DNA of 64,000 nucleotides, from assembly GCA_902778285.1 (NCBI GenBank), contig CACYXC010000012.1:21525-85524 (forward strand), given 5' to 3'. The position numbers and the translations under genes are program-made. Shown in pieces: positions 1 to 64,000 of the stretch (its first letter is position 1; each line of letters starts with the position of its first letter). The stretch is from Oscillospiraceae bacterium (GTDB lineage: Bacteria > Bacillota > Clostridia > Oscillospirales > Oscillospiraceae). Under the pieces are notes generated by a model. It saw nothing but the letters and a program-made list of their open reading frames with translations. It was not told the DNA's origin and searched no databases.

Positions 1-1266
1 GGCGAGGTCGAGATCAGCGGCGCGAAAAACGCTGCGGTCGCCATCATTCCCGCCGCTCTCCTCGTAGAGGGCGTCTGCCGCATTGAGAATATTCCCCAGA
101 TCAGCGACACCGACATGCTTCTGACCATCCTCGCCGAGCTTGGCGCGAAGGTCAGCTTTATCAACCGCTCTACCATCGAGATCGACTGCACCGACGCCCG
201 CTATCAGGACGCGCCCTATGACCTGATGCGCAAGATCCGCGCCTCCTACTACCTGATCGGCTCGATGCTCGGTCGCTTCGGCAGCGCCAAGACCACCATG
301 CCCGGCGGCTGCAACTTCGGCGTTCGTCCCATTGACCAGCATATCAAGGGCATGACCGCCCTGGGGGCGGAAGTGAGCGTGAAGAACGGCTTCGTGTACG
401 CCGACGCCGCAAATGGCCGGCTGCACGGCGCGCGCATCTATCTGGACAAGGTCTCCGTCGGTGCGACGATGAACATCATGATCGCCGCGGTGCTGGCCAC
501 CGGGCGGACGATCATCGAGAACGCAGCGCGCGAGCCGCACATCGTGGACCTTGCAAACTTCCTCAACTCCATGGGCGCGGATGTCCGCGGCGCCGGCACC
601 GACACCATCAAGGTCAACGGCGTCGACAAGCTCCACGGCGGCAGCTACAGCATCATTCCCGACCAGATCGAGGCCGGCACCTATATGGTCGCCGCCGCCG
701 CCACCGGCGGCGAGGTCCTGGTCAAGAACGTGATCCCCAAGCACCTCGAGTGCATCAGCGAGAAGCTGCGCGAGACCGGCACCATCGTACAGGAGTACGA
801 GGATTCCGTGCTGGTCAAGGGCGCGAGCAATCTGCGCCGCGTCAATCTCAAAACCATGCCCTATCCCGGTTTCCCCACGGACATGCAGCCCCAGATGGGT
901 GTGCTGCTGTGCCTGGCAAACGGCACCTCCGTCATCACCGAGGGCATCTACGACAACCGCTTCAAGTATGTCAACGAGCTTCGCAAGATGGGCGCCGAGA
1001 TCCAGGCGGACGGGCGCATCGCCATCATCGAGGGCGGCAGACGCCTGACGGGCGCCCCCGTCATGGCCTGCGACCTGCGCGCGGGCGCGGCGATGGTCAT
1101 CGCCGGCATGTGCGCTGCGGGCGAGACCCAGGTGGAGGACATCCATTTCATCGAGCGCGGCTACGAAAACTTTGTCGGCAAGCTCCGCTCGCTCGGGGCG
1201 GACATCAGCCTCGTACACTTCCCGGAAGCTGACACAGGCGCCGAGAAGATCATCGCGCTCGGCTGA
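1..1266 (+). CDS. murA: UDP-GlcNAc 1-carboxyvinyltransferase MurA, 5' end outside window
   Basis: Transfers enolpyruvate from PEP to UDP-GlcNAc, the first committed cytoplasmic step of peptidoglycan synthesis. The frame is open from base 1, so the gene enters from the left; 421 codons are present and probably only 10-20 N-terminal residues are missing. The frame opens on the substrate-binding SGAKNAA segment (family Lys22), and the catalytic Cys that fosfomycin alkylates is in PGGCNFG (codon 310-312). PYPGFPTDMQPQ and DLRAGAAMVIAG near the C-terminus are also typical. The TGA overlaps the next ATG by one base, so translation is probably coupled. A second, more divergent MurA is at 29898-31151; which one is the main housekeeping enzyme cannot be told from sequence. 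Confidence 0.96.
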   Translation, partial: GEVEISGAKNAAVAIIPAALLVEGVCRIENIPQISDTDMLLTILAELGAKVSFINRSTIEIDCTDARYQDAPYDLMRKIRASYYLIGSMLGRFGSAKTTMPGGCNFGVRPIDQHIKGMTALGAEVSVKNGFVYADAANGRLHGARIYLDKVSVGATMNIMIAAVLATGRTIIENAAREPHIVDLANFLNSMGADVRGAGTDTIKVNGVDKLHGGSYSIIPDQIEAGTYMVAAAATGGEVLVKNVIPKHLECISEKLRETGTIVQEYEDSVLVKGASNLRRVNLKTMPYPGFPTDMQPQMGVLLCLANGTSVITEGIYDNRFKYVNELRKMGAEIQADGRIAIIEGGRRLTGAPVMACDLRAGAAMVIAGMCAAGETQVEDIHFIERGYENFVGKLRSLGADISLVHFPEADTGAEKIIALG

Positions 1267-2054
1267 TGCAGATCTCGGTTTTTGCCAGCGGATCGAGCGG
1301 CAACTGCCTGATGGTATCGGGCGGAGATACGCACCTCCTGATCGACGCCGGCATCTCCATGCGCAGGACGCAGGACGCTCTGGCCGCGTCCGGCCATAGC
1401 CTGGACGAAATCATCGGAGTGCTCATTACCCATGAGCACTCCGATCATGTTTCCGGGCTCCGGATGCTGCTGAAATATCACAGGCTGCCGGTCTACGCCC
1501 CGCGCACGGTGGCAAGCCGCCTGCGCGGCATGATCCCGGAGCTTTCGCAGACGCTGCATGTGATCCCGGTGGGGGAGGACTTCGCCGTGGGTGGCTTTGC
1601 GGTCCGCGCCTTCCATACCCCGCACGACACGGACGAGAGCGTCGGCTACCGCGTCCGGGGCGAGGGTGAGTTTGCGCTGGCTACGGACATGGGCTGCGTC
1701 ACGGAGGAGATCGTGCAGGGCCTGCTGGGCGCCGACACGGTGCTCATCGAATCCAACCACGACGAGCAGATGCTCCGCTACGGGTCCTATCCGGTATATC
1801 TCAAGCGGCGTATCCTCTCGGAGCGCGGCCATCTGTCCAACGCAAACTGTGCGCTTCTGGCGCGCAGACTGGCCGAGGGCGGCACGTCCCGCATCATCCT
1901 CGGCCATCTGAGCCGCGAGAACAACAGACCGGAGCTGGCGTTGGCCGCCTCCCGCGCCGCGCTGGAGGGGACGGGGGCACGGCTGTGCTGCGCGCCGGTC
2001 TCCGGCTGCCTCACGGTGCCGGTGGAACCCGTTCGTCTCATAAAAATGTCTTAG
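1266..2054 (+). CDS. walJ: MBL-fold metallo-hydrolase, WalJ/YycJ-like
   Basis: Metallo-beta-lactamase-fold protein of 262 residues. The metal-binding THEHSDH motif follows the first beta layer (about residues 55-61). Later conserved positions are FHTPHD, LATDMG, the ESNHD segment and a C-terminal GHLSREN, the order expected for the WalJ/YycJ family. In Bacillus this family is linked to the WalRK cell-wall regulon and to coordinating division with replication; the reaction is not settled. It overlaps murA by one base, and a wall-precursor neighbour fits that role. The last codons form one arm of a perfect 15-bp hairpin that starts a repeat array. No WalRK genes are in the window. Confidence 0.85.
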   Translation: MQISVFASGSSGNCLMVSGGDTHLLIDAGISMRRTQDALAASGHSLDEIIGVLITHEHSDHVSGLRMLLKYHRLPVYAPRTVASRLRGMIPELSQTLHVIPVGEDFAVGGFAVRAFHTPHDTDESVGYRVRGEGEFALATDMGCVTEEIVQGLLGADTVLIESNHDEQMLRYGSYPVYLKRRILSERGHLSNANCALLARRLAEGGTSRIILGHLSRENNRPELALAASRAALEGTGARLCCAPVSGCLTVPVEPVRLIKMS

Positions 2055-2223
2055 GGCATTTTTATGAGACGAGAGAGGCTTGCAGCCTGCTTCGCGCACT
2101 CGCCGGGCACTCGCACACTTGCAGGCTGAAAAGTGTTTTTTCCGAGGTACACGCCCTCGGAAAAAATGATTGACAATTGTTTTTCGCCCTGCGAGGCGAA
2201 AAACCTGAGGGATAAGCCCTCAG
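2034..2223 (+). repeat. Five-hairpin intergenic array (family I, divergent copy D)
   Basis: Five consecutive perfect hairpins after walJ: stem 1 2034-2048/2057-2071 (15 bp, straddling the walJ stop); stem 2 2084-2090/2121-2127; stem 3 2136-2147/2155-2166 (12 bp, T-rich and A-rich feet); stem 4 2180-2188/2195-2203 with loop CTGCGA; stem 5 2205-2211/2217-2223. Stems 4 and 5 match the array at 26927-27127 in order and, for stem 4, in loop sequence, while stem bases differ. The array fills the 240-base gap before rlmH; no gene is visible in the gap. Confidence 0.75.
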
Positions 2224-2253
2224 AATTCCCCCTCCGTTGAAACCTGTGATATT

Positions 2254-2267
2254 CCGATGATCATTAT
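2254..2267. repeat. Solo terminal repeat of family II element
   Basis: CCGATGATCATTAT is identical to the outer 14 bases of the right terminal repeat of the hairpin-chain element at 35568-35771. No other part of that element is nearby, so this looks like a remnant, or a chance match. Confidence 0.4.
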
Positions 2268-2294
2268 GTCTGTCTGTGTGGAAAGGAAAGAACT

Positions 2295-2777
2295 TTGTTA
2301 CAGGTAAAGCTGATCTGCGTCGGGAAACTGCGTGAGCGCTTCTATATCGAGGCCTTTGAGGAGTACCGCAAGCGCCTCGGCGCGTTCTGCCGTCTGGAAT
2401 GTGCGGAAATCGCCGAGCAGCGTCTGCCCGACAGCCCCTCCGAAGCGCAGATCTGCGCGGCGCTCGAGCGGGAGGCGGAGGAGATCCTCAGGGCCGTCCC
2501 GAACGGCGCGTACCTGGTCGCCCTCTGTGTGGAGGGCAGGCAGATCCCGAGCGAGGGCATGGCGGAGCTGATCGCCGGCAGGGAAAACTCCGGCAAGCCG
2601 AAGCTCTGCTTCGTCATCGGCGGCTCCTTCGGGCTGAGCGACCGGGTGAAGAGCAGCGCCGATTTGCGCCTGAGCATGTCGAAAATGACCTTCCCGCACC
2701 ATCTGGCCCGCGTGATGCTGGGCGAACAGTTGTATCGGGGCTTTAAAATCAAAGAGGGAAGCCGTTATCACAAATAA
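2295..2777 (+). CDS. rlmH: 23S rRNA (pseudouridine1915-N3)-methyltransferase RlmH
   Basis: SPOUT-class methyltransferase that methylates pseudouridine 1915 in helix 69 of 23S rRNA using SAM. The 160-residue length is normal. The knot region shows FVIGGSFGLSDRV and LSMSKMTFPHHLARVMLGEQLYR, and the protein ends GSRYHK, the near-invariant RlmH tail. The start is TTG, placed 4 bases after the purine-rich GAAAGGAAAG; no in-frame ATG lies near the conserved beginning MLQVKLICVGKL. The last codons and the stop lie inside a terminator hairpin that has been duplicated by a family III element (2757-2976). Confidence 0.95.
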   Translation: MLQVKLICVGKLRERFYIEAFEEYRKRLGAFCRLECAEIAEQRLPDSPSEAQICAALEREAEEILRAVPNGAYLVALCVEGRQIPSEGMAELIAGRENSGKPKLCFVIGGSFGLSDRVKSSADLRLSMSKMTFPHHLARVMLGEQLYRGFKIKEGSRYHK

Positions 2778-2976
2778 CGGCGTCAAGGCTTTGAAAAACG
2801 ATACGTATGGAAGCCGGACGCGCATGGGGAGATTGTGAAGAGGGGATTGGTTATCCCCTCTTCACGTTCAATATCGACCGATTTTGAAACCGATTCAAGG
2901 TTTCTAAAATCGGAACGTCCGTGTGTGTCGATATTTCGTCGACACACACGGAAGCCGTTATCACAAATAATGGCTT
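2757..2976 (+). mobile_element. Terminator-embedded palindromic element, family III copy 1
   Basis: A 27-bp direct repeat (2757-2783 and 2950-2976, 25 of 27 identical) flanks a 166-base insert. The repeated segment is the rlmH terminator hairpin including the TAA stop, so the insertion left both the stop and a working terminator intact. The insert has a 12-bp perfect hairpin (2835-2846/2854-2865), a 14-bp near-perfect hairpin (about 2878-2912) and a 13-bp hairpin (2919-2931/2939-2951). It shares CGCATGGGGAGA and the following AGAGGGGATTGGTTAT loop region with copies at 50042-50249 and 53769-53944. The right end matches their terminal repeat well, the left end poorly. No coding sequence. Confidence 0.72.
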
Positions 2977-2985
2977 CCCTTTTTT
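2950..2985 (+). terminator. Rho-independent terminator of rlmH
   Basis: 12-bp stem with one G-U pair (GGAAGCCGTTAT / ATAATGGCTTCC), loop CACAA, followed by six T. This is the distal copy of the duplicated hairpin; the proximal copy at the rlmH stop has no T-run. Confidence 0.85.
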
Positions 2986-3040
2986 GCGTTTTTAGGTTAT
3001 AATAAACTGATTAAACGCGACCGGATAGGAGGAAAATGCT

Positions 3041-3358
3041 GTGAGCGACAAGCCGAAGATCGTATGGGGGCAGTTTCAGGACGGAGAACTGCTGCGCTCC
3101 TGGCCGCGGAAGGAGAACGGAGAGCCGGTGGAGCCGGCCTACCTCTGCCTGCGCAGCTGCAGCAATATGGCCGATCAGCTGACGGTCAGCATGCTCAAGT
3201 CCTACGGCATCCCCTGCCTGTGCATGGAACGGGCGGAAGGCAGCCTTGGCCGCGTGGTCCTCGGGATCAGCGGCTACGGCGTCGAAATATATGTCCCGGA
3301 AAACCTTCTGAACGATGCGAAAATATTGATTGAGGAGGAACATCATGAGGAACTTTAA
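3041..3358 (+). CDS. Small DUF2007-like (putative signal transducing) protein
   Basis: 105 residues. The layout NMADQLTVSMLKSYGIPCLCMER followed by VEIYVPENLLNDAKILIEEE resembles DUF2007 proteins: an amphipathic helix that shifts with substrate, a short beta unit, and a C-terminal VPEEDLEKA-type helix. Function is unknown for the family. GTG is chosen as start because AGGAGG sits at 3028-3033 and the ATG at 3036 runs straight into a stop. The end overlaps the phosphomutase start by 14 bases, so the two are translated from one message. Confidence 0.6.
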   Translation: MSDKPKIVWGQFQDGELLRSWPRKENGEPVEPAYLCLRSCSNMADQLTVSMLKSYGIPCLCMERAEGSLGRVVLGISGYGVEIYVPENLLNDAKILIEEEHHEEL

Positions 3359-5072
3359 GGAAGAGTACCAGCGCTGGCTGGACAGCCCGGCACTCTCGGA
3401 GCAGGAGTGGCAGGAGCTCGATGCGATCCGCGGCGACGACAAGGAGATCGAGAGCCGCTTCTTCGCACCTCTGGAGTTCGGCACCGCCGGCCTGCGCGGC
3501 ACCATGAAGCTGGGCCTTCACCACATGAATGTCCACGTGATCCGTCACGCCACACAGGCCTTCGCGCAGGTCATCTGCGCCGAGGGCGAGGAGGCCAAGG
3601 CCAAGGGCATCGCCATCGCGCACGACTGCCGTCTCAACGGCGAGGAGTTCGCGAGGGAGGCCGCCTGCGTCATGGCCGCCAACGGCGTTCATGTCCGCCT
3701 GTTTGAGTCCCTGCGCCCCACCCCGGAGCTGAGCTTTGCCGTGCGCCACTACGGCTGCACCGCGGGCCTCAACATCACCGCCAGCCACAACCCCAGGGAG
3801 TACAACGGCTACAAGGTCTACTGGTCCGACGGCGCGCAGCTCCCGCCCCAGCACGCCGACGCGATCGCCCGCCTGATGAACGAGATCGACATCTTCACCG
3901 GCTTCAAGACCTGCGATTATGACGAGGCAGTCAAGGCCGGCCTGATCGAGATCATCGGCGAGGAGACCGACGAGGCCTTCCTGAAGGAGACCCTCGCCAT
4001 GGCCATCGATACCGAGGCCGTCAAGGCCGCGGCGGACGACCTGAAGATCGTCTACACGCCCTTCCACGGCTGCGGCTACAAGCTCGTCCCCGAGGCGCTC
4101 AGGCGTCTGGGCATCAAGCATCTCTACCCCGTGCCCGAGCAGATGGTCATCGACGGCAATTTCCCGACCGTCGTCTCTCCCAACCCGGAGAACCCCGAGG
4201 GCTTCTACCTGGCCGTCGACCTGGCCAGGAAGGTGGACAGCGACCTGATCATCGGCACCGACCCCGACTCCGACCGCGTGGGCACCATGGTGCGCGACGG
4301 CGACAAGTATGTGACCATCACCGGCAACCAGATGGGCTGCCTGCTGATCGACTACATCATTCAGGCGAAGAAGAGCACCGGAACCATGCCGGAGAATCCC
4401 GGCGCTCTGAGCTCCATCGTCTCCACGAGCATGACCCGCGCCATCTGCGAGGCCAACGGCGTCCACTTTGAAGACACCTTTACCGGCTTCAAGTTCATGG
4501 CCGAGCGCGTCGCCGCATGGGAAGCGGCAAACAGCTATAAGTATATCTTCGCCTTTGAGGAGAGCTACGGCTACATGATGGGCGACTACGTCCGTGACAA
4601 GGACGCCGTCTCCGCCTCGATGATGATCGCCGAGATGGCCGCGCACTACCATCTCAAGGGCATGACGCTGCTCGACGCGCTCAGGGCCCTGTACGAGAAA
4701 TACGGCTACTACGCCGAGAAGACCCTGAACCTGGTGATGCCCGGTCTCGAGGGTATGGCCAAGATGAAGCAGATCATGGACGACATGCGCGCCGATCCGC
4801 CCGAGAACATCGCCGGCGAGGAGGTCATCCGCCTGCGCGACTACGCCGACGGCAGCATCGCCGTCGCGGGTCTGGGCAAGGTGGATAAGACGCCCTTCTT
4901 CGGCTCCAACGTCCTCTATTTCGAGCTGGCCGACGGCAGCAACTTCATCGTCCGTCCCTCCGGCACCGAACCGAAGATCAAGGTCTACCTGCTGGCCCAC
5001 GGCAGGGACGCCGAGGACTGCGCCGCGAAGATCGCCAAGTATCAGAGCTTCGCCGAGAGCATCGGGAAATGA
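3345..5072 (+). CDS. Phosphoglucomutase/phosphomannomutase family protein
   Basis: Alpha-D-phosphohexomutase that interconverts sugar 1- and 6-phosphates, supplying precursors for glycans and storage sugars. 575 residues from ATG 3345 (AGGAGG just upstream); a TTG at 3330 in frame is less likely. Signatures in order: GTAGLRGTM, catalytic phosphoserine loop TASHNPREYNGYK, metal loop GTDPDSDRVG, sugar loop FEESYGYMMGD, and phosphate-binding RPSGTEPKIK near the C-terminus. The length and these motifs match the PgcA-type phosphoglucomutases of Firmicutes. It overlaps the genes on both sides, forming an operon with the DUF2007-like gene and the chromate-transporter pair. Confidence 0.93.
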   Translation: MRNFKEEYQRWLDSPALSEQEWQELDAIRGDDKEIESRFFAPLEFGTAGLRGTMKLGLHHMNVHVIRHATQAFAQVICAEGEEAKAKGIAIAHDCRLNGEEFAREAACVMAANGVHVRLFESLRPTPELSFAVRHYGCTAGLNITASHNPREYNGYKVYWSDGAQLPPQHADAIARLMNEIDIFTGFKTCDYDEAVKAGLIEIIGEETDEAFLKETLAMAIDTEAVKAAADDLKIVYTPFHGCGYKLVPEALRRLGIKHLYPVPEQMVIDGNFPTVVSPNPENPEGFYLAVDLARKVDSDLIIGTDPDSDRVGTMVRDGDKYVTITGNQMGCLLIDYIIQAKKSTGTMPENPGALSSIVSTSMTRAICEANGVHFEDTFTGFKFMAERVAAWEAANSYKYIFAFEESYGYMMGDYVRDKDAVSASMMIAEMAAHYHLKGMTLLDALRALYEKYGYYAEKTLNLVMPGLEGMAKMKQIMDDMRADPPENIAGEEVIRLRDYADGSIAVAGLGKVDKTPFFGSNVLYFELADGSNFIVRPSGTEPKIKVYLLAHGRDAEDCAAKIAKYQSFAESIGK

Positions 5073-5611
5073 AACCGCTGCTGGAACTCTTCCTCGCCTT
5101 CGCCAGGGTCGGCGTGATGACCTTCGGCGGCGGCTATGCCATGCTGCCGATCCTCGAGCGCGAGATCGTGGAGAACAAGGGCTGGGCCACGCGCGAGGAG
5201 CTGATGGACTACTACGCGGTGGGACAGTGTACCCCCGGCGTGATCGCCGTGAACACGGCGACCTTCGTCGGGTACCGCACCGCGGGCATCCTCGGCGGCG
5301 TGTTCGCGACGCTGGGCGTGGTTTTCCCGTCTGTCGTCATCATCACGCTGATCGCCGGCGTGCTCACGAATTTCGCGGACATTCCTGCGGTCAAAAGCGC
5401 GTTCGCGGGCATCCGTGTGTGCGTGTGCGTGCTGATCTTCAACGCGGTCGTCAAGCTTTGGAAAGGAGCCGTCCCGGATAAGGCGGCGCTGATCCTCTGC
5501 CTGCTCGTGTTCGTGCTGAGCGTGTTTTTGGACATCTCGCCGATCGTGTTCGTCCTCTTCTGCGCCGGGGCCGGCATCCTCTTCACCAGAATGGGGGTGC
5601 GCGGGAAATGA
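5069..5611 (+). CDS. Chromate transporter family protein, first half-size subunit
   Basis: CHR-domain membrane protein of 180 residues with about six predicted membrane segments. The N-terminal FARVGVMTFGGGYAMLPILE and GQCTPGVIAVNTATFVGY are the CHR signatures. Full-length ChrA proteins have two CHR domains; here they are separate genes. Members export chromate in some bacteria, but in anaerobic gut Clostridia the natural substrate is unproven. ATG overlaps the mutase stop (ATGA) and its own stop overlaps the next ATG the same way, so the pair is co-translated and probably works as a heterodimer. Confidence 0.88.
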   Translation: MKPLLELFLAFARVGVMTFGGGYAMLPILEREIVENKGWATREELMDYYAVGQCTPGVIAVNTATFVGYRTAGILGGVFATLGVVFPSVVIITLIAGVLTNFADIPAVKSAFAGIRVCVCVLIFNAVVKLWKGAVPDKAALILCLLVFVLSVFLDISPIVFVLFCAGAGILFTRMGVRGK

Positions 5612-6183
5612 TCTATCTGCGGCTCTTCTGGGAGTTTTTCAAGACCGGCCTCTTCGCGGTCGGCGGCGGCATGGCCACACTCCCGTTCCTCTATGACATC
5701 TCCGCGCGCACCGGCTGGTTCACCGCCGCGCAGCTGGCGGACATGATCGCCGTGTCCGAGTCCACGCCCGGCCCGATCGGGGTCAACATGGCAACATACG
5801 TGGGCTTCACCACCGCCGGGATCCCCGGCGCGGTGATCGCGACGCTCGGCCTCGCCGCACCCGAGGTGATCATCATCCTGATCATCGCCCGCGTGCTGGC
5901 CGCCTTTCGGCAGAACAGGTACGTGGACGCCGCCTTCTACGGGCTGCGCCCCTGCTCGCTGGGCCTGATCGCCGCGGCGGGCGCGCTGGTGGTCAAGATC
6001 GCGATGCTCCATCCGGAGCGCTATGCGAGCACCGGCGTGCTGACAGATCTCGTAGACTGGAAAGCGGTGCTGCTGGCCGCGGTGCTGCTGGTGTTTACGC
6101 GCGCGGTCAAACAGACGAAAAAACTGCATCCCATCTTTTTCATCCTGGCCTCCGCCCTCGTCGGCGTCGTCTTCTCGTTTTAG
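5608..6183 (+). CDS. Chromate transporter family protein, second half-size subunit
   Basis: 191-residue partner of the preceding CHR protein, with FFKTGLFAVGGGMATLPFLYD and SESTPGPIGVNMATYVGFTTAG signatures and about six membrane segments. The paired short CHR arrangement is known in Firmicutes, where the two halves have opposite membrane orientation. Its stop overlaps by four bases the stop of the convergent ylbJ-like gene, leaving no room for a separate terminator. Confidence 0.88.
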   Translation: MIYLRLFWEFFKTGLFAVGGGMATLPFLYDISARTGWFTAAQLADMIAVSESTPGPIGVNMATYVGFTTAGIPGAVIATLGLAAPEVIIILIIARVLAAFRQNRYVDAAFYGLRPCSLGLIAAAGALVVKIAMLHPERYASTGVLTDLVDWKAVLLAAVLLVFTRAVKQTKKLHPIFFILASALVGVVFSF

Positions 6184-7142
6184 AGAAGCCTGCCAAGGGC
6201 ATAGGCCAGCACAGAACCGAATACCGCGCTCAGAAGGCGCCCCGCCGTGTGCGGGGCGCTTTCGATTTCCCGGTCGGCGATCAGCGAAAGCGTCTGAAAT
6301 TGCACCGAAAGTCCGCCCCAGCCCATCAGCCCCGCGGCGAGCGCCAGATTGACAGGCGTCGGCGGGAGGCCGCGCATCGCGCCGACGCCGCCGCCTACCT
6401 CGAAGAAACCGGTCAGCAGCGCGCGGCACCAGCTCAGCGGCTGCCCGGTCAGTGCCGAAAGCCGCCCGGCCAGCAGGGAAAAGAAGCCGTTTGCGTTGAG
6501 AAGCCCCGTGAACACCGCGAAACACACTACAAAGCCGCAGACGTTCAGCGCCGCGCTCACGGCCTGCTGCACCGCCTCCGGGAGAGCGCGGGAGAGGGGG
6601 AGAGGCGGCACAGCGGCGGTATTCCCTTCGCCTGAGGGGCCTTGTCCGCGCAGCAGCAGCCCTGTCAACAGCGCCGCGCAAATGTGCACGGAGTAGAGCA
6701 GAAGGCCCCACCGTGCCGAGCCGAACACGCCTGTCCCGATGGCGCCGATAAAAAAAGCGGGGCCGGAATTGTTGCAGAAGGCGAGCAGCCGCCCGGCCTC
6801 ACCGTCGTCCACAACGCCGCTTTCGCAGAGCTCCGCGATGTAGGCCGCCCCCAGCGGATAGCCGCCGAGCAGACCCATTACCAGCGCCGTGCAGCCCGCG
6901 CCGGAGACGTGGAAGAGCCGCCTGCCGAGCGGCGCGAGCCGGGCTCCGAGCAGGGTCGGCAGCCCCAGCCTCCCCAGCAGGGCCGAGAGCACGAAGAAAG
7001 GGAACAGAGAGGGCAGGATCAGCTCCACGCACAGTTTCAGCCCCGCCCGACAGGCCTGTACCGCCTGATCCGAGGCGAGGATCAGCACAAAAAGGCCGCA
7101 CAGCGCGGCAAAGACCGCCAGCTTGTTTTTCACACGCAGCAC
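6180..7142 (-). CDS. ylbJ: YlbJ-like sporulation/nucleoside-recognition membrane protein
   Basis: 320-residue polytopic membrane protein. ELILPSLFPFFVLSALL, LLGGYPLGAAYIAEL and LLAFCNNSGPAFFIGAIGTGVF match the YlbJ/nucleoside-recognition 'gate' family, where the Asn-rich CNN-x-P segment is conserved. In Bacillus, YlbJ is a sigma-E-controlled mother-cell membrane protein needed for spore cortex formation; molecular activity is unknown. The gene is divergent from yqfC-yqfD, another sporulation pair, with a repeat between. YlbJ versus a related gate protein cannot be fully separated by eye. Confidence 0.72.
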   Translation of the reverse strand: MLRVKNKLAVFAALCGLFVLILASDQAVQACRAGLKLCVELILPSLFPFFVLSALLGRLGLPTLLGARLAPLGRRLFHVSGAGCTALVMGLLGGYPLGAAYIAELCESGVVDDGEAGRLLAFCNNSGPAFFIGAIGTGVFGSARWGLLLYSVHICAALLTGLLLRGQGPSGEGNTAAVPPLPLSRALPEAVQQAVSAALNVCGFVVCFAVFTGLLNANGFFSLLAGRLSALTGQPLSWCRALLTGFFEVGGGVGAMRGLPPTPVNLALAAGLMGWGGLSVQFQTLSLIADREIESAPHTAGRLLSAVFGSVLAYALGRLL

Positions 7143-7209
7143 CTCCTGTCTGTATAAATCTATGGGCCGCCGACATAGCGTATACTATTACCCAATAAAA
7201 CCATTTGTC

Positions 7210-7315
7210 TTTTACCGGCCAGGATTGCGCCATGCTTCGTTGGCTTCCTTGTAAATAAATACCCATTATTCACTGCGAAAGTCGCCTTGCCTGACACCAT
7301 CCTGCCTCGGTAAAA
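7210..7315. repeat. Intergenic hairpin repeat, family IV copy 1
   Basis: About 106 bp closed by an 8-bp stem (7210-7217/7308-7315) and an inner AGGAT/ATCCT pair (7221-7225/7299-7303). It shares TGCGCCATGCTTCGTT, GCCTGACAC and CTGCCTCG in the same order with the repeat at 16252-16341. It fills most of the 226 bases between ylbJ and yqfC. Confidence 0.65.
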
Positions 7316-7368
7316 GTCTAAAGTGTTATATCAGTTAATAGTATGATACAAATGGGAGGTGGTCGGGC

Positions 7369-7641
7369 TTGAAGAAAAAGCGGAGCGTCCTGCCGAGCCT
7401 GGCTGACCGGCTGGAGCTGCCGGAGGAGGCTCTGTCCGGCGCGGCGAAGCTGACGGTCACGGCCGACCGCCGCGCGCTGATCGAGAACCACCGGGGCATT
7501 CTCGCGTACAGCACGGACTGCGTCGTCGTGAGCCTCGGAGACCGGCAGCTGAGCCTTTGCGGCAGAGAGCTGCGCATCCGGGCGATGAACCGGAAGGAAG
7601 TTCTGGTCTGCGGCGAGCTGCTTGACATTTCATGGAGCTGA
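7369..7641 (+). CDS. yqfC: YabP/YqfC-family sporulation protein YqfC
   Basis: 90-residue protein with the beta-rich YabP/YqfC fold: ITxNxxxx-like segment ALIENHRGILAYSTDCVVVSL then LSLCGRELRIRAMNRKEVLVCGELLDISW. In Bacillus YqfC is made in the mother cell under sigma-E; the exact function is unknown. The start is TTG at 7369, 7 bases after GGGAGGTGG, with no alternative ATG. It lies three bases before yqfD, the conserved partner order. Confidence 0.88.
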   Translation: MKKKRSVLPSLADRLELPEEALSGAAKLTVTADRRALIENHRGILAYSTDCVVVSLGDRQLSLCGRELRIRAMNRKEVLVCGELLDISWS

Positions 7642-7644
7642 AGG

Positions 7645-8820
7645 ATGGGGAGACTTGCAAAACGGATCCGGGGCGAGGCGCGCGTGGAGATCTTCGGCGT
7701 CTCTCCCGAAATGGTCGTCAACCGCTGCGCGGAAGCCGGTGTGACGCTGCGCCTCGTCAGCGCGGCGGACGGGCAGACCATCCGCTGCAGCGCAGACGAA
7801 AAAGATCTGGAGACCCTGCGCGCGCTGGCGCAGCGCTGTCAGTGTGAGCTGCGGCTGCTGTCCCTGCGCGGCGGGAGCCGGGACCGGCAGCTGCTTCGGC
7901 GGCGTATCTGGCTGCCGCTGACGGCGCTGCTCATGGCGGCGCTCCTGCTCTTGTCCTCACTTTTCGTGTGGGACGTCGAAATCATCGGCGCGGAGAACCT
8001 CAGCCGCGGGAAGATCCTGCGCGCTCTGGCCGAGGCCGGGGTGGAGCGCGGCTGCTTCTGGCCCGCGCTTTCCGCCGATCTGGTGCGCAGCCGCGCGCTG
8101 GCGGCGCTGCCGGAGCTGGCGTGGCTGACGGTGAATGTGAACGGCTCGCGCGCCGTCGTGCTGGCGGAGCCGCGGGCCGAAAAGCCGGAGATCTACCGCG
8201 AGAGCGAGGCCTGCTCCCTCGCGGCCTCTCACAGCGGGATCGTCCGCCGCGTATCGGCGCTCAACGGGCGGGCGCTGGTGCAGCCGGGGCAGGCCGTACA
8301 GGAGGGGGAGATCCTGATCGGCTCCATGCTCGACAGCCTGACAGGCCCCGAACGATACGTGCGCGCGAGAGGGGAGATCTGGGCCGACACCTGGTACGAG
8401 CTGACGGCGGTCTGCCCGCCCGCGGCGCGCGGCAAGGGCCCCGCCGCCGGAAAAACCCGGCGCGTGGGACTGAAAATCGGCGATCGAAGCATATTTTTTT
8501 ACGGAAAGAGTAGAAAGACGCTTGACGGATATGATAAAATCGTGCATGAATATAGCTTGGGGCTGAAGGGCCTTTTCGCCCTTCCGTTGAGTCTGCTCTG
8601 CGAGACCTGTACCCGCCGCGCGCCGGCGGAGCCGCAGGCGGCGGATACGCAGGCCATGCGGGAGCGGCTGGAGACGCAGCTGCGCGGGCAGATCGACGGG
8701 GAGATCGTCTCCCTGTCCTTCTCGGAGCTCGAGAGGGACGGCACCGTCTATGTGACGCTTCGCGCCCGCTGCTTTGAGAATATCGCGAAGATAACGCAGG
8801 CGGAGGAGACTTCGCCGTGA
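7645..8820 (+). CDS. yqfD: Sporulation protein YqfD
   Basis: 391-residue membrane protein of the sigma-E regulon, required for efficient sporulation in Bacillus but of unknown molecular role. An N-terminal cytoplasmic part (about 1-85) starts GRLAKRIRGEARVEIFGVSPE; one membrane helix follows (about 92-115, LPLTALLMAALLLLSSLFV); then come the conserved VWDVEIIGAENLSRGKIL and a long extracytoplasmic part with LVQPGQAVQEGEILIGS. The ATG follows yqfC by three bases. The stop overlaps the phoH GTG start by four bases. Confidence 0.92.
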   Translation: MGRLAKRIRGEARVEIFGVSPEMVVNRCAEAGVTLRLVSAADGQTIRCSADEKDLETLRALAQRCQCELRLLSLRGGSRDRQLLRRRIWLPLTALLMAALLLLSSLFVWDVEIIGAENLSRGKILRALAEAGVERGCFWPALSADLVRSRALAALPELAWLTVNVNGSRAVVLAEPRAEKPEIYRESEACSLAASHSGIVRRVSALNGRALVQPGQAVQEGEILIGSMLDSLTGPERYVRARGEIWADTWYELTAVCPPAARGKGPAAGKTRRVGLKIGDRSIFFYGKSRKTLDGYDKIVHEYSLGLKGLFALPLSLLCETCTRRAPAEPQAADTQAMRERLETQLRGQIDGEIVSLSFSELERDGTVYVTLRARCFENIAKITQAEETSP

Positions 8821-9836
8821 AAGGAATCCTTATGATAGAGAAAACCATTGAAGTGGAACGGATGGAGCATGTGATCAGCGTCTTCGGCTCCTTCGATCAG
8901 AACCTGCGCATCATCGAGTCCGAGCTCGGCGTCAAGGTGCTCGACCGGGACGACAGGATCCACATCTGCGGCGAGGCCGAGGACGTGATGCTGGCCGAGA
9001 AGGCCATCAACGGCCTGCTGACCCTGGCCGCCAGAGGGGAGAACATCGACGCGCAGAACGTGCGCTATATCCTCAAGCTCGTGGGCGAGGGCAAGGAGAC
9101 CAAGATCCAGGAGCTGGCCGGGGACGTGATCTGCATCACGGCCAAGGGCAAGCCCATCAAGCCCAAGACCCTGGGCCAGAAGAACTACTGCGAGGCGATC
9201 GCGGACAACACCGTCACCCTCGGCATCGGCCCCGCGGGCACCGGCAAGACCTATCTGGCGGTGGCCGCGGCGGTGGCCGCCTTCCGCGCCGAGGAGGTCA
9301 ACCGCATCATCCTGACCCGCCCGGCCGTGGAGGCGGGCGAGCGCCTGGGCTTTTTGCCCGGCGACCTGCAGAGCAAGGTGGACCCCTATCTGCGCCCGCT
9401 GTATGACGCCCTCTTCGACATGCTGGGCGCGGAGACCTATCAGAAGTATCTCGAGCGCGGCAATATCGAGGTCGCGCCGCTGGCCTACATGCGCGGCCGC
9501 ACGCTGGACGACAGCTTCATCATCCTCGACGAGGCGCAGAACACCTCCCGCGAGCAGATGAAAATGTTCCTGACCCGCATCGGCTTCGGCTCCAAGGTCG
9601 TCATCACCGGCGACATCACGCAGATCGACCTCCCCGAGGACAAGGTCAGCGGCCTGAAGGTAGCCATGCGCGTGCTCGAGGGCATCGACGACATCGCCAT
9701 CTGCCAGCTCACCGGCGCGGACGTGGTGCGCCACCAGCTCGTGCAGAAGATCATCGAGGCCTACGAGGTCTACGACAAGAAGCACCCGGCGGAGCCCGCA
9801 CGCCGCCAGCCGCCGAAGCGGTATAAAAAAGCGTAA
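8817..9836 (+). CDS. phoH: PhoH-family ATPase
   Basis: 339-residue cytoplasmic P-loop ATPase of the PhoH/YbeZ group, usually found next to YbeY and implicated with it in RNA metabolism. A KH-like N-terminal part (about 1-110) precedes Walker A GPAGTGKT, the LTRPAVEAGERLGFLPGD segment, Walker B IILDEAQN, and the ITGDITQIDLP sensor motif. GTG 8817 is preferred: GGAGGAG lies 8 bases upstream. ATG 8832 would also give the conserved core. Next to ybeY as usual, but yqfF/pgpH, normally between them in Bacillus, is absent. Confidence 0.93.
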   Translation: MKGILMIEKTIEVERMEHVISVFGSFDQNLRIIESELGVKVLDRDDRIHICGEAEDVMLAEKAINGLLTLAARGENIDAQNVRYILKLVGEGKETKIQELAGDVICITAKGKPIKPKTLGQKNYCEAIADNTVTLGIGPAGTGKTYLAVAAAVAAFRAEEVNRIILTRPAVEAGERLGFLPGDLQSKVDPYLRPLYDALFDMLGAETYQKYLERGNIEVAPLAYMRGRTLDDSFIILDEAQNTSREQMKMFLTRIGFGSKVVITGDITQIDLPEDKVSGLKVAMRVLEGIDDIAICQLTGADVVRHQLVQKIIEAYEVYDKKHPAEPARRQPPKRYKKA

Positions 9837-9860
9837 TGACCCGTTACACGGGCGGCAAAC

Positions 9861-9925
9861 GTAGGGGCGACCCTTGCGGTCGCCCGCGGACAGAACCCGT
9901 AGGGGCGACCCTTGCGGTCGCCCGC
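9861..9925. repeat. Two tandem copies of a GTAGGGGCGACC-type repeat
   Basis: Two identical 27-base units (9861-9887 and 9899-9925) containing the hairpin GGGCGACC...GGTCGCCC, 38 bases apart. Related units occur at 63731-63813. Confidence 0.8.
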
Positions 9926-9966
9926 AGAAGGATATTTCAGTTTACAGGAGAGAAACGAGGGATACC

Positions 9967-10443
9967 ATGCAGCATGAAGTGTATGTGAGCCGGGAAGTGA
10001 AGAATCTTGGGCACAACAATGCGGCCGCCCTGATCAAAAAGGCGGTGCGCATGGCACTGGACGCGGAGGGCGTGAATGTGCCCTGCATCGTGAGTGTTAT
10101 GTTAACCGATGAAGAGGGCATCCGCCGCGTCAACGCGGAGTTCCGCGGCGTCGACAGCGCGACCGACGTGCTGTCCTTCCCCCTCAACGAGATGGAGCCG
10201 GGCCGCTTCGAGCCTGACGCCTGCGAGCGCGACCCGGAAACAGGGGCCGTCATGCTGGGCGATATGATGATCTCCCTGCCGCGCTGCGAGGCGCAGGGGG
10301 AGGAGTTCGGCCACGGCTTCGCGCGGGAGATCCGCTACCTGAGCGTGCACTCCCTGCTGCATCTGCTGGGCTACGACCATCTGGACGAGGGCCCCATGAA
10401 AGCGCAGATGCGCGCGCGGGAGAAGAGCATTATGGGGGACTGA
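9967..10443 (+). CDS. ybeY: Endoribonuclease YbeY
   Basis: Single-strand-specific metallo-endoribonuclease used in 16S rRNA 3' maturation and ribosome quality control. 158 residues. The zinc site is in HSLLHLLGYDH (three His plus Asp), the UPF0054 signature. TDVLSFPL and AVMLGDMMISL are also diagnostic. ATG 9967 begins at MQHEVYVSREV; the frame is open upstream but that stretch is the GTAGGGGCGACC repeat and is not conserved coding. Downstream is a short hairpin repeat and then era. Confidence 0.94.
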   Translation: MQHEVYVSREVKNLGHNNAAALIKKAVRMALDAEGVNVPCIVSVMLTDEEGIRRVNAEFRGVDSATDVLSFPLNEMEPGRFEPDACERDPETGAVMLGDMMISLPRCEAQGEEFGHGFAREIRYLSVHSLLHLLGYDHLDEGPMKAQMRAREKSIMGD

Positions 10444-10464
10444 GCTCTGTCTGACACCCCTTTC

Positions 10465-10497
10465 GGCGCTTCGCGCCACCTCCCCCGAAGGGGGAGG
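10465..10497. repeat. Short paired hairpins (family V) before era
   Basis: GGCGC-TTC-GCGCC (10465-10477) is followed by an 8-bp stem CCTCCCCC-GAA-GGGGGAGG (10479-10497). The same motif pair, in varied form, occurs at 12369-12505, 18242-18276 and 44104-44148. Confidence 0.6.
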
Positions 10498-10524
10498 CAA
10501 AAATGTACTACGGGAGATATTTAT

Positions 10525-11412
10525 ATGACAAAATCCGCTATGATCACCGTCTGCGGACGGCCGAACGTCGGCAAATCCACCCTGACCAACGCTCTGGTAG
10601 GGGAGAAGATCGCCATCGTGTCCGACAAGCCCCAGACCACGCGCAATCGCATCACCGCCATCGTGAACCGTGGGGACACGCAGTTTGTGCTGATGGATAC
10701 CCCGGGCTTTCACAAGCCGCGCAACCGCCTGGGCGACTATATGGTGAACGTGGTGAGGGAGAGCGTGGCGGACGTGGACTGCGTGCTGCTGCTCGTGGAG
10801 CCCGTGGCCGCCATCGGCCCGCAGGAGGAGGCGCTCATTGAGCGCATCGAGCAGACCGGCGCGCCCGCGATCCTTGTCATCAACAAGATCGACACCGTGG
10901 ACAAGACTCGCCTGCTGGAGGTCATGGCTCTTTACCATGCCCGCCATGAGTTTGACGCGATCCTGCCCGTCTCCGCCAAAACCGGGGACGGTCTGGACGA
11001 GCTGATGCGCGAGCTGGACAAGTACGCCTCGGAGGGGCCGCACTTCTTCCCGGACGACATGATCACCGACCAGCCCGAGCGGCAGATCTGCGCGGAGCTG
11101 GTGCGCGAAAAGCTGCTCAAATGCCTCGACAAGGAGATCCCGCACGGCACCGCCGTGGAGGTCACGCGCTTTTCCGAGCGGGAGGACGGCATCATCGACC
11201 TCGAGGTGACCATCTACTGCGAGAAGGACAGCCACAAGGGCATCATCATCGGCAAAAAGGGCGCCATGCTCAAGAAGATCGGAGAGCTCGCCCGCGTCGA
11301 CATCGAGGCCTTCATGGGCACGAAGGTCTACCTGCAGACCTGGGTCAAGGTCAAGGAGAACTGGCGCGATTCCCTCGTCCAGCTGAGAAATTTTGGCTTC
11401 AGCGAGCAGTAA
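10525..11412 (+). CDS. era: GTPase Era
   Basis: Essential GTPase that binds the 3' end of 16S rRNA and assists 30S assembly. 295 residues. G1 GRPNVGKST, G2 region QTTRNRI, G3 DTPGFHKP, G4 NKID and G5 SAKTG are present, followed by a C-terminal KH domain with GIIIGKKGAMLKKIG. RBS GGGAGA is 7 bases before the ATG. It precedes yqzL and recO as in Bacillus; dgkA and cdd, usually between ybeY and era there, are absent. Confidence 0.97.
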   Translation: MTKSAMITVCGRPNVGKSTLTNALVGEKIAIVSDKPQTTRNRITAIVNRGDTQFVLMDTPGFHKPRNRLGDYMVNVVRESVADVDCVLLLVEPVAAIGPQEEALIERIEQTGAPAILVINKIDTVDKTRLLEVMALYHARHEFDAILPVSAKTGDGLDELMRELDKYASEGPHFFPDDMITDQPERQICAELVREKLLKCLDKEIPHGTAVEVTRFSEREDGIIDLEVTIYCEKDSHKGIIIGKKGAMLKKIGELARVDIEAFMGTKVYLQTWVKVKENWRDSLVQLRNFGFSEQ

Positions 11413-11458
11413 ATGATTCACCGCCTCCGCGCAGATACTATACGCAGAGGTGGTAGAA

Positions 11459-11581
11459 ATGAAAGAAGCCATCTGGCAGACTTTCCGCGAGACCGGAGAT
11501 CCGCTGTGCTATCTGCTGTACCGCGCACTCAACGGCACACCGGATCGTACCGCAGGCGGAAAGACGCCGAAATCCGCATGA
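11459..11581 (+). CDS. yqzL: YqzL-like small protein
   Basis: A 40-residue ORF, MKEAIWQTFRETGDPLCYLLY then RALNGTPDRTAGGKTPKSA. The pattern W-x-x-F-x-x-T-G-x-x-x-x-Y-L-L matches the YqzL family, and its position between era and recO is where Bacillus yqzL sits. AGAGGTGG at 11446-11453 is a good ribosome binding site. Function unknown. The family is short and easily missed by gene callers. Confidence 0.8.
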   Translation: MKEAIWQTFRETGDPLCYLLYRALNGTPDRTAGGKTPKSA

Positions 11582-11618
11582 ATCCTCATGCGGACTCTGA
11601 GGCAGGAGTTTACATAAC

Positions 11619-12362
11619 ATGTTTCTAACCACAAAAGGGCTGATCCTCCGCGAGGTCAGATACAAGGAGGCGGACCGCATCCTGACGATCCTGACCGAGT
11701 CGGAGGGCAAGATCACCGCCAAAGCGCGCGGCGCGCTGCGCAAGTCCAGCCGCACCGCGGCGGCCACCCAGCAGCTGACCTGGTCGGAGCTGACGCTCTT
11801 CGGCAACCGGGGCAAGTGGACGGTCAACGAGGGCAGCGTGATCGAGGGCTTCGACGGCCTGCGCGGGGATATCGCGAGCCTTGCGCTCGGCAGCTATTTC
11901 TCCGAGTGCCTGGACGCCTTCTGCGCCGAGGAGGAGGCGGATGCGGCCCTGCTGCAGCTGGGGCTCAACTCCCTCTACGCGCTCAGTCGCGCCCTGCATG
12001 ACCCGCTGCTGATCAAGGCCGCCTTTGAGCTGCGGCTTATGACGCTCACCGGCTTTCAGCCGAATGTGGAGGCCTGCGTTTTCTGCGGCAAAACGGAGCC
12101 GGAGGACCCCTGCCTCGGCATCGAGACCGGCGGTCTCTGCTGCCGCGCCTGCCGCAGGGCCGATTTCGGCCTGACCGCGGCGCTGGACGGCGAGTCGCTC
12201 GCCGCGCTGCGCTATGTGATCGCCGCCCCGGCGCGGCAGCTCTTTTCCTTCCGGCTCGAGGGAAAGGGGCTTAAGCTGCTGTCCGACGCGGCGGAGGCCT
12301 ATCTGCGCGAACACGCGGAGCGCGGCTTCACTACGTTGGAATACTGGAAGAAAGTACGATAG
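11619..12362 (+). CDS. recO: DNA repair protein RecO
   Basis: 247-residue recombination mediator that loads RecA with RecR in RecF-pathway repair and anneals ssDNA. The N-terminal OB fold begins MFLTTKGLILREVRYKEADRILTILTE. The middle helical region carries the zinc ribbon CVFCG...CCRACR (about 148-182), intact here. AGGAG precedes the ATG by 10 bases. Downstream is a family V repeat that separates it from mutS2. Confidence 0.95.
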   Translation: MFLTTKGLILREVRYKEADRILTILTESEGKITAKARGALRKSSRTAAATQQLTWSELTLFGNRGKWTVNEGSVIEGFDGLRGDIASLALGSYFSECLDAFCAEEEADAALLQLGLNSLYALSRALHDPLLIKAAFELRLMTLTGFQPNVEACVFCGKTEPEDPCLGIETGGLCCRACRRADFGLTAALDGESLAALRYVIAAPARQLFSFRLEGKGLKLLSDAAEAYLREHAERGFTTLEYWKKVR

Positions 12363-12368
12363 ACAACG

Positions 12369-12505
12369 CCTCCCCTGTGCAAGGGGAGGTGCCCCGAGGG
12401 GGCAGAGGGGTTGGCGCAGATAGAAACAGCGCCTCGAAATAACAGAGCAGAGGACTATCGCAGCCCCTCAGTCGCTGGCGCGACAGCTCCCCTTGCACAG
12501 GGGAG
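12369..12505. repeat. Inverted-end hairpin repeat (family V) between recO and mutS2
   Basis: Left hairpin CCTCCCC/GGGGAGG (12369-12375/12383-12389, loop TGTGCAA) and right hairpin CTCCCC/GGGGAG (12487-12492/12500-12505, loop TTGCACA). The two loops are reverse complements, so the unit has inverted ends like a miniature element of about 137 bp. No ORF inside. Confidence 0.65.
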
Positions 12506-12525
12506 CCAAAGCGGAAAGGATAGAA

Positions 12526-14901
12526 ATGAGCTTTTTTGAAAAATCCCTGAATACTCTTGAGCTGCCTGCGGTGCTGGAGATGCTGGCCGCGCAGGCGGTC
12601 GGGGAGGCGGCCAAGGAGCGCGCGCTGGCGCTCGCGCCTGCGACCGACCGCTTTGAGGTCGGCCGCCGACTGGAGGAGACCAGCGCAGCCAAAACCATGA
12701 TGACCGTGCACGGCAGCCCCTCCTTCTCGGGCGTCAAGGACGTGCGCGCGTCTCTGGCCCGCGCCGATCTCGGCGGCGCGCTCAACACCCGGGAACTGCT
12801 GGACATCGCGCGCGTGCTCCAGTGCGCGCGTCTGGTGCGCGGCTACATCGGGGACGACAGCGTCGGCAAGACCGCGATCGACGCGCTGTTTTACGCCCTG
12901 CGCGCGAATAAATACCTCGAGGAGAAGATCAACACCTCCATCGTCGGGGAGGACGAGATCGCCGACGGCGCCTCGCCCGAGCTTGCCACGATCCGGCGGC
13001 AGATGCGCGCCGCGGCCTCGCGCGCGCGGGAGGCGCTGCAGAAGATCCTCTCCTCGCCCTCCTATGCCAAGGCCCTGCAGGAGCCGATCATCACCATGCG
13101 CTCCGACCGCTATGTGGTGCCCGTTCGGGCCGACCACAAGGGCGCGGTGCCCGGCCTCGTGCACGATATCTCCGCCACGGGGCAGACCCTGTTCGTGGAG
13201 CCGATGGCCGCGGTCAAGGCCAACAACGAGCTGCGCGAGCTTGCCGCCAAGGAGAAGCTCGAGATCGAACGCATCCTGGCCGAGCTCTCGGCCGACTGCG
13301 CCGGGCACCGGCAGGACATCGACTCGGACTTTGAGATGCTGACCCGGCTGGACCTGATCTTCGCCAAAGCCAAGCTCAGCTACAGGCTGGACTGTCAGGC
13401 CGCCTCGCTGGAGGACAGAGGCATCCTGCTGCGCCGCGCGCGGCACCCGCTGCTCGATCAGGCAAAGGCGGTGCCTATCGACGTGGAGCTCGGCGAGAGC
13501 TTCGACACGCTGGTCATCACCGGCCCCAACACCGGCGGCAAGACCGTCTCTCTCAAGACGATTGGCCTGCTCGCCGCGATGAACCAGTGCGGCCTGCACA
13601 TCCCCGCCGCCGACGGCAGCAATCTGCCGGTGTTCAGCCACATCCTGGCCGATATCGGCGACGAGCAGTCCATCGAGCAGAGCCTGTCCACCTTCTCGGC
13701 GCATATGACCAATATCGTCAACATCCTCGACGAGTGCGACGACAGCTCGCTGCTGCTCTTTGATGAGCTCGGCGCGGGCACCGACCCGACCGAGGGCGCG
13801 GCGCTGGCGATCTCGATCATCGAGTACGCCCGCAAATGCGGCTCGATGATCGCGGCGACCACGCACTACGCGGAGCTGAAGGTCTACGCGACCAACGAGC
13901 CGGGCGTGCAGAACGCCTCCTGCGAGTTTGACGTGGAGACCCTGCGGCCTACCTACCGCCTGCTGGTCGGCATACCCGGCAAATCCAACGCCTTTGCCAT
14001 CTCCCGGCGTCTGGGCCTGAGCGAAAGCATCATCGACGACGCCAGAGGTCGCGTCGGCACCGAGAGCGCGAGCTTCGAGGCCACCATCGAGAAGCTGGAG
14101 CAGACCCGCGTGCTGCTCGAGAAGGAGAGGACCGAGGCCACCGTCAAGCTGCGGCAGGCGGAGGAGAACGCCAGAAAGTCCGCCGCCCTTCGCACAGAGC
14201 TGGAGTCCAAGCTGGAGAAAGCCAATCAGTTGGCCCGCCGCGAGGCGGAGCGGGTACTCAGCGAGGCGCGCGAGACCGCCGAGCAGACCTTCCGCGAGCT
14301 GGACGAGATGCGAAAGCACGCAAACGAGGAGGAGAACGCCCAGCGCATCAACGAGGCGCGCAGCGAGCTGCGCCGCCGACTCAACGAGTCGAAGGACGCC
14401 CTGCGCCGGCAGGATCTTTCAGCGCCCGCGGAGGACCGGCAGTCCTCCCGGCCGGTCAGGCCCGGCGACACGGTGCAGATCAAATCCATGGGCATGAAGG
14501 CGGAGGTCGTCTCCGTCTCCCCGGAGCGGGTGCTGTCGCTGCGGGCGGGCATCATGAACGTGACCGCGCGGGAGGACGAGGTCCTGCTGCTCGAAAACGA
14601 GTCCGTCAAGCAGAAAAAAGCGCCGGCGGCCGCGTCCGCGACGCTTCGCAGCGCGGGCCTCGCGCAGGAGATCGACCTGCGCGGCATGGAGGCCATCGAG
14701 GCCGTCCTCGCTGCGGAGAGATACCTCGATTCCGCCGTCATGGCGCGGCTCAAGACCGTCACGATCATCCACGGGAAAGGCACCGGCACCCTGCGCAGCG
14801 CCATTCAGGATATGCTGCGTCACAACAAAAGTGTCAAGTCCTTCCGGCTGGGCCGTTTCGGTGAAGGAGAGACGGGCGTCACTATTGTCGAACTGAAATA
14901 A
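12526..14901 (+). CDS. mutS2: MutS2 family protein (Smr-domain ATPase)
   Basis: 791-residue MutS-like ATPase. In Firmicutes MutS2 acts on collided ribosomes (RqcU) and has been linked to suppressing recombination. Walker A GPNTGGKT is at about residues 333-340, the Walker B region LLLFDELGAGTDPTEGAAL follows, then a long coiled coil rich in Arg/Glu (about 515-640), a KOW-like stretch, and a C-terminal Smr domain (about 715-791) with IDLRGMEAIEA and HGKGTGTLR. ATG 12526 has GGAAAGGA 7 bases upstream; an upstream open frame is repeat sequence. It lacks MutS mismatch-recognition domain I, as expected. Confidence 0.95.
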   Translation: MSFFEKSLNTLELPAVLEMLAAQAVGEAAKERALALAPATDRFEVGRRLEETSAAKTMMTVHGSPSFSGVKDVRASLARADLGGALNTRELLDIARVLQCARLVRGYIGDDSVGKTAIDALFYALRANKYLEEKINTSIVGEDEIADGASPELATIRRQMRAAASRAREALQKILSSPSYAKALQEPIITMRSDRYVVPVRADHKGAVPGLVHDISATGQTLFVEPMAAVKANNELRELAAKEKLEIERILAELSADCAGHRQDIDSDFEMLTRLDLIFAKAKLSYRLDCQAASLEDRGILLRRARHPLLDQAKAVPIDVELGESFDTLVITGPNTGGKTVSLKTIGLLAAMNQCGLHIPAADGSNLPVFSHILADIGDEQSIEQSLSTFSAHMTNIVNILDECDDSSLLLFDELGAGTDPTEGAALAISIIEYARKCGSMIAATTHYAELKVYATNEPGVQNASCEFDVETLRPTYRLLVGIPGKSNAFAISRRLGLSESIIDDARGRVGTESASFEATIEKLEQTRVLLEKERTEATVKLRQAEENARKSAALRTELESKLEKANQLARREAERVLSEARETAEQTFRELDEMRKHANEEENAQRINEARSELRRRLNESKDALRRQDLSAPAEDRQSSRPVRPGDTVQIKSMGMKAEVVSVSPERVLSLRAGIMNVTAREDEVLLLENESVKQKKAPAAASATLRSAGLAQEIDLRGMEAIEAVLAAERYLDSAVMARLKTVTIIHGKGTGTLRSAIQDMLRHNKSVKSFRLGRFGEGETGVTIVELK

Positions 14902-14958
14902 AATGTCTGCGGCTTCCCGCGGAATCATGGGCAAAACAACGAAAGCAGGGGCAGACAG

Positions 14959-14987
14959 TTGACGATTGCGGGGAAATTTGATAAAGT
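14959..14987 (+). promoter_or_regulatory. Sigma-A-type promoter for HPr
   Basis: TTGACG (14959-14964), 17-bp spacer, TAAAGT (14982-14987), followed by a leader of about 45 bases to the HPr start. Confidence 0.55.
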
Positions 14988-15035
14988 AAGCATGCTTTGG
15001 AAGAAGCATATGTATAAGTTTAAGGAGTGGCGAGT

Positions 15036-15299
15036 ATGATAACCAAAGAAGTAGTCATCAACAACCAGGTAGGTCTTCACGCCAGACCCGCGACTTTCTT
15101 CATTCAGAAAGCCAATGAATTCAAGAGCAGCATCTGGGTCGAGAAGGAAGAGAGACGTGTCAATGCCAAGTCTCTGCTGGGCGTGCTGTCCCTTGGCATC
15201 GTGAAGGGTACTGCGATCACCATCATCGCCGACGGTGCGGATGAGGAAGAGGCCATTGCCACCCTGTCCGAGCTGATCGATTCCGACTTCTCCGAGTAA
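15036..15299 (+). CDS. ptsH: Phosphocarrier protein HPr
   Basis: 87 residues. His15 (GLHARPA) accepts phosphate from enzyme I, and Ser46 (NAKSLLGVLSLGI) is the HprK regulatory site; both fall exactly at the canonical numbers when ATG 15036 is used rather than the upstream GTG. AAGGAG is 8 bases before this ATG. This is true HPr, not the His15-less Crh. No enzyme I or hprK gene is adjacent; the gene is a single transcription unit with its own promoter and terminator. Confidence 0.95.
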   Translation: MITKEVVINNQVGLHARPATFFIQKANEFKSSIWVEKEERRVNAKSLLGVLSLGIVKGTAITIIADGADEEEAIATLSELIDSDFSE

Positions 15300-15320
15300 T
15301 ATACGTAGGCTGTTTCAACA

Positions 15321-15350
15321 AGGGCTGTGCGACCGCACAGCCCTGTTTTA
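15321..15350 (+). terminator. Rho-independent terminator of HPr
   Basis: Perfect 10-bp stem AGGGCTGTGC / GCACAGCCCT, loop GACC, tail GTTTTA. Confidence 0.85.
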
Positions 15351-15390
15351 GTAGCATGCCGAAGCTTTTCAAGACGGTGGTTGAGAACCA

Positions 15391-16236
15391 ATGAGCAAAG
15401 AAAACAAAGCCATTCTCGAGATGCTCCTGTGCGCCGCGCTGTGGAGCATCGCGGGCATATTCATCAAACTTCTGCCGTGGAGCGGCTTTGCCGTCTCCAG
15501 TCTGCGCAGCCTGGTCGCGGCCCTTACCATTCTCCTGTATATGGCGATCCGGCGCATGCGCTTCTCCGCCGATCGCGCGACGGTTTTTGCCGGGCTCCTC
15601 GCGGGCTGCGTCTATACCTGCTTTGCCGTCGCCAACAAGCTGACCACCGCGGCCAATACCATCGTCCTGCAGTTTACAAACCCCGTCTTTATCGTGCTCC
15701 TCTCGGCTGTGCTCTACCGCAAACGGCCGCGCGGAGCGGATCTGGACGCCGTTCTGGTGGTGCTCGGCGGCATCGCGCTGTTCTTCTTCGATCAGCTCGG
15801 CCCCTCCACGGTGCTGGGCAATCTGATCGCTATCCTCTCCGGCCTGTTCATGGCGGGCATGTTCATGGCCGTCGGGCGCCTGGATACGGAGGCGCGCTTC
15901 AGCGCCATCGTCATCGGGCAGAGCTTTGCCTTTCTCGTGGGGCTTCCGAGTGTGATCCTCACAAAGCCCGTGCTGACGCCTGCGACCGTCGGCTGCGTGC
16001 TGGCGCTGGGTGTGCTGCAGCTTGGCATATCCTACATCCTCTATGTGAAGGCGAGCGAGTACTGCCCGCCGCTGGCCTGCGCGCTGCTCGGCGCGCTCGA
16101 GCCGCTGCTCAACCCGGTCTGGGTTCTGCTCTTCAACGGGGAGCGGCCCGGCCCCTTCGCGCTGATCGGCGGCGTGATCGTCATCGGCGCCGTGACGCTG
16201 TGGTGCATCTTCGGAAAGGAAAAAACGACGGTATAA
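15391..16236 (+). CDS. DMT-family (EamA) transporter
   Basis: 281 residues with ten predicted membrane helices arranged as two EamA repeats. The first starts at ILEMLLCAALWSIAGIFIKLLPWSG and the second near GNLIAILSGLFMAGMFMAVGR, with the repeat-end signature APLL-like LLGALEPLLNPVWVLLFNGE. Such proteins export amino acids or other metabolites; substrate cannot be assigned. The gene stands alone between the HPr terminator and a family IV repeat. Confidence 0.88.
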   Translation: MSKENKAILEMLLCAALWSIAGIFIKLLPWSGFAVSSLRSLVAALTILLYMAIRRMRFSADRATVFAGLLAGCVYTCFAVANKLTTAANTIVLQFTNPVFIVLLSAVLYRKRPRGADLDAVLVVLGGIALFFFDQLGPSTVLGNLIAILSGLFMAGMFMAVGRLDTEARFSAIVIGQSFAFLVGLPSVILTKPVLTPATVGCVLALGVLQLGISYILYVKASEYCPPLACALLGALEPLLNPVWVLLFNGERPGPFALIGGVIVIGAVTLWCIFGKEKTTV

Positions 16237-16251
16237 TCCGGGGCTTTCGGT

Positions 16252-16341
16252 CAGATTTGCGCCATGCTTCGTTATCGGCTTGGCAAAAGCATCGACAGCT
16301 TTCCCTTCAGCCAATGCGCCGCCTGACACAAATCTGCCTCG
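16252..16341. repeat. Intergenic hairpin repeat, family IV copy 2
   Basis: About 90 bp closed by CAGATTTG/CAAATCTG (8 bp, 16252-16259/16329-16336). It shares TGCGCCATGCTTCGTT (16258-16273), GCCTGACAC (16321-16329) and CTGCCTCG (16334-16341) with the repeat at 7210-7315, while the closing stem differs in sequence. Confidence 0.65.
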
Positions 16342-16372
16342 AGATCCCCTCGTGCAATCATCGGAGCTCATT

Positions 16373-18223
16373 ATGAATACTCATCTTCCTGAACTGCAGG
16401 ATAAGGCAAGCCGGCTGCCGCTGCTGCCGGGCGTGTACATCATGCTCGACGAGCGCAGCGAGGTCATCTATGTCGGCAAGGCCAAAAAACTGAAAAACCG
16501 CGTCAGCAGCTATTTTCACGGGGAGCACCTGCCCAAGGTGGCGGCCATGGTCGAGAAGGTGGCGGACTTCAACGTCATCGTCGCGGGCAGCGAGTTTGAG
16601 GCGCTGGTGCTCGAAAACTCGCTCATCAAGCGACATAAGCCGCACTACAACATCCTTTTGAAGGACGACAAGGGCTATCCCTTCGTGCGCGTGGACCTGC
16701 GGCAGGAGTATCCGGTGATGAGCATCTCCAGCCGCGCCGGGAAGGACGGCGCGCGCTACTTTGGCCCCTACGGCGGCCGGAGCCAGACCCGCGACATCAT
16801 CAGTACCATCAGCAAGGCCCTGCTGCTGCCCGACTGCTCGCGCAGATTTCCGCGGGATATCGGGAAGGAGAGGCCCTGCCTCAACTACCACATGGGCAGC
16901 TGCGCCGGCTGGTGCCTGCCCGACAGCAGCGATGAGGATTACCGCGCCCGGATGCGGCAGGCCGTGCTGATCCTGGACGGCAAGAGCGGGGAGCTGATCG
17001 AGGAGTTGCGCGGCCAGATGGAGACGGCGGCGGAGGAGCTGCGCTTCGAGCGCGCGGCCGAGCTGCGCGACCGGCTGCGGGCGATCGAGGGCCTCGCCAA
17101 CAGGCAGCGCGTCATTTCCACCGCCTTCGCCGACACGGACGCCGTGGGCTTCTGCCGCGGCGCCAGGACCTGCTTTACGGTGCTGCATTTTGTGGACGGC
17201 GATCTGGCCGGCAAGGACGTGGAGATGATGGACGAGCCCTTGGAGGAGGACGGCGAGGCCGTCTCCGGCCTTGTGCGGCAATACTACACGGCCCGCCGCG
17301 GCGGCTGGCCGAAATCCGTCCTGCTCCCGGTCGAGATCGAGGACCGGGAGGAGCTCGAGACCCTGCTCAGCGAGACCGCCGGGCGGAGAGTCTATCTCGA
17401 GACGCCGAAGCGCGGCGAGCGCATGCGCCTCATCGAGAGCGCGGCCGTGAACGCGCGGGAAGAGATCCAACGCCGCACCACCCAGCAGCAGCGCCGCTCC
17501 AAGACCCTGGAGTGGCTGCAGAAAGCGCTTGAACTTGAGAATTTCCCCAGCCGCATCGAGGCCTTCGACATATCCAACCTCGGCGATACCGGCATCGTCG
17601 CGGCCATGACCGTGCACGTGGACGGAAAGCCGCTCAAGCGGGATTACCGGAAGTTCCGTATCCGCGATCTGGACGGTCAGGACGACTACGCCAGCATGTA
17701 TCAGGCGGTGCATCGCCGCTTTCAGCACTATGTGGACGGGGACGCGAAGTTTGCGCCCCTGCCGGATCTGCTGCTCATCGACGGCGGCGATGTGCACGCC
17801 GCGACGGCCCGGCAGGCGGTCATGGATCTCGGTCTCAGCGTGCCGATCTTCGGCATGGTCAAGGATGACCGGCACCGCACCCGCGCGCTCATCACGCCCG
17901 ACGGGCGGGAGATCGGCATCAGCGGCAATCAGGCGGTCTTTGCGCTCGTCGGGAACATCCAGGAGGAGACCCACCGCAGCGCGATCACCTACCAGCGGCA
18001 GCTGAGAAGCGAGAGCTACAATTCCTCCCTCGACAGGATCGAGGGCGTGGGCCCGAAGCGGCGAACGGACCTCATGAAGGCCTTCAAGTCTGTCCGGGCC
18101 ATCCGCGAGGCGAGCCTCGAACAGCTCCGGCTCGTGGTGCCGAAAAACACCGCGCAGGCGGTGTATGAGTACTTCCATCGGGCAGAGGAAGAAAGTGAGC
18201 TTCCCGCGGAGAAGGAGCGGTAG
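16373..18223 (+). CDS. uvrC: Excinuclease ABC subunit C
   Basis: Makes both incisions in nucleotide excision repair with UvrAB. 616 residues. N-terminal GIY-YIG nuclease: LPGVYIMLDERSEVIYVGKA (about 15-34); UVR domain about residues 205-240 (ELRFERAAELRDRL); RNase H-like nuclease with IEAFDISNLG, LLLIDGGDVH and VKDDRHRTRAL; C-terminal helix-hairpin-helix IEGVGPKRRTDLMKAF. ATG 16373 follows CGGAG by 7 bases; the longer upstream frame is repeat DNA. Confidence 0.97.
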   Translation: MNTHLPELQDKASRLPLLPGVYIMLDERSEVIYVGKAKKLKNRVSSYFHGEHLPKVAAMVEKVADFNVIVAGSEFEALVLENSLIKRHKPHYNILLKDDKGYPFVRVDLRQEYPVMSISSRAGKDGARYFGPYGGRSQTRDIISTISKALLLPDCSRRFPRDIGKERPCLNYHMGSCAGWCLPDSSDEDYRARMRQAVLILDGKSGELIEELRGQMETAAEELRFERAAELRDRLRAIEGLANRQRVISTAFADTDAVGFCRGARTCFTVLHFVDGDLAGKDVEMMDEPLEEDGEAVSGLVRQYYTARRGGWPKSVLLPVEIEDREELETLLSETAGRRVYLETPKRGERMRLIESAAVNAREEIQRRTTQQQRRSKTLEWLQKALELENFPSRIEAFDISNLGDTGIVAAMTVHVDGKPLKRDYRKFRIRDLDGQDDYASMYQAVHRRFQHYVDGDAKFAPLPDLLLIDGGDVHAATARQAVMDLGLSVPIFGMVKDDRHRTRALITPDGREIGISGNQAVFALVGNIQEETHRSAITYQRQLRSESYNSSLDRIEGVGPKRRTDLMKAFKSVRAIREASLEQLRLVVPKNTAQAVYEYFHRAEEESELPAEKER

Positions 18224-18241
18224 TTCGCAGTATCCCCCAGT

Positions 18242-18276
18242 CAGCTTCGCTGAAAGCCCCCTTTAGGCAAGGGGGC
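18242..18276. repeat. Short paired hairpins (family V) before rsmD
   Basis: CAGC-TTC-GCTG followed by GCCCCCTT / AAGGGGGC (18256-18263/18269-18276), the same two-hairpin layout as at 10465-10497. Confidence 0.55.
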
Positions 18277-18297
18277 CTGAGAGGAAGGAGATTTACA

Positions 18298-18840
18298 ATG
18301 AGAGTTATCACCGGCTCTGCCAGGGGCAGAAAGCTGAAAACGCCGGAGAACTATGACATCCGCCCCACCACGGACAACGTGAAGGAGGCTCTGTTCAACA
18401 TCCTTCAGTTCGATATCGAGGGCCGTCGGGTGCTGGATCTCTTCGCCGGGACCGGGCAGCTCGGCATCGAGGCGCTCAGCCGCGGCGCGGCGGAGGCCGT
18501 GTTCGTGGACGAGAGCCGCGAGAGCGTGCGCATCGTGAAGGAGAATCTGAAGGCCTGCGGTCTGAGCGCCTCGGTGTTTCAGATGAACGCGCTGGAATTC
18601 CTGCGCTCCTGCGGGCAGTTCGACCTGATCTTCATCGATCCGCCCTATGACGCGGGGCTGTACGAGCCGGTCCTCAAAAGCATCAATGCAATTGACATCC
18701 TGTCGTATGGTGGTATAATTGCCTGTGAAGCACGCCGCGAAACGGAGCTGCCGGAGATGACAGCGCCCTATGTCCGCAGGAAGGAATACCGTTACGGCAA
18801 GGTGAAAATCTGCATTTACACAAAGGGAACGGAAGCATGA
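18298..18840 (+). CDS. rsmD: 16S rRNA (guanine966-N2)-methyltransferase RsmD
   Basis: SAM-dependent N2-methyltransferase for G966 of 16S rRNA. 180 residues. MRVITGSARGRKLKTPE is the RsmD start; RPTTDNVKEALFNIL, LDLFAGTGQLGIEALSRGA (SAM motif I) and the catalytic FIDPPYD follow. GGAAGGAG is 7 bases before the ATG. It overlaps coaD by four bases (ATGA), the common rsmD-coaD pairing in Firmicutes. Confidence 0.95.
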   Translation: MRVITGSARGRKLKTPENYDIRPTTDNVKEALFNILQFDIEGRRVLDLFAGTGQLGIEALSRGAAEAVFVDESRESVRIVKENLKACGLSASVFQMNALEFLRSCGQFDLIFIDPPYDAGLYEPVLKSINAIDILSYGGIIACEARRETELPEMTAPYVRRKEYRYGKVKICIYTKGTEA

Positions 18841-19331
18841 GAATCGCGATCTGTCCGGGCAGCTTTGACCCGATCACCCTCGGCCACCTGAACATCATCC
18901 GCCGCTGCTCCCGCATCTTCGACAAGGTCGTGGTCTGCGTGATGAACAACGCGGCCAAGCCCTCTCCGATGTTTACGGTGGAGGAAAAGATCGACATGGT
19001 GCGCCGCGCGGTCAGCCGCTACCCCAACGTGACGGTGGACTGCTCCTCGGGCCTGCTTGCCGAGTACGCCCGGCAGTACGAGGGCGCCGTGATCGTCAAG
19101 GGCCTGCGCGCCGCCTCGGATTTCGAGTACGAGTTCCAGATGAACCTGATCAACAAAAAGATCAACCCCGATCTGGAGACCATGTTCCTCACCGCCAGCG
19201 AGAAGTATACCTTCCTCTCCTCCTCCGTCGTGCGGGAGATGGCGATGTACGGGGCGGATCTGACGGGTCTGGTGCCCAACGAGATCATGGAAGATATACA
19301 GAAGAAAGCACAGCTTTGGAGGAATCAGTGA
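18837..19331 (+). CDS. coaD: Phosphopantetheine adenylyltransferase CoaD
   Basis: Transfers AMP from ATP to 4'-phosphopantetheine, the penultimate step to coenzyme A. 164 residues. Nucleotidyltransferase signatures: CPGSFDPITLGHLNIIRR (HxGH-type TLGH) and the C-terminal SSSVVREMA. VKGLRAASDFEYEFQM is the pantetheine-binding segment. It overlaps rsmD by four bases and its stop overlaps the next ATG by one base, so all three genes form one unit ending at the terminator near 19950. Confidence 0.97.
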   Translation: MRIAICPGSFDPITLGHLNIIRRCSRIFDKVVVCVMNNAAKPSPMFTVEEKIDMVRRAVSRYPNVTVDCSSGLLAEYARQYEGAVIVKGLRAASDFEYEFQMNLINKKINPDLETMFLTASEKYTFLSSSVVREMAMYGADLTGLVPNEIMEDIQKKAQLWRNQ

Positions 19332-19888
19332 TGGAAAACGGCAACGTCATCGAGCTGCTTGATTCGCTTTACGCCATGGTGACAGAGGCCTGGGGCGTCC
19401 CCCTCGGCAACGACAAGTGCATCATCGAGCGCGACAGGGCCATTGAGCTCATCAACGAGATCAAAAACAGCCTGCCCAGCGCCATCGCGGAATCCAAGCG
19501 TCTTGTCGCCGCGCGCGACGAGTTCATCGGCAACGCCAAGCGCGAGGCGGAGTCGCTGCGCAGGAACGCGGAGGAGAAGGCCCGCAGCATGGTCGAGGAG
19601 CAGGAGGTCATGCGTGTGGCCCGCGCCCGCAGCGTGGAGATGATCGCCACGGCCGAGGCCAGATCCCGTGAGCTGCGCCGTATCGCTAACGAGTATGTGG
19701 ACGATATCATGCGCCAGACGGAGGAGAACCTGTCCTCTTCGCTCTCTACGATCCGCGCCGCCCACGGCGCCTTCCAGCAGCGGACCAGACCGGCCGCCCA
19801 GCCCGCCGTCAAACCGGCGGCCAAGCCCGCCGCGCAGAGCGCCGCGCCCAAAGCGGGCAGCGCCATCGTCCCCGAGCTCGGAGACTGA
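19331..19888 (+). CDS. Coiled-coil protein downstream of coaD, unknown function
   Basis: 185 residues. The body (about 25-140) is almost entirely helical and charged, with repeated Ala/Arg/Glu heptads suggesting a long coiled coil. The C-terminal 45 residues are a low-complexity Ala-Pro-Lys tail ending AIVPELGD. There is no signal peptide or membrane segment. I do not recognise a specific family; similar coiled-coil proteins resembling DivIVA or ATP-synthase b follow coaD in other Clostridia. GGAGGA sits 7 bases before ATG 19331, favouring it over the upstream TTG. Confidence 0.75.
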   Translation: MENGNVIELLDSLYAMVTEAWGVPLGNDKCIIERDRAIELINEIKNSLPSAIAESKRLVAARDEFIGNAKREAESLRRNAEEKARSMVEEQEVMRVARARSVEMIATAEARSRELRRIANEYVDDIMRQTEENLSSSLSTIRAAHGAFQQRTRPAAQPAVKPAAKPAAQSAAPKAGSAIVPELGD

Positions 19889-19902
19889 GCTTCCTCTGTT
19901 GA

Positions 19903-19954
19903 AAAAACCACGCCCGTATCCCGGAGAGATCCGACATATGGGCGTGATTTTTTT
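19903..19954 (+). terminator. Rho-independent terminator after the rsmD-coaD unit
   Basis: Stem CACGCCCGTAT / ATATGGGCGTG (one G-U pair) followed by seven T; A-run on the 5' side would also allow reverse-strand use. Confidence 0.85.
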
Positions 19955-20023
19955 GCGGACACAAGACCTTGTATCCCCTGAAAAAGTGGAGGAAAAATGA
20001 CAAAAATCAACGAAAAGTTTCTC

Positions 20024-20052
20024 TTGCTTTTTGTCTGGGGCTCCCCTATAAT
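20024..20052 (+). promoter_or_regulatory. Promoter of the mraZ/dcw cluster
   Basis: TTGCTT (20024-20029), exactly 17 bp, TATAAT (20047-20052). The expected start point, near 20059, falls immediately upstream of the MraZ boxes. Confidence 0.75.
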
Positions 20053-20060
20053 AAACATGC

Positions 20061-20087
20061 AAAGTGGTTAGAAGTGGTGGAAAATGG
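20061..20087 (+). promoter_or_regulatory. MraZ operator: three boxes at 10-bp spacing
   Basis: AAAGTGG (20061), GAAGTGG (20071) and AAAATGG (20081) repeat with an exact 10-bp period, as in known MraZ binding repeats, which place GTGG-like boxes one helical turn apart upstream of mraZ. They lie at about +3 to +29, so bound MraZ would block its own operon. Confidence 0.75.
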
Positions 20088-20118
20088 TGCACTTTTCCAC
20101 AATAGGGGGGCGAAAACC

Positions 20119-20535
20119 GTGACGGGCGAATACCAGCATTCTCTTGACAACAAGGGGCGTCTTTTCATTCCCGCCAAGCTTCGGGATGAGCTGGGCGAGG
20201 TCTTTTACATCACCCTGTCGATGGATCGCTGCCTCTGCGCCTACAGCGGTGAGGCCTGGCGCGCCCTGTCCGACAAGGTCGACGCCATGCCCTATGTCAG
20301 GCAGCGCAAAATGCGCCCGCTGTTCGCCCACGCCGCCCGCTGTGAGCTGGACGCGCAGGGCCGCGCGCTGATCCCGCAGAATCTGCGCGAGTACGCCGGC
20401 TTTACGAAAAATGTGACGGTGGTCGGCTGCAACAACCACGCCGAGCTCTGGGACAGCGAGAGCTGGCGCGCGGTATTCGAGGCGGAGACGAGCCCGGAAA
20501 ATATCGCCGCCGTCATGGAGGAGCTGGAATTCTGA
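20119..20535 (+). CDS. mraZ: Transcriptional regulator MraZ
   Basis: AbrB-like DNA-binding protein that autoregulates the dcw cluster. 138 residues from GTG 20119, with AGGGGGG 10 bases upstream. Two MraZ repeats: GEYQHSLDNKGRLFIPAKLRDEL (about 3-25) and AARCELDAQGRALIPQNLREYAG (about 72-94), both with the D-x-K/Q-G-R-x-x-IP core. The frame is open far upstream but crosses the promoter and operator, so the GTG is the sensible start. TGA overlaps the rsmH ATG by one base. Confidence 0.95.
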   Translation: MTGEYQHSLDNKGRLFIPAKLRDELGEVFYITLSMDRCLCAYSGEAWRALSDKVDAMPYVRQRKMRPLFAHAARCELDAQGRALIPQNLREYAGFTKNVTVVGCNNHAELWDSESWRAVFEAETSPENIAAVMEELEF

Positions 20536-21470
20536 TGGATGCGCCGATGCACGTTTCCGTACTCCTGCACGAATGTATCGACAACCTGAACATAAAACCG
20601 GATGGGATTTACCTGGACGGCACGCTTGGTATGGGCGGGCACTCGTATGAGATCGCTTCCCGCCTGACCACGGGCCGTCTTATTTGCGTGGATCGGGACG
20701 AGACCGCCATCGAGCGCGCGGGCGCGCGTCTGGCGCCGTTTGCCGACAAAATCACGCTGGTGCACGGCAATTTCGCCGACGCCGCGGCGATCCTGGATTC
20801 CCTCGGCATCGAGGGCGCGGACGGGATGCTCTTCGATCTGGGCGTCTCCTCGCCGCAGCTGGACGAGGCTGAGCGCGGCTTTTCCTACATGCAGGACGCG
20901 CCACTGGATATGCGGATGGACGGCTCCGCCGCCCTGACGGCCTCTGACGTCGTCAACAGCTGGAGCGCCGAGAAGCTCAACCGCATCCTCTGGGATTACG
21001 GGGAGGAGCGCTATGCCCGCCGCATCACGGCGGGGATCCTGGCCGCCCGGGAGAAAAAGCCCATTGCGTCCACGCTGGCGCTGGTGGACGTTATCAAGGC
21101 GGCGCTGCCCGCCGCGGCGCTGCGGGAGAAGCAGCACCCGGCCAAGCGCAGCTTTCAGGCCATCCGCATCGCCGTCAACGACGAGCTGGGGGCGATCGCC
21201 ACGATGATGGAGACCGCGCCGGACAAGCTCAAAATCGGCGGCCGGCTCTGCGTCATCAGCTTTCATTCGCTGGAGGACCGGATCGTCAAATCCGGCATCG
21301 CCGCGCGCGAAAACGGCTGCACCTGCCCGCGGGAGGCGCCCGTATGCACCTGCGGCTTCGTGAAAACGCTGCGCTCCGTCAGCCGCAAACCGATATTGCC
21401 GAGCGAGGACGAGATCGAGAGAAATCCGCGCGCCCGCAGCGCGAAGCTTCGCGTGGCGGAGAGAGTTTAA
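20535..21470 (+). CDS. rsmH: 16S rRNA (cytosine1402-N4)-methyltransferase RsmH
   Basis: Methylates C1402 in the ribosomal P site. 311 residues. HVSVLLHECIDNLNIKPDGIY, DGTLGMGGHS (SAM motif I), FDLGVSSPQLDEAERGFSY and CVISFHSLEDRIVK are family signatures; the C-terminal RNPRARSAKLRVAERV is also typical. Translation is coupled to mraZ. Two bases after the stop begins a perfect 18-bp hairpin, the first stem of a family I array. Confidence 0.97.
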   Translation: MDAPMHVSVLLHECIDNLNIKPDGIYLDGTLGMGGHSYEIASRLTTGRLICVDRDETAIERAGARLAPFADKITLVHGNFADAAAILDSLGIEGADGMLFDLGVSSPQLDEAERGFSYMQDAPLDMRMDGSAALTASDVVNSWSAEKLNRILWDYGEERYARRITAGILAAREKKPIASTLALVDVIKAALPAAALREKQHPAKRSFQAIRIAVNDELGAIATMMETAPDKLKIGGRLCVISFHSLEDRIVKSGIAARENGCTCPREAPVCTCGFVKTLRSVSRKPILPSEDEIERNPRARSAKLRVAERV

Positions 21471-21471
21471 T

Positions 21472-21625
21472 CTCTGACGAATCAGTCCTTTGAGGACTGA
21501 TTCGTCAGAGGGTTTCTCACGCTTATCGCACGAGGCGCGCGTGAAATGCGCCTCGTTTGGTCGGCGTGAGGCCTCGCATGGCTCGGCTCAGGGTGTTTTT
21601 GCCGAGGCGAAGCCCCGTCAAAAAC
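21472..21625 (+). repeat. Intergenic hairpin array, family I copy A
   Basis: Stem 1 is a perfect 18-bp hairpin (21472-21489/21493-21510, 3-base loop). Stem 2 CTCACGC/GCGTGAG (21516-21522/21564-21570) encloses TTATCGC, an 8-bp inner hairpin (21531-21538/21548-21555) and TTGGTCG. Stem 3 (21595-21601/21619-21625) follows the conserved GCTCGGCTCAGGGTG. Copies at 26927 and 28348 keep the single-stranded blocks but use different stem bases. No gene is seen in the 216 bases between rsmH and ftsL. Confidence 0.8.
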
Positions 21626-21686
21626 GAAATAACAACAATTAGGTTCACAAGACAGATACAGATGGTAACCGGAATAGGAGCCGGAT

Positions 21687-21971
21687 TTGAAGCAAGTAAA
21701 CGAGATCCTGTTTCGCGCCGTGTGTCTTTGCGCAGCGGCGCTCCTGCTGGTCATAAGCCTGCTGTGCTCGATCCGCGTGACCGCCGTCAACGATCGGGCG
21801 GCGCGGCTGGAGCGGGAGAACGCCGCCCTGGAGGCGGAGATCGCCGTGCTCGCGGCGCGCGCGGAGAGCAGGCTGAGCCTGGAGGAGCTGGAGCGCTATG
21901 CCGTGGAAAAGCTCGGCATGCAGCGCCTGAGTCCCGGTCAGGTCATCCTGATCGAGACGCCTGAGAGATAA
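21687..21971 (+). CDS. ftsL: Cell division protein FtsL
   Basis: 94-residue bitopic protein: short cytoplasmic N-terminus, one membrane helix (about 9-29, FRAVCLCAAALLLVISLLCSI), then a leucine-zipper-like coiled coil (about 36-70) ending ERYAVEKLGMQRLSPGQVILIE, the FtsL/DivIC-type tail. Acts in the FtsQLB (DivIB-FtsL-DivIC) complex that activates septal synthesis. Start TTG 21687 follows AGGAG. Identification rests on topology and its place between rsmH and the class B PBP. Confidence 0.85.
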   Translation: MKQVNEILFRAVCLCAAALLLVISLLCSIRVTAVNDRAARLERENAALEAEIAVLAARAESRLSLEELERYAVEKLGMQRLSPGQVILIETPER

Positions 21972-22020
21972 AAAGTGGGAGCATGTTCGCCGGAACCGAT
22001 GAATATGGATAGCTGAACGA

Positions 22021-22051
22021 CACATTTGACGGCAGCGCCTTCAAATGTGAA
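22021..22051 (+). promoter_or_regulatory. Hairpin in the leader of the class B PBP gene
   Basis: CACATTTGA (22021-22029) can pair with TCAAATGTG (about 22041-22049), ending just upstream of the GTGGAGG ribosome binding site. It may tune translation; no function is proven. Confidence 0.35.
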
Positions 22052-22067
22052 CTGTGGAGGCAAAGCC

Positions 22068-24404
22068 ATGTTCCCAAACAAAAACCCCGCGCCCGCGGGT
22101 GCGGTCAGCCCGCCGAACCGGCAGATGCTCCGGCGCTGCGCGGTGCTTGCGGCGCTCTTCGGCATCCTGCTCTTTGTCCTGCTGCTGGCGCGGCTGTTCC
22201 AGCTGCAGATCCTCGAGCACGAGCGCTATGAGCGCCTCGCCATGGAGCAGCAGCTGCGCGACGCGCCGACTGCCGCCGCCAGAGGCAGGATCTGTGATAC
22301 CGACGGCAATCCGCTGGCCGTCTCCGCCTCGGTCGACAACGTCTACCTCAGCCCGGCGGAGATCCAGGCCTACGGGGAAGACCCGGCGCTGATCGCTCAG
22401 GGCCTCGCGGAGATCCTTGGGCTCGATGAGCGGGAGCTCCTGCAAAAATGCACGCAGACGGGCTCCTGGTACGTGACCGTCGCGCGTAAGCTGGAGCGGG
22501 AGCAGGCGGACGAGATCCGCGCCTTCAAGAACGAATACGGCCTTCGCGGCGTGCGGCTCGAGACCGATACCAGGAGATACTATCCCAATTCCAGCCTGGC
22601 CTGCCACCTGATCGGCTTCGTGGGGACCGACAACTACGGGCTCGAGGGCATCGAAGCGCGCTACGACAGCGTGCTCGCCGGCACGGCGGGACGGACCCGC
22701 CGCATGACCAACGCCTTCGGCACCGATCTGCTCTTTGAGCAGTTCGAGAGCTTCGAGCCGGGACAGGACGGCTGCGACGTGATCACCACGCTGGATACGA
22801 CCATCCAGTATTACGTCGAAAAGCATCTGCGTCAGGCTGTCGCGGATTACGACATCCAAAACGGCGCCGGCGCCATCGCCATGAACGTAAAAACCGGGGC
22901 GATCCTGGCTATGGCCTCGCTCGACGACTACGACCTCAACCGCTTTCTGGAGGTCGGCGCGCAGGCGCAGGCGAGGATCGACGCGGCGCAGAGCGAGGAG
23001 GAGCGACAGGAACTCCTGCGCTCTGCGCAGATCCGCCAGTGGCGCAACAAGGCCCTGTCCGACACCTATGAGCCCGGCTCCACCTTCAAGATCATCACAC
23101 TGGCCATGGCGCTCGAGGAGGGCGCGGTCAGCGAGAGCAGCAGCTTTTTCTGCCCCGGCAGCGTCAGCGTCAAGGGGCGCAGCAGCCCGATCCGCTGCTG
23201 GAAGGACGGCGGGCACGGCTCGCAGAACCTGACGCAGGCGGTGCAGCACTCCTGCAACGCGGCCTTCGTCAACATCGGCCTGCGCGTCGGCGCGGAGCGA
23301 TTCTACGACTACTGCGAGGCCTTCGGTTTTCTGGAGAAGACCGGGGATGCGGACGAAAACCTGACTGCCGTCACGGGGATCGATCTCTCCGGCGAGAGCG
23401 GCAGTATCTGGTGGAGCGAGAATACCTTCTGCTCGCCGCGAAACCTCTCGCAGCTCGCGGCGGCCTCCTTCGGCCAGACCTTCACGATCACGCCGCTGCA
23501 GCTCATCACGGCGGTCTCCGCCTGTGTCAACGGCGGCTATCTCATGCAGCCCTATGTGGTGCAGAGGATCGTCAATCCCGACGGCACGACGGCCTCCGAG
23601 CGGCAGCCGACGCTGCGCCGCCAGGTGATCAGCGAGGAGACCAGCGCCAGGGTCCGCACGATCCTGGAGCAGGTGGTGGGCGATGCGAAGGAGGGCACGG
23701 GCCGCAACGCGGCGGTGGCCGGATACCGCATCGGCGGCAAGACCGGCACCAGCGAGAAGGTGAGCCTCGAGGCGCAGACCGGTGTCAAGCAGTACATCGT
23801 CTCCTTTCTCGGCTTCGCCCCGGCGGACGATCCGAAGATCGCCGTGCTGGTATTTCTGGATACGCCGTCCAACGCCTCCGGCGTTTACGTCAGCGGCGGC
23901 CAGATGGCGGCACCCGTGGTGGGGAACATGATGGCCGATATCCTGCCCTATCTGGGCGTGGAGCCCGTTCTGAGCGAGGAGGAGGCCGCGCGGATCGACG
24001 TACAGACGCCGCTGCTGACGGGCCTTTCGCTCACAGAGGCGGCCGGACGGGTCCGGGATGCGCAGCTTCGTTACCGCAGCATCGGCAGCGGGGACACCGT
24101 GACCGATCAGCTGCCCGCCGCCGGGCAGAGCATCGCCCGCGGCACCGAGATCATTTTGTATCTGGGGGCGGAGCCCTCACAGGACACGGAGATCCTCCCG
24201 GATCTGACCGGGATGGACTACGAGCAGGCCCGCGACACGCTCTCGTACTACGGCCTCTATCTGCGCACCGCAAGCCCGGTGGGCGCGGCGGGGGAGCAGA
24301 AGGTCGGCGGCCAGAGTGTGGCGGCCGGAACAGCGCTGGATCACGGCAGCGTCATCACCGTGACGCTGATCGACAGCGACGAAACGATGTTGGGAATCTA
24401 CTGA
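22068..24404 (+). CDS. Class B penicillin-binding protein with PASTA domains (SpoVD/PBP2B type)
   Basis: DD-transpeptidase for septal or spore-cortex peptidoglycan, partner of the SEDS protein FtsW. 778 residues: N-terminal membrane helix (about 27-48), dimerisation domain beginning RGRICDTDGNPLAVS, transpeptidase with catalytic STFK, SCN and KTGT motifs, then two C-terminal PASTA domains (about 645-778; LLTGLSLTEAAGRV and LPDLTGMDYEQARDTL). PASTA domains are found in both division PBP2B and sporulation SpoVD of Firmicutes. ATG 22068 has GTGGAGG upstream. Directly followed by murE. Confidence 0.93.
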   Translation: MFPNKNPAPAGAVSPPNRQMLRRCAVLAALFGILLFVLLLARLFQLQILEHERYERLAMEQQLRDAPTAAARGRICDTDGNPLAVSASVDNVYLSPAEIQAYGEDPALIAQGLAEILGLDERELLQKCTQTGSWYVTVARKLEREQADEIRAFKNEYGLRGVRLETDTRRYYPNSSLACHLIGFVGTDNYGLEGIEARYDSVLAGTAGRTRRMTNAFGTDLLFEQFESFEPGQDGCDVITTLDTTIQYYVEKHLRQAVADYDIQNGAGAIAMNVKTGAILAMASLDDYDLNRFLEVGAQAQARIDAAQSEEERQELLRSAQIRQWRNKALSDTYEPGSTFKIITLAMALEEGAVSESSSFFCPGSVSVKGRSSPIRCWKDGGHGSQNLTQAVQHSCNAAFVNIGLRVGAERFYDYCEAFGFLEKTGDADENLTAVTGIDLSGESGSIWWSENTFCSPRNLSQLAAASFGQTFTITPLQLITAVSACVNGGYLMQPYVVQRIVNPDGTTASERQPTLRRQVISEETSARVRTILEQVVGDAKEGTGRNAAVAGYRIGGKTGTSEKVSLEAQTGVKQYIVSFLGFAPADDPKIAVLVFLDTPSNASGVYVSGGQMAAPVVGNMMADILPYLGVEPVLSEEEAARIDVQTPLLTGLSLTEAAGRVRDAQLRYRSIGSGDTVTDQLPAAGQSIARGTEIILYLGAEPSQDTEILPDLTGMDYEQARDTLSYYGLYLRTASPVGAAGEQKVGGQSVAAGTALDHGSVITVTLIDSDETMLGIY

Positions 24405-24406
24405 AC

Positions 24407-25864
24407 ATGAAACTGAAGGATATCATTAAAAATATAAAAATACTGCGCTGCACGGCCGATCCCGAAACCGAGATCACGGGCGTCTGCTACGACTCCCGCA
24501 AGGTGCGGCCGGGTGAGCTCTTCGTGGCTGTGCGCGGCTTTTCCTCCGACGGGCATCGCTTCATACCCATGGCGCGGGAGAAGGGGGCCGCGGCGATCCT
24601 CTGCGAGGAGCTGCCGGAGGATGAGAGCAACTGCGTGCAGACCGACGACTGCCGCCTGGGTCTCGCCCTCTGCAGCCGGGATTTCTACGGCAATCCCGCC
24701 TCGGAGATGACCGTCATCGGCATCACCGGCACCAGCGGCAAGACCACGACCAGCTATCTGATCAAGCACCTGCTGGAGACGAAGCTCGGCGCGAAGGTGG
24801 GCCTGATCGGCACCAACGGCAACTGCATCGGCGACGAGCTGCTGCACACCGAGCGTACCACACCCGAATCGAACGACCTGCAGCGCCTTTTCCGCCGCAT
24901 GGCGGACGCGGGCTGCACCCATGTGGTGATGGAGGTCTCCTCCCACTCCCTGAGCCTCGAGCGCGTGGCGGGGATCCGCTTCGACGTGGCGGTCTACACC
25001 AACCTGAGCCAGGACCATCTGGATTTTCACAGGACGATGGAGGAATACGCCGCGGCCAAACGCATGCTGTTCAGCCGCTGCGAGCTGGGCTGCTTCAATC
25101 TGGACGACGGCTGGACGGATTTCATGCTCAGGGGCGCCGACTGCCGCGTCTTCACCTACGCGGAGACGAGGGAAGATGCGGATCTCAGGGCAAGGGACGT
25201 GAGCCTGTCCGCCTCCGGCGTGCGCTTCACCGCCGTGCGCGGCGAGGAAGCGGTACCGACCTTCCTCGGCATCCCCGGCAGCTTTTCTGTGTATAACGCG
25301 CTGGCCGTCATGGCCGTGGGCCTCGCTCTCGGCCTGACGCTCTCAGACTGCGCCGACGCGCTGGCCGACGCGAAAGGCGTCAAAGGCAGGCTGGAGTTGG
25401 TGCCGACGTACGGGGATTACACCGTGCTCATCGACTACTGCCATAAGCCGGACGCCCTTGAGAAGGTGCTCCAGTCTCTGCGGCCGGTGACAAAGGGGCG
25501 GCTGATCGTCCTCTTCGGCTGCGGCGGCGACCGGGACCGGCTCAAGCGCCCCATCATGGGTGAGATCGCCGCAGAGAACGCGGACCTTGTCATCGTCACC
25601 AGCGACAATCCCCGCACCGAAGAGCCCATGGCCATCATCGGGGAGATCCTCGCGGGCGTGAAGGACAGCGCGACGCCGACGCAGGTCATCTGCAGCCGCG
25701 AGGAGGCGATCGCCTGGGCACTTGACAATGCCCGCCCCGGTGATGTAATATTGCTTGCCGGCAAGGGCCACGAGGACTATCAGGAGATCGGGCACGAGAA
25801 GCGCCACCTCGATGAGCGCGAGATCGTCGCCGGCATTTTGAAAAGACGGGCTGCCGCTCCCTGA
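24407..25864 (+). CDS. murE: UDP-MurNAc-tripeptide synthetase MurE (meso-DAP type)
   Basis: Adds the third stem-peptide residue in the cytoplasm. 485 residues. ATP loop GITGTSGKTTTSYL, NLSQDHLDFHRTMEEYAAAK with the carbamylated-Lys region, and SDNPRTEEP; the DNPR box is the known determinant for meso-diaminopimelate rather than lysine. So the wall is probably DAP-type. It starts two bases after the PBP stop. murF does not follow, although murE-murF adjacency is the rule in most dcw clusters. Confidence 0.95.
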   Translation: MKLKDIIKNIKILRCTADPETEITGVCYDSRKVRPGELFVAVRGFSSDGHRFIPMAREKGAAAILCEELPEDESNCVQTDDCRLGLALCSRDFYGNPASEMTVIGITGTSGKTTTSYLIKHLLETKLGAKVGLIGTNGNCIGDELLHTERTTPESNDLQRLFRRMADAGCTHVVMEVSSHSLSLERVAGIRFDVAVYTNLSQDHLDFHRTMEEYAAAKRMLFSRCELGCFNLDDGWTDFMLRGADCRVFTYAETREDADLRARDVSLSASGVRFTAVRGEEAVPTFLGIPGSFSVYNALAVMAVGLALGLTLSDCADALADAKGVKGRLELVPTYGDYTVLIDYCHKPDALEKVLQSLRPVTKGRLIVLFGCGGDRDRLKRPIMGEIAAENADLVIVTSDNPRTEEPMAIIGEILAGVKDSATPTQVICSREEAIAWALDNARPGDVILLAGKGHEDYQEIGHEKRHLDEREIVAGILKRRAAAP

Positions 25865-25915
25865 CCGAAGGATCGACCGCGGTCAAAGAGCTTTCTGTAT
25901 ATTGGAGAGAGAAGC

Positions 25916-26926
25916 ATGACGATAAAGCTGATTTGCGCGTTTGTCCTGGCCTTTCTGTTTGCCACGGCCTTTGGAAAATACTATATCCCCTGGCTGAAAA
26001 AACAGAAGGCGGGGCAGGAGATCAAGGAAAACGGCCCGACCTGGCACAACGCCAAGGCGGGTACCCCCACGATGGGCGGGGTGATCTTCATCTTCGCGGC
26101 GGCCTTCGTGTGCCTGACGGTGGGCTTTGAGGGGATGCTGCACGGAGAATTCGTGCACATCTACGTGCTGCTCTTCGCCTGCGTGTTCGGGGCCATCGGC
26201 TTTCTGGACGACTGGGAGAAGATCCGCCACCACCACAACACCGGCCTTTCCGCCAGGGCCAAGTTCCTGCTGCAGCTGGCGGCGGCGCTGGTCTTCGTGC
26301 TGCTCATGCGGCACCTGGGCTATCTGCGGCCCAATCTCTATGTGCCCTTCTCCGGGCGGACCATCCACATGCCGGAGTGGCTGTACTTCGTCTTTGCCGC
26401 CTTTGTGATCGTCGGCACCGTGAACGCCGTCAACATCACCGACGGGGTGGACGGCCTGGCCTCCGGCACCTCGCTGCCGGTGTTTCTCTTCTTTGTCGCC
26501 GTGAGCTTCGCCTGGGGCCGCAATTACCTGCAGCTCGGCATCTTCGCCTCCGCCATGGTGGGCGGCCTGCTGGGCTTTCTGGTCTACAACTTCAACCCCG
26601 CGCAGGTCTTCATGGGCGACACCGGCTCGCTCTTCCTCGGCGGGGCGGTCGCGGCGCTGGCCTTTGCCTACGACATGCCGCTGATCCTCATCACGCTGGG
26701 CATCGTTTTCATCATCGAGACCCTGTCCGACATCATCCAAGTCGGCTACTTCAAGCTCTCCCACGGCAAGCGGGTCTTCCGCATGGCGCCCTTCCATCAC
26801 CATCTGGAGATGGGCGGATGGACGGGGAAAAAGTGGAAAGAGAGAGAACTTTTTGTCCTGTTTACCGGCATATCTCTGGTCTTCGCGATCATATCCTTTA
26901 TAGGGGTATATTCCCGCTATATGTAG
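25916..26926 (+). CDS. mraY: Phospho-N-acetylmuramoyl-pentapeptide-transferase MraY
   Basis: Integral membrane enzyme that makes lipid I from UDP-MurNAc-pentapeptide and undecaprenyl phosphate. 336 residues with about ten membrane helices. Catalytic and substrate motifs: TPTMGG, the Asp pair in GFLDDWEK, NITDGVDGLA, FMGDTGSLFLGG and the periplasm-near HHHLEM loop. GGAGAGAG is 6 bases before the ATG. Followed at the very next base by a family I hairpin array. Confidence 0.97.
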   Translation: MTIKLICAFVLAFLFATAFGKYYIPWLKKQKAGQEIKENGPTWHNAKAGTPTMGGVIFIFAAAFVCLTVGFEGMLHGEFVHIYVLLFACVFGAIGFLDDWEKIRHHHNTGLSARAKFLLQLAAALVFVLLMRHLGYLRPNLYVPFSGRTIHMPEWLYFVFAAFVIVGTVNAVNITDGVDGLASGTSLPVFLFFVAVSFAWGRNYLQLGIFASAMVGGLLGFLVYNFNPAQVFMGDTGSLFLGGAVAALAFAYDMPLILITLGIVFIIETLSDIIQVGYFKLSHGKRVFRMAPFHHHLEMGGWTGKKWKERELFVLFTGISLVFAIISFIGVYSRYM

Positions 26927-27127
26927 TAATCGTTCATCCCCCATAAGGGGACTGAACGATTAGAAAGCACCTGCGTTTATCGCACGGGGGAAACGCCTCG
27001 TTTGGTCGGCGCAGGGCCTCGCAGCGCTCGGCTCAGCGTGTTTTTGAAGCGGCGGAGCCGCCTCAAAAACGGATTAGACTTTGTTCCCGCCCTGCGAGGC
27101 GGGAATCAGAGGGGAGCGCCCCTCTGA
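26927..27127 (+). repeat. Intergenic hairpin array, family I copy B (five stems)
   Basis: Stem 1 26927-26936/26953-26962 (10 bp); stem 2 CCTGCG/CGCAGG (26970-26975/27010-27015) enclosing TTATCGC and TTGGTCG; stem 3 27040-27047/27063-27070; stem 4 27084-27091/27098-27105 with loop CTGCGA; stem 5 TCAGAGGGG/CCCCTCTGA (27106-27114/27119-27127). Stems 4-5 recur in the array at 2034-2223. It fills the 258-base mraY-ftsW gap. Confidence 0.8.
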
Positions 27128-27184
27128 ACTCCCCTGTTTGCAGGGAAAACTGAAAAGATGATCTGAAGTCGGGGAGGTGGTCTT

Positions 27185-28342
27185 TTGCGCTATGACGGCG
27201 CCCGCCTCGCCGACTTTTCCGCGGCGGCGACGGATGAGGGCAGAGGAAGGATGGATCTGAGCTTCCTGCTGCTGGTGCTGGGTCTTCTCGGCACCGGTGT
27301 GCTGATGGTCCTCTCGTCCAGCTTCCCGCGGGCCTACTATGACCCGGGCCGTGTGACCGGCGGCAACGCCGCCTATTACTTTGTGCGCCAGCTGCTCTTT
27401 GCCGGGCTGGGTGTCGGCGTCATGCTGCTGGCCTCCCGGCTGCCGATGGGCTTTTACCGGCGTTACGCCTTCCCATTCCTGATCCTGACCGCCGTGCTGC
27501 TGGCGCTGGTGCCGCTGATCGGGGTGAAGGCCAACGGCTCCCGCCGCTGGCTCGGCGTCGGGGGATTGACGCTGCAGCCCTCCGAGCTTGCCAAGCTCGC
27601 GGTGATCCTGTCCTTCTCGGTGCTGATCTGCCGCTATCGGGAAAGGATGAAGACGATCCGCTACGGCCTGCTGCCCTTTCTGGGAATTCTCGGCGCGCTG
27701 GTCGGCCTGCTCGTGCTCGAGCCGCACTTCTCGGCCTCCGTCATCCTGCTGGCCGTCGGGGCCGTGATGCTCTTTCTCGGCGGCGTGGGCGTCGGCTGGT
27801 TCGCCGCGGCCTTCGCGGCGGCCGGAACCGGCCTTGCGGTGCTGCTGACCTTTTTCCCCTACGCCTCCTCCCGCATCATGACCTGGCGGGATCCCTTTTC
27901 CAGTTCCTCGGACGAGGGCTATCAGATCGTCCAGTCCCTGTATACCATCGGCTCGGGCGGCCTGAGCGGTCTCGGCTTCGGCGGCAGCCGCCAGAAATAC
28001 CTGTTCCTGCCGGAGGAGCACAACGATTTCATTTTTTCCGTCTGCTGCGAGGAGCTGGGCTTTATCGGCGCCGCGCTGATCCTGAGCCTCTTCGCGCTTT
28101 TGATCCTGCGCGGCTACTGGATCGCGCTGCACTGCCGCAGCCGCTTTTCGTTCCTGGTCTGCGCCGGGATCACGACCCTGCTGGCCGTTCAGATCTTTTT
28201 CAATGTGGCGGTGGCGACGAACCTTTTGCCCTGTACCGGGATCTCGCTCCCGTTTTTCAGTTACGGCGGCACGGCGCTGCTGATCCAGCTGGGGGAGATG
28301 GGGATCGTTCTGAGCGCGTCAAGGGATGTTCTGGAAACATAA
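27185..28342 (+). CDS. ftsW: SEDS peptidoglycan polymerase FtsW
   Basis: Lipid II polymerase of the divisome. 385 residues with ten predicted membrane helices. SEDS hallmarks: KANGSRRWLGVGGLTLQPSE, the catalytic-Asp loop LPEEHNDFIFSVCCEELGF, and SLPFFSYGGTALLIQLGEMG at the C-terminal end. Start TTG 27185 follows GGGGAGGTGG by 5 bases. The N-terminus is about 20 residues longer than the first helix and could be trimmed by an internal start. murD, often between mraY and ftsW, is absent. Confidence 0.95.
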   Translation: MRYDGARLADFSAAATDEGRGRMDLSFLLLVLGLLGTGVLMVLSSSFPRAYYDPGRVTGGNAAYYFVRQLLFAGLGVGVMLLASRLPMGFYRRYAFPFLILTAVLLALVPLIGVKANGSRRWLGVGGLTLQPSELAKLAVILSFSVLICRYRERMKTIRYGLLPFLGILGALVGLLVLEPHFSASVILLAVGAVMLFLGGVGVGWFAAAFAAAGTGLAVLLTFFPYASSRIMTWRDPFSSSSDEGYQIVQSLYTIGSGGLSGLGFGGSRQKYLFLPEEHNDFIFSVCCEELGFIGAALILSLFALLILRGYWIALHCRSRFSFLVCAGITTLLAVQIFFNVAVATNLLPCTGISLPFFSYGGTALLIQLGEMGIVLSASRDVLET

Positions 28343-28347
28343 GATAT

Positions 28348-28488
28348 TCAATTGTGAAACGCCGTTTCACAATTGAGCTGCTCGCTTTTATCGCGCTCGC
28401 CCCGCGTAAGACGGCTCGCTTGGTCGAAGCGAGGCCTCGCCAAGCTCGGCTCAGGGTGTTTTTGAGACGGCAAAGCCGCCTCAAAAAC
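28348..28488 (+). repeat. Intergenic hairpin array, family I copy C
   Basis: Stem 1 perfect 13-bp hairpin (28348-28360/28364-28376); stem 2 CTCGCTT/AAGCGAG (28381-28387/28427-28433) enclosing TTATCGC and TTGGTCG; stem 3 28458-28466/28480-28488 with an inner CGGC/GCCG pair. It starts five bases after the ftsW stop. Together with the family II element that follows, it accounts for the 366-base gap to murG. Confidence 0.8.
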
Positions 28489-28525
28489 AATTTGAATGGA
28501 AATATTGGCCTGACTGCGCCTTTCG

Positions 28526-28676
28526 CGATAATGATTATCGGATGGCGAAATCAATCGAGAATTCGATTGATTTCGCTGCCAAACGACAAGTTTGGCAGCG
28601 AATGATTCTTTGAATCATTCGCCCGATGCTCATTGCAATGAATATATGGCAAAACAGCTTCCTATAGTCATTATCG
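28526..28676 (-). mobile_element. Hairpin-chain MITE-like element, family II (internally deleted copy)
   Basis: Relative to the 35568-35771 copy this one is inverted and lacks the outer hairpins i, ii and half of iii. It keeps the terminal repeats (CGATAATGATTATCGGA at one end, TCCTATAGTCATTATCG at the other), the TCAATCGA/TCGATTGA-type hairpin, the TGCCAAAC/GTTTGGCA hairpin and the 11-bp GCGAATGATTC/GAATCATTCGC hairpin. No ORF of its own. Confidence 0.75.
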
Positions 28677-28708
28677 ACAATCATCTCGAAACATGGGAGA
28701 TATAAAAG

Positions 28709-29833
28709 ATGCGTCTTCTCTTTACCTGCGGCGGTACCGCCGGACATGTGAATCCCGCCCTCGCCGTGGCTGGGCGGCTGCGTGAGCGCTTTTCCGACGC
28801 GGAGTTTCTGTTTCTCGGCGCCGAGGGCAAGATGGAGATGGAGCTCGTGCCCCGCGCGGGCTATCGGATCCTGCCGCTGCACATTACCAATATCGCCCGC
28901 GGGAAATCTCTTTCCGCCGTTGCCCACAATCTGGACACGGTAAAGAACGTGCTCGCCTCCGAGCGCGAGGCGAAGCGGATCATCCGGGACTATGCGCCCG
29001 ACGCCGTGATCGGCACGGGAGGCTATGTCTGCTATCCGGTCCTGATGGCCGCCTCCCGGCTGCGCATCCCCACGCTGGTGCATGAGAGCAACGCCATGCC
29101 CGGCCTTACCACCAAGCTGCTGGCGCGGCATGTCGACCGCATCCTCGTGGGCTTCGAGGAGAGCCGGAAGCACTATCCGGACCCGGAGAAGGTCCGCGTC
29201 ACCGGAACGCCTGTGCGCGGGGAGTTCGCCGCCTACACGAAGGAGAGCGCCAAGCGTGAGCTGGGCCTGCCGGCGGAGCTGCCGCTGGTGGTGTCCGTCT
29301 GGGGCTCGCTGGGCTCCGGACACATGAACGGAATTTTGACGGAGCTGCTGCCGCTGCTGCGCGGGCAGAGCGATTTCCGCCTGATCCACGCCGTCGGCAG
29401 CCGGGACTTCGCCGAGATCAGCGGGAAGCTCGCCGCGGCGGACTATACGCCCGCCGACTGCGGCGCGCACGTGCAGGAATACATCTACGACATGCCGCGC
29501 GTCATGGCGGCGGCGGATCTGATCCTCTGCCGCGCGGGCGCCTCCACGCTGGCGGAGCTGACCTATCTGGGGAAGCCCTCCGTGATCGTGCCCTCGCCCA
29601 ACGTGACCGACAATCATCAGGAGAAGAATGCCCGCGTGCTGGAAAAGGCGGGCGGTGCGAAGGTCTTCCTGGAGGGCGAGTTCGACGCGGCCTCCCTTCT
29701 GCAGACGGTCAGAGAGCTGCTGGCGGACAGAGAAGCGCTCGACGGCATGTCCGCGGCTATGAAGAGCCTTTCGGTCCCCCTGGCGACGGAGCGCATCTGC
29801 GACGAGATCCTGAAGCTCTGCCGAGAAGAATAA
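28709..29833 (+). CDS. murG: UDP-GlcNAc--lipid I GlcNAc transferase MurG
   Basis: Converts lipid I to lipid II on the inner membrane face. 374 residues, GT28/GT-B fold. N-domain glycine loop FTCGGTAGHVNPALA and GTGGYVCYPV; C-domain SVWGSLGSGHMN and ILCRAGASTLAELTYLGKPSVIVP, followed by the conserved NHQEKNA. The initial methionine is right at the conserved start MRLLFTCGGT; GGGAGA is 8 bases upstream. Confidence 0.96.
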   Translation: MRLLFTCGGTAGHVNPALAVAGRLRERFSDAEFLFLGAEGKMEMELVPRAGYRILPLHITNIARGKSLSAVAHNLDTVKNVLASEREAKRIIRDYAPDAVIGTGGYVCYPVLMAASRLRIPTLVHESNAMPGLTTKLLARHVDRILVGFEESRKHYPDPEKVRVTGTPVRGEFAAYTKESAKRELGLPAELPLVVSVWGSLGSGHMNGILTELLPLLRGQSDFRLIHAVGSRDFAEISGKLAAADYTPADCGAHVQEYIYDMPRVMAAADLILCRAGASTLAELTYLGKPSVIVPSPNVTDNHQEKNARVLEKAGGAKVFLEGEFDAASLLQTVRELLADREALDGMSAAMKSLSVPLATERICDEILKLCREE

Positions 29834-29852
29834 GGAAAATAGCAAAATCATA

Positions 29853-29889
29853 CCCCTGTGCATAGGATGGCCTGATTCCATGCACGGGG
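29853..29889 (+). promoter_or_regulatory. Hairpin that can sequester the murA2 ribosome binding site
   Basis: CCCCTGTGCAT (29853-29863) pairs with ATGCACGGGG (29880-29889) with one bulged T. The 3' arm contains the G-run that is the only candidate Shine-Dalgarno for ATG 29898, so folding would hide it. Confidence 0.5.
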
Positions 29890-29897
29890 GTTTAATT

Positions 29898-31151
29898 ATG
29901 GACATATGGCATATCCGCGGCGGCCGCCGCCTGGAAGGGAATTTGCGGGTGCAGGGCTCGAAGAATGCCTCTCTGCCCATTCTGGCGGCGAGCGTCCTCT
30001 GTCCGCTGCGCTGTGAGCTGCTGAACGTCCCGCGGCTGTCGGACACGGACGCGGCACTGCGCATCCTCGAACACCTGGGCTGCACGGTCGCGCGGGATCG
30101 GGACCGTGTGTACATAGATTCCACAACGCTCTCCTGCAGCGCCGTCCCCCACAGCCTGATGGCCGAGATGCGCTCCTCCGTGATTTTCATGGGGGCACTG
30201 CTGGCCCGCTGCGGGGAGGCGAGACTGAGCCTGCCCGGCGGCTGCCAGCTCGGCAAGCGCCCGATCGACCTGCATCTGGCTGCCCTGCGAAAGCTGGGGG
30301 CGGACATCGAGGAGGACGACAACGAGCTTCACTGCCGCGCGCGCCGTCTGCAGGGGACGGAGATCGCCCTGCCTTTCCCCAGCGTGGGCGCCACGGAAAA
30401 CGCCCTGCTGGCCGCCTGCGGCGCGAGAGGGGAGACGCTGATCCGCGGCGCCGCCCGCGAGCCGGAGATCGCCGCGCTGGCAGACTTTCTGCGCGCCATG
30501 GGCGCGGAGATCCGCGGCGCGGGGAGCGACACGATCCGCCTGACGGCCTTTCATCCGAAGAGAGACCTTTGCTTTCGCATCCCGTCGGACCGCATCGCGG
30601 CGGCGACCTTCGCCTGCGCCGCGGCGGGCTGCGGGGGCGACGTCACGCTCTGCGGCCTCGATCCCATACAAATTTCCGCCGTTCTCCACTTCCTAAATGC
30701 CGCGGGCTGTGATATAATAACATTTAATCATGCGCTGCGCCTGCGCGCCGACAGGCGGCTGCGCGCCGTCGGCCCCGTCGTCACCGCGCCCTATCCCGGC
30801 TTCCCCACGGACGCCCAGCCGCTGCTGATGGCGGCGCTGCTGCGCGCTGAAGGCAGGAGCCTGATCCGTGAGACGATCTTTGAGCAGCGCTTCCGGCAGG
30901 CGCCGGAGCTCTGCCGCCTCGGCGCGCAGATCCGCGTCAAGGGGCAGACGGCGGAGATCCTGGGCGTGAGAGAGCTGCACGGCGCCGCTCTGCACGCCAC
31001 CGATCTGCGCGGCGGGGCCGCCATGATCCTCGCGGGGCTGGCCGCCGGGGGCGAGACCGTGGTTCTGGACGAGGGGCATGTCCGCCGGGGCTATGAGGAC
31101 TTTGACCGCTCGCTGGAGAGTCTCGGCGCGGAGATCATCCTGGAAAACTGA
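29898..31151 (+). CDS. murA2: Second UDP-GlcNAc 1-carboxyvinyltransferase (MurA paralogue)
   Basis: 417-residue EPSP-synthase-fold enzyme, full length. Substrate Lys in VQGSKNASLPILAAS, catalytic Cys in LPGGCQLGKRPID, and VVTAPYPGFPTDAQP and DLRGGAAMILAGLAAGGE near the C-terminus. All catalytic residues seen in the first MurA are kept, so both are probably active. Firmicutes often have two MurA; finding one inside the dcw cluster between murG and ftsQ, where murB or murC is common, is noteworthy. The leader hairpin at 29853-29889 may control translation. Confidence 0.92.
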   Translation: MDIWHIRGGRRLEGNLRVQGSKNASLPILAASVLCPLRCELLNVPRLSDTDAALRILEHLGCTVARDRDRVYIDSTTLSCSAVPHSLMAEMRSSVIFMGALLARCGEARLSLPGGCQLGKRPIDLHLAALRKLGADIEEDDNELHCRARRLQGTEIALPFPSVGATENALLAACGARGETLIRGAAREPEIAALADFLRAMGAEIRGAGSDTIRLTAFHPKRDLCFRIPSDRIAAATFACAAAGCGGDVTLCGLDPIQISAVLHFLNAAGCDIITFNHALRLRADRRLRAVGPVVTAPYPGFPTDAQPLLMAALLRAEGRSLIRETIFEQRFRQAPELCRLGAQIRVKGQTAEILGVRELHGAALHATDLRGGAAMILAGLAAGGETVVLDEGHVRRGYEDFDRSLESLGAEIILEN

Positions 31152-31170
31152 CATGTTTTCGCCGATTGTA

Positions 31171-31312
31171 ATAATGACTATAGGATGGCGAAAAGCCAAA
31201 AAGCTTTTCGCCGCGCCGCCTTGCGGCGCAGCAAAACAGCGCGGCTGTTTTGCCATATATTCATTGCAATGAGCATCGGGCGAATGATTCAAAGAATCAT
31301 TCGCTGCCAAAC
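31171..31312 (+). mobile_element. Hairpin-chain MITE-like element, family II (3'-truncated copy)
   Basis: It starts with ATAATGACTATAGGATGGCG, then hairpins i (31187-31196/31203-31212, 10 bp), ii (31213-31219/31223-31229, 7 bp), iii (31231-31240/31244-31253, 10 bp) and iv (31280-31290/31294-31304, 11 bp), and breaks off inside hairpin v. The right terminal repeat is missing; the ftsQ ribosome binding site follows within 10 bases. Confidence 0.75.
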
Positions 31313-31333
31313 TTGTTGTCTAAGGAGAAGACG

Positions 31334-32116
31334 ATGGCATCCACACTGCACAACGCCCAACCGCCCGCAAGCCGGCGCGAGGGCTATATGAAACCCCGGC
31401 GCCGCAGCAGCTACAGCGCGCCGGTGGTATTTGTTCTGGTCGTCCTGGGCATCATCTTTGTCATGAGCGTGCTGTTTCGCGTCTCGGACATTCAGGTGGA
31501 GGGGAACACCCACTACACCGATGCGGAGATCATCCGCGCCATCGACATCGAGCCGGGCGACAACCTGTTTTTCTTCAACCGTTTCGCGGCCTTCGCCCGC
31601 GTCTACTCCAAGCTGCCGTACATCGAAAACGGCTCCGTGGAGCGCCGCCTGCCGAACAAGGTCATCATCACCGTGGAAGAGACCACGGCGCTGGCCTATC
31701 TGGAGCTGGGCGAGGAGCAGTGGACGCTGGACCGCAACTGCAAGGTGCTGGGCAAGGCGGCGGAAGGGGAGACCGAGTCGCTGATCCCCATTGTCGGCAT
31801 CGCGCCGGGCACGCTGCTCATCGGCGAGCAGATGCAGACCGAGGATCAGGATCAGGAGCTGGTGGATTTCCTGGCGGACGTGCTCTACCAGATCGAGGAG
31901 CGCGGCCTATATTCCGAGGTCGACCGCGTCAACTTCGCCAATCCGCGCAATGCGGAGTTCAGTTACGCCAACAGGTACACGGTGGTCCTCGGCACGCGAA
32001 ACAATCTGGAGCACAAGTTCGGCATGTTCGTCTCCGTGCTGGGAAAGCTGAAGCCGGGCGACGTGGGCATCATCGACGTATCCGACGGGCAGGTCGCCCA
32101 TTTCTCACCCAACTGA
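31334..32116 (+). CDS. ftsQ: Cell division protein FtsQ/DivIB
   Basis: 260-residue bitopic divisome protein. N-terminal basic cytoplasmic part (about 1-30), one membrane helix (about 33-53, PVVFVLVVLGIIFVMSVLF), then the POTRA domain with VSDIQVEGNTHYTDAEIIRAI and LPYIENGSVERRLPNKVIITV, followed by the FtsQ/DivIB beta domain. AAGGAG is 6 bases before ATG 31334. The upstream frame runs into the family II element and is not part of the gene. Confidence 0.9.
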   Translation: MASTLHNAQPPASRREGYMKPRRRSSYSAPVVFVLVVLGIIFVMSVLFRVSDIQVEGNTHYTDAEIIRAIDIEPGDNLFFFNRFAAFARVYSKLPYIENGSVERRLPNKVIITVEETTALAYLELGEEQWTLDRNCKVLGKAAEGETESLIPIVGIAPGTLLIGEQMQTEDQDQELVDFLADVLYQIEERGLYSEVDRVNFANPRNAEFSYANRYTVVLGTRNNLEHKFGMFVSVLGKLKPGDVGIIDVSDGQVAHFSPN

Positions 32117-32183
32117 TCCGATCGGGGAGAGCCCCTTCAATTACAATTTTCTTACAAAAGATTTCTAAAATCGTAAATTCCTA

Positions 32184-32212
32184 TTGACCGCGAATGAAAA
32201 ATGTAATAATAT
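32184..32212 (+). promoter_or_regulatory. Promoter of ftsZ
   Basis: TTGACC (32184-32189), 17-bp spacer, TAATAT (32207-32212), in an AT-rich 160-base gap. This gives ftsZ its own transcription start in addition to read-through from the cluster. Confidence 0.65.
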
Positions 32213-32276
32213 AGAGCATAGCGAATCATATGTGCTGTGGTTTTTGCAGCCTTAGAATAGAGATGGAGGCATCAAT

Positions 32277-33434
<1,158 letters not shown>

Positions 33435-33450
33435 TTCGCCATTCTTCTTC

Positions 33451-33479
33451 TTGCATGACGCGATCTTTTCGTATATAAT
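33451..33479 (+). promoter_or_regulatory. Promoter for the yihY-methyltransferase pair
   Basis: TTGCAT (33451-33456), 17-bp spacer, TATAAT (33474-33479). The expected start point (about 33486) lies inside the 5' arm of the following hairpin, so this transcript could not form the full hairpin. Confidence 0.6.
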
Positions 33480-33482
33480 AAC

Positions 33483-33509
33483 AAAAGCTCCTCCATCGGA
33501 GGAGCTTTT
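33483..33509 (+). terminator. Terminator hairpin of ftsZ
   Basis: Perfect 12-bp stem AAAAGCTCCTCC / GGAGGAGCTTTT with a 3-base loop; symmetrical A and T feet allow termination on either strand. Confidence 0.75.
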
Positions 33510-33564
33510 GATTGTTTGTGTAGATGCTGCAGGCAGAGCGGCCTGTGCCGGGGGAGAAGATCCA

Positions 33565-34383
33565 ATGAAAGCGATGCCGGTCCTGCGCGCCGTCGCGCGA
33601 TACTACAACGAGAAACGGATACCGCGCGCGGCGGCGGCGCTGTCGTACTATCTGACGATGACGGCCTTCCCGCTGATCATCTGCCTCTACTCGCTTCTGG
33701 GCAACAGCTACATCAGAGCGATGGAGATCCTGGAATTTCTGGACCAGTTTCTCAGCGCGGAGACGACGCGCACCATCAAATCCTTTCTGTCCTATGTCGC
33801 CATGAGCCACTCCACGGCCATGTTTCTTGCCGGATTGACCGTGCTGCTCACCTCGGCCAGCGCCGCCGTGCGCACGCTGCAGGCCACGATCGGCGAGATG
33901 CAGGGCGGGCACCGCTACCAGGGGTTTCGGGATCTCCTGTTCAGCCTGGTCTTTTCGCTGGCTTTTCTGGCCTCGATGTACTTTGGCATCATCGTCATGT
34001 TCACCGGGCGGGACGTCATCGAGCTGCTCAACGGCTGGCTGCCGTTTATCGACATCAGCAGATCCTGGCAGTGGATACGCTTCCTGCTGCTCGGCGGCAT
34101 TGAGCTTGTGATCTTCTGCGGGATCTTCGCGGTGTCCAGACGGCACCGCGACCGCTATGCGATCCTGCCCGGCGCGATGTTCGCCACGCTCGGCCTTGTG
34201 GTCATGAGCTGGATCTTCTCGGGCTTTATCGCGGTTTCCACCCGATACCCGCTGGTCTACGGCTCGCTCGCGTCGCTGATCCTGCTGATGTTCTGGCTTT
34301 ATCTCAGCTGCCAGGTCATTTACATCGGCGCGGCGCTGAACATCGCCCTGCGCGATTTTTCGGCAAAGGGGGAGAATGCATGA
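33565..34383 (+). CDS. YihY/BrkB-family inner membrane protein
   Basis: 272 residues with about six membrane helices. RIPRAAAALSYYLTMTAFPLIICLY is the conserved YihY N-terminal region, and YGSLASLILLMFWLYLSCQVIYIGAALN the conserved C-terminal helices. The old name 'RNase BN' for this family is wrong; function is unknown, with transport suggested. Start ATG 33565 follows GGGGGAGA; the open frame upstream crosses the terminator. It overlaps the methyltransferase gene by four bases. Confidence 0.88.
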   Translation: MKAMPVLRAVARYYNEKRIPRAAAALSYYLTMTAFPLIICLYSLLGNSYIRAMEILEFLDQFLSAETTRTIKSFLSYVAMSHSTAMFLAGLTVLLTSASAAVRTLQATIGEMQGGHRYQGFRDLLFSLVFSLAFLASMYFGIIVMFTGRDVIELLNGWLPFIDISRSWQWIRFLLLGGIELVIFCGIFAVSRRHRDRYAILPGAMFATLGLVVMSWIFSGFIAVSTRYPLVYGSLASLILLMFWLYLSCQVIYIGAALNIALRDFSAKGENA

Positions 34384-35138
34384 GGTATCAGGACATCAAT
34401 GCCGCCGCGGTCGACCGCTGGGTCGAGGAGGGCTGGACCTGGGGCGTCCCCATAACCCACGAGGACTATCTGCGCGCCGCGGCAGGGGACTGGTCCATGG
34501 TGCTCACCCCAACGAAGCCGGTTCCGCGCCGCTGGTTTCCCGAGCTGCGCGGCTGCCGCGTGCTGGGGCTTGCCGCGGGCGGAGGGCAGCAGATGCCGCT
34601 CTTCGCCGCGCGCGGCGCGGTGTGCACCGTGCTGGATTATTCGGCTCGCCAGATTGAGAGCGAGCGCATGGTGGCCGCCCGGGAGGGCTATGAGATCCGT
34701 GCCCTGCGTGCGGATATGACGCAGCCCCTTCCCTTTGCGGACGAGAGCTTTGATTTGATCTTCCATCCGGTCTCCAACTGCTACATCCGCGAGGTGGAAC
34801 CGGTCTGGCGGGAGTGCTGGCGCGTGCTGCGCCCCGGCGGGCTGCTGATGGCCGGGATGGACAACGGCTTCAATTACCTTTTTGACGCCGACGAGGAGCA
34901 TGTGACGGGCTATCTGCCCTTCGACCCGACCGTGAACGAGCAGCAGCGCCTCTCTCTGGAGCGGGAGGGCGGCGGCATGCAGTTTTCCCATACGATCGAC
35001 GAGCAGATCGGCGGGCAGCTCCGCGCGGGCTTCCGCCTGCTGGACGTCTACGAGGACCGCAACGGCTCCGGCTATCTGCACGAGCACGGCGTTCCCACCT
35101 TCTGGGCTACGCTGGCGGTGAAAAAGTTTTCAGCATAA
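34380..35138 (+). CDS. Class I SAM-dependent methyltransferase
   Basis: 252 residues. SAM motif I VLGLAAGGGQQMPLFAARGA, motif II VLDYSARQIESER, motif III FADESFDLIFHPVSNCYIRE and the post-motif CWRVLRPGGLLMAGMDNG place it in the Methyltransf_11 group. Substrate is unknown. Translation is coupled to yihY by the ATGA overlap. The stop codon lies inside a 17-bp inverted repeat shared with the convergent CsoR-type gene. Confidence 0.85.
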   Translation: MRYQDINAAAVDRWVEEGWTWGVPITHEDYLRAAAGDWSMVLTPTKPVPRRWFPELRGCRVLGLAAGGGQQMPLFAARGAVCTVLDYSARQIESERMVAAREGYEIRALRADMTQPLPFADESFDLIFHPVSNCYIREVEPVWRECWRVLRPGGLLMAGMDNGFNYLFDADEEHVTGYLPFDPTVNEQQRLSLEREGGGMQFSHTIDEQIGGQLRAGFRLLDVYEDRNGSGYLHEHGVPTFWATLAVKKFSA

Positions 35139-35180
35139 CGAACACAGGGAACGCAGAAGCGTCCCCTGTGTTCGTTATGC
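35133..35180. terminator. Convergent terminator-like inverted repeat
   Basis: Perfect 17-bp stem (35133-35149/35164-35180) between convergent genes. There is no long T-run on either strand, so efficiency is uncertain. Confidence 0.55.
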
Positions 35181-35200
35181 AGGCGGATAAGAAAGCAGTA

Positions 35201-35542
35201 TCAGCCCATGAATTTGTCGATGGCCTCGTTGAGTGCGTGGAGATCGGCGCTGTCGCCGTCGCCAACGCAGTGCTCCAGATGGTCCTTGAGGATCACGCGG
35301 GCTGTGCTGCTCAGCGCGGAGCGCACCGCCGCGAGCTGCACCAGAACCTCGGTGCAGTCTCGCCCGTCTTCCACCATGCGCTTGACGGATTCCAGATGGC
35401 CGATCGCGCGGGAGAGGCGATTGAGCACCGCCCTGGTCTCGGTGTGCACATGACCGTGCGCATGCCCGGGCTCGACCGGATGGGCGTGCACGTGACCGTC
35501 CCCGTGGTCGTGGTAATATACTTCCTGCTCGTGTTCGTGCAT
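35201..35542 (-). CDS. CsoR-type metal-sensing repressor with His-rich N-terminal tail
   Basis: 113 residues. The DUF156 helical domain (about 36-113) carries Cys63, His88 and Cys92; the spacing C-x24-H-x3-C equals the Cu(I) ligand set of CsoR. The first 35 residues contain 11 histidines in HDH, HVHAH and HAHGHVH clusters, absent from ordinary CsoR, and could bind a second metal or buffer it. ATG 35542 is chosen because the frame upstream is only family II repeat. No copper exporter or metal gene is adjacent, so the regulon is unknown. Confidence 0.82.
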   Translation of the reverse strand: MHEHEQEVYYHDHGDGHVHAHPVEPGHAHGHVHTETRAVLNRLSRAIGHLESVKRMVEDGRDCTEVLVQLAAVRSALSSTARVILKDHLEHCVGDGDSADLHALNEAIDKFMG

Positions 35543-35567
35543 TGTTTCACTTTCTCTCGCTGACAGA

Positions 35568-35771
35568 ATAATGACTATAGGATGGCGAAAAGCCAAAAAG
35601 CTTTTCGCCGCGCCGCTTTGCGGCGCAGTAAAACAGCACGGCTGTTTTGCCATATATTCATTGAAATGGACATCGGGCGAATGATTCAAAGAATCATTCG
35701 CTGCCAAACATGTCGTTTGGCAGCGAAATCAATCGAATCCTCGATTGATTTCGCCATCCGATGATCATTAT
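35568..35771 (+). mobile_element. Hairpin-chain MITE-like element, family II (complete copy)
   Basis: 204 bp bounded by 23-bp terminal inverted repeats (35568-35590 and 35749-35771; 20 of 23 match), reading ATAATGA[C/T]NATNGGATGGCG inward. Inside are six consecutive perfect hairpins: GGCGAAAAGC/GCTTTTCGCC, GCGCCGC/GCGGCGC, AAAACAGC/GCTGTTTT, GCGAATGATTC/GAATCATTCGC, TGCCAAAC/GTTTGGCA and a 14-bp GCGAAATCAATCGA/TCGATTGATTTCGC. No transposase and no ORF of its own. No target duplication is clear. Confidence 0.82.
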
Positions 35772-35851
35772 AAAAGTAGTATACAGGAAAAAAATGATTC
35801 TCGCAAGCCCCCAGGGGGGATTGGGCGGGATGAGCCGGATTGACAGGCACC

Positions 35852-36436
35852 TCAGTCGGCATATTGTGAGGCCCAGGCTCGCAGCAGCGTGCGCAGCTCA
35901 AGTGCGTTATTCTCACGAAGCTCGACGACGCGGCAGTCCGGATCCCGGCGCAGAGCGGTGAGCAGCGCCGCCAGCTTTTTCGGATAGCGGTCGCTGAGAC
36001 CCAGCAGAGAGCGCAGAAGCTCCGCATCCTCCGGGGAGCGCAGCGCACCGACGCAGGGATGCCCGCTGCGGAGGAAACGCTCCAGCGCCTCGGCAAATTC
36101 AGGGATCACCAGCTCATAGCCTCCCAGCTCGTCCAGCAGGGCAAAGGGGTACCAGAGGGCCTCCTCCAGAAGCCGTACGCCCGTCTGCCGGAAGATCTCG
36201 TGGTGCTTTTCCGGCGGAAAGACCCGGCAGTCCAGATACAGCGAGGGTTCAAAGCCCTCCACGCCGCCGGCAGCGGCGGCGGGGAAAAGCGACCAGCCAA
36301 CAAAGCTGTCGTTTTCGTCCATTGTCCGTCCGGTCACAAAGCCGCCCGCGGAGGCGAGCCGATCTCCGAGCACTTCCCGGATCAGGGAGGATTTTCCGCA
36401 GCCTGCGGGGCCGATCAGAAAAAGCTTCTTTTCCAT
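35852..36436 (-). CDS. THEP1-like nucleoside-triphosphatase
   Basis: 194 residues. Walker A LIGPAGCGKSSLIREVL at the N-terminus, GGFVTGRTM, and a Walker B-like FALLDELGGYEL followed by a C-terminal part, matching the NTPase/THEP1 family layout. These small P-loop proteins hydrolyse NTPs in vitro; their cellular role is open. In gut Firmicutes they often sit among cofactor or tungsten/molybdenum genes, which is not the case here. ATG 36436 is preferred with GGTGGTG just upstream; two other in-frame starts lie within 12 bases. Confidence 0.7.
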   Translation of the reverse strand: MEKKLFLIGPAGCGKSSLIREVLGDRLASAGGFVTGRTMDENDSFVGWSLFPAAAAGGVEGFEPSLYLDCRVFPPEKHHEIFRQTGVRLLEEALWYPFALLDELGGYELVIPEFAEALERFLRSGHPCVGALRSPEDAELLRSLLGLSDRYPKKLAALLTALRRDPDCRVVELRENNALELRTLLRAWASQYAD

Positions 36437-36509
36437 ATGCATCACCACCGTATGGCATGATTATAGCGCTGACAGCGGGAAAAGTCAAAAACAGGCCCCG
36501 GACCGCGTC

Positions 36510-36539
36510 TTGACGGGAGAGGCAGTTTCGGAGTAAACT
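36510..36539 (+). promoter_or_regulatory. Candidate promoter for the GNAT-FRG pair
   Basis: TTGACG (36510-36515), 18-bp spacer, TAAACT (36534-36539), about 28 bases before the GNAT start. Confidence 0.45.
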
Positions 36540-36567
36540 GTCAAAAACAAGGAGAGGAGCGCAGGAC

Positions 36568-37050
36568 ATGGGACTGAATATCCGCGCGGCGTATGATTCC
36601 CCGGAAGAGATCCGGAAACTGTTTGGCGAATATACAGCGATTCTCGTGGCGGGCGATCCCGCGTTTCAGCATTATCTGGATCTGCAGAACTACGACCGGG
36701 AGATCGAGCACCTGGAGGAGAAATACGGCGAGCCGGCCGGGCGTCTTTATCTTGCCGAGTGGGACGGAGCCGTGGCAGGCTGTGTCGCGCTCCACCGTCT
36801 GAGCGACACGCTTGCGGAGCTCAAGCGCCTCTATGTGCGGCCCGCCTTCCGCCGCTTCGGCATCGGCCGCGCGCTGACGCTGAAGATCATCGAAGAGGCC
36901 CGCGCCGCCGGCTACCGGACGCTGCAGCTGGACACCCAGCCCTTCCTGCCGGAGGCGATCCGTCTGTACCACGCCCTCGGCTTTGCGGATATGCCGGGCT
37001 TCAACAACAGTCCGCTGGAGACCACCATATATATGAAACTGGAGCTGTAA
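36568..37050 (+). CDS. GNAT-family N-acetyltransferase
   Basis: 160 residues. The acetyl-CoA site is VRPAFRRFGIGRALTLKIIEEA (R-x-x-G-I-G-R-A; about 92-113), preceded by strand GCVALHRLSDTLAELKRLYV and followed by LQLDTQPFLPEAIRLYHALGF. Substrate unknown. AAGGAGAGGAG precedes the ATG. Only three bases separate it from the FRG-domain gene, so the two are co-expressed. Confidence 0.87.
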   Translation: MGLNIRAAYDSPEEIRKLFGEYTAILVAGDPAFQHYLDLQNYDREIEHLEEKYGEPAGRLYLAEWDGAVAGCVALHRLSDTLAELKRLYVRPAFRRFGIGRALTLKIIEEARAAGYRTLQLDTQPFLPEAIRLYHALGFADMPGFNNSPLETTIYMKLEL

Positions 37051-37053
37051 GCC

Positions 37054-37860
37054 ATGATCAAGGAAGTCAGAATCACCAGCGTGGAGGAGCTGATCCCGCT
37101 GCTGTCGGATCAGCGCTATCGCCCCGAGCTCAGGCGCAACCGCTGCAACTACGTCTATCGCGGCATGCCGAATATCGACTATAAAATGACCACCAGTCTC
37201 CGCCGCAACTGCAAACAGCTGGAGCGTACGCTGGAGCCTGCGATCCTCAAAAACTTTGCCAAGTACGCCGTGATCGAGGACCCCAGCGTGGCAAACTCGG
37301 TCTGGCGGCAGATGATTCTCGGCCAGCATCACGGCCTGCCGACAAGACTGCTGGACTGGACACATTCGGCTCTCGTGGCGCTGCACTTTGCCGTGACGGA
37401 GGAAAATCTGGAGAACATGGCCGAGCATGACTGTATGGTCTGGCGCATCGACATCGACGAGCTGCACTCCCTTCTGCCGGAGAAGTATCAGAGCGTCATG
37501 CGGCAGAACAAGGCCGAGGTCTTCTCGGTGGACATGATGGCGCAGGCGGCCGGCAGCCTGAGTGAGTACGATGCCGACATGGGCCAGAAGGCCATGGTGG
37601 TTATCGAGCCGCCCTCCATCAACCAGCGCATCGTCAACCAGTACGCTTTCTTCTCGGTCATTCCGCTGGACATGGAGGATGTGGAGCGCTTTCTCGACCG
37701 GCATACGGAGCACACGATCAAATGTGTGATCGACCGCGGTCTGCGCTGGCGCGTGCGCGACATGCTGGATCAGCTGAACATGTCCGAGCGCATCGTCTAT
37801 CCGGGACTGGACGGGCTGTCGAAATGGATCGGGCGGCACTACTTCGTAAAGGACGAATAA
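37054..37860 (+). CDS. FRG-domain protein
   Basis: 268 residues. The FRG domain is recognised by YVYRGMPN (residues 33-40), the W-R-x-M-I-L-G-Q-H-H-G-L-P-T-R-L-L-D-W-T block (about 87-106) and a following AL-HFAV. The domain's biochemical function is not established, and it turns up in phage, plasmid and toxin-like contexts. No toxin or defence partner is evident here apart from the GNAT gene directly upstream. It ends before a strong two-way terminator. Confidence 0.82.
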   Translation: MIKEVRITSVEELIPLLSDQRYRPELRRNRCNYVYRGMPNIDYKMTTSLRRNCKQLERTLEPAILKNFAKYAVIEDPSVANSVWRQMILGQHHGLPTRLLDWTHSALVALHFAVTEENLENMAEHDCMVWRIDIDELHSLLPEKYQSVMRQNKAEVFSVDMMAQAAGSLSEYDADMGQKAMVVIEPPSINQRIVNQYAFFSVIPLDMEDVERFLDRHTEHTIKCVIDRGLRWRVRDMLDQLNMSERIVYPGLDGLSKWIGRHYFVKDE

Positions 37861-37902
37861 AACAGACAGGCGCCCGACACACGCGGCCTTAAGGAACAAA
37901 AC

Positions 37903-37941
37903 AAAAAAGGACTGTGAACACAAAGTTCACAGTCCTTTTTT
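37903..37941. terminator. Bidirectional terminator between FRG gene and large lipoprotein gene
   Basis: Perfect 17-bp inverted repeat, AAAAAAGGACTGTGAAC pairing with its complement across loop ACAAA; A6/T6 feet serve both convergent genes. Confidence 0.9.
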
Positions 37942-37953
37942 GTTCAGGGCAAA

Positions 37954-40536
37954 TCAGGGAGAGGGGAAGATGCCGATACCGGTGATATGGGGGTTGGGCC
38001 CCTCGTACCAGTAGAGGAAGCCCTCCAGGTCGACGGTAGCCCCCACGGTCAGGCTCTTGACCGCCTCGTAGACGTCGGAGCCAGCGGGGCAGAGATCGGA
38101 TTCCACCGTGAAGGTGTAGGTCGCCTCATCCAGCGTGACGTTGAAATACAGGTCGCTGCCGTCCTCGCCGGAGCCGTCCCAGTTGTACAGGAAGGCGGCG
38201 CCGCCCTCAGACTCGGCAACCACAGCGCCCTTGATGGAGACCATCCGGTTCATGTTCTCGGCAAGCTCCTCGGTCCCAAGCAGCTCGGTCACGTCCACGG
38301 GCTCCGCGAGGAAGGCCTCGTCGCTCTCGAGCAGCTCAAAGCTCGCGTCGACGATCTCCACTTCGCCGGCCCACTCGGACTTGAAGCCCTGCACGCGGAT
38401 CTTGGCGCCGGGAACGAAGCTGTCATACTCCTCCTGGGTGCAGGGCAGACGGTAGACGAAGTAGGCGCCGCTGTGATCGGCCAGATACAGGCTGGTGTTG
38501 CCGTACTCCTCGGAGTAGAGCTGCGCCGCCTGCACATAGCCCTCGATGACGACCTCGGTGTCGATCTCGGCGTCGGCGTACTCGGCGTAGGTCATCACGC
38601 CTTCGCCCTTCTCTTCAACGATCTCCTCGGCGGGAGCTTCCTCAGCGGGAGCTTCCTCCTCGGCGGGAGCTTCCTCAGCGGGAGCTTCCTCCTCGGCGGG
38701 AGCTTCCTCAGCGGGAGCTTCCTCCTCGGCGGGAGCTTCCTCAGCAGGAGCTTCCTCCTCGGCGGGAGCTTCCTCAGCGGGAGCTTCCTCAGCGGGAGCT
38801 TCCTCCTCGGCGGGAGCTTCTTCGGCGACAGCTTCCGCGGCAACAGCGGCGGCAGCGGCAGCATCAGCCTCTGCGGCAGCGTCCGCTTCCTCGACGACAG
38901 GGGCGGCCTCGACTACGCTGAGGGCAGTGGCCTGGAGATTGGGTCCCTCATACCAGTACAGGAAGCCCTCCAGATCGATCACATCGCCGACCTGCAGATT
39001 CTCGACCGCCTGGTAGACCTCGGTCTCCTCGTTGCAGAGGTAATACTCCACACAGAACTCATATGTAGTATCGCCGAACGTGACCTTGAAGTACAGGTCG
39101 TCGGTCTTCTCCTCCGGGTTCTTGTAGGCAAAGGCGGCGCCGTCCTCGTCGTAAGGCTCGACGGTCACGCCCTTGAAGCAAACAAGCTGGTTCATGTGCT
39201 GGATCATATCGACGGTGCCCCAGACCTCGGTGATGTCCTTGGCCTCGGCAATAAAGGGCTCGCCCTCGAGCAGCTCAAAGCTGGCGTCGGTGATCTCCAC
39301 CTCGCCGGCCCACTCGGACTTGAAGCCCTTGACCAGGATCTTCTGGCCGGGGACCAGCTTCTCGTTGTCTTCCTCAGAGCAGGCCAGCTCGTAGATGAAG
39401 TAGGCGCCGTCCTCGTCTGCAGCGTAGACGGTGACCTTGTTGTCCCACCAGCTCTGCTTGGCCTGGACATAGCACTCGACGGCGACCTCGGTGTCAACCT
39501 CGGCGGCGGCATAGTCGGCATAGCTCATGATGGCGGGAGCTTCCTCAGCGGGAGCCTCCTCAGCAGGGGCTTCCTCGGCGGGAGCCTCCGCGGCGACGGC
39601 CGCGGCCGCGGCCGCGTCAGCCTCGGCGGAAGCTTCCGCTTCCGCCATTACGGTGGCGGCCTCCACGACCGTAAGGGAGGTGGCCTGGAGGTTGGGACCC
39701 TCGTAGAAGTACAGGAAGCCTTCCACATCGATCACGTCGCCGACCTGCAGATTCTCGACGGCCTTGTAGACATCGGTCTCATCGCTGCAGAGATAATACT
39801 CCACGCAGAACTCATAGGTCGTATCGCCGGCGCTGACCTTGAAGTACAGGTCGTCGGTTTTCTCCTCGGGGTTCTTGTAGGCAAAGGCGGCGCCGGACTC
39901 GTCATAAGGCTCGACGGTCAGCCCGGAAAAGACGACCAGCTGATTCATATAGTCCGTCATGCTGGGATCGCCCCAGGCCTCGTCGGCATTTTTGGCCTCG
40001 GCGATAAAGGGCTCGCCCTCGAGCAGCTCAAAGCTGGCGTCGGTGATCTCCACCTCGCCGGCCCACTCGGATTTGAAGCCCTTGACAAGGATTTTCTGGC
40101 CGGGGACCAGTTTCTCGTTGTCCTCCTCGGAGCAGGCCAGTTCGTAGATAAAGTAGGCGCCGTCCTCGTCGGCGGCATAAACGGTGACCTTGTTGTCCCA
40201 CCAGCTCTGCTTGGCCTGGACATAGCACTCGACGGCGACTTCGCTGTCTGTCTCGGCGGCGACATAGTCGGCATAGCTCAGGATGGGAGCCTCCTCGGCA
40301 GGTTCCTCAACGGGAGCCTCCTCAGCAGGAGCTTCCTCAGCGGGAGCTTCCTCGGCGGGAGCTTCCTCGGCGGGAGCTTCCTCGACGGGAGCTTCCTCGG
40401 CTGGAGCTTCCTCGGCTGGAGCCTCCTCGACAGGCACCTCGGTCGCGGGAGCGGGGGCGGGGGCTGCGCTCTCGCCGCAGGCGGCCAGCGAGAAGATCAT
40501 GCACAGCGCAAGAAGCAGCGCAAACAGCTTTTTCAT
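37954..40536 (-). CDS. Large lipoprotein with three repeated OB-like domains and EEAPA linkers
   Basis: 860 residues. Signal peptide with lipobox LAAC (Cys20), so anchored outside the membrane. Acidic (AEEAP)n linkers at about 32-84, 315-336 and 555-645 separate three domains (about 85-293, 336-545 and 647-860). Each domain holds two beta-rich halves: SYADY...VECYVQAKQ...YFIYELAC...ILVKGFKSEWAGEVEITDA, then LYFKV...YEFCVEYYL...VGDVIDLEGFLYWYEGPN, which resembles paired OB folds. Domains 1 and 2 are nearly identical even at DNA level; domain 3 is diverged. I do not recognise a named family. Single gene with its own promoter. Confidence 0.85.
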   Translation of the reverse strand: MKKLFALLLALCMIFSLAACGESAAPAPAPATEVPVEEAPAEEAPAEEAPVEEAPAEEAPAEEAPAEEAPAEEAPVEEPAEEAPILSYADYVAAETDSEVAVECYVQAKQSWWDNKVTVYAADEDGAYFIYELACSEEDNEKLVPGQKILVKGFKSEWAGEVEITDASFELLEGEPFIAEAKNADEAWGDPSMTDYMNQLVVFSGLTVEPYDESGAAFAYKNPEEKTDDLYFKVSAGDTTYEFCVEYYLCSDETDVYKAVENLQVGDVIDVEGFLYFYEGPNLQATSLTVVEAATVMAEAEASAEADAAAAAAVAAEAPAEEAPAEEAPAEEAPAIMSYADYAAAEVDTEVAVECYVQAKQSWWDNKVTVYAADEDGAYFIYELACSEEDNEKLVPGQKILVKGFKSEWAGEVEITDASFELLEGEPFIAEAKDITEVWGTVDMIQHMNQLVCFKGVTVEPYDEDGAAFAYKNPEEKTDDLYFKVTFGDTTYEFCVEYYLCNEETEVYQAVENLQVGDVIDLEGFLYWYEGPNLQATALSVVEAAPVVEEADAAAEADAAAAAAVAAEAVAEEAPAEEEAPAEEAPAEEAPAEEEAPAEEAPAEEEAPAEEAPAEEEAPAEEAPAEEEAPAEEAPAEEIVEEKGEGVMTYAEYADAEIDTEVVIEGYVQAAQLYSEEYGNTSLYLADHSGAYFVYRLPCTQEEYDSFVPGAKIRVQGFKSEWAGEVEIVDASFELLESDEAFLAEPVDVTELLGTEELAENMNRMVSIKGAVVAESEGGAAFLYNWDGSGEDGSDLYFNVTLDEATYTFTVESDLCPAGSDVYEAVKSLTVGATVDLEGFLYWYEGPNPHITGIGIFPSP
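38628..38822 (-). repeat. Coding minisatellite (EEAPA linker)
   Basis: About six tandem units of roughly 33 bases (on the plus strand alternating GCGGGAGCTTCCTC and short CTCG/AG joins) encode the longest acidic linker of the lipoprotein. A related tract lies at 40295-40435. Such tracts can change length by slippage. Confidence 0.8.
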
Positions 40537-40586
40537 TCAATGTCCTCCTTCAAAATGGTGAAAAATTTGTTGCAGGAACTGATGAT

Positions 40587-40614
40587 ATTATAACCGGATT
40601 GCCAGAGAAATCAA
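40587..40614 (-). promoter_or_regulatory. Promoter of the large lipoprotein gene
   Basis: On the minus strand TTGATT (40614-40609), 16-bp spacer, TATAAT (40592-40587), 50 bases before the start codon. Confidence 0.6.
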
Positions 40615-40676
40615 GGTTTTGTGACAGGTCGTTAAATGATTGCCGATTTGATAACATTCTTTGCCGGGTCGGGCGA

Positions 40677-40714
40677 AAAATACCCGCGGCCGTCGGATAC
40701 GGCCGCGGTATTTT
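40677..40714 (-). terminator. Terminator of the ABC importer operon
   Basis: 15-bp stem AAAATACCGCGGCCG with one bulged base on the second arm, followed on the minus strand by a T-run, 20 bases after the binding-protein stop. Confidence 0.8.
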
Positions 40715-40733
40715 CTGGAACGGTATGGATGCT

Positions 40734-42326
40734 TCAGCTTTTCTTTCGCCTTCGGATCGCGCCGATCCCGGCGAAGATGCCGATCAGCACCCAGGCCCCG
40801 GCGAGCGCGCCGAGCAGAAGGACCGCAGTGCGCGGCAGGGGACCGAGTTCCGTCGGCCCGCCCGCATCGGCGGCGTGTATCTGATCCAGACGATAGAGGG
40901 AGTTGACGTCGGAGAACAGCTTCTGCATATAGGCCTCGTCTACCGTCTGCTTGCGGCGCACGGACTTTGTGATCTCCTCGATCATCTGGCCCGCCGCGTC
41001 GCGCAGGGAGGTGGAGCCGTTGAAGACCGGCGTGGTGAAGGTGTTGGCGGTGTTTTCCATTAACAGCTTCGTCGCCGCGATCTTTACTGCGTAATGCTCG
41101 TTGTTGTCCTCGCCGGCGCGGGAGAGATAGTCCTGGTATTCCTCGCTCTCCCTCGCCTTGGAGGTCACGGGAGAGTAGCCCTCGGTCCCGGCATAGGCGA
41201 TCTGTACTTCGTTGGTCAGAAGATACTGCGTGAAGAGCCAGGATGCGAGCACCACCTGAGGATCTTCTTTATTGAAAATGCACAGAGAGGGACCCTGGGA
41301 AATCATGACAGGGTGCTCCGGATCGAATTGAGGAACCGGGAGCACGGCGGTCTCAAACTGCACGAGCTTGTCCGCGCTGATATCCAGCAGCGGAGCGTCC
41401 GAGCCGATCCAGGTGGCGCCGGCGGTGGAGTCCACCGCGAAGATGCACTGGCCCGCGTTGAGGAAGTTCGCGGGGTAGGAGGAGATCTTGAAGGTGGAGA
41501 AGGCGCCGTTTTTGACGTGGCCCGCGATGGTGTAGAGCAGTTCCTTCGTCGTGTCGTTGAAGATCTCGATCCCGCCGGCGGTGGTGGAGTAGCCAGCGCC
41601 CTTTTGCCGGAGCATCTGGATCATCATGTTGTCCGTGGACTTGTAGATGAAGGGGATCATGACCTTCTGGCCGTTGAGCAGGAAGTTGCCGTCGGCGCCC
41701 TTGGCCATGGCGGCCTCGGAGACCTCCCACACGAAGTCCCAGGTCAGGATCTCGGGCAGGGTGTAGCCAAGCTTTTCCACAAAGGTTTTGTTGACGTAGC
41801 AGGCCTCGGTGGAGCGCATGTAGGGCACCGCGTAGCTCACGCCGCCGATGACGCACTCCGCGAGGAACTCGGGGATCACCTCGCCCGCGTCCGGCCCGTC
41901 ATAGCGCAGCTCCGTCCCGCCGAAGCCGAAGCGCCTGTCGGCGAACAGATCGTCCAGCGGCACGACCACGTCCTCACCGGTCATGTAGGTGGCGATATGG
42001 TCCGGGTAGGTGACGCAGATGTTGGGCGTGGTGTCGGTGGCGATGTTGGTGATGACGTCGTTGTAGATCTTGCCGTAATCGGTGTAGAGGCGCATGTTTA
42101 CTTTGATGTTGGGATAGAGCGCCTCAAAGTCCGCGATGGCCTTCTGGTAGATGGCCGTCTGCACCTTGTTGGTGTCGTTCTTGGCCCAGAATGTGATCTC
42201 GTACTCGCGCGAGTCGTCGAAGCTCTCCGGCACGGCGAAGGCGACGCGCTCCGGCGAGCCGTGGCAGGCACACAGCGGCAGCAGCATCACAAGGCAGAGC
42301 AGGAGACAGGCGAGACGTTTTTTCAT
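40734..42326 (-). CDS. ABC importer substrate-binding lipoprotein with C-terminal LPRTA-type anchor
   Basis: 530 residues, cluster-B/D sugar-type binding protein: YEITFWAKNDTNKVQTAIYQK start of the mature fold, YPNIKVNMRLYTDYGK, and TWDFVWEVSEAAMAKGADG. N-terminal lipobox LCAC after a hydrophobic signal. Unusually, the C-terminus is LPRTA (about 497-501), a hydrophobic helix (LLLGALAGAWVLIGIFAGIG) and RRRKKS, which is the layout of a sortase signal. Start ATG 42326 overlaps the permease stop by four bases. Ligand unknown; saccharides are most likely from the operon type. Confidence 0.88.
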   Translation of the reverse strand: MKKRLACLLLCLVMLLPLCACHGSPERVAFAVPESFDDSREYEITFWAKNDTNKVQTAIYQKAIADFEALYPNIKVNMRLYTDYGKIYNDVITNIATDTTPNICVTYPDHIATYMTGEDVVVPLDDLFADRRFGFGGTELRYDGPDAGEVIPEFLAECVIGGVSYAVPYMRSTEACYVNKTFVEKLGYTLPEILTWDFVWEVSEAAMAKGADGNFLLNGQKVMIPFIYKSTDNMMIQMLRQKGAGYSTTAGGIEIFNDTTKELLYTIAGHVKNGAFSTFKISSYPANFLNAGQCIFAVDSTAGATWIGSDAPLLDISADKLVQFETAVLPVPQFDPEHPVMISQGPSLCIFNKEDPQVVLASWLFTQYLLTNEVQIAYAGTEGYSPVTSKARESEEYQDYLSRAGEDNNEHYAVKIAATKLLMENTANTFTTPVFNGSTSLRDAAGQMIEEITKSVRRKQTVDEAYMQKLFSDVNSLYRLDQIHAADAGGPTELGPLPRTAVLLLGALAGAWVLIGIFAGIGAIRRRKKS

Positions 42327-43186
42327 CCCTTGGTCCCTCCCCTCGAAACACCGGCCATGATCTTCTTGTGGAAGACCAGGAACAGGATGATCAGCGGCAC
42401 GGAGATGACCACGACGGCAGCCATCATGGCGGGGATGTTCTCGCGGCCGAAGCCGTTCTCGCGGATCTCCTGGATGCCGTTGGAGACCAGGAAGTAGGCC
42501 TCGTCGTCGGTGATGAGCCGGGGCCAGACGTAGCTGTTCCAGCACTCGATGACCTTGAGGATCACGATCGTGACCACGGTGGGCTGGGAGATGGGCAGCA
42601 TGACCTTGAAGAGATACTTGAGGTCGGAGGTGCCGTCCACCTTGGCGGCCTTGTAGAGCTCCTCCGGGATCTGCTCGAAGTTCTCCTTGAGCAGATAGAT
42701 GTAGAAGACGGAGGTCACGGAGGGCAGGATCAGGCCCCAGAAGGTGTTGCGCATGCCCCAGTTGGTAATGGTGACGAAGTTCGTGATGATGACGAGCTCG
42801 CTCGGGATCATCATCAGAGAGAGAAACAGCGCGAACACCAGGTTCTTTCCCGGGAAATCCAGCCGGGCGAAAGCGTAGGCCGCGAAGATGATGACGACCA
42901 TCATCAGCGCCGTGGTGGCCAGCGTGAAAACGATCGTGTTGGTGAAGTAGCGCGCGAGATTGACGGTGGTGAAGGCGTCCACATAGTTCTGCAGCGTGGG
43001 GGAGAGGGTAAAGAAGCTCGGGACATACTCGCCGTTGTAGGCGCTGTAGCTCTTGACCGAGGTCAGAAGCATCCAGTAGAAGGGGAAGAGCACGATCAGC
43101 GCCCAGAGCGTCAAAAGCAGATAGGTGATCGTCCTGCGCACCCTGTCCCGCCGGCGGGCGGCCTGTTCGATCTTATCGTAATTCAT
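42323..43186 (-). CDS. ABC importer permease, MalG/UgpE type
   Basis: 287 residues, six membrane helices. The cytoplasmic EAA loop reads ELYKAAKVDGTSDLKYLFKV followed by MLPISQP. It carries a typical MalG-type first part TYLLLTLWALIVLFPFYWMLLTSVK. Forms the membrane channel with the preceding permease. Spacing of 12 bases from the upstream permease gene and a four-base overlap with the binding-protein gene show one operon. Confidence 0.93.
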   Translation of the reverse strand: MNYDKIEQAARRRDRVRRTITYLLLTLWALIVLFPFYWMLLTSVKSYSAYNGEYVPSFFTLSPTLQNYVDAFTTVNLARYFTNTIVFTLATTALMMVVIIFAAYAFARLDFPGKNLVFALFLSLMMIPSELVIITNFVTITNWGMRNTFWGLILPSVTSVFYIYLLKENFEQIPEELYKAAKVDGTSDLKYLFKVMLPISQPTVVTIVILKVIECWNSYVWPRLITDDEAYFLVSNGIQEIRENGFGRENIPAMMAAVVVISVPLIILFLVFHKKIMAGVSRGGTKG

Positions 43187-43198
43187 GACCGCACCCCC

Positions 43199-44089
43199 TT
43201 AATACTGCACGTTTTTCCGGCTGATCATGAGGTTGATGACCGTGATGGTCAGCACGATGGCAAAGAGGATCAGCGCCGCGGCGGAGGCGTAGGAGGGATA
43301 GCCGCCGCTGTCGCCGTAGAGCATGTCGTAGACATAGCCCACGATGGTGTTCATCCCGGCGGCGTTGAGGTTCGTGCCGAAGATGGCGACCTCGTCGCTG
43401 TAGGCCTTGAAGGCGCCGATGAAGCCCGTGATGACGAGATAGAAGATCATCGGGGAGATCATGGGCAGGGTGATGCGCGTAAAGGTGCGCCATTTGGAGG
43501 TCCCGTCGATCTTGGCGGCGTTGTAGTAGCTCTGGGGAACGCTGGCCAGGGCGGAGGTCAGGATCAGGATCTTGAAGGGCATGACCACCCAAACGGTGTA
43601 GATGCACATGACCAGCATCTTGGCCCAGTAGGGACCCTCAATGAAGTCCACCGACTGTCCGCCGAAAAAGTTGATGAGCAGGTTGATCATGCCGTCGGAA
43701 TAGGCGGTCTTCTTGAACAGGATCATGAACACCAGGCCGACGGCGAGGGTGTTCGTCACATAGGGCAGGAAGAACACGGTCTGATACAGCTCCCGCAGGG
43801 GCTTGATGGAGTTGAGCCCCACGGAGATGAGCAGCGCAAGCCCGGTGGAGACCGGCACCGTGATGATGACCAGAATGAAGGTGTTCTTTACGGCCTGCAG
43901 GAAATAGGGATCGTGCAGGACGTAGGAGTAGTTGTACAGACCCGTGCCCCAGAAGGTCTGCGAGGCGGAGTTGTAGCCCTCCTCAAAGGAATAGACGAAC
44001 ACGTCCACGAGCGGGTAGACCATGAACACGCCCAGGAACGCGATGGCCGGCAGCAGGTAGAGCCAGGCCTTCCAGTTTTTTTTCATCAT
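43199..44089 (-). CDS. ABC importer permease, MalF/UgpA type
   Basis: 296 residues, six membrane helices beginning WLYLLPAIAFLGVFMVYPLV. EAA loop SYYNAAKIDGTSKWRTFTRI then TLPMISP. Partner of the MalG-type permease. The order ATPase, MalF, MalG, binding protein (last) is the reverse of the common order with the binding protein first. The 74-base gap to the ATPase gene carries a degenerate family V repeat. Confidence 0.93.
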   Translation of the reverse strand: MMKKNWKAWLYLLPAIAFLGVFMVYPLVDVFVYSFEEGYNSASQTFWGTGLYNYSYVLHDPYFLQAVKNTFILVIITVPVSTGLALLISVGLNSIKPLRELYQTVFFLPYVTNTLAVGLVFMILFKKTAYSDGMINLLINFFGGQSVDFIEGPYWAKMLVMCIYTVWVVMPFKILILTSALASVPQSYYNAAKIDGTSKWRTFTRITLPMISPMIFYLVITGFIGAFKAYSDEVAIFGTNLNAAGMNTIVGYVYDMLYGDSGGYPSYASAAALILFAIVLTITVINLMISRKNVQY

Positions 44090-44103
44090 AACACTTCCTT
44101 ACA

Positions 44104-44148
44104 GGCTCCCCTGTGCAGGAGAAGCCGGCGCAAAGCGCCTGAGGGGTT
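44104..44148. repeat. Degenerate family V repeat inside the ABC operon
   Basis: GGCTCCCCTGTGCAGGAGAAGC followed by GGCGCAAAGCGCC, the same two-part design as at 12369-12505, located between the ATPase and MalF-type permease genes. Confidence 0.5.
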
Positions 44149-44163
44149 GTGAAAACACTTGCG

Positions 44164-45261
44164 TTACACCTCGAAGGGGATGCGCTCTTCCGATGCGGCG
44201 TCAAACAGATGCACCTTGGCGGGCTTGAGCGCAAAGCGCACGGAATCGCTGCCGATGCCGATCTCCTCCTCGGAGGGGATGATGGCGCGGATCGCCTCGC
44301 TCACGGCGGCGGGGTGGGTGGAGACCACGCTGCGGTCGCGGCCCATGACCTCCACGGCCTGGAGCGCGCAGCTGAGCGGGCCCGCGGCCTCCAGCACAAA
44401 GCCCTCGGGCCGCACGCCGACATAGACCTTCCGGTCGCTCACGCCTTTGACGTTCAGCACGCCGTCCTCGCCGATGTACAGAACGCCCCCGCGCACCTCA
44501 CCGCTGAAGACGTTGATGGGCGGCGTGCCCAGGAACTTGGCGACGAAGAGATTGCAGGGCTCGTCGTACACTTCCTGCGGCTTGCCGATCTGATGTACCA
44601 CGCCCTCCTTCATCACGACGATCAGATCGGAGATGCTCATGGCCTCCTCCTGGTCGTGGGTGACAAAGATCGTGGTGATGCCGGTCTCACGCTGGATGCG
44701 GCGGATCTCCTCACGGGTCTGCAGACGCAGGCGCGCGTCGAGGTTCGAGAGCGGCTCGTCGAGCAGCAGGACGCGGGGCATCTTCACCAGCGCGCGGGCG
44801 ATGGCCACCCGCTGCTGCTGGCCGCCGGAGAGCTCGGAGGGCTTGCGGTCCATGAGCTTTTCGATCTGGACCAGGCGCGCGGCCTCTTCGGCCTTTTCCA
44901 GCATGACCTGCTTGGAGAGCTTCTCGCTGCCCTTCAGGTTCTGCAGAGGGAAGAGGATGTTCTGCCGTACGGTCAGATGCGGATAGAGGGCGTAATTCTG
45001 AAACACCAGACCCACGCCGCGGTTTTCGGGCGGCAGACGGGTCACGTTGTCCTCGCCGAAGAAGATGTGCCCGCTGGTGGGGGCCTCCAGACCGCAGATC
45101 AGGTTGAGCGTGGTGCTCTTGCCGCAGCCGGAGGGGCCCAGCAGGCCGATCAGCTTCCCGTCGGGGATCTCGAAGGTGAAATCGCTGACGGCGACGACTT
45201 CCTCGCCCTTCTTGCTGCGGCTGGGGAACTTCTTGGTCAAATGCTGCAATACGACTTTCAT
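44164..45261 (-). CDS. ABC importer ATPase, UgpC/MsmK type
   Basis: 365 residues. Walker A GPSGCGKSTT, Q-loop VFQNYALYP, signature LSGGQQQRVAIARAL, Walker B VLLLDEPLSNLDA and switch HDQEEAM. The C-terminal third (about 235-365) is the MOBE/OB regulatory domain seen in carbohydrate importers (VYVGVRPEGF). Start ATG 45261 at MKVVLQHLTKKF; upstream frame is not conserved. It is first in its operon, facing sigK across 176 bases. Such ATPases can serve several importers. Confidence 0.93.
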   Translation of the reverse strand: MKVVLQHLTKKFPSRSKKGEEVVAVSDFTFEIPDGKLIGLLGPSGCGKSTTLNLICGLEAPTSGHIFFGEDNVTRLPPENRGVGLVFQNYALYPHLTVRQNILFPLQNLKGSEKLSKQVMLEKAEEAARLVQIEKLMDRKPSELSGGQQQRVAIARALVKMPRVLLLDEPLSNLDARLRLQTREEIRRIQRETGITTIFVTHDQEEAMSISDLIVVMKEGVVHQIGKPQEVYDEPCNLFVAKFLGTPPINVFSGEVRGGVLYIGEDGVLNVKGVSDRKVYVGVRPEGFVLEAAGPLSCALQAVEVMGRDRSVVSTHPAAVSEAIRAIIPSEEEIGIGSDSVRFALKPAKVHLFDAASEERIPFEV

Positions 45262-45437
45262 AACATCCCATCCTTCGCGTTCAAAGTAAGAGACTGTGTA
45301 AGGGCTTTGATCGGGATACATATTATTAAAACACACGCGCGATGAAATTTCAACGTTTGTCTCACATGCGACAGTTTTTTACCGTTTCGTGCATGGTACA
45401 AGGCGATCGGCGAATATGCTGTCTGAGAGGTGAGGAT

Positions 45438-46127
45438 ATGCTGGAAAACGCATTCAGTCTGCTGGCGGGGAGCCTTCTGCTCATGCTGCGCATCGCGCCG
45501 GGCGGCTCCTTCCCGCGGCCTCTGAGCCGCGAGGAGGAGCAGGATTGCCTGCGTCGCTGGGCCGAGGGCGACTGGGAGGCGCGCAACCGCCTCGTGGAGC
45601 ACAATCTGCGCCTGGTGGCGCACATCGTCAAGAAATACTATGCCCAGAGCGGCGAGGCGGACGATCTGCTCTCCATCGGCACCATCGGGCTCATCAAGGG
45701 CGTCAGCAGCTACCGGGCCGACAGGGGCGTGCGCCTTGCCACCTATGCCAGCCGCTGCATCGAAAACGAGATCCTGATGCACTTTCGCGCCCAGCGCAAG
45801 TCCGCCGGGGACGTAAGCCTGTCCGAGGCGCTGGACACCGAGGACGAGGACGGCAATCTTTCCTTTCTGGACGTGGTGGCGCAGGAGGATGACCTGGCGG
45901 AGCGCGTCGGGCTGCAGGAGCTCTGCCGGAAGCTGCGGCAGGCGGTGGACACGTTGCTCGGTGAGCGGGAGGCGCGGATCGTCCGGCTGCGCTACGGTCT
46001 CGACGGCGGCGAGGCGCTGACCCAGTGGGAGACGGCGCAGCGCTGCGGCATCAGCCGCTCCTATGTCTCCCGGATCGAGAAAAAGGCGCTCGAAAAGCTG
46101 CGCGCCGCACTGGACGGAGAGAATTGA
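45438..46127 (+). CDS. sigK: RNA polymerase sporulation sigma factor SigK
   Basis: 229-residue sigma-70 factor. After a hydrophobic start (SLLAGSLLLMLRIA) resembling the pro-sequence that is removed from pro-sigma-K, it continues FPRPLSREEEQDCLRRWAEGD, ARNRLVEHNLRLVAHIVKKY, DLLSIGTIGLIKGVSSY and LATYASRCIENEILMHFRAQRKS (region 2), then an HTH GISRSYVSRIEKKALEKL (region 4.2). This matches SigK closely. The gene is uninterrupted: no skin-like element. ATG 45438 follows GAGGTGAGG. Confidence 0.9.
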   Translation: MLENAFSLLAGSLLLMLRIAPGGSFPRPLSREEEQDCLRRWAEGDWEARNRLVEHNLRLVAHIVKKYYAQSGEADDLLSIGTIGLIKGVSSYRADRGVRLATYASRCIENEILMHFRAQRKSAGDVSLSEALDTEDEDGNLSFLDVVAQEDDLAERVGLQELCRKLRQAVDTLLGEREARIVRLRYGLDGGEALTQWETAQRCGISRSYVSRIEKKALEKLRAALDGEN

Positions 46128-46169
46128 GCCGCGCAGGCGGACAAAGGGCGGCTTGCGATGCCGTTTGGA

Positions 46170-46198
46170 TTGCTTTCTCGGGCAAAGCGTGGTAGGAT
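46170..46198 (+). promoter_or_regulatory. Candidate promoter for ansA
   Basis: TTGCTT (46170-46175), 17-bp spacer, TAGGAT (46193-46198), 50 bases before the ATG. Confidence 0.45.
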
Positions 46199-46250
46199 AA
46201 GACACAGAGAAAGAGAATCCACAGCATCAGGATAAAGGAGAACCTTTGCC

Positions 46251-47246
46251 ATGAAAAAGGTGCTCATGATCGGAACGGGCGGCACCATCGCCTCGGAGAT
46301 GACCGCGGACGGCCTGACGCCCGGCCTGAGCCCGGAAAAGCTCCTGCAGTTTGTGCCGGCCATCTCGGAGCTCTGCGAGGCGGACTGCGTCTCGGTCTTC
46401 AGCGTGGACAGCACCAACATCACGCCGGAGCACTGGATGAGGATCGCCGGGGCGGTGCGTGACGCCTATGATCGTTACGACGGCTTTGTCATCAGCCACG
46501 GGACGGACACCATGGCCTACACCGCCGCGGCCCTGTCCTACCTGATCCAGCGGAGCCCCAAGCCCATCGTGCTCACCGGCGCGCAGAAGCCCATCTATTA
46601 TGACTCCACCGACTCCAGGACCAACCTGATCGACGCCTTCGTCTGCGCAGGCTCCGAGCAGCTTGCGGGCGTCTCCATCGTTTTCAACGGCCGCGTGATC
46701 CTCGGCACCCGGGCGCGCAAGACCTGCTCGAAGAGCTTTGCCGCCTTCTCCAGCATCAACTACCCGGATCTCGCCACCCTGCAGGATCACCGCCTGCTCT
46801 GCTATATCCCGGGCGAGAGGACGGGGGAGCCGCGCTTCTTCGAGCGGCTGAGCACCGAGGTGGGACTGCTGAAGCTGGTGCCGGGGATGGACCCGGAGCT
46901 GATGCGCTTTGCGCTCGAGCGCAAGGCGGCGCTGATCGTGGAATGCTTCGGCGTGGGCGGCCTGCCCAGCTACGGGGACAACGCCTTCTTCGACCTGGTC
47001 GCCGAGTATACGGCGAAGGGGCGCTTCGTGGTCATGACCACGCAGGTGCAGAACGAGGGCTCGGACCTGTCCGTCTACAGCGTAGGGCACAGGCTCAAGG
47101 AAAACCGCCGCGTGCTCGAGGCCTATGACATGACGACGGAGGCGGCCTATACCAAGATGATGTGGATCCTGGGCCAGACCCGCGTGCCCGAGGCCGTGCA
47201 GAGCCTTTTCTATACCCCCGTCGCCCACGATATCCTGCACAGTTAG
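46251..47246 (+). CDS. ansA: Type I L-asparaginase
   Basis: Hydrolyses asparagine to aspartate and ammonia. 331 residues, no signal peptide, so the cytoplasmic type. First active-site motif LMIGTGGTIASE at the N-terminus and second motif ISHGTDTMAYTAAAL (about 83-97). KPIVLTGAQKPI follows as in AnsA. AAAGGAGAA is 8 bases before the ATG. Monocistronic by appearance, followed by a TTTTCAG-rich repeat. Confidence 0.94.
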   Translation: MKKVLMIGTGGTIASEMTADGLTPGLSPEKLLQFVPAISELCEADCVSVFSVDSTNITPEHWMRIAGAVRDAYDRYDGFVISHGTDTMAYTAAALSYLIQRSPKPIVLTGAQKPIYYDSTDSRTNLIDAFVCAGSEQLAGVSIVFNGRVILGTRARKTCSKSFAAFSSINYPDLATLQDHRLLCYIPGERTGEPRFFERLSTEVGLLKLVPGMDPELMRFALERKAALIVECFGVGGLPSYGDNAFFDLVAEYTAKGRFVVMTTQVQNEGSDLSVYSVGHRLKENRRVLEAYDMTTEAAYTKMMWILGQTRVPEAVQSLFYTPVAHDILHS

Positions 47247-47277
47247 TTTTCAGTTTTTGGTTTTCAGCTTTCAGGAG
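47244..47277 (+). repeat. TTAGTTTTCAG-type repeat at the ansA stop
   Basis: TTAGTTTTCAGTTTTTGG then TTTTCAGCTTTCAGGAGAC; nearly the same string follows nrdR at 62212-62241. Both begin at or just after a stop codon. Confidence 0.6.
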
Positions 47278-47376
47278 ACGAGAAAGCGGATTGAGGATGA
47301 TTGCCGCGCGCCGGAAACGGACTTGCGCGCGACCATCCCGTAAACTATGGTCATTTTCTAACAGAGGCAACTACAG

Positions 47377-48450
47377 ATGAAACGACAGAATAACAAGACA
47401 GTCATGTCCCTGCTGCTCGTGCTCGCGCTGCTGCTGTGCGGCTGCGGCGCGGCGAGTTCCTCCGCCCCCTCGGCCGCGGCCGATCCGGAGGCCGCCGAGC
47501 GGGCCTGCCGCTATGTGGACAGCATGGACACCGTCATCGAGCTGACCGCCTACGGCAGCGGCAGGGAAGCGGCGCTGGATGCGGCTGAGGCCGAGGTCCT
47601 CCGCCTGAACGATCTGCTCTCCATCGGCCTGGCCGACAGCGAGGTCTCCCGTGTCAACCGCGAGGGGAGCGGCACGCTGGGCCCGGACGCCGCCTATCTG
47701 GTGAAGCGCGCGCTGGAGATCTTTGACAGCACCGGCGGCGCCTTCGACCTTACCGTCTATCCGCTGATGGTCCTTTGGGGCTTCACCGGCGGGGAGCACC
47801 ACGTCCCCTCAGACGAAGAACTGGCCGAGACACTCTCCGTCGTCGGCGCAGACCGCGTGCGCTTTGACGCGCAGAGCGGTGAAGTGCAGCTGGACGAGGG
47901 ACAGGCCATCGACCTCGGCGGCATCGCCAAGGGCTATACCTCTGCGCGCATCATGGAGATCTACCGGGAGCACGGGCTGCGCTCGGGACTTGTGAGTCTG
48001 GGCGGCAACGTGCAGTGCCTCGGCGCAAAGCCGGACGGCTCGGCCTGGCGCATCGGCGTGCGCAATCCCGACACCGAGGCGGGCGGCATCGTGGCCGTCG
48101 TCGCCGTGAAGGACATGGCGGTCATCTCCTCCGGCGGCTATGAGCGCTTCTTCGTCGACGAGGAGACCGGCGTGACCTACGAGCATATCATGGACCCGAA
48201 GACCGGCAGACCGGTGCACAACGAGCTGGCACAGGTGACGATCGTCACGCCGGACGGCACGCTCGGCGACGGACTGTCGACCGCGCTGTATATCCTGGGC
48301 CTGGAGGCGGCCTCCGACTACTGGCGCGCCCACAGCGACGAATTCGACGCTGTGTTCGTGGGGCGGGACGGGCAGATCTGGATCACCGCCGGGCTTGCCG
48401 ACTGCGCCAGCGCGGTGGAGGGCGGCTCGCCGCTGCAGATCATCCGCTGA
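47377..48450 (+). CDS. apbE: FAD:protein FMN transferase ApbE (lipoprotein)
   Basis: Attaches FMN covalently to Thr/Ser of extracytoplasmic flavoproteins using FAD and Mg2+. 357 residues; lipobox LLCGC gives a membrane-anchored exported enzyme. Family blocks: MDTVIELTAYG, FDLTVYPLMVLWGF, AIDLGGIAKGYTSARI, SLGGNVQCLG, and the metal/FAD site TYEHIMDPKTGRPV with DGLSTALYILG. No target flavoprotein (RnfG/NqrC or FMN-binding domain) is in the window. It precedes the Tat and NrfA genes, consistent with an extracytoplasmic redox theme. Confidence 0.93.
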   Translation: MKRQNNKTVMSLLLVLALLLCGCGAASSSAPSAAADPEAAERACRYVDSMDTVIELTAYGSGREAALDAAEAEVLRLNDLLSIGLADSEVSRVNREGSGTLGPDAAYLVKRALEIFDSTGGAFDLTVYPLMVLWGFTGGEHHVPSDEELAETLSVVGADRVRFDAQSGEVQLDEGQAIDLGGIAKGYTSARIMEIYREHGLRSGLVSLGGNVQCLGAKPDGSAWRIGVRNPDTEAGGIVAVVAVKDMAVISSGGYERFFVDEETGVTYEHIMDPKTGRPVHNELAQVTIVTPDGTLGDGLSTALYILGLEAASDYWRAHSDEFDAVFVGRDGQIWITAGLADCASAVEGGSPLQIIR

Positions 48451-48474
48451 GACCGCCCACGAGCCAATTTCGTA

Positions 48475-48503
48475 TTGACTTGAAGCAGGGGGAAAGGTAT
48501 AAT
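48475..48503 (+). promoter_or_regulatory. Promoter of the tatBAC operon
   Basis: TTGACT (48475-48480), 17-bp spacer, TATAAT (48498-48503), followed by a 55-base leader with AAGGAGG before ATG 48564. Confidence 0.7.
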
Positions 48504-48563
48504 TTTGCTATACACAGCGTACAAGATCGTTTGTTCGAGGAAGCGAAAAAAGGAGGAATCGGC

Positions 48564-49016
48564 ATGAAGATCGGCGTGATGGAGCTGATCGTCATTTTCA
48601 TCGTGGCTCTGCTGGTGATCGGCCCTGACAAGCTGCCGTCCTATGCCAAAAAGCTCGGCGGCGCCCTGCGGGAGTTCCGCAAGGCCTCGGCGGACGTGAC
48701 CAAGGAGATCCGCGAGAACGTGGTCGACCCGCTGGATGAGGCCTCGAAGCCACTGCGCGAGGCGATGGAGCCTTTTGAAGAATTGAACAAGGACATCACC
48801 AAGAACATGAAGTCTGTCGAGAAGGACCTCAAGGGCATCGGCAAGACCAAAAAGAAAGAAGAGGAAGCGCCCGCAGAGGAAGCCGCCGCGGAGAAGCCGG
48901 CGCCTGAGCCGCCCGAGCCGCCAAAGGAGGCGGCGGCCGAAGCCGCCGAAAAGCCGGCGGAGGAAACGGCTGCGCCGGCGGAAGAAACGAAAGAAATCGG
49001 AGGAGAAGAAGCATGA
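48564..49016 (+). CDS. tatB: Twin-arginine translocase subunit TatB-like
   Basis: 150 residues: short N-terminal membrane helix MELIVIFIVALLVIGPDKLP with the Gly-Pro hinge, an amphipathic helix YAKKLGGALREFRKASADV, then a long charged, Glu/Ala/Pro-rich tail (about 95-150). The long tail and first position suggest the TatB role, though TatA/TatB cannot be separated firmly in Firmicutes. ATG overlap (ATGA) with the following tatA shows coupling. Confidence 0.82.
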   Translation: MKIGVMELIVIFIVALLVIGPDKLPSYAKKLGGALREFRKASADVTKEIRENVVDPLDEASKPLREAMEPFEELNKDITKNMKSVEKDLKGIGKTKKKEEEAPAEEAAAEKPAPEPPEPPKEAAAEAAEKPAEETAAPAEETKEIGGEEA

Positions 49017-49237
49017 AACTCGGTCCCCAGGAATTGATCATCATTCTGATCGTTGTCATCATCATTTTCGGACCCACCCAGATCCCCAAGCTGACCAAGA
49101 TGTTCGGCAAGAGCGTCAAGGGCTTCAAGGAGGGCATGGCGGAGGAAGAGGAAGAGCTGGCCGCCGAGAAGAAGGCAAAGAAGGCCGCTGCGAAGAAGGC
49201 TGAGGAAGAAACCTCCGGGGATGAAAAAGAAGAATAA
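49013..49237 (+). CDS. tatA: Twin-arginine translocase subunit TatA
   Basis: 74 residues: membrane helix ELIIILIVVIIIFGPTQIPKL with the FGP hinge, amphipathic helix TKMFGKSVKGFKEG containing the conserved Phe-Lys-x-Gly, and a Glu/Lys tail. Pore-forming component for folded proteins carrying RR signals. It overlaps tatC by 17 bases in a different frame. Confidence 0.9.
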   Translation: MKLGPQELIIILIVVIIIFGPTQIPKLTKMFGKSVKGFKEGMAEEEEELAAEKKAKKAAAKKAEEETSGDEKEE

Positions 49238-50021
49238 GGCCGCTGCCGTCGAAAACGACGGCAGCATGAGTCTCTCCGGCCATCTGCGGGAGCTGCGCAA
49301 CCGCATCGCCGTCTGTGTGGTGGTGCTGGTGCTCGGCTTTTTCGGCTGCCTGAGCGTGGCCGGACGCCTTGTGACCATGCTGACCGATCTGGGCACGGCG
49401 TATAACTATAACTATGTCTACATCGCGCCGCAGGAGCTGCTGCTGGTCTATTTTAACCTCGCCCTGATCGGCGCCGTGGTGCTGACCTTCCCGGTGATGG
49501 CCTACGAGGCCTATGCCTTCTGCAGCCCCGGGCTGAGCCGCCGCGAGCGGACGAGCATCGCCATGGCTCTCTTGGCCGGGACGCTGTTTTTCGCGGGCGG
49601 CGTGGCTTTCGCGCGCTTTATCAGCATGCCCTTCATGCTGCGCTTTCTGATCGGCTTTACCAGAGAGGTCGACGTATCGGCTTCCATCAGTATCCAGCAG
49701 TACGTGGGCTTTCTGATGACGGTGTTTGTGATCTTCGGCGTCGTGTTCGAGCTGCCGGTGGTCTCCGTCATGCTGACAAGCCTCGGCGTGCTGCGGGCCG
49801 AGTGGCTCTCGAAGGGCCGCCGCGTCGTCATCGTGGTGATCTTCGTGCTGGCCGCGATCATCACCCCACCCGACATCGTCTCGCAGATCATGGTGGCGAT
49901 CCCCATGATCGGCCTGTATGAGCTGAGCATCCTGCTCAGCCGTCTCGTCATGAAGGCGAAGAAAAACAAGGCCGAGGACGAGGAAGAGGACGACGAGGAC
50001 GACGAGGACGAGGACGAATAG
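49221..50021 (+). CDS. tatC: Twin-arginine translocase subunit TatC
   Basis: 266 residues, six membrane helices; receptor for twin-arginine signal peptides. SLSGHLRELRNRI is the N-terminal TatC signature, and YVYIAPQELLLVYFNLALIGAV, SRRERTS and FELPVV also fit. The C-terminus is a run of about 20 acidic residues (DEEEDDEDDEDEDE), longer than usual. The stop lies 20 bases before a terminator hairpin that has been duplicated around a family III element. Confidence 0.94.
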   Translation: MKKKNKAAAVENDGSMSLSGHLRELRNRIAVCVVVLVLGFFGCLSVAGRLVTMLTDLGTAYNYNYVYIAPQELLLVYFNLALIGAVVLTFPVMAYEAYAFCSPGLSRRERTSIAMALLAGTLFFAGGVAFARFISMPFMLRFLIGFTREVDVSASISIQQYVGFLMTVFVIFGVVFELPVVSVMLTSLGVLRAEWLSKGRRVVIVVIFVLAAIITPPDIVSQIMVAIPMIGLYELSILLSRLVMKAKKNKAEDEEEDDEDDEDEDE

Positions 50022-50041
50022 AGCAAATCGGAACCTCAGGA

Positions 50042-50249
50042 AGCCCGGCGCTGTGCGCCGGGCTCAGTGTGTCGACAAAGTGTCGACAGCTTGAGCGGCA
50101 AAAATGGGAACTTTCGAAAAAGTTCTCATTTTTGAGAATATCAAACGCGAGAGGGAATAACCAATCCCCTCTCGCGCTCTCCCCATGCGAGTCCGACTTG
50201 CTCTGTATAGGTTTGTCTACAGTCTGAGCCCGGCGCTGTGCGCCGGGCT
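50042..50249 (-). mobile_element. Terminator-embedded palindromic element, family III copy 2
   Basis: A perfect 23-bp direct repeat (50042-50064 and 50227-50249), which is exactly the tatC terminator hairpin, flanks a 162-base insert. The insert ends CAGTGTGTCGACAAAG (50065-50080) and, on the other strand, CAGACTGTAGACAAAC (50226-50211): terminal inverted repeats meeting the direct repeat without a gap. The interior contains GTCGAC-type, ATGGGAACTTT/AAAGTTCTCAT-type and GCGAGAGGG/CCCTCTCGC hairpins. In reverse complement its core is identical over about 35 bases to copy 3. It covers most of the 347-base gap between tatC and nrfA; no ORF. Confidence 0.78.
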
Positions 50250-50256
50250 TCCTTTT
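50227..50256 (+). terminator. Terminator of the tatBAC operon (distal copy)
   Basis: Stem AGCCCGGCGC / GCGCCGGGCT, loop TGT, followed by TCCTTTTT. The proximal copy at 50042 lacks a T-run. Confidence 0.85.
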
Positions 50257-50288
50257 TCGGCAAATCACGCACAAGAAAAAAGCGCCTG

Positions 50289-50317
50289 TTGACATTATCT
50301 TCGCCATCCTGTACAAT
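50289..50317 (+). promoter_or_regulatory. Promoter of nrfA
   Basis: TTGACA (50289-50294), 17-bp spacer, TACAAT (50312-50317), 52 bases before the ATG: a near-consensus housekeeping promoter. Confidence 0.75.
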
Positions 50318-50368
50318 CAAACTATATTGGAACGCCCTGGAGGCGTGAAAAGGATTGTGGAGGTCGTC

Positions 50369-51652
50369 ATGAAAAAGGAGAACAAGAGACTCCTGCTGGG
50401 CCTTGCTGTCATGCTGTGCTGCACCGTGCTGTGTCTCGTGCTGCTCACCGCCGTGTTCCCGAAAGGGCCGCTTGCCGTCGCCGCGGCATCGACCAATGAA
50501 GTATCTGCGGACGGCGTGCGCATCGCCAAGGTCGAGAAGACAGGCTCGGGCATCACGATGCTGACTGCCGGGGACTGGGAGAGCGCTTATCCCGAAATCT
50601 ACGCGTCCTACATGAAGAACAGCGAGAACGACTCCGCCGAGGACTATGTGGCGGAGTATCCCATGATCTCCACGCTGTTCGAAGGCTACGGCTTCGCCAA
50701 GTTCTACGGCGGCGCCCGCGGCCACACCTATGTCATCGACGACGTGACGGGCACCGGCCGTCCGCATGCGATGGCAAACTGCTTCACCTGCAAGACCCCG
50801 AACATGACCGTGCTGGTAAACGAGCTCGGCGACGAGGCCTATTCCAAGGCTTTTGAGGACGTGCTGCAGCAGGTCAACGAGCCCCTGAGCTGCTACAACT
50901 GCCACGGCAACACCGGCAGCACCCTGATGGTGACCCACCAGTATCTGGCCAACGCCATGGGCAGCGACCTCAAGAAGGTCGACGCCGCGACGCTGACCTG
51001 CGCCCAGTGCCATGTGGACTACTACTTCGCCCCTGAGACGAAGGCGGTCACCCTGCCCTACACGAGCCTTGCGAGCATGAACCCGGACGACATCCTGGAT
51101 TACTACAACAACCTGATGGTCGACGGGGAAGTCTTTGCGGACTATGTCCATGCGAGCTCCGGCGTACGCCAGATCATGATCAATCACCCCGAGTACGAGA
51201 CCTTTGCCGGCAAGGGCAGCGTGCACTTCGGTACCTTCACCTGCGCCGACTGCCACATGGGCACCGTGACGGCTGAGGACGGCAAGACCTACCCGAATCA
51301 TTTCCTGCGCAGCCCCCTGGACAATCCCGAGCTGATCGAGAGCACCTGCTCCGCGTGCCACGCGGATCTCGCGGGCTTTGTCAAGGGCATCCAGGACAAA
51401 GCGGAGGAGCGCACCTATGACATCGGCTATCAGCTGGAGGAGCTGATCAACAAGGTGACGGCGGCGGCCGAGAGCGGCGAGTACACGGACGAAGAGCTGG
51501 ACGCGATCCGCATGAGCTACCGCAACGCGCAGTTCTACTGGAACTTCGTGTTCGTGGAAAACAGCGAGGGCGCGCACAACTCCAGACTCACACACGAGTG
51601 CCTGGACAAGTCCGAGGCGCTGATCGCCGAGACGCTGGCATTGTTCCACTAA
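50369..51652 (+). CDS. nrfA: Ammonia-forming cytochrome c nitrite reductase NrfA
   Basis: Six-electron reduction of nitrite to ammonium outside the membrane. 427 residues with an N-terminal signal/anchor helix (about 8-30). Five haem motifs in NrfA order: CFTCK (138-142), the lysine-ligated catalytic haem, then CYNCH (175), CAQCH (211), CADCH (292) and CSACH (327). CHVDYYFAP after haem 3 belongs to the calcium/active-site region. No NrfH quinol dehydrogenase or nrfBCD is adjacent, so the electron donor is unknown. ATG 50369 has GTGGAGG upstream. A terminator separates it from resB. Confidence 0.94.
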   Translation: MKKENKRLLLGLAVMLCCTVLCLVLLTAVFPKGPLAVAAASTNEVSADGVRIAKVEKTGSGITMLTAGDWESAYPEIYASYMKNSENDSAEDYVAEYPMISTLFEGYGFAKFYGGARGHTYVIDDVTGTGRPHAMANCFTCKTPNMTVLVNELGDEAYSKAFEDVLQQVNEPLSCYNCHGNTGSTLMVTHQYLANAMGSDLKKVDAATLTCAQCHVDYYFAPETKAVTLPYTSLASMNPDDILDYYNNLMVDGEVFADYVHASSGVRQIMINHPEYETFAGKGSVHFGTFTCADCHMGTVTAEDGKTYPNHFLRSPLDNPELIESTCSACHADLAGFVKGIQDKAEERTYDIGYQLEELINKVTAAAESGEYTDEELDAIRMSYRNAQFYWNFVFVENSEGAHNSRLTHECLDKSEALIAETLALFH

Positions 51653-51665
51653 ACCGTTGAAACAG

Positions 51666-51702
51666 GCCGCCCCGCCCTTCCGGGCGGGGCGGCTTTCGTT
51701 TT
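51666..51702 (+). terminator. Terminator after nrfA
   Basis: Perfect 12-bp GC-rich stem GCCGCCCCGCCC / GGGCGGGGCGGC, loop TTCC, tail TTTCGTTTT. It would reduce read-through into resB. Confidence 0.85.
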
Positions 51703-51715
51703 CTGTGAGGATGGC

Positions 51716-52954
51716 ATGAAAAAAGTCTACGATTTCCTCCGCTCGATGCGCTTCGGCATCCTCCTGCTCCTGCTGATCGCCGCCTGCTCCGTCGTTGGCA
51801 CGGTGATCCCGCAGGGAAGGGAGGCCGCCTGGTACGCGCAGAATTACACCGACATCCACGCGACCCTGCTGACGCTGGGCATGGACCGCGTGTTTCAGGG
51901 CTGGTTCTTCATCACACTGCTGGTGCTGCTGTGCCTGAACCTGAGCCTGTGCTCGATCCTGCGCGTGCGCGGTTTCGAAAAGAGCGGCGATCTGATCGCC
52001 CGCGCGGCCGCGCTGCCGAGCGTGGAAAAGCTCGACGCCGTACAGCTTGAGTCCGTGAGAAAGCATCTCCTCACGCAGCGCTGCCGGGAACAGAAGATCG
52101 GTACGGCGAGCGTATACAGCAAAAACCTCTTCGGCCGCTTCGGTACCTTCATCACCCATCTGGCGATCCTGCTGACGGTGATCTTCGGCGCCGCCGCCCT
52201 GTATGCGCCCGCAGTCGTCGACCGAAGCTGTCTGCCGGGCGAGGCGCTGGAGATGGAGGACGGGACCCGCATCGAGGTGCAGAGCTTTCACATCGAAAAC
52301 GAGCTGGGAGAGCTGGACTACGAGAGCGTGCTGCGCGTGACCCTGCCCGACGGGCGACAGAGCGACTGGCAGGCGGTGAGCGTCAACCACCCGCTCTCCT
52401 TCGGCTCCTACAAGGTCTATCAGCAGACCTACGGCACCGCGGGTTCTCTGACGACGCGCAATACCGCCAGCGGCGGCGAGGACAGCTTCGTTTTGACCGA
52501 GCCCTGCTTCCTGACCACGGACGGGATGAACGGCCTCTGGTTCGAGGCGCTCTATCCCGGCTATATCCGCGGGGAGGACGGAGGCTTCACGCTGATCACA
52601 TCCACCTCCGGCAGCTACACCGACCCGGTCTATCAGATCCTGATTGCCGCGGACGGGGAGTATACCCCGGTGCTGGCCTTCCCGGGTGAGGAGCTGACGG
52701 TCGGCGATATGGAGTACACCTTCAATGAGCCGATCGAATACCCGGGCCTTCGCATCAAGCGCACGCCTCCTCTGGTCAACGCTCTTCTCCTCCTGGCTTT
52801 CGCGCTCATGATCGCGGGCCTGACCATCACTTTCTTTCTGCAGCCTGTTCTGGTCAAAACAGACCCGGACGGATATACGGTAAGCGGCCCGAAACCTGAG
52901 AGCATGCGCATGGAGCTGCGCCTGCTTCTGAACGAGAAACAAGAGGGAGTCTGA
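51716..52954 (+). CDS. resB: Cytochrome c biogenesis protein ResB (Ccs1)
   Basis: 412 residues. System II haem-lyase subunit: N-terminal MKKVYDFLRSMRFGILLLLLIAACSVVGTVIPQ is the classic ResB opening, a second helix GWFFITLLVLLCLNLSLCS and a third (about 140-165) follow, then a large extracytoplasmic domain and a last helix (about 350-375). With ResC it delivers and ligates haem to CxxCH motifs, which NrfA directly upstream needs. Starts 14 bases after the nrfA terminator. Confidence 0.9.
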   Translation: MKKVYDFLRSMRFGILLLLLIAACSVVGTVIPQGREAAWYAQNYTDIHATLLTLGMDRVFQGWFFITLLVLLCLNLSLCSILRVRGFEKSGDLIARAAALPSVEKLDAVQLESVRKHLLTQRCREQKIGTASVYSKNLFGRFGTFITHLAILLTVIFGAAALYAPAVVDRSCLPGEALEMEDGTRIEVQSFHIENELGELDYESVLRVTLPDGRQSDWQAVSVNHPLSFGSYKVYQQTYGTAGSLTTRNTASGGEDSFVLTEPCFLTTDGMNGLWFEALYPGYIRGEDGGFTLITSTSGSYTDPVYQILIAADGEYTPVLAFPGEELTVGDMEYTFNEPIEYPGLRIKRTPPLVNALLLLAFALMIAGLTITFFLQPVLVKTDPDGYTVSGPKPESMRMELRLLLNEKQEGV

Positions 52955-52962
52955 TCCGAACC

Positions 52963-53757
52963 ATGCTCAACATCATCTTCTTTGCGGCGCTGTCGCTGTA
53001 TTTCATCGCCTCCCTGCTGGAGTTCGGCGGCGTCAGCTTCAAAAAGGAAAAGCTTCTCCGCGCCGCCTGGTATGTCTTCCTGGCTGGCTTTGCGCTGCAC
53101 AGCGTGTATTTCATTGCCCGCGGCGTCAAGGCGGGCCGCGTGCCCCTGGCCAATCAGTTTGAGTTCGCCATGGCCTTCGCCTGGGGCGTCGCCGCGCTGC
53201 TGATCGTCTTCCGCACGCGTCTGAAGGCGGAGTGGCTCTGTGTCGCGGCCATGCCCATGAGCTTTCTGATCCTCTCCTACGCGGCGCTGCAGCCGCGGGA
53301 GATCACCGAACTCATGCCCGCCCTCAAGAGCACCTGGTTCGTGTTCCATATCGGCTCTGCCATGTTCAGCTATTCGGCCTTCGCGATCGCGGGCTGCGCC
53401 GGCCTGCGCTACCTTCTGCTCAGCCGAAAGGGGAAAGAGACGGATGAGCTCAGGCTCCAGCAGATGGATTTTATGAGCTACCGCATGGTTGCGCTGGGCT
53501 TCCTGCTGCTGACCGTCACGATCCTGACCGGCGCGATCTGGGCGGAGCAGGCGTGGTCCGCGTTCTGGACCTGGGACCCCAAGGAGGTCTGGGCGCTGAT
53601 CACCTGGATCATCTACGCCGTCTATCTGCATCTCCGCCTGCGAAAGAAGACCGGTGCCAGAACGCTCGCCTGGTTCGTGGTGATCGCCGTGCCGGTGGTG
53701 CTCTTCACCTTCGCCGGGGTCAACACCCTGATGCCCGGTCTTCACAGCTACGGCTGA
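52963..53757 (+). CDS. resC: Cytochrome c biogenesis protein ResC (CcsA)
   Basis: 264 residues, eight predicted membrane helices. The Trp-rich WWD haem-handling motif is AEQAWSAFWTWDPKEVWALI (about 185-204), with external His residues such as in LKSTWFVFHIGSAMFSYSAF. Partner of ResB; eight bases separate the genes. The pair supplies c-type cytochromes, and NrfA is the only one seen in the window. Followed by a family III element. Confidence 0.93.
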   Translation: MLNIIFFAALSLYFIASLLEFGGVSFKKEKLLRAAWYVFLAGFALHSVYFIARGVKAGRVPLANQFEFAMAFAWGVAALLIVFRTRLKAEWLCVAAMPMSFLILSYAALQPREITELMPALKSTWFVFHIGSAMFSYSAFAIAGCAGLRYLLLSRKGKETDELRLQQMDFMSYRMVALGFLLLTVTILTGAIWAEQAWSAFWTWDPKEVWALITWIIYAVYLHLRLRKKTGARTLAWFVVIAVPVVLFTFAGVNTLMPGLHSYG

Positions 53758-53768
53758 TATCGGCAGAA

Positions 53769-53944
53769 AAGTCCCGCAGCGTCCGCTGCGGGACTTCAGA
53801 CTGTAGACAAACCCATACAGAACAAGTCGGACTCGCATGGGGAGAGCGCGAGAGGGGACGGTAATCCCCTTTCGCGGTACAATCTGTGCAAAAGTCGACA
53901 CTTTGTCGACAGCTTGAAGTCCTGCAGCGTCCGCTGCGGGATTT
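53769..53944 (+). mobile_element. Terminator-embedded palindromic element, family III copy 3
   Basis: A 28-bp direct repeat (53769-53796 and 53917-53944; 26 of 28 identical) comprising the resC terminator hairpin flanks a 120-base insert. The insert begins CAGACTGTAGACAAAC and ends, in reverse complement, CAAGCTGTCGACAAAG; 12 of the first 15 bases match as inverted repeats. It shares the core GTCGGACTCGCATGGGGAGA with copy 2 (opposite orientation) and, in changed form, copy 1. It lacks the middle hairpin of the two longer copies. Confidence 0.78.
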
Positions 53945-53946
53945 TT
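53917..53946 (+). terminator. Terminator of resB-resC (distal copy)
   Basis: Hairpin with arms TCCTGCAGCG / CGCTGCGGGA followed by TTTTT and a second T-run. Confidence 0.8.
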
Positions 53947-54016
53947 CTGTTTTTAAGATCGTTTTTGCAACCGACGGAGAAAAACGGCTTTTATATGAGT
54001 GAAAGGGGGAACACGG

Positions 54017-54574
54017 ATGGAAGATAAAGACATCGTGGACCTGTACTGGCAGCGCTCGGAGAGAGCCATCGCCGAGAGCGCGGCCAAATACGGCGCTTAC
54101 TGCCGCAGCATTGCCGGACGCATCCTGCGAAACGAGGAGGATACCGAGGAGTGCGTCAGCGACACCTGGCTGCACGCCTGGAATGCCATGCCGAGCGACC
54201 GGCCCGAGCGCCTTTCCCTGTATCTTGGGAAGCTCAGCCGCTGGCTCAGCCTGAACCGCCTGCGCGACCGGGAGCGTCTGCGCCGGGGCGGGGGAGAGGT
54301 AACGCTTGCGCTCGAGGAGCTCGACGAGCTGCTGCCCGCGGCCTGCGACACGGAGAAAAGCGTGGAGCAGCGGGAGCTGACGCGGTGCATCGGAAATTAT
54401 GTAAACCGGATGAAGGAGCCGGAGCGCAGCGTTTTTCTCTGCCGTTACTGGTATCTGGCGCCGGTCAAGGAGATCGCGGCACGCTTCGCCTTCAGTGAGA
54501 GCAAGGTCAAATCCATGCTGCTGCGCTCCCGGAAGAAGCTGAAAACGGAATTGGAGAGGGAGGGGTATCTGTGA
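54017..54574 (+). CDS. ECF-type RNA polymerase sigma factor
   Basis: 185 residues. Region 2 EDTEECVSDTWLHAWNAMPSD with preceding AGRILRNEEDTEE, and region 4 HTH PVKEIAARFAFSESKVKSMLLRSRKKLKTEL. ATG 54017 follows GGGGGA. The stop overlaps the next gene's GTG, an anti-sigma-like membrane protein, as is usual for signal-responsive ECF factors. TGCAACC at 53966-53972 resembles ECF -35 elements, but no convincing -10 follows at the right distance. Confidence 0.9.
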   Translation: MEDKDIVDLYWQRSERAIAESAAKYGAYCRSIAGRILRNEEDTEECVSDTWLHAWNAMPSDRPERLSLYLGKLSRWLSLNRLRDRERLRRGGGEVTLALEELDELLPAACDTEKSVEQRELTRCIGNYVNRMKEPERSVFLCRYWYLAPVKEIAARFAFSESKVKSMLLRSRKKLKTELEREGYL

Positions 54575-55479
54575 AAAGTGAAGACCTGCTCTATGCGCTG
54601 GGAGAAGTGGACAGCGCGGCAGTGATCCGCGCAGGCGAAAAACTGGCGGGAAAAAGCAGCCGTCCTGTCAGGCTCAAAGCCGTGCGCGTCCTTCTGGTCG
54701 CGGCGGCGCTGCTCTTCGCGCTCGGCGGCATCGGCTGGGGTGTTTACCAGAGCATCCTCTCGGCCAGAGTTCCGGAAGAGGGGGAGGCACTGGTCTACCA
54801 TGATATCATGTATGACCATGACGATCAGGCGAAGCCTATCGAATTCCAGTTTCGCCAGGCGGCGCTCGTGATCCATGTAAACTGCGACGAGGGCAGCAGG
54901 CTGTGTCTTTTCAAGCTGCCCGAAGCGGGCGGCAGGAGAAATCTGCTCTCCATTTTGAATACCTCAGTGCCCTATGAAGGGGCCCATGTGCGCAAATTTC
55001 CCAATATTCCGCTGAAGCGCAAGGAGGCGCTGGAGCAGGCCGGGATGAGCCTGCTGGAGGCGGGAAGCTATGGAAACTACTGGTTCCTTCACGATGAAGA
55101 GGATTATAATATCCCGGCCTTGAGCGTCGAACTGATGAATGCCTGTGAACTTTACGGGACGGACCTGATCCTGGGATGGGAAGGCGGCGAGGCGGAAGTC
55201 ATACAGCAGCGCGAGGACGAGAAGAGCCTTGAGATGGAGGTCTTTTATCGCTATCGTCTGGAGACGCGGTATCTCTTTCGCTATGACCGGGAAATGCAGT
55301 ATCTGCTGGTGATCTGCGGAGACGCGGAGCAATATGAGTTTTCTGATCTGGAGCAGATCGCGGATACGCTGGAGCTCCGGCAGACGGATCTGGTCGTAAG
55401 TTATGACGAGAGCGAAATCGCAGATTATCGTACGATCCAGGAGCGAGATATGTGGATTGACATGGTGGAGCACCATTGA
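54571..55479 (+). CDS. Membrane protein, probable anti-sigma factor of the adjacent ECF sigma
   Basis: 302 residues: cytoplasmic N-terminus of about 40 residues (KSEDLLYALGEVDSAAVIRAGEKL), one membrane helix (about 41-62), and a large outside domain. It starts with GTG overlapping the sigma stop, so the two are made in fixed ratio. The function is inferred from position and topology; there is no zinc HxxxCxxC anti-sigma motif, so the mechanism would differ from RsrA-type factors. Confidence 0.7.
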   Translation: MKSEDLLYALGEVDSAAVIRAGEKLAGKSSRPVRLKAVRVLLVAAALLFALGGIGWGVYQSILSARVPEEGEALVYHDIMYDHDDQAKPIEFQFRQAALVIHVNCDEGSRLCLFKLPEAGGRRNLLSILNTSVPYEGAHVRKFPNIPLKRKEALEQAGMSLLEAGSYGNYWFLHDEEDYNIPALSVELMNACELYGTDLILGWEGGEAEVIQQREDEKSLEMEVFYRYRLETRYLFRYDREMQYLLVICGDAEQYEFSDLEQIADTLELRQTDLVVSYDESEIADYRTIQERDMWIDMVEHH

Positions 55480-55512
55480 AAAAGCGGCCGCCGCGGTATT
55501 AACCGCGGCGGC
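55479..55512 (-). terminator. Terminator of the HAD-ABC operon
   Basis: Perfect 11-bp stem GCCGCCGCGGT / ACCGCGGCGGC; followed on the minus strand by CTTTTTC. It overlaps the end of the anti-sigma gene. Confidence 0.7.
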
Positions 55513-55532
55513 TGCTCCGTTGATAGGATGGT

Positions 55533-56150
55533 TTACAGGGACACCGGGACGCCCGCCTCGTTCAGCTCCCTGCGCAGGCGGGCCATATCGCCCATGAATA
55601 CGGTGGCGTTCATGCCGCTGAGCCAGGCGCCGTCCACATTGATGATGCTGTCGTCGATGAAGAAGCACTCGGCCGGGTCGAGGGAGAACTGCCGGTACAG
55701 CTCCGCGTAGATCTCCCGCTCCGGCTTGAGCATTTTCACATCCGCCGAGACGATGCGCCCGTCGAAGCACTCCGAGCCCGGGATGCGGTGGAAGTACTCC
55801 GAGAGCGAGCTCGTGGCGTTGGATAGCAGATACACGCCGTAACCCAGCGCCTTGACCTCCCGCACGAGCTCCGCCATGCCCGGGATCGGGTCGAGCGGAT
55901 ACTTCCACCAGTCGAAGACGCAGTGCCGCGCAGCCTCGTGCAGACGCTCGGGCAGGCGGCGGCAAATGCGCGCACAGCCCTCCTCCTGACTCATCCAGCC
56001 GTGGTCCATGGCGGCCCACTCGGCGCAGTGGAAGACCTCCCGCAGGAGCAGGGCGCTGTCCGCCTCGCCGAGATTTTCACGGGCCACGATGGCGGGCGGG
56101 TTCCAGTCGATCAGGACGCAGCCCATGTCGAACACAATGTTTTTGATCAT
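55533..56150 (-). CDS. HAD-superfamily phosphatase
   Basis: 205 residues, class I HAD with alpha-helical cap. Motif I FDMGCVLIDWNP (nucleophile Asp8), motif II LLSNATSS, Lys in KMLKPEREIY, motif IV FIDDSIINVDGA. The D-x-G-x-V-L form of motif I is that of YihX-type sugar-phosphate phosphatases. Four-base overlap with the permease gene puts it in the ABC importer operon, suggesting that it dephosphorylates the imported or a derived compound; the substrate is not known. Confidence 0.88.
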   Translation of the reverse strand: MIKNIVFDMGCVLIDWNPPAIVARENLGEADSALLLREVFHCAEWAAMDHGWMSQEEGCARICRRLPERLHEAARHCVFDWWKYPLDPIPGMAELVREVKALGYGVYLLSNATSSLSEYFHRIPGSECFDGRIVSADVKMLKPEREIYAELYRQFSLDPAECFFIDDSIINVDGAWLSGMNATVFMGDMARLRRELNEAGVPVSL

Positions 56151-58050
56151 GCCTTACCGGTTTCCTTCTTCCCAAAGAATGCGGAGATCTTCTCCATGCG
56201 TTTGCGCCGCCTGTCGCGGATCTCCAGCCGCTCGCCCAGATCGCGGGAGCCGACGCCGTAGACCAGATACAGGATCAGGCCCGAGACGAGCATGATGAAC
56301 ACCGTGGAGGCGCATCGGCGGCCCGAGGCGTTGACGTTGTAGCCGTACAGGCCCTCCTCGCGGCACATGGACTGGATGACCATGGCGTAGCTGGTGCCGT
56401 AGGTGCTGGCGAAGGTGGCCGACATGTCGTACTCGGTAAAGAGGGCGTTGAAGTTGAGCGCGAAGACGGCCAGCACTGAGGGCAGGATGATCGGGAGCTT
56501 GACGCGCAGGAAGGTGTATATCCCGCTCGCGCCGAGGTTTTTGGCCGCATCCTCCAGCTCCTCGTCGATCGAGTAGAAGCTCGCCTTGATCATGCGCAGC
56601 GAGAAGGGCAGCTTCGTCACCGTATAGGCCATGACGATCAGGAAGCGGACGTTCTGCGCGTAGTAGAGGTTCTGGTTGCCGACATACCAGACGGAGTCGG
56701 AGTTGAAGTAGGTGCGGTAGGAGTAGCAGATCAGGATCGTGGGCAGCAGCCAGGGGAAGAGCAGGGCGTATTCCAGCACGACGCCGGTGCCCTTGTTCTT
56801 CTTTTTGAACATGTAGTTGCAGGCCACCACGACGATCACGCAGGCCAGCGCCGCCGCAAGCGCCGAGAGGATGAAGCTGAGCCTGATGCCGCCCAGCGTC
56901 GCCTCGTTTGCGAACACGCCCGAGATCGAACCGACGCGGGTCTTGTACTTGCCGCGGCTGGTCAGATACTCGTAATCCTGCTGGCCGAAGTAATTGATGA
57001 GCGTCCAGTTGCTCAGGTCCAGCTTTTTCAGGCGGATCGCGCTGTAGGTCTGGAAGGAGAAGACGACGATCATGACCACCGGGGTCATGTAGATGATGAA
57101 GAGCAGGTAGGCGTAGATATGCGCGAGCACATTCGCCACCGGGTTCGTGATCTTCTGCTTCTGCAGCTTGGCCTTGGTCTTGGAGACGGAGAGGTAGTGC
57201 CCCTTGCGCTCGTAGGCGGACAGCACCGTCAAAAGCACGATCGTGAACATCGCCAGGATGATGGACAGCAGGGCCGCGCGGGCCTGGGGGAAGGCCTCGT
57301 CCGCGGTGGAGGAGCCGGCCAGACGCACGATCTCGGGGTTGATGGAGTCATAGCCCAGCAGGGTAGGCGCGGACATGGCGCACAGGCCCGTGATGAAGGT
57401 CATGACCGTCAGGGAGAACATCGTGGGGATCAGGGTGGGGAAGACCACCTTCCACAGGACCTTGAAGGGCCGGGCGCCCATGTTGCGCGCGGCCTCGACG
57501 GTGTTGTAGTCGATGCCGCGGATGGCGTTTCGCAGGAAGAGCATGTGGTTGGAGGTGCAGGCGAAGGTCATGGTGAAGAGGACCGCGTTGAAGCCCGAAA
57601 ACCAACTTGGATTGAAGTCCGGGAAGGCGTTCTTCATCGCCGTGGTCAGGATGCCGTCGCCCGCGTAGAGGAACATGTAGCCCGTGACCAGCGCGACGCC
57701 TGAGTAGATCATCGTGGTCATGTAGCCCATGCGCAGGATCTTCGCGCCCTTGATGTCAAAGTATTCGGTGAGCAGCACGATGGACACGCCGATGACGTTC
57801 ACCGTGATGACAAGGCAGATCGCCAGCTTCAGCGAATTCCACACGAACTTGCCCATGGAGCCCGCGAGGAAGAAGCGGATGACGGCGAAGGCGTCCCGTT
57901 CGCCGGCGGCGTTTTTGGTGTTGAAGATGCTGGTCAGGGTGTTGAGACAGGGCAGGAGCATGAAGCCGAAGAACAGGTAGACGAAGAAGCACACGCCTAC
58001 CAGGCGCACGAACAGCTCCGGCCGTATCCTGTTTCTCTCGAGCGTCTGCG

Positions 58051-58054
<4 letters not shown>
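56147..58054 (-). CDS. Fused ABC permease, Fe3+/2-aminoethylphosphonate type
   Basis: 635 residues with about twelve membrane helices: two complete permease domains in one chain. Each has its EAA loop: VEAARNMGARPFKVLWKVV then FPTLIP (about 182-205), and ELEDAAKNLGASGIYTFLRV then KLPIILP (about 500-525). This two-domain form is typical of ferric iron (FbpB/AfuB) and 2-aminoethylphosphonate importers. The linker near 290-320 is charged. Four-base overlaps link it to the ATPase and HAD genes. Confidence 0.9.
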
Positions 58055-59088
<1,034 letters not shown>

Positions 59089-59176
59089 GTGCGTTACTCC
59101 TTTGCTAAGATATCCGTACAGGTCGCTCAGGAGGCCGCGCCGGACCGGCGCGGTCTGCTCAGCGGCCGGATAACAC

Positions 59177-59205
59177 ATGGCGAGCCGGGGGTACCGGCTC
59201 GCCAT
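59177..59205 (-). terminator. Intra-operon hairpin between binding protein and ATPase
   Basis: Perfect 12-bp stem ATGGCGAGCCGG / CCGGCTCGCCAT, loop 5 bases, 20 bases after the binding-protein stop and without a T-run: more likely an mRNA stabiliser or partial terminator than a full stop. Confidence 0.6.
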
Positions 59206-59225
59206 ATCAGGCTTTGTGCGGATGA

Positions 59226-60431
59226 TTACTCGGCCTTCTGCGTCAGGACGCTCCAGTCGAGGGTATCCCACTCGGGCTCGGCGGGCGCGTTGGAAGCGTC
59301 GGCCCAGTAGAAGCCCAGGTTGGTCATGATATTGGTCCACTCGGCGCTGTGGGCGGCAACGTAGGCGGCGTAGGTCATGTCGGTGCCTTCCACGGTGGTC
59401 AGCGCGAAGTTGGGGATCAGATAGATCTCGGGGATGTCGTCACCGTAGACGAGAGAGGCGGCCTCGGTGTTGCAGGGGAAGGAGTCGAACTCCTCCGCCC
59501 AGGCAGCCTGGACCTCGGCAGAGCCGAACCACTCGCAGAACTCCTTGACCTTCTCGGTCTGCTCGTCGGTACGGCCGGCCTTGTCAAGAATGCCGATGTA
59601 CTCGGCGATGTAGTAGGTGCCGTCGTCAATGTCGACCAGGGCCCAGTTCTCGGGCTCCAGAGCGCCGATCAGAGGATGCTCGCTGCCCTCGGCCGCGGCG
59701 TCGATCTTGCCGTAAAGAGCGGAGGAGTAGAACTCGGAGATGGCCACGTCGCCCTTGTTCAGAGGATCGAAGCCGTACTTGTAGTCGTCGCCGCCGAACT
59801 TGCCCTCGGCGCAGAACTTCCACAGGGTCTTCCAGCCGTCGATGGAGATGCCGCCGGCCGGGGACTCGGGATCGGTGAAGGCATAGAGCAGAGCGGAGTT
59901 GATGTTGGCGTTGGTGGTGCCGCCGACCTTGTTCTGGCGATACCAGCTGTAGCCGGAGTTGACGACGTCGGCCCAGTGGTCGAAGTGCAGCTCAGCGCCG
60001 TTGGTGCCGAACTCGTCGTTGCGGTAGAGCATCAGAACGTTCTGGATGACGATGCCGTAGGCCTTGCCGTCATACTGATACTCGCCGACCTGGTCAGCCC
60101 AGGAGGGGGTCCAGTCGATGATGGAGAGGTTCTCGTACTGACCGTCGATCAGCTGGCCCCAGCGGGTCTCGTTCAGACCGAAGATCAGGTCGCCGTCCTT
60201 GTTCTCATTGGCGGCCTGCACAGCGGCGGTGTCGCCGGAGATGACGGAGTTGTCGTCAATGGAGATGTTGAAGCCCGCCTCCTTGGCCTCGTTGATGAGC
60301 CAGGTGGTACGCTCCGTGGAGTTGGAGTTGGAGTAGATGCGGATCGTGTAGTCGTCGTCGGCAAACGCGGTGGGAGCGGCCAGAGCGAAGACCATCACGA
60401 GCGCCAGCAGCAGCGCAAGGTACTTTTTCAT
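59226..60431 (-). CDS. ABC importer substrate-binding protein, Fe3+/phosphonate group
   Basis: 401 residues. Signal peptide MKKYLALLLALVMVFALAAP ends with a type I cleavage site AFA-DD and has no lipobox, odd for a Gram-positive binding protein. Mature part: DDDYTIRIYSNSNSTERTTW, DTAAVQAANENKDGDLIFG, and a ligand-site-like AYGIVIQNVLMLYRNDEF. The family (type 2 periplasmic fold) binds Fe3+, 2-aminoethylphosphonate, thiamine and others; I cannot choose. First gene of its operon with a consensus promoter. Confidence 0.87.
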   Translation of the reverse strand: MKKYLALLLALVMVFALAAPTAFADDDYTIRIYSNSNSTERTTWLINEAKEAGFNISIDDNSVISGDTAAVQAANENKDGDLIFGLNETRWGQLIDGQYENLSIIDWTPSWADQVGEYQYDGKAYGIVIQNVLMLYRNDEFGTNGAELHFDHWADVVNSGYSWYRQNKVGGTTNANINSALLYAFTDPESPAGGISIDGWKTLWKFCAEGKFGGDDYKYGFDPLNKGDVAISEFYSSALYGKIDAAAEGSEHPLIGALEPENWALVDIDDGTYYIAEYIGILDKAGRTDEQTEKVKEFCEWFGSAEVQAAWAEEFDSFPCNTEAASLVYGDDIPEIYLIPNFALTTVEGTDMTYAAYVAAHSAEWTNIMTNLGFYWADASNAPAEPEWDTLDWSVLTQKAE

Positions 60432-60502
60432 AGGGGTTCCTCCTTACATTATTTTCAGCGGGCAGCGCCCGTAGAATACGAGTTGTTACAAATCCTTTGA
60501 TT

Positions 60503-60531
60503 AATATACTCCCAAACGGGCGGAATGTCAA
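60503..60531 (-). promoter_or_regulatory. Strong promoter of the Fe3+/phosphonate-type importer operon
   Basis: On the minus strand TTGACA (60531-60526), 17-bp spacer, TATATT (60508-60503), 72 bases before the ATG. Confidence 0.75.
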
Positions 60532-60539
60532 CAATAGAC

Positions 60540-60693
60540 AAAGAATCTTGATGAGACTCTCGCTCTCCTTGGCAGTAATGGATAAAAGAACACACCGATC
60601 GTACGACAGACGCGGGGCGAAAACGAAAAAGCGCCGCCCGCTGACGGCCGTGAAAAAAGGGTGCGTTCCCGTTTTTCTTTTTTCAACTTTATA
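60540..60693. other. Unassigned part of a 339-base intergenic region
   Basis: Between the two divergent promoters. It contains a GC-rich stretch (GCGCCGCCCGCTGACGGCCG) flanked by A- and T-runs that might form weak hairpins. I see no ORF with a ribosome binding site, no known riboswitch and no repeat copy. Confidence 0.5.
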
Positions 60694-60722
60694 TTGCATT
60701 TCAGAAAAATACATACTACAAT
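60694..60722 (+). promoter_or_regulatory. Promoter of the D-2-hydroxyacid dehydrogenase gene
   Basis: TTGCAT (60694-60699), 17-bp spacer, TACAAT (60717-60722), 48 bases before the GTG start; probably also serves nrdR. Confidence 0.65.
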
Positions 60723-60770
60723 ATGTAGAGAAAGATTTACAAAAATCGGATCGAAAAGGAGAACTGCCCT

Positions 60771-61727
60771 GTGAAAACGGTGTTGGTCACCCTCCCGGTG
60801 GAGGAGAGACACAAAGCAAAACTCGAAGCGGCCGGCGCCGGCTGCCGCTTTGTCTACTGCGGGCTGAACGGTGCCACACCGGAGCTGGTGCAGCAGGCGG
60901 ATATCATCCTCGGCTGCGTGCCTGCCGGTATGATCCAGGCCTCACCGCGGCTGGGCCTGCTGCAGCTTTACTCCGCGGGGACCGATCCCTATATCGTGCC
61001 GGGCGTGCTGGATGAGCATACGGTCCTCACCAACGCCACCGGGGCCTACGGCAAGGCCGTCGGAGAGCACGCCTTCGCCATGCTGCTGACGCTGCAGAAG
61101 AAGCTGCACCGCTACCGCGACGCCCAGCGCGCGCATGCCTGGACCGACTTCGGCTCCGTCTGCTCCCTTTCCGACTGCACGGTGCTCATCGTCGGCATCG
61201 GGGACATCGGGCAGAGCTTCGCAAGACTGTGCAAAGCCCTCGGCGCGCACACCATCGGCGTCAAGCGCCGCCCCGGCGGCTGCCCGCCCTGCGTGGATGA
61301 GCTCTGCCTGACGGAGGAGCTTGACAGCGTCCTGCCGCGCGCGGACGTGGTGGCCTCCTTCCTGCCGGGCACGGGCGCGACCCGCGCGCTGTACACGGCG
61401 GAGCGCTTCGCGGCCATGAAGGACAGCGCGGTCTTTATCAACTGCGGCCGCGGCAACGCCGTGCAGACGCAGGTGCTGATCGACGCCCTGCGGAGCGGCC
61501 TGATCGCCGCGGCGGGCATCGACGTGTGCGAGACCGAGCCCCTCCCGGCGGACAGCCCGCTGTGGGACGTGGAGAATCTGCTCATCACGCCGCATGTCTC
61601 CGGCAACTTCCACCTGCCGGACATCCTCGAGAAGATCGTGGAGCTCTCCGCGGACAATCTGAAGGCCTATCTGGAGGGCGGGTCGCTGCGCAACATCGTG
61701 GATTTTGAGACCGGATATAAAAAATAG
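60771..61727 (+). CDS. D-2-hydroxyacid dehydrogenase family protein
   Basis: 318 residues, NAD(P)-dependent oxidoreductase of the D-isomer-specific family. Dinucleotide loop VGIGDIGQSFARL (about 143-155), substrate Arg in INCGRGNAVQT, catalytic Glu in DVCETEPLP and His in ITPHVSGN. The basic residues after the loop (VKRRPGG) suggest NADP(H). Its exact hydroxyacid is not predictable. GTG start after AAAAGGAG. It lies 25 bases before nrdR. Confidence 0.9.
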   Translation: MKTVLVTLPVEERHKAKLEAAGAGCRFVYCGLNGATPELVQQADIILGCVPAGMIQASPRLGLLQLYSAGTDPYIVPGVLDEHTVLTNATGAYGKAVGEHAFAMLLTLQKKLHRYRDAQRAHAWTDFGSVCSLSDCTVLIVGIGDIGQSFARLCKALGAHTIGVKRRPGGCPPCVDELCLTEELDSVLPRADVVASFLPGTGATRALYTAERFAAMKDSAVFINCGRGNAVQTQVLIDALRSGLIAAAGIDVCETEPLPADSPLWDVENLLITPHVSGNFHLPDILEKIVELSADNLKAYLEGGSLRNIVDFETGYKK

Positions 61728-61752
61728 TTTCAATACAGGGGAGATATGAGCT

Positions 61753-62211
61753 ATGAAATGCCCGTTTTGCGGTTATACCGAAAGTAAAGTGATCGATTCC
61801 CGTCCCGCCGAGGAGGGCGCCACCATCCGCCGCCGCCGGGAGTGCCTGGCCTGCAGCAAGCGCTTCACCACCTATGAGATCATCGAGCGGCTGCCGCTCG
61901 TGGTCGTCAAGCGCGACGGCAGCCGCCAGAGCTTTGACAAGGTCAAGCTCATCAACGGCATGGTCCGCGCCTGTGAGAAGCGCCCGGTCGCCCTGCAGAC
62001 GCTCGAGCAGATCGCCGACGAGATCGAGCAGGAGCTGCAGAGCAATCTCGAGCGCGAGGTCAGCACCGTGGACGTGGGCGAGATGGTCATGAAGCGCCTG
62101 AAAAGCATCGACGAAGTGGCCTATGTACGTTTTGCCTCCGTCTACCGCAGCTTCAAGGACATCAACACCTTCATGGAGGAGCTGTCCAAGCTGCTGATGG
62201 ACAAGCAGTGA
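61753..62211 (+). CDS. nrdR: Transcriptional repressor NrdR
   Basis: 152 residues. Zinc ribbon CPFC...CLAC (Cys3, 6, 31, 34) then an ATP-cone domain (about 49-139: [22 protein letters not shown]). Senses ATP/dATP and represses ribonucleotide reductase genes at NrdR boxes. No nrd genes or boxes are visible in the window. GGGGAGA precedes the ATG. Followed directly by a TTTTCAG-type repeat. Confidence 0.96.
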
Positions 62212-62245
62212 GTTAGTTTTCAGTTTTCAGTTTTCAGGAGACAGG
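62212..62245 (+). repeat. TTAGTTTTCAG-type repeat after nrdR
   Basis: GTTAGTTTTCAGTTTTCAG then TTTTCAGGAGAC; second copy of the string at 47244-47277, again starting at a stop codon. Confidence 0.6.
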
Positions 62246-62273
62246 GGAGACGAAAGGGTAGCGCTGTGTGAGA

Positions 62274-62954
62274 TCAGCGGGGTTCTTCCTTTGCGCAGAA
62301 AAAGATGTTCCCGTCCCCGTCCGCCGTCATGAGAAAGACGCTTTTCGGCCCGGAATGCCCCTGCTCCCGCAGCCGCTTGTCCAGCCAGTTCCGGTCATAG
62401 CCCAGCCGCCTGAGGTTTTTGTCCATGACCCGGCCGTCGCTGATGATGACGCTGGGATAGCCGGCCTCCTCGACTGCGACGCCCATCTGCCCCGCCGAGA
62501 CCGGCTGGGCCTCGGCGATGGGGATCACGCTGAGCTTGCCGTTCGTTTCGAGGATCGCGTATAGTACCTCGTTGATGTCCAGCACTCCGCTGTTTCGCAT
62601 GGCCTGCATCAGCTCGTCCGGGGTGAAGCGGTTTTTGCGCATCTCCGCCTGGTCGATCTTCCCGTGGTCGATGATCAGGCTCGGCCTGCCGTAGAGCAGC
62701 GCGCGCATGCGGATGCTGTGCAGGCTGAGCCAGGCCGTCAGCAGCTCCAGAAGCGACAGCGCGGCAATGGCCAGCAGCGGCGGGAGCAGCGGCTGGTCTG
62801 CCTCCTGCAGCGGGTGCGCCGCCAGATTGGCGATCAGCGCCGCCACGACGAATTCCGACAGCTCCATCTCCCCGAGCTGGCGCTTGCCCAGAAGACGGAG
62901 AAAGAGCATCAGGGCGAAATAGATCAGGATAGTTCTGAATAATACAATCCACAT
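62274..62954 (-). CDS. DUF421/YetF-family membrane protein
   Basis: 226 residues: three N-terminal membrane helices (about 5-25, 32-50, 58-78) with RLLGKRQLGEMELSEFVVAALIANLAAHPL, then a cytoplasmic YetF-like domain RPSLIIDHGKIDQAEMRKNRFT and GVLDINEVLYAILETNGKLSVIP. These are diagnostic of YetF/YkjA/YrbG proteins; in Bacillus relatives influence spore germination and envelope behaviour, but the function is open. Start ATG 62954 lacks a good ribosome binding site. Confidence 0.88.
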   Translation of the reverse strand: MWIVLFRTILIYFALMLFLRLLGKRQLGEMELSEFVVAALIANLAAHPLQEADQPLLPPLLAIAALSLLELLTAWLSLHSIRMRALLYGRPSLIIDHGKIDQAEMRKNRFTPDELMQAMRNSGVLDINEVLYAILETNGKLSVIPIAEAQPVSAGQMGVAVEEAGYPSVIISDGRVMDKNLRRLGYDRNWLDKRLREQGHSGPKSVFLMTADGDGNIFFCAKEEPR

Positions 62955-62990
62955 AGAGATAGTTTGACCCGAGGGAAAGGGGACTATGCA

Positions 62991-63689
62991 ATGAAAACGA
63001 TCGTATGCAGCTATGAGGAATGCAACGCCAGGGCGGCCGCGCAGATCCGGCGAATTCTGACGGAGAAGCCGGACGCGGTGCTCGCGCTCTCCGCCGGGCG
63101 TACGCCCCGGGGCCTCTATGAGGAGCTCTCGCGCATCTGTGTTGCGGGGGAGCTGAGCTTCCGGGAGGCTAAGCTTTTTGCCGTCACCGAGTTTGAAGGC
63201 GTGGACGAGGCCGACAGCTGCCGCCATATGCTCGAGAGCTGCTTTGTGGAAAAGACGGACATCAGGCCCGAAAACTGCCACTTTCTGAGCCCGGAGACCA
63301 TTGCGGACTATGACGCGCAGATTAAAGCTGCGGGCGGGCTGGACGTGGCGGTGCTTGGCCTTGGCGCCAACGCCCATATCGGTTACAATGAGCCTGCCGT
63401 GCCCTATGACTCCCTGAGCCACCGCCAGAAGCTCACCGACGCCACCAAGCGCCAGAATGCGGAGGTCTTCGGCTCGGAGGACGCGGTGCCGGAGTACGGC
63501 TACACCATGGGCATCTACACGCTTGTCTGGGCCTCCGAGATCATCGTGCTCGCCTTCGGCGAGGAGAAAGCCGACGCCGTGCACAAGATGCTCTACGGCC
63601 GCAATGACAGCTCCGTGCCCGCCGCCTTCCTGCAGATCCCGCGCGATGTGACCGTCTATCTGGACGAGGCGGCGGCCGGCAAGCTGTGA
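62991..63689 (+). CDS. NagB/glucosamine-6-phosphate-isomerase-like protein with altered active site
   Basis: 232 residues of the NagB/6-phosphogluconolactonase fold. ALSAGRTPRGLYEELSRI is the phosphate-binding region and LGLGANAHIGYNEPA matches the NagB block G-x-G-x-D-G-H-I-A-F-N-E-P: the catalytic His and Glu are kept, but its Asp is Asn. In the earlier block, NMDEYVGL of NagB is AVTEFEGV here, so the base Asp72 is Thr. It may act on another amino sugar phosphate or have lost deamination. ATG 62991 follows AAAGGGG. Confidence 0.78.
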   Translation: MKTIVCSYEECNARAAAQIRRILTEKPDAVLALSAGRTPRGLYEELSRICVAGELSFREAKLFAVTEFEGVDEADSCRHMLESCFVEKTDIRPENCHFLSPETIADYDAQIKAAGGLDVAVLGLGANAHIGYNEPAVPYDSLSHRQKLTDATKRQNAEVFGSEDAVPEYGYTMGIYTLVWASEIIVLAFGEEKADAVHKMLYGRNDSSVPAAFLQIPRDVTVYLDEAAAGKL

Positions 63690-63730
63690 GCAAGCGCTTA
63701 GCCTTTAGCGCTTAGGAGAACGCGAGTTTC

Positions 63731-63813
63731 GTAGGGGCCGACGCCCTCGGCGGCCCATGATCCTGAACGATATTCCGATTGCATCGTAGGGACGACCATT
63801 GGTCGTCCGGCGG
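63731..63813. repeat. GTAGGG-type palindromic repeats
   Basis: Two diverged units (63731-63756, GTAGGGGCCGAC with CTCGGCGGCCC; 63786-63813, GTAGGGACGACC with GGTCGTCCGG) related to the tandem units at 9861-9925. Confidence 0.65.
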
Positions 63814-63841
63814 AGAAACGAAATCATTTCCAATGAAAAGA

Positions 63842-63875
63842 TGGGCGAATCCGTATAAGGCTGCGGATTCGCCCA
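63842..63875. terminator. Terminator-like hairpin near the window end
   Basis: Perfect 12-bp stem TGGGCGAATCCG / CGGATTCGCCCA with a 10-base loop, no T-run. The rest of 63690-64000 holds a TTAGCCTTTAGCGCTTAGG string and a TGTCATTCTGAG-type repeat; no gene is recognisable. Confidence 0.5.
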
Positions 63876-64000
63876 CACTCCTCTGTCATTCTGAGAGAAG
63901 CGAAGTTGAATTGCAAAGATAAGTTCCAGTCGGCGGTGCAGCCAGGTGGGAATTAAGATTGCAAAGCCTTTCATAGAATTAAAATATGCAAACACGGGTT

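Follow-up and report, generated by a model that had tools for sequence, protein, structure and literature searches.

The window, by which we mean the whole 64,000-nucleotide stretch of DNA analysed here, contains a 162-bp non-coding insert 3′ of tatC, a gene identified by its profile match to TIGR00945. The exact borders of this insert are two identical 23-bp hairpins, AGCCCGGCGCTGTGCGCCGGGCT, which are copies of the tatC terminator (Table 1). A preliminary description of this DNA had reported an insert lying exactly between identical tatC hairpins, bearing terminal inverted repeats (TIRs) and leaving the host gene a terminator with its T-run; the same coordinates were found here, the TIRs were present as described, and the right hairpin copy precedes a T-rich tract. 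The insert is short and non-coding, carries TIRs, is flanked by a target duplication and occurs in high copy number, and was thus considered a MITE. The inverted half of its left end pairs fully in many copies of the element, although not in the tatC copy.

Two further copies lie in the window. The copy after resC/ccsB (TIGR03144 match in profile searches) sits between hairpins of 28 bp each, as previously described, which differ from one another at two positions. For the copy after rlmH, duplicate hairpins of 27 bp had been claimed; a doubled, near-identical hairpin is indeed present, but its exact match covers 21 bp and only one end of the element is recognizable. The ends of this copy, which is old, were read by eye, and the end patterns of the script did not detect them.

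Table 1. Elements of the tatC type in the window and the hairpins that border them.
Feature	Position	Strand	Remarks
Left copy of tatC terminator hairpin	50042..50064	.	Target duplication, 23 bp
MITE	50065..50226	+	162 bp, without transposase gene
MITE left end	50065..50093	+	Terminal repeat CAGTGTGTCGACAAAG and inverted half
MITE internal hairpin, terminator-like	50099..50134	+	
MITE internal hairpin no. 2	50146..50176	+	CGCGAGAGGG...CCCCTCTCGCG
MITE right terminal repeat	50211..50226	+	GTTTGTCTACAGTCTG, common to IS1182-family elements
Right copy of tatC terminator hairpin	50227..50249	.	Followed by T-rich tract
Hairpin copy 1 after resC/ccsB	53769..53796	.	28 bp
MITE copy 2	53797..53916	-	120 bp as assembled
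Hairpin copy 2 after resC/ccsB	53917..53944	.	2 mismatches relative to copy 1
Hairpin copy 1 after rlmH	about 2757..2781	.	
MITE copy 3	2782..2949	-	Degenerate; left end (minus strand) CGTGTGTGTCGACG..., opposite end eroded; by eye
Hairpin copy 2 after rlmH	about 2950..2978	.	

The 208-bp tatC stretch was compared with the genome to which it belongs (G000, a 2.43-Mb draft in 76 contigs, 89% complete), giving 107 aligned pieces (40 of 181 candidates scored); the left-end motif matched this genome 125 times and the right-end motif 71 + 66 times. From among the matches listed, 78 stretches around element copies were taken, and these, together with the window copy, provided 66 copies with both ends found by pattern, copies with eroded ends or at contig ends being left out. 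Flanks of at least 18 bp were duplicated in 62 of the 66 copies, with an observed length of 22–43 bp, and all 62 duplicated sites had a hairpin on both sides, defined as at least six net pairs ending within 3 nt of the position. On a single side, the same detector scored a hairpin at 38 of 2000 random positions in the window and at 67 of the 2919 positions located 70–400 bp left of elements, so the association with hairpins goes beyond chance. The duplicated sequences are locus-specific hairpins, dozens of them unrelated to one another, and the earlier claim that the target duplication is the hairpin thus proved more general than the window could reveal.

Copies lacking a duplicated hairpin were few, just four of the 66 falling outside the rule by script, and these include L014, a nested copy that has a 26-bp hairpin duplication. 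Also exceptional are L017, where one hairpin is eroded, and L028, where the hairpins on the two sides differ, as expected from recombination between copies. At L070 (G000:C28, ~8140–8261), there is only a 6-bp duplication, AGTTCT, within a small palindrome, GGAAGTTCTTCC, and no flanking hairpin; this palindrome is possibly the smallest one used and may hint at how small a target can be. Arrays of the form hairpin-element-hairpin-element-hairpin were present at L034 and L038. Shortened copies of 106–145 bp have differing internal deletions that leave ~95–99 bp of one end, some with N runs. Treatment of these copies as a subfamily was dropped on account of the regular 95–99-bp remnants and the N runs, and their lengths, at own-genome loci among L047–L086, are probably the result of short-read assembly joins. 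They call for caution when MITE lengths are compiled from draft genomes.

Other repeats occur in the window and near the elements. A separate interspersed repeat, ATAATGA(C/T)TAT...GGATGGCGAAA, is located at window positions 28501–28550, 31144–31193, and 35541–35590, and a stretch similar to it adjoins the element in L079. Another family, GCCTCG...GGCTCAG...GTGTTTTTG...CAAAAAC, is located at 21536–21631, 26981–27076, and 28399–28494; a similar part in L055 ends with GTTTATCAACAGTCTG and is then followed by a hairpin, so this repeat may be a further element of the hairpin type. At L057, L029, and L034, elements with the same ends as the MITE have a GTCATCCTGAG...GGATCT repeat inside or next to them, a repeat that is frequent in gut Bacillota.

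Across the 62 duplicated sites, the duplication spans the hairpin from foot to foot, with A as its first base in 55 and T as its last base in 57, and an A lies just outside the two edges in 38 and 39 sites, respectively. Insertion had been described as occurring at the 3′ foot of a Rho-independent terminator, which did not hold up at this scale: T-runs were found only on the element’s strand at 12 sites, only on the other strand at 12, on both at 20, and on neither at 18, amounting to at least one side in 44 sites and none by our criterion in 18, and the element showed no orientation bias relative to the T-run (n = 62). The target is thus a palindrome without fixed sequence, used in either orientation, and not specifically a terminator 3′ foot. 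At L012 and at two loci from other genomes of the genus, L131 and L148 (G058:C21 and G051:C20), the hairpin copies have diverged in loop or stem with their pairing mostly intact, which suggests that both copies are kept as hairpins.

Within the genus, the terminal repeat pattern CANNNTGTMGACAAASVVH was found in 34 of 61 genomes, G000 included, and a reversed control produced four matches in all. Thirty genus loci (L125–L154), among the matches listed, were read individually. In 20, the element lies between two copies of one hairpin, diverged in four cases (L131, L148, L151, and L152); in six, a contig end cuts the element or a hairpin is present on one side only; and the remaining four (L126, L128, L129, and L144) have no hairpin at the site and resemble chance pattern matches. 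The element families of the genus have unlike interiors, with script-measured lengths of 146–215 bp.

The element shares its ends, CARNNTGTMGACAAA, with insertion sequences of the IS1182 family. Scanning viral contigs recovered 40 right ends in 39 stretches, several of which represent the same site in related contigs, and 29 of the 40 ends are followed by a hairpin of at least six net pairs. The preliminary description had proposed looking for a full-length version that carries these ends, and two were obtained, L158 and L183, both ~1.5 kb, located between duplicated hairpins and bearing the end sequence TTTGTCTACAGTCTG. They encode proteins of 443 and 454 aa that matched NF033551 (IS1182 transposase) with 440 and 486 bits, against a cut-off of 270, and also matched PF05598 (DUF772), PF13751 (DDE_Tnp_1_6), and PF01609 (DDE_Tnp_1). 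Three acidic residues, D146, D273, and E400 (L183 numbering), are invariant in the transposase alignment and in our reading would constitute the catalytic triad of a DDE enzyme; a search of PDB sequences yielded no credible relative (one match, E 0.59). NF033551 matched 26 of the 61 genus genomes, exceeding the cut-off in nine, and gave no match in the own genome, an 89% complete draft, so we infer mobilization in trans from the relatives. At three genus loci (L208, L209, and L225), CAGACTGTAGACAAAG directly adjoins a hairpin beside partial IS1182 genes, which are at contig ends and below the NF033551 cut-off; the first ATG of the reading frame at L208 is 90 bp inside the element. A further genus locus, L224, holds a 1577-bp element with a split reading frame and a 32-bp hairpin duplication.

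Named genomes were scanned with four aligned transposases, and the best 80 of 580 relatives, many from Bacillaceae and Enterococcus, were assessed. Of these IS1182 loci, 59 were hairpin-duplicated and eight were not, while in eight an end was not found and five were at contig edges; the hairpin was thus duplicated in 59 of 67 assessable loci among the best 80 of 580, in named Bacillota, with lengths of 18–42 bp. The 59 duplications begin with A in 51 cases and end with T in 52. A stricter script applied to the same set scored hairpin duplication in 52 of 80. Among the eight negative loci, L275 and L291 were scored negative by rule and look duplicated by eye; the named-genome exceptions also comprise non-matching flanks (L231, L264, L303, and L304), a 7-bp duplication (L277), and a spurious match (L243). 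Annotated plasmid and phage records (L306–L313) contained hairpin duplications in five of eight cases (30, 24, 24, 26, and 22 bp), with hairpins that differ between sides in L308 and left ends that were not found in L309 and L313. In the complete genome of Neobacillus drentensis JC05, the rule holds in seven of the seven copies listed. This, along with the phage records, argues against an artefact of short-read draft assembly, which the many 106–145-bp copies with varied internal deletions and occasional N runs might otherwise have indicated and which we regard as extremely improbable.

An insertion could be compared with its empty site in a pair of Streptococcus phages. In Javan87, an element of 1538 bp occupies a 26-bp hairpin that lies downstream of a peptidoglycan hydrolase gene, and Javan90 contains the same region without the element and with the hairpin present once. 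The flanks are identical over the 804 nt compared on the left and the 1500 nt compared on the right, and the two genomes differ in length by 1564 bp, exactly the sum of the IS (1538 bp) and one hairpin (26 bp); the insertion therefore duplicated one pre-existing hairpin. A comparable case among the MITEs is L014, in which a young MITE lies within the internal hairpin of an older one, the counterpart of the terminator-like internal hairpin of the window element, and that hairpin is now doubled. Among the 38 other loci in a set of 39, there are 29 that can be aligned over this target hairpin with no large insertion; the site thus held one hairpin before the young MITE inserted.

Comparison with empty sites, and a look for doubled hairpins that lack the insert, had been suggested at the outset; the single IS empty site found, that of Javan90, carries one hairpin. 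Flank searches for more IS empty sites returned only occupied sites, self-matches, and short partial flank matches, and three flank patterns used for MITE empty sites in viral contigs matched only occupied contigs. Matches to tatC orthologues were obtained in 19 of 61 genomes, the two nearest of which have, by eye, no comparable compact hairpin there. The hairpins might instead have been double beforehand, or have been doubled by recombination, the insert being later or accidental, and flanks that differ between sides at L028, L308, and L264 could be read in this way. For Javan87, such an origin is refuted by Javan90, and in general the duplication of dozens of unrelated hairpins speaks against it, leaving it a negligible probability.

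Among known systems, the closest are IS1272 and TnSha1 of Staphylococcus, which likewise have an IS1182-family transposase and a hairpin target without primary sequence preference (PMC4923244, PMC5678879). In the available parts of these reports, hairpins, including several terminators, are the integration sites of IS1272/TnSha1 and are partly deleted without any duplication (Furi et al. 2016, PMC4923244), and the stem-loop is replaced by IS1272 (Wan et al. 2017, PMC5678879), whereas the elements described here keep and double the whole hairpin. The preliminary description knew of no bacterial miniature element that follows such a rule; the targeting of hairpins is on record for IS1272, which loses the hairpin (PMC4923244, PMC5678879). 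Siguier et al., as cited in the available part of Wan et al. 2017 (PMC5678879), noted that some IS1182 members target palindromes, and a survey, as far as its text was available, found IS1182 elements over-represented between convergent genes (PMC9208149), which fits a terminator target. Hairpin targeting as such is thus already known, and the hairpin-keeping mode and its scale are new. Among the titles and abstract openings listed from the open-licence literature, none described IS1182 elements or MITEs of this kind as duplicating hairpins. In the ISfinder tables, IS1182 duplications are reportedly widely variable, and curators may know the pattern.

The IS1182 elements of Bacillota with CAGACTG-type ends (Neobacillus, Enterococcus, and the IS1562-annotated Javan87 copy) have the same ends as the window element and make the same hairpin duplication; however, they are 1.5–2.2 kb and contain a transposase, unlike the non-coding window element with its 162 bp. 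They are likely the autonomous parents of the MITE. Other IS1182 branches differ: copies of ISCfr1 and copies from Sinorhizobium and Paraburkholderia, which annotations or published work place in the family (although one of three plasmid copies bears just the label “transposase”), have other ends (CTGTTGAA...) and no long hairpin duplication in the copies examined. Distant IS1182 copies on plasmids (L318–L323, from Proteobacteria and two from Staphylococcus) had no long direct repeat, and the element ends of L318–L320 were not identified. ISPse1 and ISCaa15, also IS1182 members, are listed with 4-bp duplications in the tables available (PMC3281130, PMC3196728).

The preliminary description had also pointed to the IS1202-like family, but it is IS1182 that carries the ends and makes the hairpin duplication. 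Mobilization of the MITE by an IS1202-like transposase, or by another of rve type whose duplications are long by nature, would draw on two genus elements with 26-bp duplications, L116 (G050:C45) and L118 (G053:C15), but these have TGTA-type ends and their targets are not full hairpins. NF033594, the sole ISNCY model used and presumably one that covers IS1202, matched 11 of 61 genus genomes, in every case below threshold and never in G000, and none of the matches examined had MITE ends as its own; this partner was set aside. As far as the published account was available, one group of the IS1202 family makes long target duplications of 16–28 bp, as here, at a target given as unknown, but the family has TGT ends and a different transposase (PMC10132070). 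TGT...ACA ends are absent from the MITE, whose ends, placed by the edges of the duplication, are CA...TG, and we consider an IS1202-like origin very improbable. L124 (G006:C19:1–1300) was likewise rejected as a source of the MITE transposase; its gene, IS481-like from a reading of protein and ends, is inside what looks like an element copy. This gene adjoins the same right end and was apparently inserted into the element. Group IIC introns share the preference for terminators, but are RNA-based and are not known to have a target duplication or terminal inverted repeats.

We thus interpret the tatC insert, with a probability of about 0.88, as a MITE that a DDE transposase of the IS1182 family, targeting palindromes and duplicating the hairpin whole, mobilizes in trans. 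Sequence comparison establishes the palindromic target, the whole-hairpin duplication, and the IS1182-type ends and transposase of the full-length relatives. With regard to mechanism, the palindrome would extrude as a cruciform, the two 3′ ends of the element would be joined to the two 5′ feet of the extruded cruciform, and repair of the gaps after strand transfer would leave a hairpin copy on each side. The joining at cruciform feet would make the duplication length follow the length of the hairpin instead of being fixed, would account for the absence of orientation bias, and would leave the outer hairpin copy with its T-run, making terminators near-harmless sites. Judged from sequence, the product matches what Wan et al. 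2017 drew as pathway b, a hypothetical hairpin duplication via the 5′ feet of a cruciform, of which no example was seen in the available part of that paper (PMC5678879); the cruciform step itself is presumptive.

The main rival to the cruciform step retains the same element and transposase, and proposes that a transposase dimer reads both arms of a palindrome that stays linear, cutting with a very long stagger at the arm ends. The A...T edges that prevail in the own genome and in the named genomes suggest that some local sequence is read, and the A frequent just outside both edges suggests that pairing can run on beyond the cut, both in keeping with a linear cut. However, a spacing of 18–43 bp that tracks stem length is hard to reconcile with a rigid linear complex, and the IS1272 work, in its available parts, also indicates secondary structure (PMC4923244, PMC5678879). 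We therefore consider a linear cut unlikely and prefer joining at the feet of a cruciform.

More broadly, we lean towards the view that the whole IS1182 branch with CAGACTG-type ends, together with the many seemingly unrelated MITE families that share these ends, read their target by shape, attack the four-way junction at the foot of an extruded cruciform, set the duplication length by the hairpin, and use terminators as safe harbours, since each gene is left with a terminator. An insertion that copies the hairpin to both sides may allow such elements to spread with little harm. Target duplications of DDE enzymes are normally short and of fixed length, given by how far apart the two active sites lie. 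A length set instead by the secondary structure of the target would make in-vivo cruciform extrusion readable from genomes and assayable by transposition. The same process would explain one origin of doubled terminators and of hairpin repeats scattered at gene ends. Within the IS1182 family, it would separate elements that keep the hairpin from those that lose it, two modes that may be compared enzyme by enzyme.
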